IMG/VR virus record: IMGVR_UViG_3300046501_000435
Coordinates: 1 to 43,821 of that record
Reading direction: 5' to 3' (one strand)
Source: a virus
DNA length: 43,821 nucleotides
This document shows, one piece after another, positions 1-43,821 of the stretch. Within the stretch, counting starts at the first letter, position 1, and the number at the start of each line of letters is the position of its first letter. Below the pieces are notes generated by a model. The model was given only the letters and a program-made list of their open reading frames with translations. It was not told the origin of the DNA and searched no databases. Position numbers and translations under genes: made by a program.

Positions 1-78
1 GTTGAGGCTGCCGTTACGCTGGCGCTGGGTCCACTCACCCGGGATCTCCGTGATCAGGATCTTTGTGTTTTTGTCCAT
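1..78 (-). CDS. Partial hypothetical phage protein (5' end only)
   Basis: The first 26 codons of a leftward gene run off the left edge of the window. The protein begins MDKNTKILITEIPGEW. The ATG at 78 is preceded by GGAGATAATCC, a good ribosome-binding site. It lies in the same orientation as the early leftward operon (2747 to 855) and is probably its continuation, separated from it by the oppositely oriented gene at 184-783. No family can be recognised from so short a piece. Confidence 0.55.
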   Translation of the reverse strand, partial: MDKNTKILITEIPGEWTQRQRNGSLN

Positions 79-183
79 GGATTATCTCCAGTCAGGCGCC
101 GCCCTCCGGTGGCCGGTGGTGGCAATTTGGTTTTGGTTGAGGTATTACGGGTGACCGGCATGGAGCCGAATATTGGGGGCGCT

Positions 184-783
184 ATGAGTTATGAATGGTG
201 GAGTTCTGCGCTAAAGTTTGTTGGGTATATCGGTATGGCTTTTGTGCTCGTTTCGACAGTAGGACTTGGCTTTGTCAATGACAAGCTTGATAAAATCAAA
301 GATGGAAAAGTTGACGAATTGCTTGCCGGCAAAAACTCATTAATGGCTAGTGTCAGTGATTACAAGCATCAGGTTGAGGAAAAGCAAAAACAAATTGACG
401 AACTAAAGGCTAAGGCTGCTAATGCATCGCGGGGGGTTTCGAAGTTTAGGCAGTTTAACGGAGTGCTTCGGGAAACGAGCGCTGGTCGTATGTCGCTTTC
501 TGTTGGCGGTAGCTATGAGGAGTCCATTTTTCCTAAACTTGCGGCACTCTCACAGTCATCCAGTTGGGTTGATTTGGAAAACCTATGCACTGAAGGTATA
601 TCTAAGTCACCGGATTGGATGACACTCTATTTTTACCGAGGCCAGGCGCGAGCCAATCAAGGTAAACTAAAGGATGCCAAGTCCGATCTAGATTTTGTTA
701 TCGAAAACGTTGGCGATAGCCCTGAGTACTCAAGCGCTAAAGAGTGGCTTCAGAGTATTAATCAGCATTTGAATGTTCACTAG
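184..783 (+). CDS. Membrane-anchored coiled-coil protein with TPR-like tail; candidate moron
   Basis: From the ATG at 184 (MSYEWW) the product is 199 aa. An earlier start at 160 is possible and neither start has a strong ribosome-binding site. Residues about 12-31 form one hydrophobic segment, residues about 35-85 are a charged coiled coil, and the C-terminal 70 residues (around LYFYRGQARANQGKLKDAKSD) look like one or two TPR-type helical hairpins. The gene is AT-richer than its neighbours and points against the leftward early operon, as expected of an independently transcribed cargo gene. The layout would suit an inner-membrane exclusion or defence factor, but that is inference. No enzyme motif is visible. 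Confidence 0.65.
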   Translation: MSYEWWSSALKFVGYIGMAFVLVSTVGLGFVNDKLDKIKDGKVDELLAGKNSLMASVSDYKHQVEEKQKQIDELKAKAANASRGVSKFRQFNGVLRETSAGRMSLSVGGSYEESIFPKLAALSQSSSWVDLENLCTEGISKSPDWMTLYFYRGQARANQGKLKDAKSDLDFVIENVGDSPEYSSAKEWLQSINQHLNVH

Positions 784-802
784 TAAAGTATCCCTCGCGA
801 CA

Positions 803-829
803 CTACTGCTTGATCTGATCAAGCAGTAG
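803..829. repeat. 27-bp near-perfect palindrome between convergent genes
   Basis: A 13-bp arm (803-815, CTACTGCTTGATC) is followed by one base and its exact reverse complement (817-829). It sits between the 3' ends of the convergent genes at 184-783 and 855-1670. As RNA it folds as a 10-bp stem with a 7-nt loop in either direction, but neither strand has a U-tract. A bidirectional 3'-end stabiliser, a weak terminator or a protein-binding palindrome are all possible. Confidence 0.6.
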
Positions 830-854
830 CTACCAACATCGGTCTTCCGAAGGG

Positions 855-1670
855 TTATTTTGGATCAAATGCGCCCAGGGACAACAAGGCAGCTTCACCG
901 ATGTTCCGTTGCAGTACAGCTTTGAATTCCTGTGCGATATCTTCGCGCTGGACCTCTTCTCCAACCCAGCGCAATTTCAGTACCGGCACCGCGCCGCTGG
1001 TGATAACCGAAAGTCGCAGGGTGATCTGTTGCTCGGTCAGGCCTTCGAACGGCACTGTGTGGAATTGCAACGACACCGGCAGGGTTTCTTTGCTGCGCGC
1101 CTCGATCTGGTCCATGGCGCTGCGGCTGGCGCCGGTTTCGCCAACAGTGGTTTCCGATTCGCTGGACGCCTTGATAGTGATGGTCCGGACGGCGGCAATG
1201 GCTTTGGCCACCGGTATGGCGTTGCCGGCGTCGTCAATCGGGGTGAGGTACTGGTGCCAGTCTTCGATCCAGTCGCTCAAATCTTTCTGGCAGATTCCGC
1301 GACCGCCGATTTGCTGGGCGGCCGTGTAACCGGCGGTGGGCTTCAACTTGAGGACGGCGCGGTCATCTGCGTGGCCGGGTGCTTCGGCATTGCCAAGGTT
1401 GAACAACAGAGCGCAGCTCATTTCGTCCTGATTGATGAATCCCTGAGCGCCTGGCGCTGCGCGCTGAACTACGTAGACGGCGAAATCATTCAGCGAATGG
1501 GTGCTGTAGGTGCCACGGAAGCGGCTGCGACCGGCCTGGAAGCGTTCCAAGTCGACCACTTTCGCGTCTTCCGACAGGACCACAGTAGGGATCAGCGTCG
1601 CGAGCGTCTTGCCGGCGGCGTCCAGGGCATTAGCGTTGATGAGCTGGAGTGCGTCTTTGGTAAGTGACAT
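855..1670 (-). CDS. DUF2303 family phage protein
   Basis: This 271-aa protein matches the DUF2303 (YfdQ-like) family as I know it: N-terminal LTKDALQLI, a central FAVYVV / SCALLFNLG core, and a C-terminal LRWVGEEVQREDIAQEF segment. Family members are common in early regions of temperate phages, often near recombination genes, and their function is unknown. The ATG at 1670 has a clear Shine-Dalgarno (AAGGAAATAACCG). It is the downstream member of the leftward group 2747-855. Strong codon bias and full family length support it; the opposite-strand frame over the same bases is a shadow. Confidence 0.85.
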   Translation of the reverse strand: MSLTKDALQLINANALDAAGKTLATLIPTVVLSEDAKVVDLERFQAGRSRFRGTYSTHSLNDFAVYVVQRAAPGAQGFINQDEMSCALLFNLGNAEAPGHADDRAVLKLKPTAGYTAAQQIGGRGICQKDLSDWIEDWHQYLTPIDDAGNAIPVAKAIAAVRTITIKASSESETTVGETGASRSAMDQIEARSKETLPVSLQFHTVPFEGLTEQQITLRLSVITSGAVPVLKLRWVGEEVQREDIAQEFKAVLQRNIGEAALLSLGAFDPK

Positions 1671-1715
1671 CGGTTATTTCCTTGGGTTGCGGAAGGGAGG
1701 GATGAGCGAGGTAGA

Positions 1716-2063
1716 TCAGGTACGCTTTGGGATTGGCGCGTCGTCGCGGCTGAAAAGCTGGTCATGCTTTTCCGCGAAGAGGGTCACGCGGCCGCCGGTG
1801 CCCACGTGCATGGGCGTATCGAGGGTGGTGTTTTCGCTCCGGGTGCCGCGCTTTGTCGGCACCTTGTACTCAAGCTTGTGCTTGATCTTCACCTGGTGCG
1901 ATTCGCCGATTTGGCTGAAATCCAGGGTGATCACCACCTTCCCGGCCTTGCCGTGGTCAACAACACCGGCGGCTACTTCGGAAAGGGCGTGGCCGATTTG
2001 GCTGGCGAAGGCGCCCCCGTTGAGCTCTTCAAGAAACTCTGCTGTATCTGTTGCGGTGGACAT
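1716..2063 (-). CDS. Hypothetical phage early protein
   Basis: I place the start at the ATG at 2063, giving 115 aa (MSTATDTAEF...), because GGAGAAACAGCC lies directly upstream. A longer frame to 2402 would overlap the next gene and gives a low-complexity Ser/Ala/Arg product. Residues about 43-70 (KVVITLDFSQIGESHQVKIKH) resemble beta strands, and the C-terminus contains TGGRVTLFAEKHDQLF. It lies 45 bases before DUF2303 in the same operon. No family name is recalled with certainty; phage early regions often pair such a protein with DUF2303. Confidence 0.7.
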   Translation of the reverse strand: MSTATDTAEFLEELNGGAFASQIGHALSEVAAGVVDHGKAGKVVITLDFSQIGESHQVKIKHKLEYKVPTKRGTRSENTTLDTPMHVGTGGRVTLFAEKHDQLFSRDDAPIPKRT

Positions 2064-2154
2064 GGCTGTTTCTCCGGGATGGCCTGCAGGCCGCTGGGTG
2101 GGAGGTTGAATTGAGATTGGCGAATGCGCTGGCGCACCTGGTTGTTGATGCGCT

Positions 2155-2466
2155 TCACGGGCTGTCGGTGAACTTGAAGCCGTTCTCTCTCGCAATGAGC
2201 CGGGCGCGCTTGTGGTCGATGCCGAGCGCAGCCGCCTTGTTGATCGACGTGCCGCTCTCGGCCAGTTGCTTGAGCTCGGGAGCGAGCTTGTCCCGTTCGG
2301 TGCGCAGCTTGTTGGAGCGGGCGCACTTGATCGGGCCGCCGACTTCACCGCTGACGCCGCTGGCAATCTGCTCGGCCTTGTTGCCGGCGCCGAAGAATGC
2401 ATCCATCTGGCGATGCAGATCCGCGATCACTGTGTTCCGAGGGTTTGCCATCGGGACGCCGATCAT
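2155..2466 (-). CDS. Small phage protein with C-terminal HTH-like segment
   Basis: The start chosen is the ATG at 2466, which overlaps the TGA of the upstream gene by four bases (ATGA), giving 103 aa; AAGGG lies 8 bases upstream. The C-terminal third, around GTSINKAAALGIDHKRARLI, has the spacing of a helix-turn-helix in which a candidate recognition helix follows a Gly turn. A DNA-binding role is plausible but unproven. The middle is charged and helical (RTERDKLAPELKQLAESG). Confidence 0.65.
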   Translation of the reverse strand: MIGVPMANPRNTVIADLHRQMDAFFGAGNKAEQIASGVSGEVGGPIKCARSNKLRTERDKLAPELKQLAESGTSINKAAALGIDHKRARLIARENGFKFTDSP

Positions 2467-2747
2467 TGCGACCACCCTTCAATGTTGATCTTCTTGCCGT
2501 CAGCGCGGGCCTCCAGCACCTGGGCGCGGTTGATCGCTGCCTTCCAGGTGAAGCAGATGCCCATGACCTTGCCGGTGGAGCGCTCGACGACGTGGTAGGC
2601 ACCGGTACCCTTGTTGACCACCTGAAAGCGAACCTCCTGCGCGGGTTGTTCCTTGCCGATCATGGCGTACATCACGCCGGTGGCGATTGTTGCGCGGACA
2701 CGGAGGGCTGCGAGCCCTTCGGAGCGTGCTTGCATTGATGGGTGCAT
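2463..2747 (-). CDS. Hypothetical early protein, first gene after the leader
   Basis: A 94-aa protein of unknown family (MHPSMQARSEG...) with a mixed alpha/beta pattern (EVRFQVVNKGTGAYHVVERSTG) and no motif I recognise. The start ATG is preceded by GAGGGACAAGAC. It is the first recognisable gene of the leftward early operon and follows a leader of about 940 nt. It is translationally coupled to the next gene through a four-base overlap. Confidence 0.7.
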   Translation of the reverse strand: MHPSMQARSEGLAALRVRATIATGVMYAMIGKEQPAQEVRFQVVNKGTGAYHVVERSTGKVMGICFTWKAAINRAQVLEARADGKKINIEGWSQ

Positions 2748-2851
2748 GTCTTGTCCCTCGGTGTTGGGTTGCGTTTATTCGTCAGCAGCCTGACCGCCTG
2801 CTGGTTGCCGTTGGGCGCAGGGGAGGGTGCTGACGGATAAAGGCGAGGCGT

Positions 2852-2880
2852 AAAAAAGCCCAGTCGAAACCGGGCTTTTA
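2852..2880 (-). terminator. Intrinsic terminator inside the leftward leader
   Basis: On the minus strand a stem AAAAGCCC/GGGCTTTT with a 10-base loop is followed by a run of T. It lies between the candidate leftward promoter and the first early gene, so transcription of the operon would need antitermination or read-through. Confidence 0.7.
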
Positions 2881-3037
2881 CCTCCTACGTAACAAGCCAG
2901 CGGGGCCATCTGGGCTGCGCTGGTATCTGTGCGTTTACATGGCTGCCAATCCTCCGTTTTTCGCTCACTGGGTTGGCAGTGGCCACCGTTCTCAAGGGGT
3001 GTTGCATGCAGGTGGGCGGTTATAGGCCGCGATTTCG

Positions 3038-3170
3038 TCCGCATCGGGGTGTGATCTGTCGTCCGGTCTTGGCTGCCCGGCTTGCTGGCTTTCGCCTCCA
3101 ATTTTCCTCCGCTCCGGCTTCCCATCTCTGGGCCCACCCATTGCGGGGCAAACAGATCACACCCCGATGC
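3038..3170. repeat. Perfect 20-bp inverted repeat with 93-bp loop
   Basis: Bases 3038-3057 are the exact reverse complement of 3151-3170. In the leader transcript they would close a large stem enclosing a GC-rich internal region. A chance 20-bp inverted match at this distance is very unlikely. Confidence 0.8.
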
Positions 3171-3693
3171 GGCCTGGTGCTGGGGAGTACCAGGAGCTCG
3201 GGCCGTCTTTCCGGCTGTCATCCAAGGCTCGGCATGGATCCGCCCGTAACCCGCTGCTGATTGCAGGCCGTAGGTCGTCTTTGTTTGGGCGTTGCGCTTC
3301 CTCCCCGCCACCTCAATCAGCATCTGTAGGTGGTGGATCAAAGGTTCGTACAACATGCACGCTGCAGCGCGGTGTGCCCGACTGGAGTGGGGCAGGGTGC
3401 ATGAGGTCCAGCGTTCCCAGCCGAGGCTATCGGGACCGCTAATTCGATTCGGTGTCTCTCCCTTCTGCCGCTGGGATTCGCGGGGCGCATTGCTTGCCGG
3501 GTCGTTCACTCGGTTCTGGCGTTTCACCATCGAGCAGCCGTACAGGTTTTCCTGTCGTTGGCAGGCTTTCGGGCCTGTCTGCTCGCCGGTCGCCGGTAGA
3601 GGCAATGCGGTCTGTTGTTTGTTGCGCTGGTTGTTAAAGAGCGGCGGGCTGTGAGGCCTTTGCGAGCCCCTGTTGGGTGACTCGATGAGGCAA

Positions 3694-3722
3694 ATATGAA
3701 CTATAGGTTCACATTGCGTCAA
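3694..3722 (-). promoter_or_regulatory. Candidate leftward early promoter with operator
   Basis: On the minus strand TTGACG (3722-3717) is followed after 17 bases by TCATAT (3699-3694). Operator TGAACTATAGGTTCA (3697-3711) fills the space between them, so repressor binding would block polymerase. An alternative -10 is TATAGT with TTGGTA 18 bases upstream. It would drive the leader and the 2747-855 genes. Confidence 0.55.
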
Positions 3723-3810
3723 GTACCAAAAGTACATAATTTTTTGCTGGTTCAATTTCGAGTTCATACAAAGCTGACCTGCAGGGGATTTACGACGAAC
3801 CAAAGGTTCG
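3697..3810. promoter_or_regulatory. Left operator cluster (15-bp sites, 6-3-6)
   Basis: Sites with the consensus TGAACC-N3-GGTTCA: 3697-3711 (TGAACTATAGGTTCA), 3722-3736 (AGTACCAAAAGTACA), 3796-3810 (CGAACCAAAGGTTCG, a perfect palindrome) and a weak one at 3752-3766. The same motif recurs three times at the repressor gene start (6270-6341), which identifies these as probable repressor operators. Confidence 0.7.
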
Positions 3811-3822
3811 CTATATTTACTT

Positions 3823-3851
3823 TTGCGTACTGGATATATGTACAGTATTTA
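3823..3851 (+). promoter_or_regulatory. SOS-type promoter of the DUF1654 gene, with LexA box
   Basis: TTGCGT (3823-3828) and TATTTA (3846-3851) are spaced by 17 bases. Between them lies CTGGATATATGTACAG (3830-3845), which matches the LexA consensus CTGTATATATATACAG at 14 of 16 positions and keeps the essential CTG-N10-CAG. Repression by LexA at this position would be steric. Confidence 0.65.
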
Positions 3852-3867
3852 ATTGGGGTGGAATTTC

Positions 3868-4179
3868 ATGGCGAAGAAGCAGGCGGTACCGGCAGCACGG
3901 CAGGAAATGAGCGGCATGGCACGCCTGGGGTTGCGCGTCTCATCGATGATCAATCACCCGATCGCTCAGGAGCGCCGCGAGGTGACAATTCACCGCCTAG
4001 ATACAGACGGGGATCGAGAATGGGAGGAGGTGCTGAGCGTGATCGCTGATACGGACGAACTGGAACTGACCCTCAATGACGACGGCAGCGTGACGGTGAG
4101 GTGGGAACAGCAGGAAGTTGAGGTGGCGGGGAAGGGTGAGCCGGAGCTTGAGCTAGAGGATGAGTCGGCGACTTTCTGA
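3868..4179 (+). CDS. DUF1654 family protein
   Basis: A 103-aa protein starting MAKKQAVPAARQEMSGMARLG. The core (RLGLRVSSMINHPIAQ, then VTIHRLDTDGDREWEEVL and ELELTLNDDGSVTVRW) is what I recall as DUF1654, a small family of unknown function seen in Pseudomonas chromosomes and prophages. The ATG at 3868 follows GGGGTGG; an upstream in-frame TTG at 3853 is less likely. The C-terminus is strongly acidic. The promoter carries a LexA box, so DNA-damage induction is predicted. It stands alone and diverges from the leftward early operon. Confidence 0.8.
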   Translation: MAKKQAVPAARQEMSGMARLGLRVSSMINHPIAQERREVTIHRLDTDGDREWEEVLSVIADTDELELTLNDDGSVTVRWEQQEVEVAGKGEPELELEDESATF

Positions 4180-4182
4180 AGT

Positions 4183-4208
4183 ACAAAAAGCCCGCTCAGT
4201 GGCGGGCT
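4183..4208 (-). terminator. Terminator of the repressor operon (distal of two)
   Basis: AGCCCGC/GCGGGCT stem (4189-4195 with 4202-4208), followed on the minus strand by TTTTTG. It ends leftward transcription from the operon 6277-4271 just before it would collide with the convergent DUF1654 gene. Confidence 0.7.
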
Positions 4209-4234
4209 GCGGGCTCAGATCGGGAAAAACGGAT

Positions 4235-4260
4235 ACAAGAAGCCCGGCGCTGGGCCGGGT
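4235..4260 (-). terminator. Terminator of the repressor operon (proximal of two)
   Basis: Stem CCCGGC/GCCGGG on the minus strand followed by TTCTTG. Ten bases downstream of the stop at 4271. Two terminators in tandem insulate the lysogenic operon. Confidence 0.65.
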
Positions 4261-4270
4261 GATTCTGGCA

Positions 4271-4861
4271 CTAGCTGAAAAGGAATTTTGCCGCAGCGCC
4301 TATGACGATGCCTGCGATAGTTGCGCCAACGGCAATCCCGCCCATGTACCTCGCAAGAGTCCTTCGAATTTCATGAACATCGGTATTCACGGTCTTCAAG
4401 TCACCCTTAATGCTTGAAAGATCGGACTCAATCCGCCCTAGGCGATAGTCCGAGGCCTTATCCCGCTCCGCTTGGGCTGCTAGAAATCCAGAAAACTTTT
4501 CATCCAAGGCTTTATCGCGAGCAGCTTGCTCCGCTCGGAACGATTCCTGGCGCAAATCCATCTCCCGACGAAGCTGATCGTCGCGAAGCTGGAGCTCATG
4601 GCGGTAGTCAGTAGATGAGGTCATGAAATCAGTATCGCTCTGTTTGACCGAACTGTCATCATTTGGCAGATTTTCAGGATACAGTTTAGGGGGCAATCTG
4701 TCGGTGGTGAAGATTCGATTGTTTCGTTTCCGTTGTGAAAGCTGAGCCACTTGCGATGCCGCAATACTTGTCCAGTCTGGCGTGCTCGGCCCCTTGCCAA
4801 GGCCTTCAGAACCCTTAAATATATCCGGATTGATAGGGTCTAGATCGACGAACGTCAGCAA
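4271..4861 (-). CDS. Coiled-coil protein with C-terminal membrane anchor
   Basis: A 196-aa protein that starts at a TTG codon (4861), justified by AGGAG six bases upstream and by direct abutment on the TAA of the preceding gene. Residues 1-80 are polar and probably disordered. Residues about 85-165 are a long, highly charged coiled coil with repeats such as RDKALDEK and AERDKASDYRL. Residues about 172-196 (YMGGIAVGATIAGIVIGAAA) are a transmembrane helix ending at the C-terminus, so the protein is probably tail-anchored with the coil in the cytoplasm. It is the last gene of the group running from the repressor. Similar coil-plus-anchor proteins occur in Pseudomonas prophages without assigned function. 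Confidence 0.75.
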   Translation of the reverse strand: MLTFVDLDPINPDIFKGSEGLGKGPSTPDWTSIAASQVAQLSQRKRNNRIFTTDRLPPKLYPENLPNDDSSVKQSDTDFMTSSTDYRHELQLRDDQLRREMDLRQESFRAEQAARDKALDEKFSGFLAAQAERDKASDYRLGRIESDLSSIKGDLKTVNTDVHEIRRTLARYMGGIAVGATIAGIVIGAAAKFLFS

Positions 4862-5149
4862 TTAGAACTCCTCGATCGCGCCAGGTATCGCATCATTAAG
4901 CAATGAGTGCTGCCTCACAAACTTACACTTGGTACAAATCATCACCAGTACTGGAAGACCTGTCATGTACATATCGCCGGTTCCGGTTCCCCATGGTAGG
5001 GCATTTCCACCGATAGATTGAGCATTTGGTATTTCCCAGGCATCCGTTTCGCATACTGGGCAGGTCACAGGGATTTCGTTGGTGCCGAAGAACTCCAAGA
5101 CCTTCTCGATATTAATTCTTCGCCGTTTAACTTCAGTTGCTTCGCTCAT
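4862..5149 (-). CDS. Small zinc-ribbon protein in the repressor operon
   Basis: A 95-aa protein from the ATG at 5149 (AAGGAAAGATTG upstream). Cys30-Pro-Val-Cys33 and Cys72-Thr-Lys-Cys75 form two CxxC knuckles 38 residues apart, the pattern of a zinc ribbon. The intervening segment is Gly-rich with a hydrophobic strand (LPVLVMIC). The N-terminus is basic (KRRRINIEKVLEFF). It is directly followed by the membrane coiled-coil gene, with translation of the two probably coupled. No named family is recognised. Nucleic-acid sensing or protein-protein contact are both compatible. Confidence 0.75.
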   Translation of the reverse strand: MSEATEVKRRRINIEKVLEFFGTNEIPVTCPVCETDAWEIPNAQSIGGNALPWGTGTGDMYMTGLPVLVMICTKCKFVRQHSLLNDAIPGAIEEF

Positions 5150-5191
5150 CAATCTTTCCTTAGAAGTTTTTACAGCGTTCAGTTGAATGAA

Positions 5192-5419
5192 TTAACTGGC
5201 TTTGCCTCGCACAATCCTTCCCGCCTTAACCTCATCTGCATACCCCGCCAGCCTGTCTAAGCACTCATGCAGCTTTCCGATCTTCTCCATGGCCGCTAGG
5301 AACTCAGGTTCGGCTTTAGTCTTGGCCTCACGGAAGATATCCTGTGCAGCATCGTCGAACTGTGCCGCAGCCTCTTTCAGGTCACGGCGCAGTTGCTGGT
5401 TGGGCTTGGTGAGGGGCAT
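5192..5419 (-). CDS. Small helical protein directly downstream of the repressor
   Basis: A 75-aa protein (MPLTKPNQQLRRDLKEAAAQ...) predicted to be all helical and amphipathic, with no motif I recognise. Its ATG lies three bases after the repressor stop, so it is cotranscribed and probably translationally coupled with it. That places its expression in the lysogen. Confidence 0.65.
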   Translation of the reverse strand: MPLTKPNQQLRRDLKEAAAQFDDAAQDIFREAKTKAEPEFLAAMEKIGKLHECLDRLAGYADEVKAGRIVRGKAS

Positions 5420-5422
5420 GGG

Positions 5423-6277
5423 TTACACCAGGTTGGCGTTCCAGACGAGCAGCACGCGCGCCTGGATGTACGTTTCATCAAGAAAGATATCCTCGGCCTT
5501 GTGCTTCCGATTGTCCGACAGCATCTTGAATTTGTCCTTGCCCTTCATTTGCAGGCGCTTGATGTACTGAAAGCCCTGGTACGAGAAGAAGTAGATCCCG
5601 TCGCCAACAAATTCTTTGATGCTGACATCGACCAGCAGCGGATCGCCATGCTTGATCGTTGGAGTCATAGACTGCCCCCAGCCGGTGATCATCTTAAGAT
5701 GGAAGTGCTCTTTGAACTCGACGCCCATGGCTCGGAGCTGGGAAGGGCTAACGCGCACGTCCTGGAGCATCTCAGGAAAGTCATGAGCGATTTCGCCGCC
5801 GCCCAAGGCTCCGCGCACGTCATAGTGAGCAATCCATACTTCGTCGCCGACCTTTCCAGGCCTGTAGGCGTCATTCACTAGAATGCCGCCAGCGGCTTCA
5901 ACCTCGTCGCCCTCTGCGACTGCCAAAAGCTTTCGCCGAAGTTCGTCAGGCAGCCCTTTACCAGCAAGCATTTCGCGGACTTTGTCGGCCGAAGTGGACG
6001 TACGCTCAGGGGATGCTGGGCTGACTGATAAGTCGGGACCATCACCAGATGCATGCTGCAGCCATTCTATTTTTACGCCGAGAAAGGATGCGATTGCCTG
6101 CATCTTTGCCGGGCCCGGGATGGATTCACCATTCAGCCATTTGCTCGCAGCCTTCGGCGTAACTTTGGCTATTTCTGCAAGGCGTGCACCCGCACCCCAT
6201 TGATCAATGCCCTTGGCGGCTACTGACTTCTTGAGGCGAGAGGCAAAAGCAGCGCGAATATCTTCTATCTGAACCAT
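5423..6277 (-). CDS. CI-type repressor with HTH and S24 peptidase fold
   Basis: From the ATG at 6277 the protein has 284 aa. Residues about 11-75 contain a helix-turn-helix (RLAEIAKVTPKAASKWLNGE) and residues about 140-284 a S24/LexA-type domain with Ser203 in GWGQSMTPTIKHGDPLLVD and Lys240 in FQYIKRLQ, 37 residues apart as in LexA. The usual Ala-Gly self-cleavage site is not obvious in the expected place (GALGGG near 156-161, EAAGG near 127-131). The chosen ATG lies in the centre of an operator and has no Shine-Dalgarno, which suggests a leaderless message; an in-frame ATG at 6322 would add 15 residues. It should maintain lysogeny by binding both operator clusters. Confidence 0.85.
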   Translation of the reverse strand: MVQIEDIRAAFASRLKKSVAAKGIDQWGAGARLAEIAKVTPKAASKWLNGESIPGPAKMQAIASFLGVKIEWLQHASGDGPDLSVSPASPERTSTSADKVREMLAGKGLPDELRRKLLAVAEGDEVEAAGGILVNDAYRPGKVGDEVWIAHYDVRGALGGGEIAHDFPEMLQDVRVSPSQLRAMGVEFKEHFHLKMITGWGQSMTPTIKHGDPLLVDVSIKEFVGDGIYFFSYQGFQYIKRLQMKGKDKFKMLSDNRKHKAEDIFLDETYIQARVLLVWNANLV

Positions 6278-6341
6278 AGGTTCAATATCGCACGCCCTTG
6301 CATGTACTTTCAGTTCCGACATAATATGTACTGCAAGTTCA
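6270..6341. promoter_or_regulatory. Right operator array (three sites) with divergent promoters
   Basis: Three 15-bp sites: 6270-6284 (TGAACCATAGGTTCA), 6303-6317 (TGTACTTTCAGTTCC) and 6327-6341 (TGTACTGCAAGTTCA), centres 33 and 24 bases apart. A rightward promoter TTGCAT (6298-6303) / TAATAT (6322-6327) overlaps the second and third. A weaker leftward promoter ending in GATATT/TATTGA just before the repressor ATG overlaps the first. This is the arrangement of a lambda-type right operator. Confidence 0.7.
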
Positions 6342-6360
6342 TATTTGACTCGGAGGCCTT

Positions 6361-6600
6361 ATGCGGCCGCTTAAGAAATCGATTGATGATGCTGGTGGTG
6401 TTCCATCCGTGGCTCTGGCCTGCGGGAAGACCCCGCGCGCTATCTACAAGTGGCTTGCTGCCGACGCTCTGCCGCGCACCGAGTACACCGGCGAAACCCA
6501 ATACGCCAAGAAAATCGCAGAACTGGCTGCCGCCAATGGCAAGCCGTTCGAACCCGCCTGGCTGCTTGCCGAGGCACACCCCAAAAAATCCGCCGCTTAA
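6361..6600 (+). CDS. Cro/YdaS-like repressor
   Basis: A 79-aa protein (MRPLKKSIDDAGGVPSVALACGKTPRAI...) with a helix-turn-helix in which GVPSVALACGKTPRAIYKWL is the DNA-binding region, as in YdaS/Cro-superfamily proteins that begin with an LKKAI-like segment. Strong ribosome-binding site CGGAGG. It is the first gene transcribed rightward from the operator array, diverging from the repressor, which is the Cro position. Confidence 0.8.
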   Translation: MRPLKKSIDDAGGVPSVALACGKTPRAIYKWLAADALPRTEYTGETQYAKKIAELAAANGKPFEPAWLLAEAHPKKSAA

Positions 6601-6629
6601 CCCTATCGAACAACCAAGGAGCCTCACCA

Positions 6630-6824
6630 ATGGCAGATGAAGATCGCTTAAACGAAAAGCACGTCAACCAGATGAAAGTTCTGCTGGATGACAAGTACCT
6701 CGGCCTTCTGGATTACGCCGCGCAAATCCACGGAACGAAGAAGTCTGTTCTGGCCCGCGAAGTTCTGAAGTCCTGGCTGCTCGATCTTGTTGGCAATTCT
6801 ATCCGTGACGACCGGGCTGCCTAA
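6630..6824 (+). CDS. Small ribbon-helix-helix-like early protein
   Basis: A 64-aa protein from the ATG at 6630 (AAGGAGCCTCACCA upstream). Residues 17-52 (LLDDKYLGLLDYAAQIHGTK then KSVLAREVLKSWL) have the strand-helix-helix pattern of CopG/Arc-type regulators. Second gene of the rightward early transcript; a regulatory role is inferred. Confidence 0.6.
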   Translation: MADEDRLNEKHVNQMKVLLDDKYLGLLDYAAQIHGTKKSVLAREVLKSWLLDLVGNSIRDDRAA

Positions 6825-6836
6825 AGCGAAACCGTA

Positions 6837-6864
6837 GGGACCCAATAGGGACCACAAAGGGACC
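6837..6864 (+). repeat. Three GGGACC repeats with an 11-bp period
   Basis: GGGACC occurs at 6837-6842, 6848-6853 and 6859-6864, exactly one helical turn apart, between the stop at 6824 and the ribosome-binding site of the gene at 6874. A regulator or RNA-binding protein could use them. Confidence 0.55.
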
Positions 6865-6873
6865 GGAGGGCAT

Positions 6874-7071
6874 ATGCCAGAAGAACAGAAGGGCATGGAC
6901 CTTGACGAGTTGCTTGATCCGGATGAGTTGCGATTGTTGATGGCGGAGGCGGCAAAGCGGGGGATGACCCCGGCTGAGTTGGCGAAGCACGGAATTCAGC
7001 AGGAGTTAACGAGAAGGACCAGGCCGAGAGCCATGAGCGGGACGATTCAAGCGTTCCGCAGGAAAGACTGA
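6874..7071 (+). CDS. Small hypothetical early protein
   Basis: A 65-aa protein (MPEEQKGMDLDELLDPDELR...). An acidic helical N-terminus is followed by MTPAELAKHGIQQELTRRTR, which could be a short helix-turn-helix, and a basic tail. Good ribosome-binding site GGAGGG seven bases from the ATG. Cotranscribed with the Cro-like gene; a terminator follows. Not recognised as a known family. Confidence 0.6.
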   Translation: MPEEQKGMDLDELLDPDELRLLMAEAAKRGMTPAELAKHGIQQELTRRTRPRAMSGTIQAFRRKD

Positions 7072-7089
7072 AACACCAAATGGCAGGCA

Positions 7090-7120
7090 TAAAAAAACCG
7101 CCTGGCAGGGCGGTTATTTC
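7090..7120 (+). terminator. Rightward terminator between early regulators and antirepressor
   Basis: AACCGCC/GGCGGTT stem (7096-7102 with 7109-7115) followed by ATTTC and preceded by an A-run. In position it resembles lambda tR1, limiting transcription from the Cro promoter into the replication genes. Confidence 0.65.
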
Positions 7121-7149
7121 AACAACTTGTAAAACACAGTGGGGCCATT

Positions 7150-7893
7150 ATGAACATCAATACCGCTCCAGGCAATACCCGACCTGTCGCGACACTTTTC
7201 GAGCAACAGCAAAGCGTGTCGCGACACACCATGTCTTCCCGCGAGATCGCCGAACTGACCGGAAGCACGCACGACAATGTGCTGAAAACCATCCGGGCCT
7301 ACATTTCCAGGGGTGTCGTTTCTTCAAACGACACCCCTTACATCCACCCGCAGAACGGCCAAGTGTATCGCGAGTTTCTCCTTTCCCAGCGCGACACCCT
7401 GGTGGTGGTCTCCGGTTACAGCGTCGAACTGCGCGCCCGGATCATTGATCGCTGGCAGGAGCTGGAGGCGAGGGCGGATCAGTTCCAGATTCCGGCGACC
7501 TACGCTGAGGCACTGCAGGCCGCCGCCGACCAGGCCAAGGAGAACCAATCGCTTCGCCTCGTGATCCTTGACCAGGCGCCGAAGATCGCTGCTATCAAGC
7601 GACTGGCGTCTGCCTGCGGCTCGATCTGCATCAGCGATGCCGCCAAACAACTTCAGGTCCCGCCCTCGAGGCTTTTCCAGTGGATGGAGAAGAATCGGTG
7701 GATTTTCCACCGCGGCGGGTCCAAGCGTTGGACTGCCTACCAGCCTCGAATCACATCCGGCTATCTGGTCCACAAGGTCACCGCGCTGAAAAGCGACCCG
7801 GAGACCGGTGGGGACCGTGCCGCCTTCCAGCCTCTCGTAACCCCGAAAGGCCTGGCCTACCTGGCCGAAAAGAATATCGGAGCCTCGCTGTGA
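7150..7893 (+). CDS. Rha-family / KilAC-domain phage antirepressor-type protein
   Basis: A 247-aa two-domain regulator. The N-terminal half (TMSSREIAELTGSTHDNVLK, then NGQVYREFLLSQRDTLVVVSGY and LRARIIDRWQELE) is typical of the Rha regulatory family. The C-terminal part (ISDAAKQLQVPPSRLFQWME, then NRWIFHRGG and VTPKGLAYLAE) is the KilAC domain found in phage antirepressors. Such proteins modulate the repressor or block superinfecting phage, but the target is not predictable here. It heads the replication operon and overlaps the next gene by four bases (GTGA). Confidence 0.85.
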   Translation: MNINTAPGNTRPVATLFEQQQSVSRHTMSSREIAELTGSTHDNVLKTIRAYISRGVVSSNDTPYIHPQNGQVYREFLLSQRDTLVVVSGYSVELRARIIDRWQELEARADQFQIPATYAEALQAAADQAKENQSLRLVILDQAPKIAAIKRLASACGSICISDAAKQLQVPPSRLFQWMEKNRWIFHRGGSKRWTAYQPRITSGYLVHKVTALKSDPETGGDRAAFQPLVTPKGLAYLAEKNIGASL

Positions 7894-8681
7894 GTGTTCA
7901 AGCAATGTCCTGGGCGCTCTCTCTGCCCACTGAAACCCTAAAAGACTCGAGCGCGCGTCACGTGCTGTTGTGCCTGGCCAACTATGCCGGTTCGAACGGA
8001 ACAGGGGCCTTTCCGTCCGCCTCTACCCTGGCCCAGGACACAGGGCTTTCCGAGCGCACTGTCCGTTACAAGCTCGACGACCTGGAACAGTCCGGGCTGA
8101 TCAAGAAAGGCAACCAGGCGATCGCCGCGGTGCACATTGATCGCCACGACCGGCGGCCGATCGTCTATGACCTCCAAATATTGCGGGGTGCAAATCCTGC
8201 ACCCCGTTCAAAACGGGGTGCAGATGACGCAACGGGGTGCAACTCACAACAGAACGGGGTGCAGCCTGGAACAGAACGGGGTGCAGCAGCTGCACCCAAT
8301 CCATCACTTAACCATCAAGGAACCGAAGAGCAGCAGCAGCGCGAGCTTTCGGACTTGATCGATGAGCAGGAGCGCCAGGCGCTGGACCCGCAGGATGATC
8401 GCCAGCGCTTCGCAATGTTTGCTGACTTTGAGCCCTCGGTAGATGCGCTGCAGACCCAGCTGAAAATCGCCGGTCTGCCGGCTGACGCCCTGACCGCCGA
8501 ACTGCTGTCGGGCTTCAAGGGTTTCTTCGTCGCCAAAACATCCGTTCTCGATACCGCCGGCGGCTGGTGTTTCAAGCTGGTTGGCTGGATCAAACGAGAA
8601 CGTGCCCAGGCCACCGGAATATCCACCAGCGAGGAAGGTTCAGCCGGTGAAGACTGGGCAGCGAAGGGGGTGCGCCTGTGA
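7890..8681 (+). CDS. O-like replication initiator with internal iterons
   Basis: The start is a GTG at 7890 overlapping the upstream TGA, with GGAG upstream, giving 263 aa. Residues 5-95 form a winged-helix DNA-binding domain (LCLANYAG, FPSASTLAQDTGLSERTVRY, LEQSGLIKK) of the type in phage O/helix-turn-helix-36 proteins. Residues about 100-140 are a Gln/Asn/Gly/Ala linker encoded by the repeated iterons. Residues about 175-240 (FEPSVDALQTQLKIAGLP ... GGWCFKLVGWIKRER) resemble the DnaT-type C-terminal domain that contacts ssDNA or the helicase loader. The next gene is P-like, so together they should start theta replication. Confidence 0.85.
   Translation: MSVQAMSWALSLPTETLKDSSARHVLLCLANYAGSNGTGAFPSASTLAQDTGLSERTVRYKLDDLEQSGLIKKGNQAIAAVHIDRHDRRPIVYDLQILRGANPAPRSKRGADDATGCNSQQNGVQPGTERGAAAAPNPSLNHQGTEEQQQRELSDLIDEQERQALDPQDDRQRFAMFADFEPSVDALQTQLKIAGLPADALTAELLSGFKGFFVAKTSVLDTAGGWCFKLVGWIKRERAQATGISTSEEGSAGEDWAAKGVRL
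8183..8297. repeat. Iteron cluster: candidate phage replication origin
   Basis: CGGGGTGCA occurs directly at 8184-8192, 8214-8222, 8233-8241, 8255-8263 and 8277-8285, and inverted at 8198-8206 (TGCACCCCG) with a partial inverted copy at 8291-8297. The last three direct copies are 22 bases apart and share upstream AGAA or CAA bases. They lie between the codons for the DNA-binding and C-terminal domains of the initiator, as the lambda ori iterons do in gene O. Confidence 0.8.
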
Positions 8682-9361
8682 ACCGATCAAACAAACCTGT
8701 TGTGGCGAGCCAGCTGGTAGCTCGCCGTCAATGCGATCCCGCCTACCAAGGCCCTGATCAATCCCCAGTCGTGGTGGCTGTTGACCCAGCTACCCAGGCA
8801 GTTATCGACGATCTGTTCCTGCGGCTGCGCGGGGCGTGCGGCGCCTGGCGCCAGTCCTGGCCCACCGAGGCCGTCATGAACGCTTCGAAGCTTGAGTGGT
8901 TGGGCGAGTTCATGCGCTCCGGCATTACTCGGATGGAGCAGATCGATCACGGCATGCGCGTCGTGAGTGCCAGCAAATCGGCTTTCGTGCCTGCCCCCGG
9001 CGTTTTCGTCAGCTGGTGTTTCGCCCCTGAGGGCCTGGGGCTGCCCAGCGTTGAGTCTGCTTACGCCCAGGCTCTTCGAAACTGTCACCCGGCCATGCGT
9101 GGCTGCGAAAAGTGGTATCACCCGGCCGTTTACCACGCCACGGCTGCTGCGGGCTTCCACAGTCTGTCGCTGCTGTCTCGCGAGCTTGGAATGGCGAGCT
9201 TCGAAAAGCACTACTTGATCCAGTGCCGGCGCATCTGGCAGGGCGAGCAGTTGAGCTCGGTGCCGGTGGCGGAGGTTGGCCTGGAGCCCAGGATAACTCC
9301 GGAGGTTGGGAATAAGGCGTTGGCCGAATTGCGCGCCCGCCGCGCCGGTGGTGCCCAATGA
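8678..9361 (+). CDS. Replication protein P-like helicase loader
   Basis: A 227-aa protein beginning at a GTG (8678) that overlaps the previous TGA. The central pattern (DDLFLRLRGACGAWRQSWPT, then WLGEFMRSGITRMEQIDHGM, then FVPAPGVFVSWC) is that of phage replication protein P, which recruits the host DnaB helicase to the origin complex. The C-terminus (FEKHYLIQCRRIWQGEQL) also matches the family. Its place directly after the O-like gene strengthens the call. Confidence 0.85.
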   Translation: MNRSNKPVVASQLVARRQCDPAYQGPDQSPVVVAVDPATQAVIDDLFLRLRGACGAWRQSWPTEAVMNASKLEWLGEFMRSGITRMEQIDHGMRVVSASKSAFVPAPGVFVSWCFAPEGLGLPSVESAYAQALRNCHPAMRGCEKWYHPAVYHATAAAGFHSLSLLSRELGMASFEKHYLIQCRRIWQGEQLSSVPVAEVGLEPRITPEVGNKALAELRARRAGGAQ

Positions 9362-9654
9362 GCAAGCTCACGAATGCCGCACGCGATCGAGACTGCCAGG
9401 TTCGGTTTCCGGGGTGCGGCTGCAACTCGTCCACCACCGTCCTGGCGCACTACCGCCTGGCCGGCACCTGCGGCATGGGCATGAAGCCCAACGACTTCCA
9501 AGCGGCCTGGGCCTGCGGCTATTGCCACGACATCGCCGACGGTCGCCTGCGCGCACCCGGGGAGCTGACCAAATACGAGATCCGCTTGTTCCTCGCTGAA
9601 GGCGTCATGCGCACCCAGGACATCCTGATCAGCGAAGGGAAGGTGAAGCTTTGA
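9358..9654 (+). CDS. DUF1364 family putative nuclease-like protein
   Basis: A 98-aa protein with MSKLTNAARDRDCQVRFPGC, LAHYRLAGTCGMGMKPND and WACGYCHDIADGR, the signature of DUF1364. The Cys pairs (CQVRFPGCGC, CGYC) and His residues suggest a zinc-containing HNH-like fold; activity has not been shown to my knowledge. Such genes are common in the nin-like region of temperate phages. Four-base overlap with the P-like gene and a TTGA overlap with the next gene. Confidence 0.8.
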   Translation: MSKLTNAARDRDCQVRFPGCGCNSSTTVLAHYRLAGTCGMGMKPNDFQAAWACGYCHDIADGRLRAPGELTKYEIRLFLAEGVMRTQDILISEGKVKL

Positions 9655-10055
9655 AGCTCAAAGACAATATGGAAATTCAGGCTGAGGCACTCAAGCGCAT
9701 CGGATTCCCTCCCCGAATGGATCCTGCGTCACTGACTACTCCTAACTTTTACCGCTTGCTTGAGCAAATGACTGTTCTCAAAGAGCGAGCCGGCCCCTGC
9801 CAGAATGTGGTGATCTGCAGCGCCTGCTCAGCCGTGCACGACTGCCCATTTGGTGCGCATCACGAAAATGCTTTCGATCATCGCCGCGTGTGTGGCTCGT
9901 GTGGCAGCCGCGCTGGCTTTCGTGATGTGGTCGGGCGCTGGGTTACTTTTTCTGAAACATGGAAGCCTTGGACCTGGGGGGCGGGCTGCTGGGCATTCGA
10001 TTTCTGCACTTCTCCCGGACATCAGCCGGATGGAAAAAAGGTGGCAGCGCAATGA
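9651..10055 (+). CDS. Cys-rich zinc-binding hypothetical protein
   Basis: The likely start is the TTG at 9651 (AAGG seven bases upstream, overlap TTGA), giving 134 aa; an ATG at 9669 is an alternative. Residues 50-85 contain CQNVVICSACSAVHDCPFGA then CGSCGSR, at least six Cys and several His residues, which suggests a treble-clef or rubredoxin-like zinc site. The C-terminus is Trp-rich. Not a family I can name. Confidence 0.7.
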   Translation: MKLKDNMEIQAEALKRIGFPPRMDPASLTTPNFYRLLEQMTVLKERAGPCQNVVICSACSAVHDCPFGAHHENAFDHRRVCGSCGSRAGFRDVVGRWVTFSETWKPWTWGAGCWAFDFCTSPGHQPDGKKVAAQ

Positions 10056-10483
10056 AGCAGCTCACCGTGAAGCCATTCAGCCCGAAGCCGGCGCGGGCCA
10101 AGGCCGTGGACCGTGAGGGTCTGGAGCAGGCCGCCTTGATCAAGGAAATCAGCCGGCGCTATCCAGCCGCCGCGAAGCTGATCTACCACGTCCCGAACGG
10201 TGGGCACCGGCACAAGCTGGTAGCGGTCAAGCTGAAAGAGCAGGGCGTTAAGGCTGGCGTTCCTGACCTGGTGCTGCCCATGGCCCGCGGTGGCTACTTC
10301 GGCCTGTACATCGAATTCAAGGCCCGGGCTCCGTATGACGCCGCCGTGTCCCCGGCCCAGGACGCATACCTGCAGGCGCTGACCGATCAGGGTTACCTGG
10401 CCATCGTTTGCCGCGGGCACGTCGACGCCATTGAGGCGATCCGCGCCTACCTACTTCAACCACAAACGAGGGCTGCAGCATGA
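10052..10483 (+). CDS. VRR-NUC domain nuclease
   Basis: From the ATG at 10052 (ATGA overlap) the protein has 143 aa. The VRR-NUC fold of the PD-(D/E)xK class is seen as HVPNGGHRHKLVAVKLKEQG, GVPDLVLPMARGGYFGLYIE (catalytic Asp in GVPDL and Glu in YIEFK with Lys two residues on) and SPAQDAYLQALTDQGYLAIV. Phage stand-alone VRR-NUC proteins probably act as structure-specific nucleases during replication or recombination, possibly in place of RusA. Its place among replication genes fits. Confidence 0.85.
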   Translation: MKQLTVKPFSPKPARAKAVDREGLEQAALIKEISRRYPAAAKLIYHVPNGGHRHKLVAVKLKEQGVKAGVPDLVLPMARGGYFGLYIEFKARAPYDAAVSPAQDAYLQALTDQGYLAIVCRGHVDAIEAIRAYLLQPQTRAAA

Positions 10484-10752
10484 GCCATAACTTCAAGCCC
10501 GGCGACCTGGCACTGGTGATATCCGGAGGGTACATGGGCGAGACGGCTGAACTCGTTCGATTCGTGCTGCCAGGCGAGGTGGTGGTCTCTCCGGTGACAG
10601 GGAAGAAATATCAGTTCCGCCCAGCTGCGGGTATCGGGGGGTGGATGTGCCGATTCCGGGGTGAGTGGGCAATCAAGCACGAGAAGAATCTGATGCCCTT
10701 GCGCGGCCAGTTCACCCCTGAGCGGCTGAAGTCTCACGAGGTGCCCGCATGA
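10480..10752 (+). CDS. Small hypothetical protein before the integrase
   Basis: A 90-aa protein with a beta-rich, KOW/SH3-like beginning (FKPGDLALVISGGYMGETAELV ... GEVVVSP) and a conserved-looking GGWMCRFRGEWAIKHEKNLMPL core. It overlaps both neighbours by four bases. A role is unknown; similar small proteins appear beside VRR-NUC genes in Pseudomonas phages as far as I recall. Confidence 0.7.
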   Translation: MSHNFKPGDLALVISGGYMGETAELVRFVLPGEVVVSPVTGKKYQFRPAAGIGGWMCRFRGEWAIKHEKNLMPLRGQFTPERLKSHEVPA

Positions 10753-12029
10753 CGACCGCTGCCGTGAAGATCACCGACGCCGAAATCAAGCGCCAGGCCG
10801 CTGGCGAAGCTCGCGACCTTCGCGACATCGAAGCCCGCGGTCTGTACCTGCGCTTCGCGAAAGACCGCGCCCGGGCCTCCTGGTACCTGGTGGTCAGAGG
10901 AGAGTGGAAGCTGATCGGCCGTTACCCGGACCTCAGCGCTAAGCAGGTCGCCGCAGCACTGCCAGGCATTCGTCTGCGCCTGGATGCCGGGGAAGGCTCC
11001 AACCTGTCGAAGTGGCTGCTGGTGGGCGAGTTGTTGGACTGGTATGCCGACCGCATGGCCCGTGACCGGAGCCTTTCGAGCAAGCGCAAGAAGACCGGTG
11101 CCTCGCTGATCAAGTGCCACCTGAAACCGCTGCTGGGCGCTGTGCCGCTGGCCTCGGTTGATAAATCCACCCTGGATGACCGGTTCATGTGGCCGGCCCA
11201 AGAGTCCATCGGCATCGACTATGTGCGCTCGGCGTTCCAGTTGCTGGCCCTGGCCTTCCGCCAGGCATTCAAGCTGCGCCTGATCACCAGCAACCCAATG
11301 AAGGATGTGAAGTTCAGCGACTTCTCGAAGACCAAGGTCGGGGTTAAGCCGTCGCGGCTGCGTGTCACCCAGCTCCAGGACCTGCTGATCCTGCTGCGCG
11401 ACTCCATGGCCATTGCCCCGGCTGACGCCATGCTGGCCCTGATGATGCTGTGCCACGGCACCCGGATCGGCGAGACCCGTCAGGCGCAGTGGTCGCACAT
11501 CAGCCTGGCAGAGCGTGAGTGGTTCATTCCAGCCGAGAACACCAAGACCGGTGTCGAGAATCACCTGCCGCTGACCGACCAAGTTCGTCAGCTGCTGATC
11601 ACCTACCGCGACATCCAGTGGGCCGGCGGCTATGACGGCCAATTCCTGTTTCCGTCCCGCAAAGGCAAGTCGCTCAGTGAGGGCCAGGCCAGTGCCGTGT
11701 TTACGCGCCTGGGCCAGGGTGAATGGACAAGCCACGACCTGCGCAAGGTGGCCCGGACTGGGTGGGCAGACATCGGCATCGACCACCTGATCGGTGAACT
11801 GCTGATCAACCACGCCATGGGCCACAACGTGAAGGTGTACATCCAGTCGGACGTGATGGCCCGCAAGCGTGAGGCGCTGGATCGGTGGTGCGCATATCTA
11901 GACGCGAAGGGTTTTAAGCGCATTCACGACTTGACCGGCTTTAGATCGGGAGATTCCGGTAATGCCACGGAAGCCGCAGAACATAAGGGCTGCAAGGCCA
12001 TTCAAGAAACAACCATAGGCGAGGTTTAA
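10749..12029 (+). CDS. int: Tyrosine recombinase (phage integrase)
   Basis: A 426-aa integrase. The N-terminal part (DIEARGLYLRFAKDRARASW) is the DUF4102-like arm-binding region of tRNA-targeting integrases, residues about 95-185 the core-binding domain, and residues 205-375 the catalytic domain with Arg239 (HGTRIGE), Lys266 (NTKTG), His329 and Arg332 (SHDLRK), His355 (NHAMG) and the nucleophile Tyr364 (KVYIQ). All catalytic residues are present. Unusually, the gene sits inside the rightward replication operon with a four-base overlap, 31 kb from the attachment site at 42940-42997 in the linear prophage, so integrase should be made together with replication proteins unless separately controlled. 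Confidence 0.93.
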   Translation: MTTAAVKITDAEIKRQAAGEARDLRDIEARGLYLRFAKDRARASWYLVVRGEWKLIGRYPDLSAKQVAAALPGIRLRLDAGEGSNLSKWLLVGELLDWYADRMARDRSLSSKRKKTGASLIKCHLKPLLGAVPLASVDKSTLDDRFMWPAQESIGIDYVRSAFQLLALAFRQAFKLRLITSNPMKDVKFSDFSKTKVGVKPSRLRVTQLQDLLILLRDSMAIAPADAMLALMMLCHGTRIGETRQAQWSHISLAEREWFIPAENTKTGVENHLPLTDQVRQLLITYRDIQWAGGYDGQFLFPSRKGKSLSEGQASAVFTRLGQGEWTSHDLRKVARTGWADIGIDHLIGELLINHAMGHNVKVYIQSDVMARKREALDRWCAYLDAKGFKRIHDLTGFRSGDSGNATEAAEHKGCKAIQETTIGEV

Positions 12030-12031
12030 AA

Positions 12032-12235
12032 ATGATGATTCTGCTCGAAAGGCGCACCGGCCTCGCCGTGAATCCCGCCGATGTCAGTTCGGTGTTGATC
12101 CGCAGTTCCAACGGCTGGCAGGTGCTCGACGTGAAGATGCTGACGGGTGATCGGCACCTGGTCAGGCACACCGCCCATTGTTCGGACGGTGACGACATTT
12201 ACGCGGTGCACAAGCAACTGCTGGAGGCCAAATGA
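12032..12235 (+). CDS. Small hypothetical protein downstream of the integrase
   Basis: A 67-aa protein (MMILLERRTGLAVNPADVSS...) with alternating strands and a conserved-looking VLIRSSNGWQVLDVKMLTGD core. It starts two bases after the integrase stop and overlaps the next gene by four bases. Excisionase would be a position-based guess, but no helix-turn-helix is visible. Confidence 0.65.
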   Translation: MMILLERRTGLAVNPADVSSVLIRSSNGWQVLDVKMLTGDRHLVRHTAHCSDGDDIYAVHKQLLEAK

Positions 12236-12549
12236 GCAGGTCCCACGGCCCGGCATTCCGCGCCGCCATGCTCGACCTGGCCAAGTGCCCTGCATGCCGT
12301 GGTCGAGCGGTGATCAACGGCGTCTTCCATGAGATGGCCTGCGTACAGTGCAACGCCTCGGGCTGGGTCACTGCCGAAACAGGTGAGGTTCTGCCGCTGG
12401 AGGTGCTGGTGACGCAGCTGAGCTTTCGGCTCCAGGCGGCCGAACATCAGATCGCACAGTTCAACTGCTTCAAACCTGACGGTGCAGAAGCGCAATACAA
12501 CGAGAACAACCGCCGCGGCGCCGGCGGCACCAACTTCACAGGGGATTGA
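12232..12549 (+). CDS. Zinc-finger protein of the early/late boundary
   Basis: A 105-aa protein with a DnaJ-like zinc knuckle pair: Cys19-Pro-Ala-Cys22 and, 15 residues on, CVQC before NASGWV. The following helix (PLEVLVTQLSFRLQAAEHQIA) is amphipathic. Zinc-finger proteins of this type sit next to antiterminators in many temperate phages. The C-terminal tail is polar and Gly/Asn-rich. Function unknown. Confidence 0.7.
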   Translation: MSRSHGPAFRAAMLDLAKCPACRGRAVINGVFHEMACVQCNASGWVTAETGEVLPLEVLVTQLSFRLQAAEHQIAQFNCFKPDGAEAQYNENNRRGAGGTNFTGD

Positions 12550-12552
12550 GCC

Positions 12553-13116
12553 ATGGCTATGTATAAGGACGTGATGGGCACCCTGGTGCGGGTGCTGGCA
12601 GCGGACAACATCGACAACAGCACCAAGCAGTCATGGCAGAAGCTGATTGACGCTGACCTTCGCCAGGGCGGCACCGGCAGCACGTTGTCAGTGCGCGACA
12701 AGTTCGATTACGACTGCTGCCTCTATGCGCTGCTGCATCGTCAGCTTGAGCCGGCTCAGTGGGATGTGCTGGTGGCCAAGTATTCGACCCACAAGGCCAA
12801 CAAGGTCAGCGCCATCGGCCGGCTGGTTGCCCGCATGGTCTCGCCGGCACCTCAACTTTTCATCTATAAGGCGTTGACGGCCTGGGCCATCCCGAAGCTG
12901 AAGGGCGTGCAGGTTGGCAAGCGCTCCACCGACATGATCGTGCTGCCTGCCGAGTTCTACGACATGAACACCTGGGACCTGGCTGGCTCCCCGGAGCGCA
13001 CACGACGCAATTGGCGAGGCGGAATCCACAAACGTTTGGAGCGGCTCGAGGAGCAGGCCGTGATCCACGCTACCGAGATATTCGACAGCGAACAAATCTT
13101 TGTAGATGCCGCTTGA
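12553..13116 (+). CDS. Putative late antiterminator (Q analogue)
   Basis: A 187-aa basic helical protein (MAMYKDVMGTLVRVLAADNI...), last gene of the rightward early operon. It has a C-terminal basic region with KRSTDMIVLPAEFYDMNTWD and SPERTRRNWRGGIHKRLERL and no zinc motif. The late-control assignment rests on context: its stop overlaps the -35 of a promoter (13113-13141) that is followed by a terminator (13186-13212), exactly the Q / pR' / tR' order of lambda. Sequence similarity to a known Q family could not be seen by eye. Confidence 0.6.
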   Translation: MAMYKDVMGTLVRVLAADNIDNSTKQSWQKLIDADLRQGGTGSTLSVRDKFDYDCCLYALLHRQLEPAQWDVLVAKYSTHKANKVSAIGRLVARMVSPAPQLFIYKALTAWAIPKLKGVQVGKRSTDMIVLPAEFYDMNTWDLAGSPERTRRNWRGGIHKRLERLEEQAVIHATEIFDSEQIFVDAA

Positions 13117-13141
13117 CCTGTTGGCCGACTGGCCGTAAATT
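13113..13141 (+). promoter_or_regulatory. Candidate late promoter (pR'-like)
   Basis: TTGACC (13113-13118), a 17-base spacer and TAAATT (13136-13141). The spacer holds a direct repeat TGGCCG (13122-13127 and 13130-13135), 8 bases apart, which could be the Q-binding element. The first downstream signal is the terminator at 13186-13212. Confidence 0.6.
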
Positions 13142-13185
13142 AACCACATCCTGTCATTTCTGCGTGTGTAGGACTGACTAAAAAG

Positions 13186-13212
13186 AACCCGTCCATCGCG
13201 ACGGGTTTTTTA
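13186..13212 (+). terminator. Leader terminator of the late operon
   Basis: AACCCGTC/GACGGGTT stem followed by TTTTATT. About 40 bases after the expected late transcription start, as with lambda tR', so late expression probably depends on antitermination. Confidence 0.75.
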
Positions 13213-13277
13213 TTGCTCAGTGCTTTAGTATTTCGACAGCGCAATACTGCGCCAGCTCGAACGCTAAAGGACTTGAA

Positions 13278-13469
13278 ATGGAATCGTTCATGGAAATGTG
13301 GGATGAGGACGGGCTGAAGCTCGCAGCCATCCCGTACGCAACCTTGAAATCTCTCGCACCGCTAACTGATGATCCAGACGCAACTCTGAAAGCATTGGGT
13401 CTGGATAGTGCGGAGCTGAAGTCCGCACTGCTCAAGGTTGTAGAGGTTCTGAAAAAAGAGAAGGTGTAA
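13278..13469 (+). CDS. Small hypothetical protein
   Basis: A 63-aa acidic helical protein (MESFMEMWDEDGLKLAAIPY...). AAAGGACTTGAA precedes the ATG and a terminator follows the stop, so it is a short transcription unit of its own between the late promoter and hicAB. No family recognised. Confidence 0.6.
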   Translation: MESFMEMWDEDGLKLAAIPYATLKSLAPLTDDPDATLKALGLDSAELKSALLKVVEVLKKEKV

Positions 13470-13485
13470 TCATTTCTCGAAAGCG

Positions 13486-13511
13486 AGCCCGGCCTGGCGC
13501 CGGGTATTTTC
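13486..13511 (+). terminator. Terminator between the 63-aa gene and hicB
   Basis: CCCGGC/GCCGGG stem followed by TATTTTCG on the plus strand. It separates the rightward small gene from the convergent hicAB unit. Confidence 0.6.
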
Positions 13512-13512
13512 G

Positions 13513-13974
13513 TTACGGTTGCACGCCCATGTAAGTAATGGGGGCCGTGCCAACAGCGTATGACGTTACGGCAGTCACCTCTAGTCGAAGACTGAAAAGA
13601 GTAAGAGCGTTCTCTAGGCTTTCTAGCTTCGACGTGTGCTCGAAATCAACCAGGCGCCCGGCAGCAGTTGCCGAGATTCCAAGTTTTTCCGCCAGGTCAC
13701 CTCGGGTCATCTTGCTGCGAAGCATCATGTCCCAGAGCAGCGCCTTTGTGATGGTGATGACTGGAAGGCGCACGGGATGGTCGCCTCGGTCAGTTGGCTC
13801 AGGTAGTGGCTGCCGACGCTCCACGTAGATCGACAGCGCCAAGGTGATCCCCTCAACTGCATTTTCAAGCAGCTCTTCCAGGGTATCGCCGACGCTGTGC
13901 GCTTCCGGAACGTCCGGGCAGGACGACCAGTAATGCCCATTTTCTTCGTGGGCCACGATTTTATATACGTACAT
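13513..13974 (-). CDS. hicB: HicB antitoxin with DNA-binding domain
   Basis: A 153-aa protein. Residues 1-60 are the HicB partial-RNase-H fold (MYVYKIVAHEENGHYWSSCP, VGDTLEELLENAVEGITLAL), which binds and neutralises HicA. Residues about 85-125 carry a helix-turn-helix (MTRGDLAEKLGISATAAGRL) for autorepression. Ribosome-binding site AGAGGACCT. It follows hicA in the same leftward transcript. Full family length. Confidence 0.9.
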   Translation of the reverse strand: MYVYKIVAHEENGHYWSSCPDVPEAHSVGDTLEELLENAVEGITLALSIYVERRQPLPEPTDRGDHPVRLPVITITKALLWDMMLRSKMTRGDLAEKLGISATAAGRLVDFEHTSKLESLENALTLFSLRLEVTAVTSYAVGTAPITYMGVQP

Positions 13975-14018
13975 AGGTCCTCTCTTTAGGGCTGATGTTT
14001 CGCTCGTTCAAGTGGTTG

Positions 14019-14036
14019 GGGCCTCACTTGAGGCCC
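14019..14036. repeat. Palindrome across the hicA stop codon
   Basis: GGGCCTCA-CT-TGAGGCCC. It overlaps the end of hicA and could form a hairpin between hicA and hicB in the transcript, perhaps tuning the toxin to antitoxin ratio. Confidence 0.4.
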
Positions 14037-14206
14037 AGTTGTTTGATGATTTCCTTCCTAAGCCCTTCACCAATCTCTTTTGATCCGTGGCTTGGGAAGA
14101 TCGTTTGGCGGTCCTTGTAGCGAATCTTGAAGTGGCTGCCTTTGGCTGACTTCGAAAACTCGACCCCTTGGGCCTCCAACCATCTCCTGAACTCGCTGTA
14201 TTTCAT
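14024..14206 (-). CDS. hicA: HicA toxin (mRNA interferase)
   Basis: A 60-aa protein from the ATG at 14206, chosen because AAGGAGGGTTG lies directly upstream; the upstream extension to 14266 runs through the promoter. It shows the dsRBD-like HicA signature with the catalytic His in AKGSHFKIRY and the end TIFPSHGSKEIGEGLRKEII. HicA cleaves mRNA unless bound by HicB. First gene of the leftward hicAB operon. As prophage cargo it may stabilise the prophage or limit competing phage. Confidence 0.9.
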   Translation of the reverse strand: MKYSEFRRWLEAQGVEFSKSAKGSHFKIRYKDRQTIFPSHGSKEIGEGLRKEIIKQLGLK

Positions 14207-14233
14207 CAACCCTCCTTTGTGTGTTGATGGACT

Positions 14234-14274
14234 CAGTATATAAACATAAGTGTTCAGTGTAAACACTTATGTTT
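14234..14274 (-). promoter_or_regulatory. hicAB promoter and HicB operator
   Basis: On the minus strand TTTACA and TATACT are spaced by 17 bases, close to the sigma-70 ideal. A perfect 13-bp inverted repeat (AAACATAAGTGTT at 14242-14254 with 14262-14274, 7-base spacer) covers the spacer, with a third half-site AAGTGTTTT at 14275-14283. HicB helix-turn-helix binding here would autoregulate the operon. Confidence 0.75.
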
Positions 14275-14394
14275 AAGTGTTTTCTATTCAGGCCTAGACT
14301 TTGATCGGGACCTTTTCGTTTTCGGCCCTGCCACACCCATTACCCCGAACTGGGAGTGCTGCCGGGGCTGATTCAACTCGCTATGGAGAGAACA

Positions 14395-14718
14395 ATGGCA
14401 GAACCAGCGAGCACAGCCGCCAGCGTAGTGCTGGTGAAATACGGCGTGGTCATGGCTGCATTCATCGGCTCGATCCTGTCCCTCGGTTTTCTAAAAGACC
14501 TTACCCGGGGGCAGGCGGCGACCGCTGTAGCCACGGGCTTCGGCTTTTCGGTTTACCTGACGCAACCAGTGACGCAGTGGCTTGCCCCCAAGCTCGGCCT
14601 TGCGGTGACTGATGATCTGTTGTGTGGCGTGGCATTCGTGCTTGGCCTGACAGCGATGAATATCATCCCGGCTATCAAGGCGTTCATAGGGGCATTCCCT
14701 GCGACGCGAGGTGCCTGA
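14395..14718 (+). CDS. Putative phage holin
   Basis: A 107-aa membrane protein from the ATG at 14395 (GGAGAGAACA upstream). Three hydrophobic segments at about residues 14-33, 43-60 and 75-95 suggest a class I holin, which opens the inner membrane at lysis. Start and position (first gene of the late block after hicAB) fit, while the endolysin and spanins are 22 kb downstream, so the lysis genes are split. Confidence 0.65.
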   Translation: MAEPASTAASVVLVKYGVVMAAFIGSILSLGFLKDLTRGQAATAVATGFGFSVYLTQPVTQWLAPKLGLAVTDDLLCGVAFVLGLTAMNIIPAIKAFIGAFPATRGA

Positions 14719-14719
14719 C

Positions 14720-14992
14720 ATGAACGCTTTCCTCGTATCGGCGATGAGTGCGGTTGATGCGTTCCTGTGCGTGCTTGTCGCCCTGGCGGCCTGCGACTAC
14801 CTGCGCAAAGTTCGTCCGGTAGATCAGCCGCTTCTGTGCACAGCCTTCTACCTGGTTGCCATTGGCGCGTTCGGCGCGTTCGTGACGGCAATCCAGGGTC
14901 ACTGGGTCAACCCGTTCGGCGTGATGCTTCATGCAGGCGTAGTGCTTTACGCCTGGGCCAGGCGCGGCCACGTATTCCAGTCAGTTTCGTAA
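14720..14992 (+). CDS. Second small membrane protein, holin/antiholin candidate
   Basis: A 90-aa protein from the ATG at 14720 with three predicted membrane helices (about residues 8-28, 38-60 and 66-84). It follows the first holin candidate by one base and is probably cotranslated. Paired small membrane proteins next to each other often act as holin and antiholin; which is which cannot be told from sequence. Confidence 0.6.
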   Translation: MNAFLVSAMSAVDAFLCVLVALAACDYLRKVRPVDQPLLCTAFYLVAIGAFGAFVTAIQGHWVNPFGVMLHAGVVLYAWARRGHVFQSVS

Positions 14993-15027
14993 CCCGCCAA
15001 TTGGCGATCATTTGAAAGGAGCCAGAA

Positions 15028-15114
15028 ATGGCCGGTAAAGCAGATGCGACCGCTTGGGGTGTGGCCGTTAAAGCGGCGTTCGATCAGCCCGAGAAAGCAG
15101 ACGAAGGTAAGTAG
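15028..15114 (+). CDS. 28-aa peptide between holins and the next late gene
   Basis: A short frame (MAGKADATAWGVAVKAAFDQ then PEKADEGK) with a strong ribosome-binding site AAAGGAGCCAGAA and TAG at 15112. It ends five bases before the next start. A strong Shine-Dalgarno and clean spacing favour translation, perhaps to keep ribosomes on the message; function unknown. Confidence 0.5.
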   Translation: MAGKADATAWGVAVKAAFDQPEKADEGK

Positions 15115-15119
15115 TCGTT

Positions 15120-15749
15120 ATGTCTGGGGCTTTTGATATTTCGGTCCGGGCCAATGTGAAGGAGATCACCAGATCACTCTCGGCCTTGGCCTACAAGCAG
15201 GTTGCTTTCGCTACTGCGCAGGCACTGACTGCCTTGGCCAAAGAGGTTCAGGCTGATGAGATCCAGAACATCGCCGCCACCTTCAAGAAGCCCAAGCCAT
15301 TCACTCAGAAATCCGTTGGTGTGCGGGGCGCCCGTAAGGACACGCTCACGGCAACAGTGTTTGTTCGGCCTATCGCCGCCAAGTACCTAGACCCGTATGA
15401 GGGTGGTGGTCGCCACGCACTGTCGGGCCGAGCGCTGTTCAACCCGAAGAACATAAAACTCGACCAATACGGCCAATTGCCCCGCAAGGTGTTGGATCGG
15501 TTGAAGGCACGAAAGGACATCTTCATCGGTCCGGTGAGGTCAAAGTCCGGGACTGTCAATGGCGTCTGGCAGCGTGTCCCGGCCAAGCGTAAGCAGCCAG
15601 CTCACTTGAAGTTACTGATCCGCTTCGGCGATTCGCTTGCCGTGAACAAGCGGCTGAACTACCGAAGCCGAGCGAAGGCGCTGGTAGATCGCAGGTTCAA
15701 CGCCGTGTTCGGTGATGCAATGGCCAAGGCCCTGGCGTCTGCACGTTGA
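15120..15749 (+). CDS. Putative virion morphogenesis protein (gpZ-like)
   Basis: A 209-aa, strongly basic protein. The beginning (ISVRANVKEITRSLSALAYK ... ATAQALTALAKEVQ) and the middle (VFVRPIAAKYLDPYEGGGRH, IFIGPVRSKSGTVNGVWQRV) resemble in outline the lambda minor tail Z / HK97 gp10-type neck proteins that trim or complete tails. The match is by pattern only. It lies just before the terminase genes, an unusual place for a tail-completion protein, so a packaging or morphogenesis role is also possible. Confidence 0.5.
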   Translation: MSGAFDISVRANVKEITRSLSALAYKQVAFATAQALTALAKEVQADEIQNIAATFKKPKPFTQKSVGVRGARKDTLTATVFVRPIAAKYLDPYEGGGRHALSGRALFNPKNIKLDQYGQLPRKVLDRLKARKDIFIGPVRSKSGTVNGVWQRVPAKRKQPAHLKLLIRFGDSLAVNKRLNYRSRAKALVDRRFNAVFGDAMAKALASAR

Positions 15750-15891
15750 CTGGTGCGGCGTGAGGGGCCTGGGTACCCCTCCCCATGCTTGGGTCCCTCC
15801 TGAGACCCTCGACATCGAGGGCATTGCGCGCCGCGCTGTTTCTCTAGCTGCGAATTTTTTCAATTTGGGTAACAGGTAACAAGGCGCCCCC
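15750..15891. other. Non-coding region upstream of terminase; candidate cos region
   Basis: No gene is present. The region has GC-rich short repeats (GGGTACCCC and a GACCCTCGACATCGAGGG palindrome near 15802), an A/T tract (15852-15866) and two GGTAAC motifs just before the small terminase start. In lambda-type phages cos lies immediately upstream of the small terminase gene, so the packaging site is most likely here. No cohesive-end sequence can be assigned by eye. Confidence 0.45.
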
Positions 15892-16142
15892 ATGAATCAG
15901 AGCGAGTTCGCAACCCTCCACAGCGTCAGTCGCAAGACCGTCACCAAATGGAAAGAGCGCGGCTGGCTTGTGTTTCAGGGCGGCGAGCTTGATGTTGAAG
16001 CGTCAAACGAATTGATTGCCAGGTATCGCCGCGACGGCTTGGATTCTGTTACCCAAGAACAAAATCCTGTTACCCAAATGCTGGTGGGTAACAAGACTTC
16101 ACCGAAGAAATCGGCTGTTACCTCTACTTCTGCGCGGGTAAC
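15868..16142. repeat. Seven GTTACC/GGTAAC motifs around the small terminase start
   Basis: GGTAAC at 15868, 15875, 16087 and 16137; GTTACC at 16048, 16069 and 16117. The copies at 16048 and 16069 belong to a longer direct repeat CTGTTACCCAA exactly 21 bases apart. About 0.1 copies would be expected by chance in 275 bases. They may be the small-subunit binding sites (cosB-like). Confidence 0.6.
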
Positions 16143-16491
16143 AATCAAGCCCGGCGAGACAGTTGAGCAGGCCACTGCCCGCATCCTGATCGCCACCGGC
16201 GCGAACATGAACATCGATGAGGCGAAGCGGGTCAAGGAGAACTACCTGGCCCTGCGCGAGCAGTTGGAATACGACCGCGAATCGCGCCTGGTCGTGGCCG
16301 TCGAGGATGTGACCCGCGCCGTCGGCGAGGAATACGCGAAAGTTCGGACCAGACTCCTGGCCATCCCCTCAGAGAATGCCCCTCGGATTCATCGCCTGAA
16401 GACAGTGCTGGAGGTTCAGGACGCCATGTATGGACTTATTGTTGAAGCGCTTGAGGAGTTGACCCGTGACGGAGAAGGGATCAACCGATGA
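15892..16491 (+). CDS. Terminase small subunit (Nu1-like)
   Basis: A 199-aa protein. Residues 1-45 are a winged helix of the Nu1 type (MNQSEFATLHSVSRKTVTKW then KERGWLVFQGGELDV). Residues about 50-85 are a Val/Thr/Gln linker encoded by the GTTACC repeats. The rest is helical (ANMNIDEAKRVKENYLALRE ... YDRESRLVVAVEDVTRAVGE) and should contact the large subunit. It recognises cos DNA and presents it for cutting. It overlaps the large terminase gene by 26 bases. Confidence 0.85.
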   Translation: MNQSEFATLHSVSRKTVTKWKERGWLVFQGGELDVEASNELIARYRRDGLDSVTQEQNPVTQMLVGNKTSPKKSAVTSTSARVTIKPGETVEQATARILIATGANMNIDEAKRVKENYLALREQLEYDRESRLVVAVEDVTRAVGEEYAKVRTRLLAIPSENAPRIHRLKTVLEVQDAMYGLIVEALEELTRDGEGINR

Positions 16492-18433
16492 TGCGCGTCG
16501 TTACGCCGAGGGTCATGCCGCTCTGAAAGCGGGCTTGCTCCATGCCCGACGCCGCAATATACAGCCCCCACCGAAGCTGACACTCAGCCAGTGGGCCGCT
16601 GAGTACGCAATGCTATCCGGCGAGACTAGTGCCCAAACGGGCCGGTTCCATGCGTTCCCCTATCAGAACGGAATCATGGACGCGATTACCGATCCTACAG
16701 TCGAGATTGTCTCGGTGATGAAGTCGGCGCGGGTCGGTTACACCAAGATCATGGACCATGCATCCGGCTTCTTTATCCACCAGGACCCGGCGCCCGTCCT
16801 GGTTGTCCAGCCCCGGGTAGAGGACGCGGAAGACTACAGCGTCACCGAGATTGAACCGATGCTTCGGGATACCCCGGTGCTAAAGGCAATTGTGGGAGAC
16901 CTCAAAAAGAAGGACTCCAAGCAGAAGATCAACAAGCGGATGTTCCGAAATGGCGCCTCGATGGCGTTTGTCGGCGCGAACAGTCCTGGCGGGTTCCGGC
17001 GAATTACCGCCCGTGTGGTGATGTTTGATGAGGTCGATGGCTACCCCGTGATGGGTGCAGGCAAGGAAGGCGACCAGATTAAGCTGGGCATCAAGCGTAC
17101 CGAAAGCTTCTGGAACCGGAAGATCATCATGGGCAGCACGCCCACGGTGAAAGGTCAGAGCCGCATCGAAAAGAGCTACGGCAATAGTGACCAGCGCAAG
17201 TACTTCGTTCCGTGCCCCCACTGCGGTGAATACCAGGTGCTGGAGTGGGGTGGCCCGGACACGCCCTATGGCATGAAGTGGGACAAAGACGAGAGCGGTG
17301 CCGGAATTCCCGAAAGCGTGTTTTATGTCTGCAAGGCCACGGGCTGCGTCATCCGTGAAGTCGACAAAGACGAGATGGTTGAGCGCGGTGAGTGGCGGGC
17401 GACCAAGCCGTTCACGGGCCATGCCGGATTTCATATCTGGGCCGGTTACAGCCTGTTCGTTAATGCCGCCTGGCACAAGCTGGTCGCTGAATGGCTGGAG
17501 GTGAAGGATGACCCGCTGATGCGGCAGACCTTTATCAACCTGGTGCTGGGTGAAACCTACGAGGATCGAGGGGATCGCGCGCTGCAGGAGGACCGGCTTG
17601 CCTCGCGCTGCGAGGTCTGGGGGGCAGAAGTGCCCGATGGCGTTGCGGTGATCACCGTCGGCGTGGATACCCAGGGCGACCGCTTCGAGTGCGAGGTGGT
17701 CGGCTGGGGTACGAACGAAGAGAGCTGGTCTATCGACTTCGAGGTCATCGAGGGCGACATGGAGACGCCGGAGCCCTGGAACAGGCTGGATGCCTATTTG
17801 CAGCGAATCTGGTATCGCGCGGATGGGCGCCCATTCGAAGTCATGGCGGTTTGTCATGACTCCGGCGGCAACCACACGCAGAAGGTGTATGACTTCGCCA
17901 AAGCCCGCCTGGGTCGACGTGTTTGGGCCATCAAGGGTGAGTCAGCGGTGGGTGGTAAACGCTCTCCCGTCTGGCCCATCAAGATACCCAGCAAGCGCAA
18001 CAAGGCAACGTTCCGGCCGGTGATCATCGGTGTTAACGCCGCGAAAGATTCTGTCCGTTCCAGACTTCACTTGGTCGATCACGGACCTGGCTACATGCAC
18101 TTCCCGACAGATCGAGATATCAATTATTTCGCTCAGATGACCTCCGAACGTTCCGTTCTGAAAACGTCGGGTGGCCAACGCTATCGCGTCTGGGAGCTGC
18201 CGCCAGGCCGTGCGAACGAGGCCCTTGACTGTCGGGTGTATGCCTACGCCGCATTGTGCGGGCTCCTGCATATGGGCCTCAAACTCAACAAGCGTGCCGA
18301 CGAGGTTAATGCTTTGATCGGACCTAACGTTCAGCGTGTGATCGAGGCGCCCCAGGGCGCCCCCGTTGCAGCTGGGCAGCCCCCCGACACGCAAAAGAAA
18401 GCGCGTAAATCGTCCATTTCGCGAATGGCGTAG
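16466..18433 (+). CDS. Terminase large subunit, GpA family
   Basis: A 655-aa packaging ATPase/nuclease of the lambda gpA family. The start is a GTG at 16466 inside the small subunit gene. The ATPase half has the lambda-style Walker A variant MKSARVGYTK (residues 85-94), VVQPRVEDAEDYSVTEI, and Walker B MFDEVDGYP near 190. A CPHCGEYQ / CKATGC zinc-like segment lies near 250-295. The nuclease half begins around ITVGVDTQGDRFECEVVGWG (catalytic Asp near 395). It cuts concatemers and pumps DNA into the prohead. Family-typical length. Confidence 0.95.
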   Translation: MTEKGSTDDARRYAEGHAALKAGLLHARRRNIQPPPKLTLSQWAAEYAMLSGETSAQTGRFHAFPYQNGIMDAITDPTVEIVSVMKSARVGYTKIMDHASGFFIHQDPAPVLVVQPRVEDAEDYSVTEIEPMLRDTPVLKAIVGDLKKKDSKQKINKRMFRNGASMAFVGANSPGGFRRITARVVMFDEVDGYPVMGAGKEGDQIKLGIKRTESFWNRKIIMGSTPTVKGQSRIEKSYGNSDQRKYFVPCPHCGEYQVLEWGGPDTPYGMKWDKDESGAGIPESVFYVCKATGCVIREVDKDEMVERGEWRATKPFTGHAGFHIWAGYSLFVNAAWHKLVAEWLEVKDDPLMRQTFINLVLGETYEDRGDRALQEDRLASRCEVWGAEVPDGVAVITVGVDTQGDRFECEVVGWGTNEESWSIDFEVIEGDMETPEPWNRLDAYLQRIWYRADGRPFEVMAVCHDSGGNHTQKVYDFAKARLGRRVWAIKGESAVGGKRSPVWPIKIPSKRNKATFRPVIIGVNAAKDSVRSRLHLVDHGPGYMHFPTDRDINYFAQMTSERSVLKTSGGQRYRVWELPPGRANEALDCRVYAYAALCGLLHMGLKLNKRADEVNALIGPNVQRVIEAPQGAPVAAGQPPDTQKKARKSSISRMA

Positions 18434-18443
18434 GAGAGTTTCA

Positions 18444-18698
18444 ATGTTCACACCACGCCTCAATAACTTTAGCGGCGTCGCTCCAGCCACCCTGCAGCAA
18501 TGGTTGGCCGAGTCGCAGCAAGCGCTTCATGATCTGAGCACCGGCGCAAAGGGCGAAGCGTACAGCTACACGCAAGGCGACGGGTCAAGGTCGGTGACTT
18601 ACACTCGCGCCGATATCGGCGCCTTGCAGGCTCACATCAATGCGCTGCTCTATGCCTTGGGCATGAAGCGGCGCCGTGCAATTAGGCCGGTGTTCTGA
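18444..18698 (+). CDS. Head-to-tail joining protein, gpW family
   Basis: An 84-aa protein from the ATG at 18444 (GGAGAGTTTCA upstream). The pattern LQQWLAESQQALHDLSTGAK, VTYTRADIGALQAHINALLY and a basic end match gpW, which plugs the portal after packaging. It sits between terminase and portal, exactly as W lies between A and B in lambda. Overlaps the portal start by one base (TGATG). Confidence 0.85.
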   Translation: MFTPRLNNFSGVAPATLQQWLAESQQALHDLSTGAKGEAYSYTQGDGSRSVTYTRADIGALQAHINALLYALGMKRRRAIRPVF

Positions 18699-20356
18699 TG
18701 ACAAACGAATCGGTGATTGTCGACTCTCGCGGTCAGCCACTGACGCCCATACCACCGAAGGCCAAGGGTAATGCCACCACCCTGACCGAAGGGATGGCAG
18801 GTCAGTCGGTCTTTCCTTATGAGGCCTCGAGTTGGGCTACTCAGGAAATGGGCAACTGGCTGCCCTGGATTCGGTCTCCCGATGCGGAGATCAACCAGTT
18901 CCGCGACCGCATGGTGGCTCGCCATCGTGACCTGGTTCGCAACGATGGCTTGGCCGCCGGCGGGATCACCCGGATCCTCGACAACACCGTCGGCGCAGCT
19001 CTCCGACTGTCGGCGAACCCGGACTACCGTGCTTTGGCTGCACTGACTGGAAATCGCAAGTTTGACGCGGTATGGGCCGAGGAATTCCGGCGGGCAGCTG
19101 AGGCTCACTGGCGCGGCTATGCCGATGATATCGGCCGATATGGTGATGTCTCTCGGCGCCTTACAGTCGCCCAGCAGTTGCGCTTGGCGCTACGCCACAA
19201 ACTGATCGATGGCGATTCTCTGGTAGTCGCCTACTGGATGCCGGAGCGTGTCGGCTATGGCCGAGCCTCCTACGCCACGTCCTTCATGGTGGTTGACCCG
19301 GATAGATTGTCGAACCCCTTCCAAATGGTCGACAGCAAGTACATGCGCGGTGGCGTCGAGATCGACGAACACGGCGTGCCGATGGCTTACCACATCCGGA
19401 AAGCGCACCAGAACGACTGGTACAACTCGGTCGAAAGCATGGACTGGGAGCGGGTCGAGCGCGAGGACGAAGACGGATGGCATCGTGTCATCCACGATTT
19501 CGAACAGGACCGTGCTGGGCAGAATCGCGGCGTGGGTGTGTTCACCCCGGTTCTGGCTCGTTTCAAAATGCTGGCGCGGTATTACGGCGTTGAGCTCCAG
19601 GCGGCGACCATTGCCGCGACGTTCGGCACCTACGTCACCAGCCCATATGATCCCGCCCAGGTCGCGGAAGCGTTGGATAACACAGACGAGCTTTCAGCTT
19701 ATCAGGGGATGCGGGCTGATTGGCATGAAGAGCGGCCGGCCATGTTGTCGGGCGCTCGTATTCCGACCCTGGCCCCTGGCGAGTCGATCACTTCTGTCGG
19801 GGCGGCGCACCCGCACAATGGATTCGGCGAATTTGCCAGCGAAATGTCCCGGACGTTTGCGGCGGCTGCCGGTATCTCTGCAGAGCAGATCACTCAGGAC
19901 TGGTCGAAGACCAATTATTCCAGCGCCCGGGCTGCATTGCTTGAAAGCTGGAAGACGCTGACCCGTCGCAACACCGAGTTCAAGATCGGCACGGCAACAC
20001 CGGTTTATGCCTGCTGGCTGCATGAGGCCATGGATAACGGTGATCTTCCGTTGCCTAACGGGGCCCCTGACTTTCTCGAGGCTCGCACGGCTTACTCCCG
20101 ATGCGATTGGCTGGGGGTAGCCCGCGGTTGGGTTGATCCGGTCAAGGAAAAACAAGGTGCCATTCTGGGCATGGACGGTGGCTTGTCCACGCTCAAGCGC
20201 GAATGTGCGGAGCAGGGCTTGGACTACGAAGAAGTCATCCAGCAGCGCGCCGTCGAGGTGGCGCAGTTCCGTGAGGCTGGCCTGCCGCCACCCAGCTGGT
20301 TTGGCAATGACGCCATGAACGCATCGACCCCCGAGGAGGCGCAGCAAGCGCAATGA
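18698..20356 (+). CDS. Portal protein, lambda gpB family
   Basis: A 552-aa portal protein. Typical elements are the start region (YEASSWATQEMGNWLPWIRS), ARHRDLVRNDGLAAGGITRI, IDGDSLVVAYWMPERVGYGR, VDPDRLSNPFQ, and the C-terminal AAAAGISAEQITQDWSKTNY SSARA stretch that is highly typical of lambda-type portals. It forms the 12-subunit ring through which DNA enters. The last four bases overlap the protease gene. Confidence 0.95.
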   Translation: MTNESVIVDSRGQPLTPIPPKAKGNATTLTEGMAGQSVFPYEASSWATQEMGNWLPWIRSPDAEINQFRDRMVARHRDLVRNDGLAAGGITRILDNTVGAALRLSANPDYRALAALTGNRKFDAVWAEEFRRAAEAHWRGYADDIGRYGDVSRRLTVAQQLRLALRHKLIDGDSLVVAYWMPERVGYGRASYATSFMVVDPDRLSNPFQMVDSKYMRGGVEIDEHGVPMAYHIRKAHQNDWYNSVESMDWERVEREDEDGWHRVIHDFEQDRAGQNRGVGVFTPVLARFKMLARYYGVELQAATIAATFGTYVTSPYDPAQVAEALDNTDELSAYQGMRADWHEERPAMLSGARIPTLAPGESITSVGAAHPHNGFGEFASEMSRTFAAAAGISAEQITQDWSKTNYSSARAALLESWKTLTRRNTEFKIGTATPVYACWLHEAMDNGDLPLPNGAPDFLEARTAYSRCDWLGVARGWVDPVKEKQGAILGMDGGLSTLKRECAEQGLDYEEVIQQRAVEVAQFREAGLPPPSWFGNDAMNASTPEEAQQAQ

Positions 20357-21216
20357 CAAACTATCCACACCTGGCGCAAAAGCTCTTCAACGTGCCTTTG
20401 GCAATCACGCCGCAAAAGGCCGAGATCGTGATGGCCGCCCTAGCAGATCGCTTTGGCCTGGCCCGGCTGTTCCATGCGGACGGGCGGGTAGTTGCTCTGG
20501 ATGACTGGGATGATGATATCGGCGAGCCTGCTCAGGCCCGTGCGTATGAGGTCGTCGAAGGTGTAGCGATCATTCCGGTCACGGGCACATTGGTGCAGAA
20601 ACTCGGCACTCTGAGGCCGTATAGCGGTATGACCGGATACGACGGTTTGCGCGCTAACCTCAGCATGGCCTTAACCGATGACGCTGTGCGGGCCGTCGTT
20701 CTCGACATTGACAGCCCCGGCGGTGAGGTTGCTGGGTGTTTCGATCTGGCCGACTCGATCTACAAGGCTCGGGGTAGCAAGCCCATCTGGTCGATTCTCA
20801 CTGAATCGGCTTATTCGGCAGCCTACGCCCTGGCCAGCGCGTGCGACCGCATCGTGGTGCCGCGCACTGGCGGTACCGGAAGCGTTGGTGTCATCTGTAT
20901 GCACGTTGACATGTCCAAGGCCCTCGGCGCCGCCGGCGTCAATGTGACGCTGATTCACTACGGCGATCGTAAGGCGGATGGAGCAGATTCCAAGCCGCTG
21001 TCGGATGAGGCGCTGTCACGCTACCAGTCCGACGTCGACGCCATGGGTGAGCTGTTCGTGAAGACAGTTGCTCGGAATCGCGGCCTTTCTGTAAAGGTCG
21101 TGCGGGCTACCCAGGCTACTACCTTTCTTGGCGCCGCCGGTGTCGAGATCGGCTTTGCCGATGCCGTCCAGGCGCCGGATGAAGCCTTCCGTTCCCTGCT
21201 CGCCGAGCTGGGTTGA
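20353..21216 (+). CDS. Prohead protease, S49 / gpC type
   Basis: A 287-aa S49 (SppA-like) peptidase. Ser155 in TESAYSAAYALAS and Lys207 in YGDRKADG form the Ser-Lys dyad, 52 residues apart as in the SohB type. Other hallmarks are VVLDIDSPGGEVAGCFDLAD and GGTGSVGVI. It matures the prohead by degrading scaffold, as gpC in lambda. Here the scaffold is a separate downstream gene instead of being nested in the protease frame. Confidence 0.93.
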   Translation: MTNYPHLAQKLFNVPLAITPQKAEIVMAALADRFGLARLFHADGRVVALDDWDDDIGEPAQARAYEVVEGVAIIPVTGTLVQKLGTLRPYSGMTGYDGLRANLSMALTDDAVRAVVLDIDSPGGEVAGCFDLADSIYKARGSKPIWSILTESAYSAAYALASACDRIVVPRTGGTGSVGVICMHVDMSKALGAAGVNVTLIHYGDRKADGADSKPLSDEALSRYQSDVDAMGELFVKTVARNRGLSVKVVRATQATTFLGAAGVEIGFADAVQAPDEAFRSLLAELG

Positions 21217-21245
21217 AGTTCCACCCCAAATACACCGAGGTTTAT

Positions 21246-21908
21246 ATGTCCAAGCTTTCCCGCGTGGCGAGCGCGCTTTCGTTCGCTCATCTGGCAGGTA
21301 TCGGTTCGATGCGCGGCAAAAATGCTCGCGCTGATGAAGATGAGGAGGAGCGGAAAAAAGACGCTCGCGCCGAAGATGATGAAAAGGACGGCGATAAGGA
21401 GCCCGACGACGGCGACAAAAAGTCTCGCAAGGCGAAGCGCGCCAAGGCTGGAGAGGAAGCCGACGACAAGGACGATGATCCGGACGCCGACGAGGATGAT
21501 CACGACGCTGATGATGACAGCGAGGACGACAAGAAATCTCGTCGCGCCAAAGGTAGCAAGTCGGCGGAGGATGACGATCCTGATGCGGAAGACGACGAGG
21601 ATGAACTGCACGGCAAAAGTGCCGTAGCTAGCGCCCGTCGCCGTGAGCGTGCCCGTTGCGCCGCCATCTTCGGTTCTCGTTATGCCGCTCGAAATCCGGT
21701 TCTGGCCGCCAGCCTGGCGTTCAATACGAGTATGACTCGTGATCAGGCGTTGACCGTGCTGCGCGATACCCCTGCCGGTGCGAGCGCTGCCAACGGCCGA
21801 TCCGACCGTAACCCACGGCTCGGCGCCGGGGGTGACGACTCCCCATCGCGGCAGGTGGCGATCGCCAGTCGCTGGGATCGCGCTATGTCCAAGGTTCGCG
21901 GCAAGTAA
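21246..21908 (+). CDS. Acidic putative scaffold protein
   Basis: A 220-aa protein from the ATG at 21246 (GAGG five bases upstream); an in-frame TTG at 21213 would add 11 residues. Residues about 28-128 are an extremely charged, Asp/Glu/Lys-rich low-complexity tract, and residues 130-220 form an Ala/Arg-rich helical domain (AVASARRRERARCAAIFGSR). Placed between protease and decoration protein, it takes the Nu3 scaffold position. Head-size control and removal by the S49 protease are inferred. Confidence 0.8.
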   Translation: MSKLSRVASALSFAHLAGIGSMRGKNARADEDEEERKKDARAEDDEKDGDKEPDDGDKKSRKAKRAKAGEEADDKDDDPDADEDDHDADDDSEDDKKSRRAKGSKSAEDDDPDAEDDEDELHGKSAVASARRRERARCAAIFGSRYAARNPVLAASLAFNTSMTRDQALTVLRDTPAGASAANGRSDRNPRLGAGGDDSPSRQVAIASRWDRAMSKVRGK

Positions 21909-21941
21909 GGCCGCGGAACACATTCACAGAGGAACACGCTC

Positions 21942-22589
21942 ATGTCTTACGTCCCGCAGACCCCTTTGGTCGAGCAATATCACAACGCAGGCTTCATTGT
22001 CTCCTTGGCCAATGGTCATCAATCCATTGACCCGGTCCAGTTTGCCGCCGGCCTGGGCCGCATACTGCCGGGCACCGTTATCGCAGATGTGCCGGCCACC
22101 TTCACCGAATCTACGACAGCTGGCGGCAGCAATGTTGGCAATGGCACTGTCGGCTCTTTCACTGCGCAGCCGCCAGCCCCGGCCGGTGCCTACACCGTCA
22201 CATTCAGCTCGGCTACCGACTTTGCAGTGACCAACCCGTTTGGTGTTGCCATCGGCGCCGGTGTGACTGGCACTGCGTTCGGCGGGGCAGGGGTGGAATT
22301 CACGATCACCGCTGGCGCAACGGCGTTCGCCGCAGGCGATGTTTTTTCGCTGGTCCTGGCCTGGACGGGTGGCGGTTGGGCCCCTTTGGTGTCGACGACT
22401 TCCAGCCCTGTCGCGTACGCGATTTTGCGCGATCTCGCTGACGCAACCCATAACGTCGCTACCGCTGCCGCAGTTGTTCGTTCGGCTGAGGTCAACGGCT
22501 TCGAGTTGGTATGGGATGCTAGCCTCAACGTCCACCAGAAAGACACTGCACTTGCGGCACTAAAGCTGGTCGGCATCGTCGTTCGATAA
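21942..22589 (+). CDS. Head decoration protein, gpD family, with inserted domain
   Basis: A 215-aa protein. The gpD-like parts are the N-terminus (PQTPLVEQYHNAGFIVSLAN ... LGRILPGTVI) and the C-terminus (SPVAYAILRDLADATHNVAT and VNGFELVWDASLN). Between about residues 55 and 150 an extra beta-sandwich-like segment is inserted (AGAYTVTFSSATDFAVTNP, FTITAGATAFAAGDVFSLVL). gpD trimers clamp the expanded capsid. Lambda gpD is 110 aa, so the insert roughly doubles the protein and should be displayed on the virion surface. Confidence 0.88.
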   Translation: MSYVPQTPLVEQYHNAGFIVSLANGHQSIDPVQFAAGLGRILPGTVIADVPATFTESTTAGGSNVGNGTVGSFTAQPPAPAGAYTVTFSSATDFAVTNPFGVAIGAGVTGTAFGGAGVEFTITAGATAFAAGDVFSLVLAWTGGGWAPLVSTTSSPVAYAILRDLADATHNVATAAAVVRSAEVNGFELVWDASLNVHQKDTALAALKLVGIVVR

Positions 22590-22610
22590 CCTCATCACTC
22601 CCTTGAAATG

Positions 22611-22631
22611 ACCCGCTTCGGCGGGTTTTTC
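22611..22631 (+). terminator. Hairpin with T-run upstream of the major capsid gene
   Basis: ACCCGC-TTCG-GCGGGT stem with a stable UUCG tetraloop followed by TTTTCC. It precedes the capsid start by 20 bases. Partial terminator or 5' stabiliser of the capsid message. Confidence 0.65.
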
Positions 22632-22650
22632 CATTTTAGGAACTACATAT

Positions 22651-23694
22651 ATGGCCTCGCTCGACGTTTTCCATCAGGACATTTTCTCGGAAATCGCCCT
22701 GACCACTGCTGTTGAAAAATATCCATTCAAGCCAACCGGCATCGGCGATCTCGAGCTGTTCGAGCCGGATCCGATTCGCACCACCGCACTGGCGGTCGAG
22801 CAACGCCAGGGCAAGTTGGTCCTGATCCCGTTCTCGGACCGTGGTGAAGAAGGCACCCAGCGTCAGACCGAAAAGCGCCAGGCGCGCTACTTCGACGTCC
22901 CACGGCTGATGCACTCCGACACCATCACCGCTCAGGAAATCCAGAACATTCGCTCGTTCGGCAGTGAAACCGAATTGATGCAGATTGAGACCGAAGTGGC
23001 GCGCCGCGTCAACGGCCCCACCGGCCTGACCAGCAATATCGAGTACACCTGGGAATACCAGCGCCTGGCAGCCATTCAGGGCATGTGCCTGGACTCTGAC
23101 GGCGAAATCAAATTCGACTGGTTTCAGGAGTTCGGTATTCAAAAGCCGGGCGATATCGTTTTTGACCTGTCGCTCAACGCTGATGGCTCGGCGAAGAAAC
23201 CGAACTCCATCCGCCCAATGTGCAACAACATCGTTCGCACCATGGCCCGCAAGTCCCAAGGCGCCTTCTTACCGACCACTGAAGTCTACGCGCTGGCAGG
23301 TGACGATTTCTGGGATCAGCTGACCAACCATCCTGACGTGACCCGCACCTACTACAACTGGGCGGCGGCTGAAGAATTGCGTCAGGGTAATGCGTTCCAG
23401 GCAATGCGCTTCGGTGGAATCAACTGGTTCAACTACCGCGGATCCGATGATGCGACAACCATTCGCGTCAAACCGAACGAAGCCAAGTTCTTTCCTAAAG
23501 GCGCGCCGGGCATCTTCAAGGTGGCATATGCGCCTGGAGAGACCTTCGAATGGGTCAATACCCCGGGCAAGCCCATCTACATCCTGCCGATCTTCGACAC
23601 CCAGCGCAAAATGTGGTGGAAGGTCGAGGCGTACAGCTATCCGCTGCACATCTGCACTCGCCCGGAAGTCTTGCAGTCTGCCGTGCTGAAATAA
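22651..23694 (+). CDS. Major capsid protein, gpE family
   Basis: A 347-aa protein of lambda gpE length (341 aa). Family elements: FPFKPTGI-like start (VEKYPFKPTGIGDLELFEPD), IRTTALAVEQRQGKLVLIPF, RYFDVPRLMHSDTITAQEIQ, WNW-type TRTYYNWAAAEELRQ, and FPKGAPGIFKVAYAPGETFE. It forms the HK97-fold shell. ORF and spacing are clear, and a hairpin plus AGGAACTACATAT leads into the ATG. Confidence 0.95.
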   Translation: MASLDVFHQDIFSEIALTTAVEKYPFKPTGIGDLELFEPDPIRTTALAVEQRQGKLVLIPFSDRGEEGTQRQTEKRQARYFDVPRLMHSDTITAQEIQNIRSFGSETELMQIETEVARRVNGPTGLTSNIEYTWEYQRLAAIQGMCLDSDGEIKFDWFQEFGIQKPGDIVFDLSLNADGSAKKPNSIRPMCNNIVRTMARKSQGAFLPTTEVYALAGDDFWDQLTNHPDVTRTYYNWAAAEELRQGNAFQAMRFGGINWFNYRGSDDATTIRVKPNEAKFFPKGAPGIFKVAYAPGETFEWVNTPGKPIYILPIFDTQRKMWWKVEAYSYPLHICTRPEVLQSAVLK

Positions 23695-23696
23695 CG

Positions 23697-24035
23697 GTGG
23701 CCATCGACTGGGATAAAGCGGTGCTTGCACCGCTGGAAAAGGTCTTCGGTGAGGGCGGCCCTGCCGGAAGCCGGATTAAATTTCACCCCTACGAGGGCGA
23801 GCCCTACGACATAGACGGCATCTTTGACGCCGCCTATCGGGATGTGACGCTTGACCCCATGGTCGCAGTGAACACGACATGCCCTGTTTTGGGTGTTCGT
23901 CTGGGCGCGTTCAGGATTGAGCCAGTTCCAGGCGATGACCAGGTGTACATCCCGCGCGCTGGAAAGATGTTCCTCGTCAAAGAGGTGCGTCCGGACAGTC
24001 ACGGGGGCGCCAAGCTGATGTTGGGAGAGATGTGA
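23697..24035 (+). CDS. Head-tail joining protein, gpFII-like
   Basis: The start is a GTG at 23697, two bases after the capsid stop, giving 112 aa (MAIDWDKAVLAPLEKVFGEG...). The beta-rich pattern DIDGIFDAAYRDVTLDPMVA, LGVRLGAFRIEPVPGDDQVY and LVKEVRPDSHGGAKLMLGE resembles the FII-type connector that joins head and tail. Consistent with its order after gpE. No strong ribosome-binding site; translational coupling to the capsid gene is likely. Confidence 0.8.
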   Translation: MAIDWDKAVLAPLEKVFGEGGPAGSRIKFHPYEGEPYDIDGIFDAAYRDVTLDPMVAVNTTCPVLGVRLGAFRIEPVPGDDQVYIPRAGKMFLVKEVRPDSHGGAKLMLGEM

Positions 24036-24721
24036 TGACCACAAGCTCAGAGCTGCGCCTGCTTGCCGTCGAAGGCCTGATAGGTAAGACGCTGGCAGGC
24101 GCCAGGGTTTATTCGGCGCGGACCATGGCTACATGGAAGGGCGAGTACCCGATGCTTTACCTACACTCGCCAATCGAAGACATGGAGTCGTTGGGCCGTA
24201 ACGGTGGCCCTCAGTTCACGGTGACCTCCACTTTGGCGATCAGCGCGCGGGTGCAGGAGAAAAACTTGCCCCGCAATGGCGGTGCGGCGCTTGTACTACT
24301 GGATCTTGAGACGATTCAGCGGCAGATAAAAATGGCGCTGATCAATTACCCGCCGCTCATGAGTCGCTTGCAGCAGTATCCGTTCATCCGCTCCGAAATG
24401 CATGAGAGCGGTGACGGGGAGAGCGATCTGGGCGAACTGGTGATGCAGATTGGCATGGAGTTCTACCAAGGGCCCGAGGACTTCTATCCGTTGGAAGAAG
24501 CCGAAGTTAAGCCACCATTTGATCCGGTTTCTGAGTCGGTTGTGCAGCCGATTGTGCCATTGATAAACGTCGCTGCGACGAGCGACCTGCTCAACGTATT
24601 TGATCCAACTGGCACTTATTCCGATCCACCGTTTCCCGATTCCGTCACGCCGGCGCCGCGCACTGTTGGTCCGGATGGGCGAGCGGAGGGTGGTCTTTCG
24701 TTAGAATTTCCGCAGGAGTAA
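24035..24721 (+). CDS. Probable tail terminator / completion protein
   Basis: From the ATG at 24035 (overlapping TGATG) the protein has 228 aa. The first 150 residues (RLLAVEGLIGKTLAGARVYS ... YPMLYLHSPIEDMESLGRNG) look like a tail terminator fold that caps the tail tube; the last 70 residues are Pro-rich and disordered. It lies between the head joiner and the sheath genes, where Mu gp37-type terminators are found. Assignment is by order and pattern. Confidence 0.6.
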   Translation: MTTSSELRLLAVEGLIGKTLAGARVYSARTMATWKGEYPMLYLHSPIEDMESLGRNGGPQFTVTSTLAISARVQEKNLPRNGGAALVLLDLETIQRQIKMALINYPPLMSRLQQYPFIRSEMHESGDGESDLGELVMQIGMEFYQGPEDFYPLEEAEVKPPFDPVSESVVQPIVPLINVAATSDLLNVFDPTGTYSDPPFPDSVTPAPRTVGPDGRAEGGLSLEFPQE

Positions 24722-24723
24722 TC

Positions 24724-24966
24724 ATGCGCATTTATCCCTCTCCGGGGTTGCTGGTACGCGACCCGGTCAAACGTGACGCTCTGCCGGAAAAAGGTCGGGA
24801 GGTCGCGGAAAATGATCACTACTGGCTTCGCCGGCTTGCCTGCGGCGACGCCACACGCACGCCACCTAAGGCGGCCGACGTTGCTGAATCGCCACTGGCT
24901 GCCGAAGAAAAACCGGCAGCGGCCAAGACCACCAAGCCTGAAATTTCCCAAGGGAGCGACAGTTGA
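24724..24966 (+). CDS. DUF2635 family protein
   Basis: An 80-aa protein starting MRIYPSPGLLVRDPVKRDAL, which is the DUF2635 signature (also VAENDHYWLRRLACGD). In Mu-like phages this gene directly precedes the sheath gene, as here. The C-terminal 30 residues are an Ala/Lys/Pro tail. Role unknown. Confidence 0.85.
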   Translation: MRIYPSPGLLVRDPVKRDALPEKGREVAENDHYWLRRLACGDATRTPPKAADVAESPLAAEEKPAAAKTTKPEISQGSDS

Positions 24967-26444
24967 TGACCGTCCCATTTAGCAATATTCCGTCAAACCT
25001 GCGGGTGCCGCTCTTCTATGCCGAGGTCGATAACTCACAGGCGAATAGTGGTGCACAAACCCAGCGCACCTTAATCATCGGACAGATCACCGCTGCCGGT
25101 AATGGCGTGGCGGATGTGGCAGTGCTCGGTCAGGGCGTGAGTGATGCTCAGGCCAAAGGTGGCCTGGGTTCGATGCTGGCGCTGATGACTGCGGCGTACA
25201 GAGCCTCGGACAACTTCGGCGAGGTCTGGTTTTTGCCGCTGGCAGACGCCGACGGTTCGGTGGCGGCGAGTGGCTCATTGCTTGTAGCTGGTGCTCCAAG
25301 TGGCGTGGGTGTTATCTCGCTTTATATCGCCGGCCAGTTGCTCAGCTTCGCTGTAGCCACGGCCGAGCCCGCGGCGGACATTGCGACCGGCCTGGCGGCC
25401 CTGGTCAATAGCACCGGGAATCTTCCTGTGACGGCCGTGGCCACTGACGCGACCGTGAAATTCACGGCCAAGAATAAAGGGGCGACAGGCAACGATATTG
25501 ACCTGCGCCTAAACTATCTGGGCACCGCCGGCGGGGAGGTAACGCCCGCTGGCCTGACGCTGACCATCTCCGCCATGGCCTCCGGTGCGACCAACCCTGT
25601 GCTTGACGCAGCCTTGGCGAGTCTGGGTGACGAGGCCTTCGACTTCATCGTAAGCCCGTACACCGATACGGCGTCCTTGAATGCACTGAAAGCCCTGCTC
25701 AACGACAAAACGGGGCGCTGGAGTTATGCCAGCCAGATTTATGGGCATATCTTCGCAGCCCAGCGCGGCACGCTTTCGACGCTGGCCACTGCCGGCAACG
25801 CTCGCAACCACCAGCATGAATCGATCATGGGCTTCTTTGACTCGCCGTCTCCATCTTGGATCTGGGCGGCAGATTTGGCCGGTACCGCGGCGGTGGCACT
25901 GCGCGCTGATCCAGGCAGGCCGCTTCAAACGTTGGCGCTGAGCACGGTGCTGGCGCCGCCGGCCCCATCGCGTTTCGACCTGGGCGAGCGCAACACGCTG
26001 CTGTGGGATGGTATCTCCACCTTCACGGTGGCGAGCGATGGGACGGTGGCGATTGAGAACCTGATCACCACTTACCAAAAAAACGGCTTCGGCGCCGCAG
26101 ATGACAGCTACCTGCAGATCGAGACGCTGTTCCTGCTGATGTACGTGTTGCGTGCCCAGCGTTCGCTGGTGACCTCCAAGTATGCTCGAGTGAAGTTGGC
26201 AGCCGATGGCACCCGCTTTGCGCCTGGCTCGGCGATTGTTACGCCAAAAATCATCAAGGCCGACTTGATCGCTCAATACGGAGAAATGGAGTACGACGGA
26301 TTCGTCCAGGATGCCAAGGCATTCGCCAAGGAATTGATCGTCGAGAAGAACCGAACCAACCCTAACCGAGTCGACGTGCTCTGGCCTGGGACCCTGATCA
26401 ACCAACTGCGCATTTTCGCGCTACTGGCCCAGTTCCGGCTGTAA
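24966..26444 (+). CDS. Contractile tail sheath protein, Mu gpL-like
   Basis: A 492-aa sheath subunit from the ATG at 24966. Typical features: the start MTVPFSNIPSNLRVPLFYAE, NTQTQRTLIIG-like QTQRTLIIGQITAAGNG, domain FDFIVSPYTDTASLNALKAL, GHIFAAQRGTLSTLATAGNA, and the end FVQDAKAFAKELIVEKNRTN with VLWPGTLINQLRIFALL. It forms the contractile sheath, so the virion is a myovirus although the head genes are lambda-like. Confidence 0.95.
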   Translation: MTVPFSNIPSNLRVPLFYAEVDNSQANSGAQTQRTLIIGQITAAGNGVADVAVLGQGVSDAQAKGGLGSMLALMTAAYRASDNFGEVWFLPLADADGSVAASGSLLVAGAPSGVGVISLYIAGQLLSFAVATAEPAADIATGLAALVNSTGNLPVTAVATDATVKFTAKNKGATGNDIDLRLNYLGTAGGEVTPAGLTLTISAMASGATNPVLDAALASLGDEAFDFIVSPYTDTASLNALKALLNDKTGRWSYASQIYGHIFAAQRGTLSTLATAGNARNHQHESIMGFFDSPSPSWIWAADLAGTAAVALRADPGRPLQTLALSTVLAPPAPSRFDLGERNTLLWDGISTFTVASDGTVAIENLITTYQKNGFGAADDSYLQIETLFLLMYVLRAQRSLVTSKYARVKLAADGTRFAPGSAIVTPKIIKADLIAQYGEMEYDGFVQDAKAFAKELIVEKNRTNPNRVDVLWPGTLINQLRIFALLAQFRL

Positions 26445-26463
26445 CCCGGGCTTATCGTCCACT

Positions 26464-26485
26464 GCCGCCTTGAGCGGTTTTTTTT
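26464..26485 (+). terminator. Hairpin with T-run upstream of the tail tube gene
   Basis: Short CCGC/GCGG stem (26465-26468 with 26474-26477) and eight T, then a ribosome-binding site (TGGAGAAA) and the tail tube ATG. Very similar to the module at 36706-36728. Confidence 0.55.
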
Positions 26486-26500
26486 CGCCTGGAGAAAATT

Positions 26501-26866
26501 ATGGCTGACCCAAACCGCCTTGCCGGTACCTGTTACCTGACCATCGATGGCGTGAGCTACATGCTGGCCGGCGACTTCTCCTACAAGATTTCCGGCGTGT
26601 CCCGGGAAACCTTGAAGGGACAGGATGGCATTCACGGCTACAGCGAAACGCCGCAGCCCGGCTACATCGCCGCCACGCTGCGCGATGCCTCAAACCTCAG
26701 CATCAGCGACATCAATGCGATGAACAACGCCACCGTTGTCGCCGAGCTGGCCAACGGCAAAACCATCATTGGCCGCAACATGTGGACCACTGATCAACAA
26801 GAGTCCAAGTCTTCCGACGCCACGATTGAAGTGAAGTGGGAAGGTCCTTCCGTTACGGAGAATTGA
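26501..26866 (+). CDS. Tail tube protein, Mu gpM-like
   Basis: A 121-aa tail tube subunit (MADPNRLAGTCYLTIDGVSY ... KISGVSRETLKGQDGIHGYS, IAATLRDASNLSISDINAMN, VVAELANGKTIIGRN). It polymerises inside the sheath. Strong ribosome-binding site GGAGAAAATT and an upstream hairpin fit high expression. Confidence 0.93.
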   Translation: MADPNRLAGTCYLTIDGVSYMLAGDFSYKISGVSRETLKGQDGIHGYSETPQPGYIAATLRDASNLSISDINAMNNATVVAELANGKTIIGRNMWTTDQQESKSSDATIEVKWEGPSVTEN

Positions 26867-26869
26867 TCC

Positions 26870-27160
26870 ATGTTTGACGAAGAAATCACCATCACCCTCA
26901 GCAAGCAAGTGGTCATCGGCAAAGCTGAAAACGCGATCACCTACGAAGAAATCAAGCTGCGCGAACCGACCGCCGGCGAGATGGAAAAAGCGGCTCGGGC
27001 CGACACCATGATCGGTTCTGCGATCACGCTGATTTCGTTGGTGGCCGGAATCCCGCGCAGTGTCGTCGAGAAGTTCAGCAAGCGCGATTTGGTCGCAGCG
27101 AACAAGTTTCTTGAGGGTTTTACCGAAGCTGGTCAGACGGAGGAGGCTGGCCAGAGCTGA
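26870..27160 (+). CDS. Tail assembly chaperone, 0-frame product
   Basis: A 96-aa protein like Mu gp41 (EITITLSKQVVIGKAENAIT, YEEIKLREPTAGEMEKAARA, ITLISLVAGIPRSVVEKFSK). It binds the tape measure during tail assembly. Near its end lies the in-frame slippery heptamer G GGT TTT (27115-27121) that should yield a longer -1 product (see the next entry). Confidence 0.88.
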   Translation: MFDEEITITLSKQVVIGKAENAITYEEIKLREPTAGEMEKAARADTMIGSAITLISLVAGIPRSVVEKFSKRDLVAANKFLEGFTEAGQTEEAGQS

Positions 27161-27279
27161 TTGCCGAACTCACCAAGTATTACGGCTGGGGGCCACGCGA
27201 TGCGTGGTCGCTCACTTTGAAGGAACTGATCGAATGGAACAGACAAGCCATTCGTATGGCGGGTAACTCAGATGGCTAA
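26870..27279 (+). CDS. Tail assembly chaperone, -1 frameshift product
   Basis: If ribosomes slip -1 at GGGTTTT (27115-27121) the frame continues to TAA at 27277, giving 136 aa. The new C-terminus contains WPELIAELTKYYGWGPRDAW and LKELIEWNRQAIRM, the pattern of the P2 gpE' / lambda gpT-type extension. The heptamer obeys X XXY YYZ in the 0 frame, the -1 frame is closed by TGA just upstream, and the extension ends eight bases into the tape measure gene. These features are typical of programmed frameshifting in tail chaperones. Confidence 0.8.
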
Positions 27280-29260
27280 TACCTTCACGATCACGATCAA
27301 CGCGGTTGATAAAGCCTCGGCGACCGTTCGCAAGGTCAATGACTCTGTCAGCCGCATGACCCGGCCCTTTGAAGAGGTCGGTAAATCCTTCAAAAGCCTA
27401 GGCCGTGAGCTTGGTTTTGAGCGCATCGGTAAGAACCTCACCAATATCGGCAGGGAAGCGGGCGGCGCTGCTCGTAGCATCGGCAACATCGTTGCCCCTA
27501 TGGCAGCCATCACAGGTATTGGCTCGGTGGCCGGCGTAGCGGCATTGGCGGTCAACTGGGCCAAGCTCGGCAGATCGATTGACAGCAGCGCGCACGGGAT
27601 TGGTGTATCTGCCGACCAACTGCAGACCTTCCAGGGCGCGGCCAAGATGGTCGGCATCGATACCGAACTGGCAACGGGTAGCCTCAACAGCCTCGCGACG
27701 ACTATGCAGGATGCGCAATGGGGGCGGAACCAAGGCGCGTTGTTGATGCTGAATAAGCTCGGCATCGGTCTTAAAAAAGCCAAGGACGGCTCTTGGGATG
27801 TGGTGGGCGAATACAAGGCCATTGCCAACGCGATTGCCAGCCAGAAAAGCCCACAGGTTCAAGCTCTGATCGCGAACAATCTGGGCCTGGGCGGCATGCT
27901 TCCATTCCTGCGCGAGGGCGCTGCTGGTATTGAGCGCTACGAAGCTACGGTGAAGCGCTTGGGTTACGTGATGAGTGATGACGCGGTAAAGCGCGGCAAG
28001 GAGTTCTCGCAAAGCCTCTCCGGACTGAACCTGGTCATCGACGGCACCAAAAATTCTATCGGGGATAAGTTGATTCCCGTCATGAAGCCGTTGGTTGACC
28101 AATTCACGAATTGGCTAGCGGTGAATCGCGAATTGATTGCAGGCGATATCGGCGAGTGGGCCAAAGGCTTTGCAGTCTGGATTAACAAAGTTGAGTGGAA
28201 GAAGATCGGCGACGGCATCGTCAACTTCGGCAAAGGGGTCGGGAAGGTAGTTGAGTGGCTCGGTGGTTGGGAGAACGCCGCGATTTTGGTTGTCGGCGTG
28301 ATGAACGCCGGATTGATCGGTAGCGTTCTCTCTCTGGGTGTAACGCTCGTTCGAGGTGGTGCCGGGGTATTAGCGTTCACTAAGCTGCTGCTTGGTTGGG
28401 AGTCGGCGGCAATTGCTGCTGGCGCTGCAACTGGCACCGCTGGCGCAGTCGGCGCCGGTGCCGGGGCAAGTGTTGGCGCCGGCGCTGCAGGAATTGGGGC
28501 AACACTTGCCGCAGGTGGCGTTGGACTTGCCGCGCTGGCGTACTCCTCAAGTTTGAATGATGGCGAAGACAAGGAGGTCGCCCGCATTCGTCGCTCGCAA
28601 GGCCTGCCAGAGGTTTCTGATTCGGAAATCTTGAGCAGCGCTTTCAAGGGGCGCGGCGGCATAAACGAGGAGGCGACCGGCCGCTCGATGGCGTTCTTCC
28701 AGGGAAAAGGGTGGACGAAAGAGCAAGCTGCGGGGATTAGCGCGAACCTCGGCCTTGAAAGTAATTTCAATCCGGCAGCTGTGGGTGATAGCGGGCGCGC
28801 TTATGGCGCCGCGCAGTGGCATGAATCACGCCAGCAGCAGTTTGCGAAGTGGGCAGGGAAACCCATTCAGGGCTCCAGTCTGGATGAGCAGCTTGGATTC
28901 GTTCACTACGAACTCACTCAAGGCCAAGAGCAAGGCGCCGGGGATCTTCTGCGTAAAGCGAAAAGCGCAAGGGAAGCGGGCGATATCGTTTCCCGAAAGT
29001 ATGAGCGCCCAGCTGACGCGGATGGCGACGCAGCAAAAAGAGCTGCTGTGGCCGAGGTCATTGCCAATAGGGTGCCTGCGCCTTCACCAGCACCGGCTGG
29101 CCCTTACTCCCAAGGCGCCGCCCAGCAAAATGGCGGAAGCGTCAAGGTTGAAATCGAACACAAAAACGCGCCTGAGGGCCTAAAAACCAAGGTCAAGACT
29201 GACGGCAACGTCCAGGCTTCGAGCCGTATCGCCTATTCGGGCATGGGGGCTATTGCATGA
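27272..29260 (+). CDS. Tail tape measure protein with lysozyme-like domain
   Basis: A 662-aa protein (Mu gp42 position). The N-terminus (MANTFTITINAVDKASATVR) and early domain (GIGVSADQLQTFQGAAKMVG) are typical of tape measures. Residues about 335-425 are hydrophobic and Gly/Ala-rich (AAILVVGVMNAGLIGSVLSL), possible membrane-insertion segments. Residues about 470-595 (FQGKGWTKEQAAGISANLGL, ESNFNPAAVGDSGRAYGAAQ, WHESRQQQFAKWAG) form a phage tail lysozyme domain with candidate catalytic Glu in LGLESNF, for local peptidoglycan digestion at infection. Its length sets the tail length. Confidence 0.92.
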   Translation: MANTFTITINAVDKASATVRKVNDSVSRMTRPFEEVGKSFKSLGRELGFERIGKNLTNIGREAGGAARSIGNIVAPMAAITGIGSVAGVAALAVNWAKLGRSIDSSAHGIGVSADQLQTFQGAAKMVGIDTELATGSLNSLATTMQDAQWGRNQGALLMLNKLGIGLKKAKDGSWDVVGEYKAIANAIASQKSPQVQALIANNLGLGGMLPFLREGAAGIERYEATVKRLGYVMSDDAVKRGKEFSQSLSGLNLVIDGTKNSIGDKLIPVMKPLVDQFTNWLAVNRELIAGDIGEWAKGFAVWINKVEWKKIGDGIVNFGKGVGKVVEWLGGWENAAILVVGVMNAGLIGSVLSLGVTLVRGGAGVLAFTKLLLGWESAAIAAGAATGTAGAVGAGAGASVGAGAAGIGATLAAGGVGLAALAYSSSLNDGEDKEVARIRRSQGLPEVSDSEILSSAFKGRGGINEEATGRSMAFFQGKGWTKEQAAGISANLGLESNFNPAAVGDSGRAYGAAQWHESRQQQFAKWAGKPIQGSSLDEQLGFVHYELTQGQEQGAGDLLRKAKSAREAGDIVSRKYERPADADGDAAKRAAVAEVIANRVPAPSPAPAGPYSQGAAQQNGGSVKVEIEHKNAPEGLKTKVKTDGNVQASSRIAYSGMGAIA

Positions 29261-30687
29261 GTTTGCTGTCGGACATCATTCAAATTGCCCAGGACTCCAA
29301 CAAGACCTGGCCGGAGATGCTCAACAAGGCCTCGTTTCGTGGTGTGCCGTTTGCAGTCTATGGCGGGGATGCTCGGTTCGGCCGTCGCTTGGCGCTCCAC
29401 GAATACCCTGGGCGTGACAAGCCTTACATTGAGGATATGGGGCGATCGACACGCCGTATCCGCATGAGTGGCTTTCTGGTCACCGACAGCCTGGTGTATG
29501 GCGGTGGCAACGTTCTGGCGCAGCGCGATTCTCTAGTCGCGGCAGTGGAGGCTGCGGGGCCTGGTGCGTTAATGCATCCGACCCTTGGGGCGCTTAAGGT
29601 CAGCGTTCCCTCCGAGGGTTTGAGCGTGGTCGAGCGCTGGGACATGGGGCGGTACTTCGAAATAAGCATCGTCTTCATTGAATCCGGCGATCGCGTTTTT
29701 CCCTCAATCACCACATCGACCGGATCGCTGCTGGACAAGCTCGCGGCCGCCCTGGGTCTTTCTGGGGCACTCGATTTTGTGCGCAAGGTAATAGGTGGTG
29801 TCACTGCCGTGATCAACGCGGTAGAGGGTGTCATCAAGTTCGGCAAAGCAATCGTCGGGATGGTGGTCGGTGTGATTGCTGATTTTAAAGTGCTGGTGGG
29901 ACGCATCACTCGCGACGTGCGTAGCATTACCAGCCTGGGCAGCTTGTTGACCGGTGATTTTGGGCGATATGCCAACGGCAATGTCAGCAGCGCGCTAATC
30001 ATGAGTAAAAAAGCCAAAAACAGCAGTGCGACTATGGCCGGCTTGATTGCCAAGAATACCGCCGATCGCGCGGCCGTTGATGCGGCAATGGATGCCCTCG
30101 TTGAGGCGGCGGCAAACCTGGACGCAAGCAGTGGTCAGCAATTCACTGACGCGGTACAGGGTGTTATGGATTCGCTTGTTGCCAGCATCGCAGATCCAGG
30201 CAGCGCGATTGAACTGCTCGGTTCGCTTGCTGGTTACAGGCCGCCGCCCGTTTCTGGCAGTGGCGCTATCGGTGCTGCTCGTGGGGTCGCTCAGGATGCC
30301 ACCAGCGCTCTATTGCGGCGCTCAGCGCTCGCCTCAATCGGCAAAGTCGTGGCGGCCTACGTGCCAACCTCCTACGACGAGGCGATAGCCACTATGGGGA
30401 CGGTCACCGGGTTCATCGATGAGGAGTTGTTGGTGGCAGGCGACAGCGGCGACGACGAAAGCTATGGCGCTCTGGTCGATCTGCGCCAGTCAGTGGTAAA
30501 GGCCCTGACGACCACCGGTGCCACGCTTCCAACACTGGAGACTTTCACTTTCCGAGCCCCTATGTCGGCTTTGTCCATGGCTAATAGGCTCTACCGCGAC
30601 ACGAATCGCACCGATGAACTGATCCAACAGGCAAACCCCATTCATCCAGCATTTATGCCAACGACGGTCAAAGCCTTGGCCCGGTAA
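29257..30687 (+). CDS. DNA circularisation / tail protein, Mu gpN-like
   Basis: A 476-aa protein with the gpN N-terminal domain: WPEMLNKASFRGVPFAVYGG, GRRLALHEYPGRDKPYIEDM, RRIRMSGFLVTDSLVYGGGN, and GPGALMHPTLGALKVSVPSE. The family name comes from Mu gpN; in contractile tails it is a baseplate/tail hub component. The central region (residues 150-330) has hydrophobic helices. It overlaps the tape measure stop by four bases. Confidence 0.9.
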   Translation: MSLLSDIIQIAQDSNKTWPEMLNKASFRGVPFAVYGGDARFGRRLALHEYPGRDKPYIEDMGRSTRRIRMSGFLVTDSLVYGGGNVLAQRDSLVAAVEAAGPGALMHPTLGALKVSVPSEGLSVVERWDMGRYFEISIVFIESGDRVFPSITTSTGSLLDKLAAALGLSGALDFVRKVIGGVTAVINAVEGVIKFGKAIVGMVVGVIADFKVLVGRITRDVRSITSLGSLLTGDFGRYANGNVSSALIMSKKAKNSSATMAGLIAKNTADRAAVDAAMDALVEAAANLDASSGQQFTDAVQGVMDSLVASIADPGSAIELLGSLAGYRPPPVSGSGAIGAARGVAQDATSALLRRSALASIGKVVAAYVPTSYDEAIATMGTVTGFIDEELLVAGDSGDDESYGALVDLRQSVVKALTTTGATLPTLETFTFRAPMSALSMANRLYRDTNRTDELIQQANPIHPAFMPTTVKALAR

Positions 30688-30722
30688 GTCGCTTTTCTAA
30701 CTCGCGCTCATTGAGGCCATCC

Positions 30723-31817
30723 ATGCAAGAAGACGAACTGACCATTACGTCGAGCGGCTTTGATATCACCGGCTGGACGAATGTCCGAGTCACACGGGGT
30801 ATTGAGCGGCTGCCCAGCGACTTCAGTATCGGCATGACCGAACTCTACCCGGGAGAATTTGATCGCCTCGAACTGCCTCCTGGGGCGGCGTGCCAGGTCC
30901 GTCTCGGGCAGGACCCGGTAGTGACCGGGTATGTGGATCGCTACACGCCGAGTATCAGCGCTGGCGATCACTCGATCCAGGTCAGTGGTCGTTCCAAGTG
31001 CTCCGATTTGATTGACTGCGCTGCTGAGTGGCCTGGCGGGCAACTCAGCAACCAGACCGTGCTGGGGGTTGCGCAGAGGCTTGCGGCGGTATATGGGCCC
31101 TCCAGCAATGGTGTCGCTGAAGGCATTTCAGTCGCCACTGATGTGGTTGATTTGCCAGTGCTTCCCCAGGCCAATCTGATGCTGGGGGAGTCGGCTTTTG
31201 ACATCATCGATCGAATGGCGCGCTTCTCTGCCGTACTCGCCTACGACCTGGCTGATGGAAGCCTTTTCCTGAGCAGAGCAGGAACGCGTCGCGCGGCAAG
31301 CGGCTTTGTTGAAGGGGCCAACGTGCAGCGGGCCTACATCGACAACTCTGCTGACCAGATCTATTCGGACTACAACGCCTATATCCAGTCGGTTGACACG
31401 TTTACTGATCTTGGGCAGGGCGGGAACCAGATTCACACTGTGAAGGACATCAACTGTAAACGTCACCGGGCGCTGGTGATAATCTCTGAGGGAGGCGGCC
31501 TGGGTAACGATGTGGCGATCAAACGTGCTCAGTGGGAGGCTGCCAGGCGCTTTGGGCGCTCCCGGACAATCCGCCTGACCGTTGATAGTTGGCGAGACGC
31601 GTCCGGCTCTCTTTGGGAGCCAAATACCTTGGCCCCGGTTCATTTACCGAGGTTGAAATTCTCCGCTGAAAGCATGCTGATCAGCGAAGTGACCTTTTTG
31701 AGGAACAGTTACTCGGGAACAACCGCAGAGATCTTGCTTATGGCGCCTGAAGCGTTCCTGCCGCAACCCATCAACCTCACGCCGCTTTATGGCGAGCTTT
31801 TGCAAGGTGGTTTCTGA
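30723..31817 (+). CDS. Baseplate hub protein, Mu gpP (gp44)-like
   Basis: A 364-aa protein from the ATG at 30723 (GAGG seven bases upstream). It resembles gp27-like hub proteins: LTITSSGFDITGWTNVRVTR, GIERLPSDFSIGMTEL, VVTGYVDRYTPSISAGDHSI, SGRSKCSDLIDCAAEWPGGQ. It forms the trimeric hub under the tube. Follows gpN as in Mu. Confidence 0.92.
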   Translation: MQEDELTITSSGFDITGWTNVRVTRGIERLPSDFSIGMTELYPGEFDRLELPPGAACQVRLGQDPVVTGYVDRYTPSISAGDHSIQVSGRSKCSDLIDCAAEWPGGQLSNQTVLGVAQRLAAVYGPSSNGVAEGISVATDVVDLPVLPQANLMLGESAFDIIDRMARFSAVLAYDLADGSLFLSRAGTRRAASGFVEGANVQRAYIDNSADQIYSDYNAYIQSVDTFTDLGQGGNQIHTVKDINCKRHRALVIISEGGGLGNDVAIKRAQWEAARRFGRSRTIRLTVDSWRDASGSLWEPNTLAPVHLPRLKFSAESMLISEVTFLRNSYSGTTAEILLMAPEAFLPQPINLTPLYGELLQGGF

Positions 31818-32413
31818 TGACGCCTTCCACGAATCAATCCGGGGATTCCGTTGGCGTTCTCCAGCGCATGATGCGCCGGATTCAACTTGCAACCGGCTGG
31901 GGCAGGGTGACGTTCAGCGACGACAGCAAGACCGCTCAGCTGCTTCAGGTGAAGCTCAATGATTCCGAGACCCGGGATGGGACACCGCGTATTGCAGAGT
32001 TTGGGTTCACCTCTCATCTGCCGAAGGGCTCGGATGTCCTGATGGTGTTTCTGGGTGGGGACCGGTCCAAGGGCGTGGTGGTTGCCACTGCACATCAAGG
32101 CAGCCGGCCTACCAATCTACTGGAGGGTGAATCCATGGTCTACGACCTCTGGGGGAAGTCGATCTACCTGACTGAGACCGGTGGAATCATAGTTGAGGCA
32201 GGCGCTGCGCCCGTCACGGTCAACAACGCCACCACCGTCACAATCAATGCCGCCGAGTCAGTTCAGATGAACACGCCAGTTCTACGTGTCAGTGGTGATA
32301 TCGAAGCGGGCGGCAACATCAAAGACAAGGTACGCACCATGGCCGCTGATCGGGAGCTGTTCAATCAGCACACCAACGGTACCGGCACCACAACCCCGAG
32401 CCCTCAACAATGA
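31817..32413 (+). CDS. Baseplate spike protein, Mu gp45-like
   Basis: A 198-aa protein with the gpV/gp45 OB-fold (LQRMMRRIQLATGWGRVTFS, FGFTSHLPKGSDVLMVFLGG, VATAHQGSRPTNLLEGESMV) and a C-terminal beta-helix-like repeat (TVNNATTVTINAAESVQMNT). It forms the membrane-piercing spike. No terminal HxH iron-binding motif is evident at the C-terminus, which ends in a polar tail. Confidence 0.92.
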   Translation: MTPSTNQSGDSVGVLQRMMRRIQLATGWGRVTFSDDSKTAQLLQVKLNDSETRDGTPRIAEFGFTSHLPKGSDVLMVFLGGDRSKGVVVATAHQGSRPTNLLEGESMVYDLWGKSIYLTETGGIIVEAGAAPVTVNNATTVTINAAESVQMNTPVLRVSGDIEAGGNIKDKVRTMAADRELFNQHTNGTGTTTPSPQQ

Positions 32414-32856
32414 GTGATATCACCACAACCTGGGTCGTAGAGACCGGTACGGGCGATTGGTCGATCCTGGGTGGGGCCTTGGCGAGCGGTAATGACTTGG
32501 CCAGCGCCGTATTGATCAGCCTATTCACCGACCGCATTGCGGATGACTCTGACATCCCGCCCGACGGCAGTGGTGACCGGCGGGGATGGTGGGGCGATGC
32601 AGATGAGGATATCTCCATAGGGTCCCGTCTCTGGCTTCTGGATCGGTCCAGGCTTACTCAGGACGTTGCCAACTCCGCCAAGATTTACATGGAAGAGGCA
32701 TTGCAGTGGCTCATCGACGACCAAGTCGCGCTAAGCGTAACGGTCGTGACAGCCATTGCCGGCGGGAGCCGACTAAATTCCATCGTCACCGTTACCCACC
32801 GTGATGGAACCGTCACCCCACTAAATTTCAACTGGGTTTGGAATCAGACCTCATAG
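32410..32856 (+). CDS. Baseplate protein, Mu gp46-like
   Basis: A 148-aa protein with the GP46 family pattern: DLASAVLISLFTDRIADDSD, GDRRGWWGDADEDISIGSRL, WLLDRSRLTQDVANSAKIYM. It is a gp25-like wedge protein of the baseplate. Overlaps the spike gene by four bases. Confidence 0.92.
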   Translation: MSDITTTWVVETGTGDWSILGGALASGNDLASAVLISLFTDRIADDSDIPPDGSGDRRGWWGDADEDISIGSRLWLLDRSRLTQDVANSAKIYMEEALQWLIDDQVALSVTVVTAIAGGSRLNSIVTVTHRDGTVTPLNFNWVWNQTS

Positions 32857-32863
32857 CCGTAAA

Positions 32864-32891
32864 GGCCTGTCCTGAGCAGGCTTTCTTTTTT
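32864..32891 (+). terminator. Hairpin with T-run upstream of the baseplate J gene
   Basis: GCCTG/CAGGC stem (32865-32869 with 32877-32881) followed by TTTCTTTTTT, then CCGGAG before the next start. Possible partial terminator. Confidence 0.6.
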
Positions 32892-32908
32892 CCGGAGCAA
32901 AGACCCTC

Positions 32909-34036
32909 ATGCCATATACGAGACCCACGCTCTCGGACCTGCGCGCGCAAGTCGCAGCGGATATCACCTCCGGCTTGCCGACTGCCGACGGGCTTCTAAG
33001 GTTTTCCAACCTACAAATAACCGGCAAAGCTGTCGCCGGGCTGGCCCACTTAAACTATGGGTACCTTGATTGGATTGCTAAACAGGGAGTGCCATACACA
33101 GCCTCGGGCGAATACCTGGAAGCCTGGGCGGCCTTGAAGAAGGTGTATCGCAAAACCGCAACCAAGGCAGTGGGTGGCGTTTCGTTCCGCGGTACCCCGG
33201 GCAAGATTGTCGACGTTGGCACTCAGGTTGTTCGGGGCGACTCGGCTGTCTTCCCCTCTCTCGCGACTGCCACGGTTGCGGCGGACGGCACCTTGGTACT
33301 TCAGGTGTCGGCTGATCTTGCGGGCGAAGCTGGTAACACCCCTGTGGGCAGCCTGATGACACTGGGCGTGGCCATTGATGGCGTCCAATCAGTGGGCGCT
33401 GTCACCACTGCGCTGACGGGAGGAGCTGACCAGGAAGGTGAGGAGTCGCTATTCGCCCGCATGCTCGACGCTTATCAGAACACTCCAAATGGCGGCTCCC
33501 GGGGCGATTACCCTTCGTGGGCTAAAGAGGTCTCTGGTGTCACTCGTGCGTGGTGCGCTCCCAATGCCTTTGGGACTGGGACAGTCGTGGTCTACACCAT
33601 GCTTGACGATGCCAACGCCTCCCACGGCGGCTTTCCTCAGGGCACCGACGGGGTATCCACGAAGGACAATCGAGCTACCACGGGCAACCGCGCAGCAGGC
33701 GATCAACTGATCGTGGCCAACAGCGTCTTTGACCAGCAACCGGTAACGGCGATGGTTTACTCATGCGCTCCGATAGCGGCACCTATCAACTTCACGATAA
33801 CCGGGTTGTCCGCGGCATCGACGGCTACTCGAGCCGCTGTTGCCGCTGCCATTACGGAGGTCTTTTTTGAGCAGGGCGTACCTCTGTCCGATGGGTCATT
33901 CGTTGGGCTGTCCGACATCGATTCTGCGATAGCGGCAATCTCGGCGACCAAGGGATTCGTCATCACCTCGCCAGTGGCCAATATCACCAACGTACTTGGC
34001 TACCTGCCCACACTAGGCACCATTAATTACGGCTGA
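32909..34036 (+). CDS. Baseplate J-like protein, Mu gp47-like
   Basis: A 375-aa protein with the baseplate J signature: PYTRPTLSDLRAQVAADITS, AVAGLAHLNYGYLDWIAKQG, AWAALKKVYRKTATKAVGGV, and GTPGKIVDVGTQVVRGD. It is the gp6-like wedge protein that builds the baseplate ring. Family-typical length. Confidence 0.93.
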   Translation: MPYTRPTLSDLRAQVAADITSGLPTADGLLRFSNLQITGKAVAGLAHLNYGYLDWIAKQGVPYTASGEYLEAWAALKKVYRKTATKAVGGVSFRGTPGKIVDVGTQVVRGDSAVFPSLATATVAADGTLVLQVSADLAGEAGNTPVGSLMTLGVAIDGVQSVGAVTTALTGGADQEGEESLFARMLDAYQNTPNGGSRGDYPSWAKEVSGVTRAWCAPNAFGTGTVVVYTMLDDANASHGGFPQGTDGVSTKDNRATTGNRAAGDQLIVANSVFDQQPVTAMVYSCAPIAAPINFTITGLSAASTATRAAVAAAITEVFFEQGVPLSDGSFVGLSDIDSAIAAISATKGFVITSPVANITNVLGYLPTLGTINYG

Positions 34037-34041
34037 TTGCC

Positions 34042-34638
34042 ATGTCCAAACCATCGTTCACCGACGGCGACTTCACGTCCGCGTTGCTTGGCTTGTTACC
34101 CCGCGGACGCGTTTGGCCGAAAGACATTAGCAGCGTTCAGTCCCAGGCCGTTTCTTGTTATGCGCCGACATTCACACGAATAAGTGAGTCAGCGTTGAAT
34201 CTGCTTGAGGACCTGTTTCCCGCAACAACCATCAATTTTCTGCCCGAGTGGGAGGCAACGCTGGGTTTGCCTGATCCCTGCGCCGGCGTGTCGCCAACGT
34301 TTCAAGGCCGACGTAATCAGGTCGTGGCGCGATTTTCCAATAGTGGCGGCCAGTCCATTCCGTTCTTTCAGGCGTTCGCCCAGGGCCTTGGCTATGCCGT
34401 GACCGTTACTCAATACGCACCGTTTCGGTGTGGGCAAAGCGTCTGTGGTCAGCAGTTGGGCGGCGAGGATTGGTTCTTCGCCTGGGCCATCAACAGCAAG
34501 TTCAACACGATCAATCACTTCAGGGTTGGCCAGTCTGCCGTGGGCGAGCCGCTCGCTTCGTGGAGCAATGCAGTGCTCGAGTGTGAACTCACATCTGCCA
34601 AGCCAGCCCATACCGTTTTGCAGTTCCATTACTCGTGA
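34042..34638 (+). CDS. Baseplate protein gp48-like (DUF2313/YmfQ)
   Basis: A 198-aa protein: FTSALLGLLPRGRVWPKDIS, LNLLEDLFPATTINFLPEWE, LGLPDPCAGVSPTFQGRRNQ. The family links the baseplate wedge to the fibres. It follows gp47 in the Mu order. Confidence 0.92.
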   Translation: MSKPSFTDGDFTSALLGLLPRGRVWPKDISSVQSQAVSCYAPTFTRISESALNLLEDLFPATTINFLPEWEATLGLPDPCAGVSPTFQGRRNQVVARFSNSGGQSIPFFQAFAQGLGYAVTVTQYAPFRCGQSVCGQQLGGEDWFFAWAINSKFNTINHFRVGQSAVGEPLASWSNAVLECELTSAKPAHTVLQFHYS

Positions 34639-34646
34639 GGTCATAG

Positions 34647-36110
34647 ATGTATCAGATCGATAATTCAACGGCCGTGGCTGCGATTCCGGCACCTACGGCA
34701 GCCGGGCAGCCTGGATATTTCACTGATGGCAATCCAGCCACAGGGGTTTCGGCGACGATCTTGCCCGCCGAGTTCATGAACATGATCATGATGGAGAACC
34801 TGAGCGTGTTGGCCGTTGCTGGCATAACTCCAGCCAAGGGGCAATATAATCAACTGGCTTTGTCCATCTCTAAAATCATCAGTGACGGTGCAGCAGGTGC
34901 CGCAAGCGAGACGGTAGCTGGGATTCTGAAGCTGTCGACGAATCTGCAAGTTCTTGCTGGGACTAATGACTCCACTGCCGTGACACCTCTTAAGCTGGCC
35001 CAGAAGCTGGAAAATTATCTCGGGCAGGCAACCGAGTCGGCGTTTGGCTGGCTGAAAATTGCGAGTCAAACTCTGGTAAATGCAGGTGTAGACGATGCCG
35101 CTGCTGTGACGTCTAAAAAGCTGTCTGCGGCAACGCAGTTTCAGGCCTTTACTGCTTTCGCCGCCGGCGGAACTGCTCCAGCCTTCACGCTGACCCCAGT
35201 TCCAGCAATTACGGCATATATACCAAACCAGCGCTTTCAAGTGACGTTTGGTGCCGCCGGCGGCGCGACGCCGACCCTCAACGTTTCAGGCATTGGGCCG
35301 AAGAATCTGAAGCAATACAACTCGGCAGGTGCGAAGGTTGCGGCGATCATTGCTGCCGGCCAGACCGGTGACGTCTTCTATGACGGTACGGACTTGGTTT
35401 TACTCGCAACCGGCATGCCCTTTGGAACTGGCGGCGTGGGCGCCACAGCAAACACGCCTACAGCCGCAGACCTGAACGCAGTAGGGTATGGCGGAATGTG
35501 GTCTGTGGCAGGGTCTGCGAATTCACCGTTTGCTAACGGCATGGTGCTACACGGTGTTTACAACGGCTCCCAAAGTTGGACCCAGATTGGAACAAGCCTT
35601 GATAACGTTGGGATGTTCTGGCGCGGATCGATCAACGGGACTATTAATGCATGGAAGCAGGTCTGGGACTCCTCCAACTTTACGCCTTCCACAAAGATCA
35701 GCGGTAACTCTTGCCCTGCGGCAGGGTTTGCTAGCACCGACAAAACTCAGCCATACATGCTGCATACAGACAGCACAGTAGTGTCGCTTTCCAGGAGAAA
35801 CACGGCGCAGCTGGCAGCGTCCGGGTGGAGCAAAAACACTGACACCGGCGAGATTATTCAGTGGGTTGAATATAGTGTTGGCAATGCATGGAACAACCCC
35901 TTGGTTAAGGCGGTAGTCTGGCCCACCGTTTTCCCTAATGGGTTCCTGAATGCCACCCTTACGTTCAAGCAATCAAGCTCGTCATTTCTAGCGAGCACCA
36001 CGCCGAACTATGCAAACGCAACGGTAAGTGGGTGCAATGTGTTTATTGCTCAATGGCAAACCGGCCAAGACCCAACTCTGACCCTTGTTGTCACGGCCCG
36101 AGGATATTGA
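34647..36110 (+). CDS. Tail fibre protein (receptor binding)
   Basis: A 487-aa fibre. The N-terminus (YQIDNSTAVAAIPAPTAAGQ PGYFTDGNP) anchors to the baseplate. Residues about 80-165 carry two repeats of the type TVAGILKLSTNLQVLAGTND STAVTPLKLAQ and AFGWLKIASQTLVNAGVDDA AAVTSKKLSAA, as in phage fibre shafts. The middle has a GYGGMWSVAGSAN head-like segment, and the C-terminal 120 residues (GEIIQWVEYSVGNAW, VVWPTVFPNGF, CNVFIAQWQTGQ, LVVTARGY) form a gp53/gp37-type receptor-binding tip. Probably a key host-range determinant. Confidence 0.9.
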   Translation: MYQIDNSTAVAAIPAPTAAGQPGYFTDGNPATGVSATILPAEFMNMIMMENLSVLAVAGITPAKGQYNQLALSISKIISDGAAGAASETVAGILKLSTNLQVLAGTNDSTAVTPLKLAQKLENYLGQATESAFGWLKIASQTLVNAGVDDAAAVTSKKLSAATQFQAFTAFAAGGTAPAFTLTPVPAITAYIPNQRFQVTFGAAGGATPTLNVSGIGPKNLKQYNSAGAKVAAIIAAGQTGDVFYDGTDLVLLATGMPFGTGGVGATANTPTAADLNAVGYGGMWSVAGSANSPFANGMVLHGVYNGSQSWTQIGTSLDNVGMFWRGSINGTINAWKQVWDSSNFTPSTKISGNSCPAAGFASTDKTQPYMLHTDSTVVSLSRRNTAQLAASGWSKNTDTGEIIQWVEYSVGNAWNNPLVKAVVWPTVFPNGFLNATLTFKQSSSSFLASTTPNYANATVSGCNVFIAQWQTGQDPTLTLVVTARGY

Positions 36111-36112
36111 TC

Positions 36113-36685
36113 GTGCAGAAATTTTATCAGGCAAAAAACAACGGGTTCTATAGCGAACTCATGCACGGCACTCGCACGATTTGGGTGCCTGCTCCTGATT
36201 GGGTTCGGCCAACCAAAGACGTCCCGGCAATGTCGACTGACGGGGATGATTCTGTTGAATCGACCATCAAAGTCCCGGATTTGGATGCTGTGGCGCCCTT
36301 GATTGAAGTGCCGAACCCGGCTTGCACTCTTCCCCCTGAAGGTGACCTTGTAGAAATTTCAGAGGAAATCTACAACGCCATGTTTGCGGGTCAGGCCGCA
36401 GGGAAAGAAATTCAGGCGGGAAAAGATGGGTATCCAGTTTTGGTTGATCCGCCACCGCTCACCGCGGAGCAGCTGACCTCGGTTGCGCTGACCCGCCGCG
36501 ACGGTTTGTTGACTTTCGCCGCCCTGAGAATTGCACCACTGCAGTCCGCAGTGGACCTGGATGACGCAACCGCCTCCGACATCGCCAATCTGAAAAAGTG
36601 GAAGCAATACCAAGTGGCGCTGAACCGCATCCAGGATCAACCAGCGTTCCCGCAGGACGTCGCCTGGCCTGTTGAACCGTCCTGA
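36113..36685 (+). CDS. Tail fibre assembly chaperone (Tfa/gpU-like)
   Basis: The start is a GTG at 36113 (GAGGA upstream), giving 190 aa. The pattern FYQAKNNGFYSELMHGTR, VEISEEIYNAMFAGQAAGKE and a C-terminal helical region (LTRRDGLLTFAALRIAPLQS AVDLDDAT) is that of Tfa-type chaperones, which fold or cap the fibre tip encoded just upstream. Confidence 0.85.
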   Translation: MQKFYQAKNNGFYSELMHGTRTIWVPAPDWVRPTKDVPAMSTDGDDSVESTIKVPDLDAVAPLIEVPNPACTLPPEGDLVEISEEIYNAMFAGQAAGKEIQAGKDGYPVLVDPPPLTAEQLTSVALTRRDGLLTFAALRIAPLQSAVDLDDATASDIANLKKWKQYQVALNRIQDQPAFPQDVAWPVEPS

Positions 36686-36705
36686 GCAACACCGAGTTGA
36701 GAACC

Positions 36706-36728
36706 CGCCGCCATTGAGCGGTTTTTTT
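36706..36728 (+). terminator. Hairpin with T-run upstream of the endolysin gene
   Basis: CCGC/GCGG stem (36708-36711 with 36718-36721) and seven T, then CGGAGAAAGCC and the endolysin ATG. Nearly the same module as at 26464-26485. Confidence 0.55.
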
Positions 36729-36744
36729 GTGCCCGGAGAAAGCC

Positions 36745-37278
36745 ATGCCGATTACTGAGCAGCAGTTGCTGCAGATACTCCCGAACGCCGGCCGCCAAGC
36801 CGGCGTTTTTGTTCCTGTGCTGAATACGGCGATGGCCAAGTACGGAATCGTCACCAGGTTGCGCATCGCCGCATTCATTGCCCAGGTCGGTCACGAGTCG
36901 GGGCAGTTCCGCTGGCTGAAAGAGTTGTGGGGGCCCACCGCTCAGCAGAAGGGTTATGAAGGCCGCGCCGATCTGGGCAACAAGGTCAATGGCGATGGTT
37001 TCAAGTACCGTGGCCGCGGTCTGATACAGGTCACCGGCCGGGCCAACTATGCGGCGTGCGGCGATGCGCTGGGTCTGGACCTTATCAGTCAACCCGAACT
37101 GCTCGAGCAGCCGCAGTACGCCGCAATGTCGGCGGCTTGGTTCTGGTCCTCCCGGGGTTTGAACACTCTGGCGGATCAGAGCGATTTCCTGACGACCACC
37201 AAGCGCATCAATGGTGGCATCAATGGTCTGGCCGACCGCCAGGCGCTGTATGACAAAGCGTTGAAGGTGCTGGTATGA
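36745..37278 (+). CDS. Endolysin, glycoside hydrolase family 19
   Basis: A 177-aa GH19 (chitinase-like) lysozyme from the ATG at 36745 (GGAGAAAGCC upstream). Catalytic Glu in FIAQVGHESGQFRWLKE; other hallmarks are KYRGRGLIQVTGRANYAACG and TKRINGGINGLADRQALYDK. It has no signal peptide or membrane segment, so it depends on the holin to reach the peptidoglycan. First gene of the distal lysis cassette; overlaps the i-spanin gene by four bases. Confidence 0.93.
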   Translation: MPITEQQLLQILPNAGRQAGVFVPVLNTAMAKYGIVTRLRIAAFIAQVGHESGQFRWLKELWGPTAQQKGYEGRADLGNKVNGDGFKYRGRGLIQVTGRANYAACGDALGLDLISQPELLEQPQYAAMSAAWFWSSRGLNTLADQSDFLTTTKRINGGINGLADRQALYDKALKVLV

Positions 37279-37646
37279 CTCCCCTGCAGAAGTTGGTCGG
37301 CCTCGGCTTGGCGGTGATCCTGCTGCTGGTCTTGGGCGCCGCTGCTGGAGCTTGGTTGACCGCCGGGCATTACAGGCCGCTGCTCGATGCCGCCAACAAC
37401 GACCTGGCCACCACCAAGTCAGCCCGGGACAACCTGGAAGAACTGGCAGGCGAGCAGGGCAAGAAGCTCGGCGAGCTGGTGCAGGCTGGGAAGGATCGTG
37501 AGCTTGCAGCAACTCTGGCCCAGGGCAAGGCATCGCAAGAGGCTCAGCCTGACTTCGCCGCCGCCAATCAATTGCTGCGGGAGCGAACCGGCGGTGACCC
37601 CGCCCAGGCAGCGGCGGCGATCATTGATCAGGAGTTGGGGCTATGA
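37275..37646 (+). CDS. i-spanin (Rz-like)
   Basis: A 123-aa protein with an N-terminal membrane helix (LVGLGLAVILLLVLGAAAGA), then a charged coiled-coil periplasmic part. This is the Rz / i-spanin layout and it is followed by a lipoprotein gene in an overlapping frame. i- and o-spanins bridge the envelope to fuse the membranes at the last step of lysis. Confidence 0.85.
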   Translation: MTPLQKLVGLGLAVILLLVLGAAAGAWLTAGHYRPLLDAANNDLATTKSARDNLEELAGEQGKKLGELVQAGKDRELAATLAQGKASQEAQPDFAAANQLLRERTGGDPAQAAAAIIDQELGL

Positions 37647-37900
37647 GGATATTTCTGATGGGGCTGGTTTTGCTGCTGGCGGGGTGCGCAGGCAGAGAGC
37701 CTGAAGTTCGCACGGTACGGGTTGAGGTGCCGGTACTGGTACCGTGCAAGACAGCGGCGGTGCCAGTTCCGCCATGGGCGGCTGCCGGACTGAAGAAATC
37801 CGACAGCCTGGAAGTGAAGGTAAGGGCTTTGCTGGCAGAGCGTCGGCAGCGAATGGGTTATGAACGGCAGGTGGTCGCAGCAGTCAGTTCCTGCCAGTAG
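37643..37900 (+). CDS. o-spanin lipoprotein (Rz1-like)
   Basis: An 85-aa lipoprotein: MRIFLMGLVLLLAGCAGREP has a signal peptide and lipobox LLAGC with Cys15 as the lipidated residue. Pro/Val-rich mid part (VEVPVLVPCKTAAVPVPPW). Overlaps the i-spanin by four bases. Last gene of the late operon. Confidence 0.85.
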   Translation: MRIFLMGLVLLLAGCAGREPEVRTVRVEVPVLVPCKTAAVPVPPWAAAGLKKSDSLEVKVRALLAERRQRMGYERQVVAAVSSCQ

Positions 37901-37917
37901 ACGGCGAGCAAGGGTGT

Positions 37918-37955
37918 GCCGCCCTACGTGCTTACCTGGCGCACGTCAGGGCGGT
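37918..37955. terminator. Hairpin between late operon and acyltransferase
   Basis: GCCGCCCT-ACGTGC pairs with GCACGT-C-AGGGCGGT (14 pairs with one bulge). No T-run on either side. It separates the convergent o-spanin and acyltransferase genes and may be a weak bidirectional terminator. Confidence 0.5.
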
Positions 37956-37960
37956 ATCTA

Positions 37961-39064
37961 TCAGGTCAATCGTGATGATGCTACGGGCGCTATTTTCTTC
38001 TCATCAGTTGCTTTGCCGCGCTGTTTCATGAACTTTAAAACAGACCTGCCTGCTTGAATGCCAAGCTTTTCAACCGTCTTGTTCATCGCATAACAGAAAA
38101 CAAGAAGCACGATTAGTGTTTGTGCTTTCGTTCCAAGTAAATGTATGTTGTGATCTTTGAAAAAGTTGTATATGTAATCCCAAAGCCAGTTGTGGAATAA
38201 ATACACTGAGTAGGTTAGTTCGGACAGCATTATCAGTTGCTTGCTGTCTGCCAGATGCTTTTTCAGAAGGAAGGCGCTGATGAATATCAGAATTGCAAAT
38301 GCAGCGTAGTTGCTGTCTTTCCATTCTGGCTGGATTTTAGGTATGAGTGATAGAAAAAGCGCAGCAATAAGCGTTAGGCATATAAGGATTTTAGGTCTGT
38401 GCGCTTTCTTTGATTCGAAAAGATATATGCATGAACCGATAAAAAGGAACGGTGCGTAAATATTGAAATATCCGTCGGTTCCAAGCCCGGTTGGCATCTT
38501 GTGTGAGTAGTAGAGTGCTAGCGACGCGACGCCGTAAATGTATGGAAGTAAGGATTGGCGATTAAATGCCCCCGCGCCTTTAAGTATGCACATGAATAGA
38601 TAAAACATAATCTCTATTCGTAGTGTCCACTCCACACCATTCAATCCATAAGGCGTGCTAAAAAAGTCGCCTATCAGCAAAATGCGGGGGATGATAACTG
38701 AAAGCGGCGGGAGTGGTATTTCTCTGAATGCAAAGTCAAATATCAGTTCCATGATCACGGCGAAAATGTACAGAGGATAAATTCTGAATATCCTCTTTAT
38801 TAGAAAATCCCGGGCGCATTCAGTTTGAAGAACGTGCGTGATGATATAGCCTGATGTCAGGAAGAAAACAATTACACCAGCTGCGCCGCCGTAACAAAGA
38901 GGCATCAAAGCCTCAGCGATTAATCTAATCGTGATGTGTGTATCTGTAGATGCCGCTGTAGACGCCAGCTTGCCGAAGTATTTGTGACCCACCAGGACGC
39001 TAATAAAAGCGAACACTCGCATGTAGTCGAGGAAAACAATTCTTCCCTTTGGTATTTCGTTCAT
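37961..39064 (-). CDS. Acyltransferase 3 family membrane protein (O-antigen modification)
   Basis: A 367-aa integral membrane enzyme with about ten helices. The start FLDYMRVFAFISVLVGHKYF carries the family's Arg16-X10-His27 catalytic motif; other typical parts are GGAAGVIVFFLTSGYIITHV, FLIKRIFRIYPLY, NGVEWTLRIEIMFYLFM and SELTYSVYLFHNWLW. Such enzymes acetylate surface sugars and are known from phages as serotype-conversion factors. The gene is markedly AT-rich and lies in opposite orientation after the lysis genes, so it is cargo acquired by transfer. Ribosome-binding site AGGA eight bases before the ATG. Confidence 0.9.
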   Translation of the reverse strand: MNEIPKGRIVFLDYMRVFAFISVLVGHKYFGKLASTAASTDTHITIRLIAEALMPLCYGGAAGVIVFFLTSGYIITHVLQTECARDFLIKRIFRIYPLYIFAVIMELIFDFAFREIPLPPLSVIIPRILLIGDFFSTPYGLNGVEWTLRIEIMFYLFMCILKGAGAFNRQSLLPYIYGVASLALYYSHKMPTGLGTDGYFNIYAPFLFIGSCIYLFESKKAHRPKILICLTLIAALFLSLIPKIQPEWKDSNYAAFAILIFISAFLLKKHLADSKQLIMLSELTYSVYLFHNWLWDYIYNFFKDHNIHLLGTKAQTLIVLLVFCYAMNKTVEKLGIQAGRSVLKFMKQRGKATDEKKIAPVASSRLT

Positions 39065-39303
39065 TCCATGTTCCTGGATTCTAGGTTTACTGGCGCGGAG
39101 GCGTGGGATTCTACAAGCGAATGGCCATCGTGTCTTTCCATCAGCAGGCGCTGATTTTCCCTGAGTAGGTAGTCGCGCTGCTGGGTAACCAGTTCATGTT
39201 GAGAATTTCGGGCGCCGTCGGCGTGGTTTATGCGGCCCGTAGAGCCCAACTTGACCCAGCGCATGCTCAACGAATTATCGCCATCACCGACGCCGGCGAC
39301 CAA
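39061..39303 (-). CDS. Possible small coiled-coil protein upstream of acyltransferase
   Basis: An open frame of up to 80 aa ends with ATGA overlap on the acyltransferase start. Its second half (NSQHELVTQQRDYLLRENQR, LLMERHDGHSLVESH) looks like a coiled coil. No clear ribosome-binding site or preferred start (ATG at 39303 region or 39264). The opposite strand carries another candidate (39196-39357), and at most one of the two is likely real. Confidence 0.3.
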   Translation of the reverse strand: MVAGVGDGDNSLSMRWVKLGSTGRINHADGARNSQHELVTQQRDYLLRENQRLLMERHDGHSLVESHASAPVNLESRNME

Positions 39304-39357
39304 GGATTGATCGCCCTGCGGGCGTGCCAGGCATATGTCAGGGGCGTGACGCGATAG
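39196..39357 (+). pseudogene. Possible 3' remnant of a second Rz-like gene
   Basis: A 53-codon frame whose end, AHAQRIIAITDAGDQGLIAL then RACQAYVRGVTR, is similar in style to C-termini of Rz-type lysis proteins. There is no proper start and the upstream part is absent. If real, it is the stump of a spanin cut off when the acyltransferase was inserted. By-eye resemblance only. Confidence 0.3.
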
Positions 39358-39404
39358 GAGTCTGCGTTATGATGTACCGTGTCGAGACCCCCAAGGAAAA
39401 AGCT

Positions 39405-39638
39405 ATGGAAACCATCGGCATTAACGGTGCACTTAAAGAGGTGGGCGAGCGACTTCTCTCTCAAATTACGAGCGCCGATAGCATGATCGGAGCCTTGACC
39501 GCTGGTGCGCGAGGAGAAGGCTACATATTAGGCCTTGAGGCATGCGGTGTTTTGCCACCAAGCGCCGTGGAAAATATGCACCTGATATTTAGCTCCGCCC
39601 TAGATGCGAGGCTTCACTCCTTGATTTCGGTGGATTAA
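39405..39638 (+). CDS. Small conserved-looking phage protein
   Basis: From the ATG at 39405 (AAGGAAAAAGCT upstream) the product has 77 aa (METIGINGALKEVGERLLSQ...). The helical segment SADSMIGALTAGARGEGYIL GLEACGVLPP is a type I recall as repeated at the right ends of Pseudomonas prophages. Function unknown. Confidence 0.65.
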   Translation: METIGINGALKEVGERLLSQITSADSMIGALTAGARGEGYILGLEACGVLPPSAVENMHLIFSSALDARLHSLISVD

Positions 39639-39749
39639 CGATCTGGCCCCCGGAAATCAATCACATCACCGGTAATTAAGAGCCTGGAATACTCTGGTTG
39701 GGCGTCTCGCAGCGGTAGCCATGTAATTTCCGAAAAACGACAGGGATTT

Positions 39750-39839
39750 ATGAACAGGCAGCTTGCAGGTCTTTCATTTCTTCTCACGCTCGCCTGGGTC
39801 GCCTCGGTGATCTCCATCATGTGGTTTTTCGGCAGTTGA
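39750..39839 (+). CDS. 29-aa single-helix membrane peptide
   Basis: MNRQLAGLSFLLTLAWVASV followed by ISIMWFFGS: one transmembrane helix. AGGGA lies four bases before the ATG. Similar tiny membrane peptides occur in Pseudomonas prophage right ends, as far as I recall. It could act at the membrane in exclusion or lysis control; unproven. Confidence 0.55.
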   Translation: MNRQLAGLSFLLTLAWVASVISIMWFFGS

Positions 39840-39909
39840 AGCTGAGCATGGTGGAACTTATTCAAATCCAATATCTCTCACAAAGACCCATCCATTTGGA
39901 TATGCAGTC

Positions 39910-40197
39910 ATGAGCATCGGTGCAAGATTAAAATCTGAACGCCTGAGACTTGGATTGTCCCAATCTGCCATCGGTGCGATTGGTGGCGTGGAAGTGAATG
40001 CTCAGGGAAGGTATGAGAATGGTATTCGTCTTCCGCGGGCGGATTACCTGGCATCGATCGCGGAATCCGGCGTCGATATTCTGTACGTGATCACTGGAAA
40101 GCGCACCGAAAACGGTAACGCGGATTCGGCCAAAGCTGCTGAGGCACTGGACAGCGCCACGGAATGTCTTGAAAAGGCGAAAGAACTCATTCACTGA
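39910..40197 (+). CDS. XRE-family transcriptional regulator
   Basis: A 95-aa regulator. Residues 4-60 form a Cro/CI-type helix-turn-helix (GARLKSERLRLGLSQSAIGA, IGGVEVNAQGRYENGIRLPR). The C-terminal 30 residues are helical. It ends seven bases inside the convergent SRAP gene. Target unknown; it may control neighbouring cargo genes. Confidence 0.85.
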   Translation: MSIGARLKSERLRLGLSQSAIGAIGGVEVNAQGRYENGIRLPRADYLASIAESGVDILYVITGKRTENGNADSAKAAEALDSATECLEKAKELIH

Positions 40198-40871
40198 ATT
40201 CTCTGTATCAGCCCCGGTCCTTTGTTCCGTACATTACCTACGGCCGTGTCGACCTTGAACCATTCAAAAGCCTCGGCCGGCTCGCCCTGGTGCAGCACCA
40301 TCTGCTCGGCGCGCTCCTTCGGCGTGGCCGGGTCCAACCATTCCCAGGCCAGGTCCGGCGTCAGCACCACGGGCCGCCGATCGTGGATGTCCACCATGCC
40401 GCCGGCGCTGTCGGCGGTGATGATCACGAATCCGTCATGCTCGCCCGGGCCTTCGTCGGCATCGGGCAGGTGGCCAATTGCGGCGCACAGCACCGGCGCG
40501 CCATCCCGCCGACGGATCAGGTACGGCTGCTTCTTCGGCCCGCCTTCGTCGACCCACTCAAACCAGTTGTTTACGGGCGTGATTGCCCGGTGCGGCCAGA
40601 TCGCCCGAAAGAACGGACCGTGGGCCACCTTCTCGACGCGGGCATTGATCGGCGCCGCACGATCCTTGGCCCAGTGCGGCCGCCATCCCCAGCGCACCAG
40701 GTCGGCGTGCAGCAGGTCGCCCTGCAGGTGGAGCAGGGCGACTTGAGTTGTTGGGGCGACGTTGTAGCGCTCAAGCGGCAATTCGCCGACGGAATTCGCC
40801 AGAGCATTGGGCATGCTCAGTGCCGCAACGAAGTCGTGAATGCCTGTGTACTGGGAAAGTCTTCCGCACAT
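40191..40871 (-). CDS. SRAP (YedK/HMCES-type) abasic-site protein
   Basis: From the ATG at 40871 (GGAGGTTATGACC upstream) the protein has 226 aa and starts Met-Cys-Gly-Arg, as it must because Cys2 is the catalytic residue after Met removal. Also conserved: Asn in PINARVEKV, Glu in VNNWFEWVDEG and His in MVDIHDRRPVVL. SRAP proteins crosslink to abasic sites in ssDNA and are linked to the SOS response. It is the second gene after a LexA-boxed promoter. In a phage it could protect replicating DNA. Confidence 0.93.
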   Translation of the reverse strand: MCGRLSQYTGIHDFVAALSMPNALANSVGELPLERYNVAPTTQVALLHLQGDLLHADLVRWGWRPHWAKDRAAPINARVEKVAHGPFFRAIWPHRAITPVNNWFEWVDEGGPKKQPYLIRRRDGAPVLCAAIGHLPDADEGPGEHDGFVIITADSAGGMVDIHDRRPVVLTPDLAWEWLDPATPKERAEQMVLHQGEPAEAFEWFKVDTAVGNVRNKGPGLIQRIQ

Positions 40872-40899
40872 GGTCATAACCTCCGAGGTTCAACTCAGG

Positions 40900-41262
40900 T
40901 TAGTTGCTGATCGTGGTTTGCCCCATACGGATCTGCCGCAGTAACTCCTGGTTCTGGTGGAGAATGATATCCCGCTGGTTTTTGACGACCAGCAGGCTCC
41001 CAATTTGGCCATCAAGCTCTGACACTTTGCTTTTTAGCTCGGCAATCTCGGCTTGTGCTTTCTTGAGCTTGAGCTCAGCCGTGGCCTTATCGCGTAGAGC
41101 ATCAGCTTGCATCTGGATCAGCCCCTGAATGTCCTGCCTGGCCTTTCGCAGTTGCAGGCTCTGCTCCTGGTACTCGTTCTCTAGCATGAGCGCGTGCTGC
41201 CTGCACATTTCCAGAGGCGTGGGGCTGCCAAGCCACCAGTCGGTGTCTTCGTCGATGTCCAT
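40900..41262 (-). CDS. Coiled-coil protein under LexA control
   Basis: From the ATG at 41262 the product has 120 aa (MDIDEDTDWWLGSPTPLEMC...). The rest is an almost continuous coiled coil (RQHALMLENEYQEQSLQLRK ... AQAEIAELKSKVSELDG). The ribosome-binding site is weak. A LexA box lies 19 bases upstream and the SRAP gene follows, so the two form a predicted DNA-damage operon. Function unknown. Confidence 0.7.
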   Translation of the reverse strand: MDIDEDTDWWLGSPTPLEMCRQHALMLENEYQEQSLQLRKARQDIQGLIQMQADALRDKATAELKLKKAQAEIAELKSKVSELDGQIGSLLVVKNQRDIILHQNQELLRQIRMGQTTISN

Positions 41263-41280
41263 GGGTAGGTATTCCGAACG

Positions 41281-41296
41281 CTGTATACACATACAG
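41281..41296 (-). promoter_or_regulatory. LexA box of the coiled-coil / SRAP operon
   Basis: CTGTATACACATACAG, 14 of 16 matches to the consensus CTGTATATATATACAG with intact CTG/CAG ends, centred about 27 bases upstream of the chosen start. Confidence 0.8.
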
Positions 41297-41355
41297 TATT
41301 CGAGATTTGGCGAAGCAGAAGGCTTGAGGCGACGAACTGCAGGTTTACCCGACGA

Positions 41356-41565
41356 TCAGTCAGGCGTCATGAGGACCGCCAGGGTCAGCTTGATGAACTC
41401 TTCGTTCTCGTCGATGGTGTGCAGGGCGCCGCGGACGTTCTCCGCCACATCAGCGGAGCCACGCTGCTCGACCCAGTTCGAGATCTCCATGATGGAAGCT
41501 TCAAGGGCCAGCTGGTTTTCGTAGAGCTTGGAGAGCAGGGAAGGGAGCAGGTCTGAGTTGGGCAT
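41356..41565 (-). CDS. Small helical protein
   Basis: A 69-aa protein (MPNSDLLPSLLSKLYENQLA...), all helical and acidic. Good ribosome-binding site AGAGGA seven bases before the ATG. Resembles small proteins of Pseudomonas prophage right ends; function unknown. Leftward, separate from the LexA-boxed operon. Confidence 0.65.
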   Translation of the reverse strand: MPNSDLLPSLLSKLYENQLALEASIMEISNWVEQRGSADVAENVRGALHTIDENEEFIKLTLAVLMTPD

Positions 41566-41671
41566 CGGCGTTCCTCTTGTGGAGTCAACAGCGTAGCAGC
41601 AGGCGCTTGGGAGCCGGCTCTAAAGTAATGAATGTTCGCTCTTGCCTAAAGCAAACATTTCAGCAACACAA

Positions 41672-42610
41672 CTAACCCGAGAGAGGTATGACTAAGGATA
41701 ACCAGGTGTTCCAGCCCTCTGGCCGATTCTCTGCATCAAACTCGTAGTAGCCTTTTAGGTTGACGTACCAGAGGTCTTTGCCGACCTTGAAGAAATGCCC
41801 GGCTTGGGGGCCTACGGCGCTGACTTTTGATTTGAAGTCGCCCAAGGTGGCACCGCTACCGCTATCCCCTGTGATCTGATTGTAGAAGTAACCAACCACG
41901 CCCAACTGAGTCTGGCTAGTGATGAAGTGCGAGGCACTCCAGTCCACGTGAGCATCGACGCCATTTTTATAATGGGTATCTGGGTTCTCCCAGTTGTAGG
42001 TCATGCCCGCTACGACGGAAAACTCGTTGGTTTTGTCGAAATAGGTGTATCCACCGCCGGCGTCAAGCGATGCATGGCCAAGTCCGATGTTCACCAGTCG
42101 ATCCGGGTCATACGCGCCGACTGGCAGGTTACCCATGCTGTAAGCCATGAAGTTGTGAACACCATAGTTCCATTTCAGAGTGCCCAACAAGTAGACGTCG
42201 CTTGCACCCTTCAAACTGTCGTTCGTTCCACCGGAAAAGCTTCTGCCGCGGGGGCCAGTCAATGTCGCATCAACGGTGGCTTCGGATCTCCCAACGGCGG
42301 CTACCATCGAGATTGCTGCTTGAGCCCCTAGCAACGGTTCGGTGAATGTGTAGGTTGGGCTGGCAAAAAGCAGGTCAGCCTTTGCATCCAATCCAAGTGT
42401 GGTTCTGCCACCCCTAGGAAATGGCTTGCTGCCGCCGTCGCTAGCGTTAACGTGGTAATAGACAATCGGAAGACTCCAGCCGGGCGCAGTTGGCGCCGCC
42501 GCCAGCGTACCGAATTGGCCTGGTAGCCAAAAACTAATCCCGCCGTCATCAGCGTGCGCGGTGAAAGCAGTAATTAAGGCAAAAAAGCCAATCAGTCTTC
42601 TTGTTGTCAT
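41672..42610 (-). CDS. COG4313-type outer-membrane protein (SphA-like/transporter)
   Basis: A 312-aa secreted protein. Residues 1-20 (MTTRRLIGFFALITAFTAHA) are a signal peptide. The rest matches the phenol meta-pathway/SphA-like outer-membrane family: GGISFWLPGQFGTLAAAP, LPVGAYDPDRLVNIGLGHAS, LDAGGGYTYFDKTNEFSVVA, YNWENPDTHYKNG and amphipathic strands to the end. It should form a beta-barrel in the outer membrane. Members are ordinary chromosomal genes in Pseudomonas, so its place inside the prophage end suggests cargo that changes the lysogen's surface. Confidence 0.82.
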   Translation of the reverse strand: MTTRRLIGFFALITAFTAHADDGGISFWLPGQFGTLAAAPTAPGWSLPIVYYHVNASDGGSKPFPRGGRTTLGLDAKADLLFASPTYTFTEPLLGAQAAISMVAAVGRSEATVDATLTGPRGRSFSGGTNDSLKGASDVYLLGTLKWNYGVHNFMAYSMGNLPVGAYDPDRLVNIGLGHASLDAGGGYTYFDKTNEFSVVAGMTYNWENPDTHYKNGVDAHVDWSASHFITSQTQLGVVGYFYNQITGDSGSGATLGDFKSKVSAVGPQAGHFFKVGKDLWYVNLKGYYEFDAENRPEGWNTWLSLVIPLSG

Positions 42611-42939
42611 CGGGGGCTCTTTTAGGCGAACGATGATGATTTTTACGATTGTGGAAATCGAGTTAAGAACGCACTGAGAAGTAGCTTAGGCGAATTTACG
42701 TTTTTTGCCGGTAGCTGCCGCGGAGGGCCGTAATTGGCCAAAAGCGGCTATACGATGCGCCTCATGAGTCATGGGCTATTGGTGATTTGTGTACGGTCGG
42801 CAGGACGCCGGGGGAGGGGTGAATTCCTTTCCGCAAAAAAATGGCAGCCCTTGAATTTGCCGGGCTGCAGAGGACCGTTTTTACCTCTGGTGCGGAAAGG
42901 AATTGCTTCTATGTCTATGTATTAAAAGGAATAGTTTGC
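42611..42939. other. Non-coding stretch before the attachment site
   Basis: About 330 bases without a convincing gene (a 63-codon plus-strand frame at 42734 has no ribosome-binding site and odd composition). It holds the upstream region of the outer-membrane protein gene and the multibranched inverted repeat at 42822-42904. Confidence 0.6.
42822..42904. repeat. Multibranched inverted repeat next to attR
   Basis: A perfect 14-bp outer stem (42822-42835 with 42891-42904) encloses two inner hairpins, GCAGCCC/GGGCTGC (42844-42850 with 42862-42868) and AGAGG/CCTCT (42869-42873 with 42884-42888). The fold is a three-way junction in RNA or a cruciform in DNA. It ends 35 bases before the tRNA fragment. 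Confidence 0.7.
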
Positions 42940-42997
42940 GGACTTAAAATCCCCCGCTCGTAAGGGCGTGCCGGTTCGATTCCGGCTTCGGGCACCA
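42940..42997 (+). other. attR: 3' fragment of tRNA-Leu(TAA)
   Basis: Bases 42940-42997 match the 3' part of a tRNA-Leu: anticodon loop CTTAAAA (anticodon TAA), variable arm GCTCGTAAGGGC, T-arm GCCGGTTCGATTCCGGC and acceptor TTCGGGC-ACCA. The D-arm and 5' acceptor strand are missing, as expected where a tRNA-targeting phage leaves its distal att site. The intact tRNA should lie at the left end outside the window. Confidence 0.8.
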
Positions 42998-43008
42998 TCT
43001 AAAATCAA

Positions 43009-43048
43009 GGGTTTGCGGGCGAAAGCTGATGCAAGCCCTTGTTTGTTT
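43009..43048 (+). terminator. Host terminator of the tRNA-Leu gene
   Basis: CAAGGGTTTGC pairs with GCAAGCCCTTG (one G-T pair) followed by TTTGTTTT. It belongs to the original tRNA transcription unit. Confidence 0.65.
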
Positions 43049-43270
43049 TCGGTCCGCAATTCCAGCTGTTGCCCCGCAACTTACTTAGTTGGCGTGACCT
43101 TTTACCCTATCTGGATGCAGCCATCTGCGATATTTCAGTTGTGATTGTTCGCAGGACTGCTCCGCGCACTAACGGCTTTGCAGTTTCTGAAGATATGGCG
43201 AGCGATGTTCGGAAGGGGCGGCTAACTAAGTCTCAGGAACGTACGCCTGTCAGCAAGACTTTTTAATCGC
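43049..43270. other. Intergenic host DNA between tRNA fragment and nuclease gene
   Basis: I see no convincing gene here. A 75-codon plus-strand frame (43039-43266) lacks a ribosome-binding site and family resemblance. Possibly debris of earlier insertions at the tRNA. Confidence 0.5.
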
Positions 43271-43277
43271 GCGCCCG

Positions 43278-43802
43278 TTATCGTGAAGGGTAGGGCTCCC
43301 CAAGTTCCCATCGCGATTGCCAGTGCGCAACGTACTGGCGTGTTACCTCCGGCCTATCGCGAATGACTACAACATTCTCGGAGTTGGCCGTCTCGGCGGA
43401 CTGGGCAAAATTGAAGGAGCCGGTTTCGACGGTGTTGCCATCGACAATGATCGTCTTATCGTGGTGGAGGTGAAATTGGTCGTTGGTCCGCAACTCCACC
43501 CCGTTGCGGGTCACAAAGTCCATGGCGGCTTTACTCGTTTTACCCAGGTTGCGCTTCTTGTCGATCACCACCCGTACCTGCACGCCACGGGTCTTCGCGT
43601 CTACCAACGCTTGCATGATGTCGGGCGCCTGAAAGGCGTAAGCAAGCATCTGGATGCTGTGCCTGGCACCCTTAATCGTTTCCAGAACGAGTTTCCTGGC
43701 GGAGCCTTCCGGGGAAAAACCAACTTGAATAGTGGGTTCCCCATAAGAAAGACAGGGGGCGCCGAGCAGGGCCACCAGGGCTACGTGTCGCAATCTCATC
43801 AT
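43278..43802 (-). CDS. Secreted phospholipase-D-family nuclease (Nuc-like)
   Basis: A 174-aa protein with a signal peptide (MMRLRHVALVALLGAPCLSY G). The PLD signature HxK-x4-D is seen as HHDKTIIVDG followed by VETGSFNFAQSAETANSENV, with one motif per chain as in dimeric Nuc endonucleases. Also GARHSIQMLAYAFQAPDIMQ and VRVVIDKKRN. It should cleave DNA or phosphodiesters in the periplasm. It lies on the host side of attR. The second ATG at 43799 is an equally good start. Confidence 0.88.
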   Translation of the reverse strand: MMRLRHVALVALLGAPCLSYGEPTIQVGFSPEGSARKLVLETIKGARHSIQMLAYAFQAPDIMQALVDAKTRGVQVRVVIDKKRNLGKTSKAAMDFVTRNGVELRTNDQFHLHHDKTIIVDGNTVETGSFNFAQSAETANSENVVVIRDRPEVTRQYVAHWQSRWELGEPYPSR

Positions 43803-43821
43803 GCCGAAAGACCTTGCATTC

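Follow-up and report, generated by a model that had tools for sequence, protein, structure and literature searches.

Behind the CI-type repressor in the window (the whole 43,821-nucleotide stretch analysed, IMG/VR record IMGVR_UViG_3300046501_000435), a zinc-ribbon protein and a coiled-coil protein with a C-terminal transmembrane segment (coil-TM protein) form one recurrent unit, and the coil-TM gene carries a conserved promoter directly in front of an internal ATG at position 4624. This internal ATG with its promoter is the main feature of the locus and was overlooked in the first-pass annotation, as was the fact that the adjacent 75-aa gene belongs to a separate, much commoner family. The comparative data support well the architecture of a membrane module whose N-terminal heads appear to be swapped. 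We tentatively propose that this is a Rex-like exclusion module of lysogeny, in which sensor heads are interchangeable and a headless form acts as modulator, a reading to which we give a little less than an even chance.

Locus layout and recurrence of the pair

The repressor, an S24 peptidase with an HTH domain, is encoded by gene 1 of a leftward lysogenic unit, and three leftward open reading frames (ORFs) follow it in the place and on the strand given by the first-pass annotation (Table 1). Its finer points also held: the 75-aa gene starts three bases past the repressor stop (5423), the second product contains a four-cysteine zinc ribbon (CPVC...CTKC), and the last gene abuts its neighbour, with a TTG start immediately 3' of the zinc-ribbon TAA and GAGGAG just in front. 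The zinc ribbon would have 96 aa if started at TTG 5152, and the ATG at 5149 is its most plausible start. The coiled coil with a C-terminal membrane anchor was recovered as a helix predicted to cover residues 83 to 195, with a single hydrophobic span at the C-terminus. Two closing terminators had been claimed as well; both hairpins are present, but terminator-like hairpins are no more frequent in the window (three) than expected from shuffles (2.5 ± 2.3). Convergent with the leftward unit lies a DUF1654 gene (phrog_2707, 3853-4179), and phage SC_8_H2H8_2017 (L009) has the same DUF1654 arrangement with a BRCT-domain protein in the place of the pair. At 7150-7893, the window encodes an antirepressor-type protein with Phage_pRha and KilAC (ANT) domains.

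Table 1 Features of the lysogenic unit in the window.
Feature	Position	Strand	Basis
S24/HTH CI-type repressor	5423..6322	-	Pfam Peptidase_S24 4.7e-14, HTH_3 1.5e-8; phrog_4 repressor 6.6e-40
75-aa helical protein, phrog_6388	5192..5419	-	phrog_6388 1.2e-22
Zinc-ribbon partner, 95 aa, phrog_4293	4862..5149	-	ATG start preceded by AAGGA
Long form, 196 aa: variable head, coil and C-terminal TM	4271..4861	-	TTG start
Variable N-terminal head of long form	4625..4861	-	Class common to L006, L007, L058, L084
-35 element ATGACA, internal promoter	4654..4659	-	Site in window and conservation across loci
-10 element GATACT, internal promoter	4631..4636	-	6 nt 5' of internal ATG; site and conservation
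Short (headless) form, 117 aa, predicted leaderless start	4271..4624	-	Invariant Met and conserved downstream sequence
C-terminal TM segment, long-form residues 169-196	4274..4357	-	Hydropathy
Terminator-like hairpin 1	4243..4259	-	Sequence scan
Terminator-like hairpin 2, then TTTT	4189..4208	-	Sequence scan

The grouping of all three genes into one module, as previously suggested, did not survive comparison. The 75-aa phrog_6388 gene is a widespread repressor-linked gene found in 263 of 399 Pseudomonas genomes, and the genes 3' of it vary widely among these genomes. Because such different and unrelated cargos follow it, we rejected it as a module member and consider that it marks a cargo slot. 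Elsewhere in Pseudomonas prophages, the cargo in this slot included M78-peptidase proteins and matches to the PADLOC models PDC-M11A (5e-134), PDC-S13 (7e-92) and PDC-M24A, the PDC models being candidates only. These M78-peptidase/HTH and PDC proteins lie at L219 1856-3028, L223 1827-2882, L224 1761-2294, L231 559-1422 and L241 17-1159. The slot has the look of a site for defence cargo. In two Pseudomonas genomes, a 313-aa protein stands behind phrog_6388 (L218 2130-3068 and L227 472-1410); a RexA-like identity was considered for it and dropped, with no match in the PDB and, for the L218 protein, none in Pfam or PADLOC.

Searches with the coil-TM protein and with profiles recovered 45 viral loci in IMG/VR and 14 genome loci, the latter all from Pseudomonas except one record labelled Pantoea. 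Among 294 genomes drawn from the order, the coil-TM profile was found in only two. Among the type-A loci collected (n = 56, a sample biased by retrieval via conserved coil peptides), 48 had an S24-like repressor upstream in the same orientation, and all 56 coil-TM proteins had a single hydrophobic span near the C-terminus, as called by hydropathy only. The loci are partly related by descent, and tests were run on nonredundant sets without an explicit tree; the N-terminal start was assumed in some loci. In most loci the ORF before the coil-TM gene encoded a zinc ribbon, and in a minority the place was taken by small proteins of several unrelated kinds, mostly helical. Many repressor types were combined with the module. 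As an independent sample, the zinc-ribbon profile alone was searched in the 399 Pseudomonas genomes and matched in 24; about eleven of these loci had the type-A coil-TM protein downstream, and most of the others had a second, short coil-TM type (PPG..MEARV..LE) lacking the internal promoter. The association is more than chance, since many Pseudomonas phages and prophages carry the pair independently of one another. The earlier view of a lysogenic cargo in the rexAB position, composed of a soluble metal-binding protein and a membrane partner, is thus well supported: the pair is recurrent, repressor-linked and modular.

In the second pair type, a phrog_4293-like zinc ribbon precedes a short PPG..(M/L/V)EARV..LE coil protein with a C-terminal TM; this type was seen at L082, L083, L086, L087, L089-L093, L096 and L097, several of them directly behind an S24 repressor. 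Among P. aeruginosa phages, D14O carries the zinc-ribbon/coil-TM pair behind cI and D14P carries it between the tail genes I and J. D14O (L248, BK061588.1, 553-2968) is a D3-like phage with an annotated putative anti-CRISPR gene beside cro. In D14P (L008, BK061589.1, 3914-5006), where the pair sits at the tail-tip genes, the zinc-ribbon gene has no annotation, and it overlaps the end of gene I on one side and the first part of the coil-TM gene on the other. A full-text literature search, with most subscription journals outside its reach, found no publication on the pair.

The zinc-ribbon partners diverge to about 20% identity, and C30, C33, W38, C72 and C75 are invariant in the 27 members compared. 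All 27 match phrog_4293 (E <= 0.01), a family to which PHROGs assigns neither function nor partner. The predicted model (pLDDT 81) is zinc-ribbon-like, and a fold search returned the ribbons of TFIIS, RPB9 and NrdR at a weak best Z of 3.5; no specific fold relative emerged beyond generic ribbons. A sequence search of solved structures likewise gave only generic ribbon matches (best 0.003, RpoM), and against PADLOC the family gave only a few chance-level Cas matches.

A conserved promoter inside the coil-TM gene

Conservation of the coil-TM protein sets in at an invariant methionine in the middle of the ORF, and in 32 diverse loci the arrangement TGACA-N18-ATACT-N6-ATG stands directly 5' of the corresponding ATG. 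With the A of ATG as +1, TGACA occupies -34 to -30 and ATACT -11 to -7, which is the canonical sigma-70 placement, the spacer being 17 bp long. In this nonredundant set (below 40% identity across the 36 residues that precede the Met), both elements carried 0.9-2.0 bits, compared with an upstream background of 0.10 ± 0.09. A promoter score of at least 8 out of 10 was reached by 34 of 40 focal ATGs and by three unrelated ones among 19,787 other nonredundant ATGs. These three scored exactly 8; the other ATGs scoring 9 or 10, and all the rest at 8, were the same gene in further loci. Two loci retrieved by an IMG/VR scan for the promoter DNA pattern (L098 and L099, among the matches listed) were known members. 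Six loci found independently via the zinc ribbon had ATGACA or GTGACA and GATACT or CATACT at the exact place. In the window alone, the two promoter sites found do not exceed chance (1.6 ± 1.2 in shuffles), and the support is comparative. The internal ATG of phage D14O is preceded by TATACT at -12 to -7 and a poor -35.

Conservation of the amino acids could in principle produce such an element, an explanation that we rejected because a wobble position stays constant under changing residues. At -7, the third codon base was T in all 32 loci, against a background frequency of 24% at wobble positions, although the codon variously specified Thr, Asn, Ala, Asp, Pro or Ser; the Asp codon at -11 was always GAC. 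The constancy of the wobble T across six amino acids indicates that the DNA itself is conserved.

A classical Shine-Dalgarno sequence before the internal ATG is absent, the conserved element being promoter-like instead. As no ribosome-binding sequence lies between the -10 element and this ATG, the mRNA is predicted to be leaderless. The element spacing places +1 on the ATG itself, and the internal promoter should therefore direct synthesis of a leaderless mRNA that encodes a headless form of 117 aa. Both transcription from the internal promoter and translation of the short form are what we infer from this conservation. A precedent is VirF21 of Shigella, a shorter protein that modulates the long form and is made from a leaderless mRNA started at a promoter within the gene (PMC5101355). 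The likeness to VirF30/VirF21 is that one gene would give two proteins via an internal leaderless promoter (predicted here; PMC5101355), with -35 and -10 elements that put +1 at the internal start codon and with conservation at the DNA level. VirF, however, is a transcription factor encoded by a single gene, whereas the present case concerns a membrane protein of a recombining phage family.

Variable heads and their partners

Upstream of the internal ATG, the head region was open in all loci and usually began at a start codon inside the partner gene, overlapping the partner stop by 8 nt; its pN/pS was 0.07-0.67, below 1 in all eight classes tested. The open frame, the start codon of its own and the pN/pS below 1 argue that the head is coding and is translated as the N-terminal part of the long form. 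The model of the long form is of low confidence (pLDDT 63), and the coil-TM family had no sequence match among solved structures.

Similarity between partners was correlated with similarity between heads (Mantel r 0.28, 0 of 2000 permutations), a co-variation that could in part be mere linkage. The heads showed no such relation to the coil-TM (short) part (r 0.04, p 0.13), nor did the partners (r -0.04). The contrast is clear between the window and L002, whose coil-TM parts have a similarity of 0.94 while the partners (0.04) and heads (0.08) are both unrelated. Since the head tracks the partner and not the coil-TM part, the two probably move between loci as a single block, and the internal promoter would be the crossover point.

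Possible function and competing readings

Family assignment gave no direct answer, as Pfam, PHROGs, NCBIfam and PADLOC yielded no function for the pair. That the genes resemble no known defence family, as the first-pass annotation had stated, agrees with the PADLOC-DB profiles, which had no match for the window pair apart from a coil-type one to PbeC (0.012). Our preferred Rex-like reading rests on position, that is, the lysogenic unit and a slot shared with RexAB and PADLOC candidates, and on anatomy. In P. putida prophage P1, RexAB is encoded downstream of a CI-like repressor and is a proven abortive defence, in which RexB is a growth-suppressing membrane effector that damages the membrane when triggered; five RexAB-like systems are known (PMC12894663). 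Like lambda RexAB and RexABpp, the pair lies 3' of a CI-type repressor in one unit and orientation, combines a cytosolic with an inner-membrane protein, and uses the same slot in Pseudomonas prophages. It differs in having a 95-aa zinc ribbon where RexA is a DNA-clamp protein, one predicted TM where RexB has four TM helices, and swappable heads with an internal leaderless-type promoter. No RexA or RexB match was found for the pair in Pfam, NCBIfam or PADLOC. On the Rex-like reading, the pair would work like RexAB without being a RexAB member; a single TM is less obviously a channel than the four of RexB, which speaks against it.

The joining of a diverse recognition part to a constant membrane part suggests a sensor and effector, and by analogy the pair may protect the host cell from other phages. 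We infer the physical interactions and every exclusion step of the following scheme. The repressor operon would make a small cytosolic partner (here the zinc ribbon), and translational coupling would give a membrane protein whose variable head matches it; partner and head would together recognise a superinfecting phage. The constant part, a coiled coil with its single TM helix, would assemble in the inner membrane and, when triggered, disturb the membrane and stop growth or phage development. A headless copy, made from the leaderless mRNA of the internal promoter, would join the same coils and set the threshold, keeping the effector silent until enough heads are engaged. Recombination at the internal promoter would exchange heads between phages.

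The main rival is superinfection exclusion at DNA entry, in which the membrane protein would block injection by related phages without membrane damage or growth arrest, and the choice of the incoming phage protein to be bound would lie with the head or partner. Entry exclusion typically involves inner-membrane proteins with a single TM; the great diversity of heads on a constant anchor also fits, as does the D14P pair between tail genes I and J, a site for lysogenic cargo. Most of the protein is nevertheless predicted to be cytosolic, zinc ribbons usually bind nucleic acid or protein in the cytosol, and profile searches matched no exclusion family; we regard this reading as unlikely. Ranked after it, and quite improbable, is a toxin-antitoxin-like unit for addiction or growth control, with a toxic long form and partner and a constitutive short form as antidote via mixed oligomers. 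The mqsRA locus has an internal promoter that makes one component independently (PMC6918082), and some coils weakly resemble phage 'hemolysin' phrog_1193. Against this, no toxin-antitoxin family was matched, and the partner class ranges from zinc ribbons to unrelated helical proteins, unlike in an ordinary toxin-antitoxin pair.

A role in regulating the lysogeny switch or host transcription is less probable again. Here the zinc ribbon would act on RNA polymerase or the repressor and be sequestered by the membrane protein, which would agree with the weak TFIIS/RPB9/NrdR resemblance (best Z 3.5) and with the modulation of the lambda switch by RexA (PMC11077077), but not with the replacement of the zinc ribbon by partners of unrelated fold at the same place or with the many repressor types combined with the module. 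We consider it very improbable that the gene is a lysis or holin-like accessory acquired next to the repressor. A coil with a C-terminal TM and weak holin/anti-holin and hemolysin profile matches point in this direction, among them a weak match of the coils to the XhlA-type 'hemolysin' phrog_1193 in 4 of 20 members. These small coil-TM phage proteins share an N-terminal coil and a C-terminal membrane helix with the pair, which differs in its N-terminal head and in lying outside the lysis cassette, in a leftward lysogenic unit behind the repressor, with a zinc ribbon and its own predicted constitutive-type promoter.

Beyond this locus, it is possible, although doubtful, that the pair represents a Pseudomonas-wide exclusion class with a constant membrane effector, recombining heads with cognate partners, and a headless form that sets the threshold. 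If the exclusion reading is true, this would be a modular family whose head types run to dozens, unmatched in the defence libraries searched, and it would add to the repressor-linked exclusion cassettes, of which so far there are a handful of cases. Near-identical membrane parts with unrelated heads would provide a natural swap experiment, and the conserved gene-internal promoter of leaderless type would be an unusual regulatory device.
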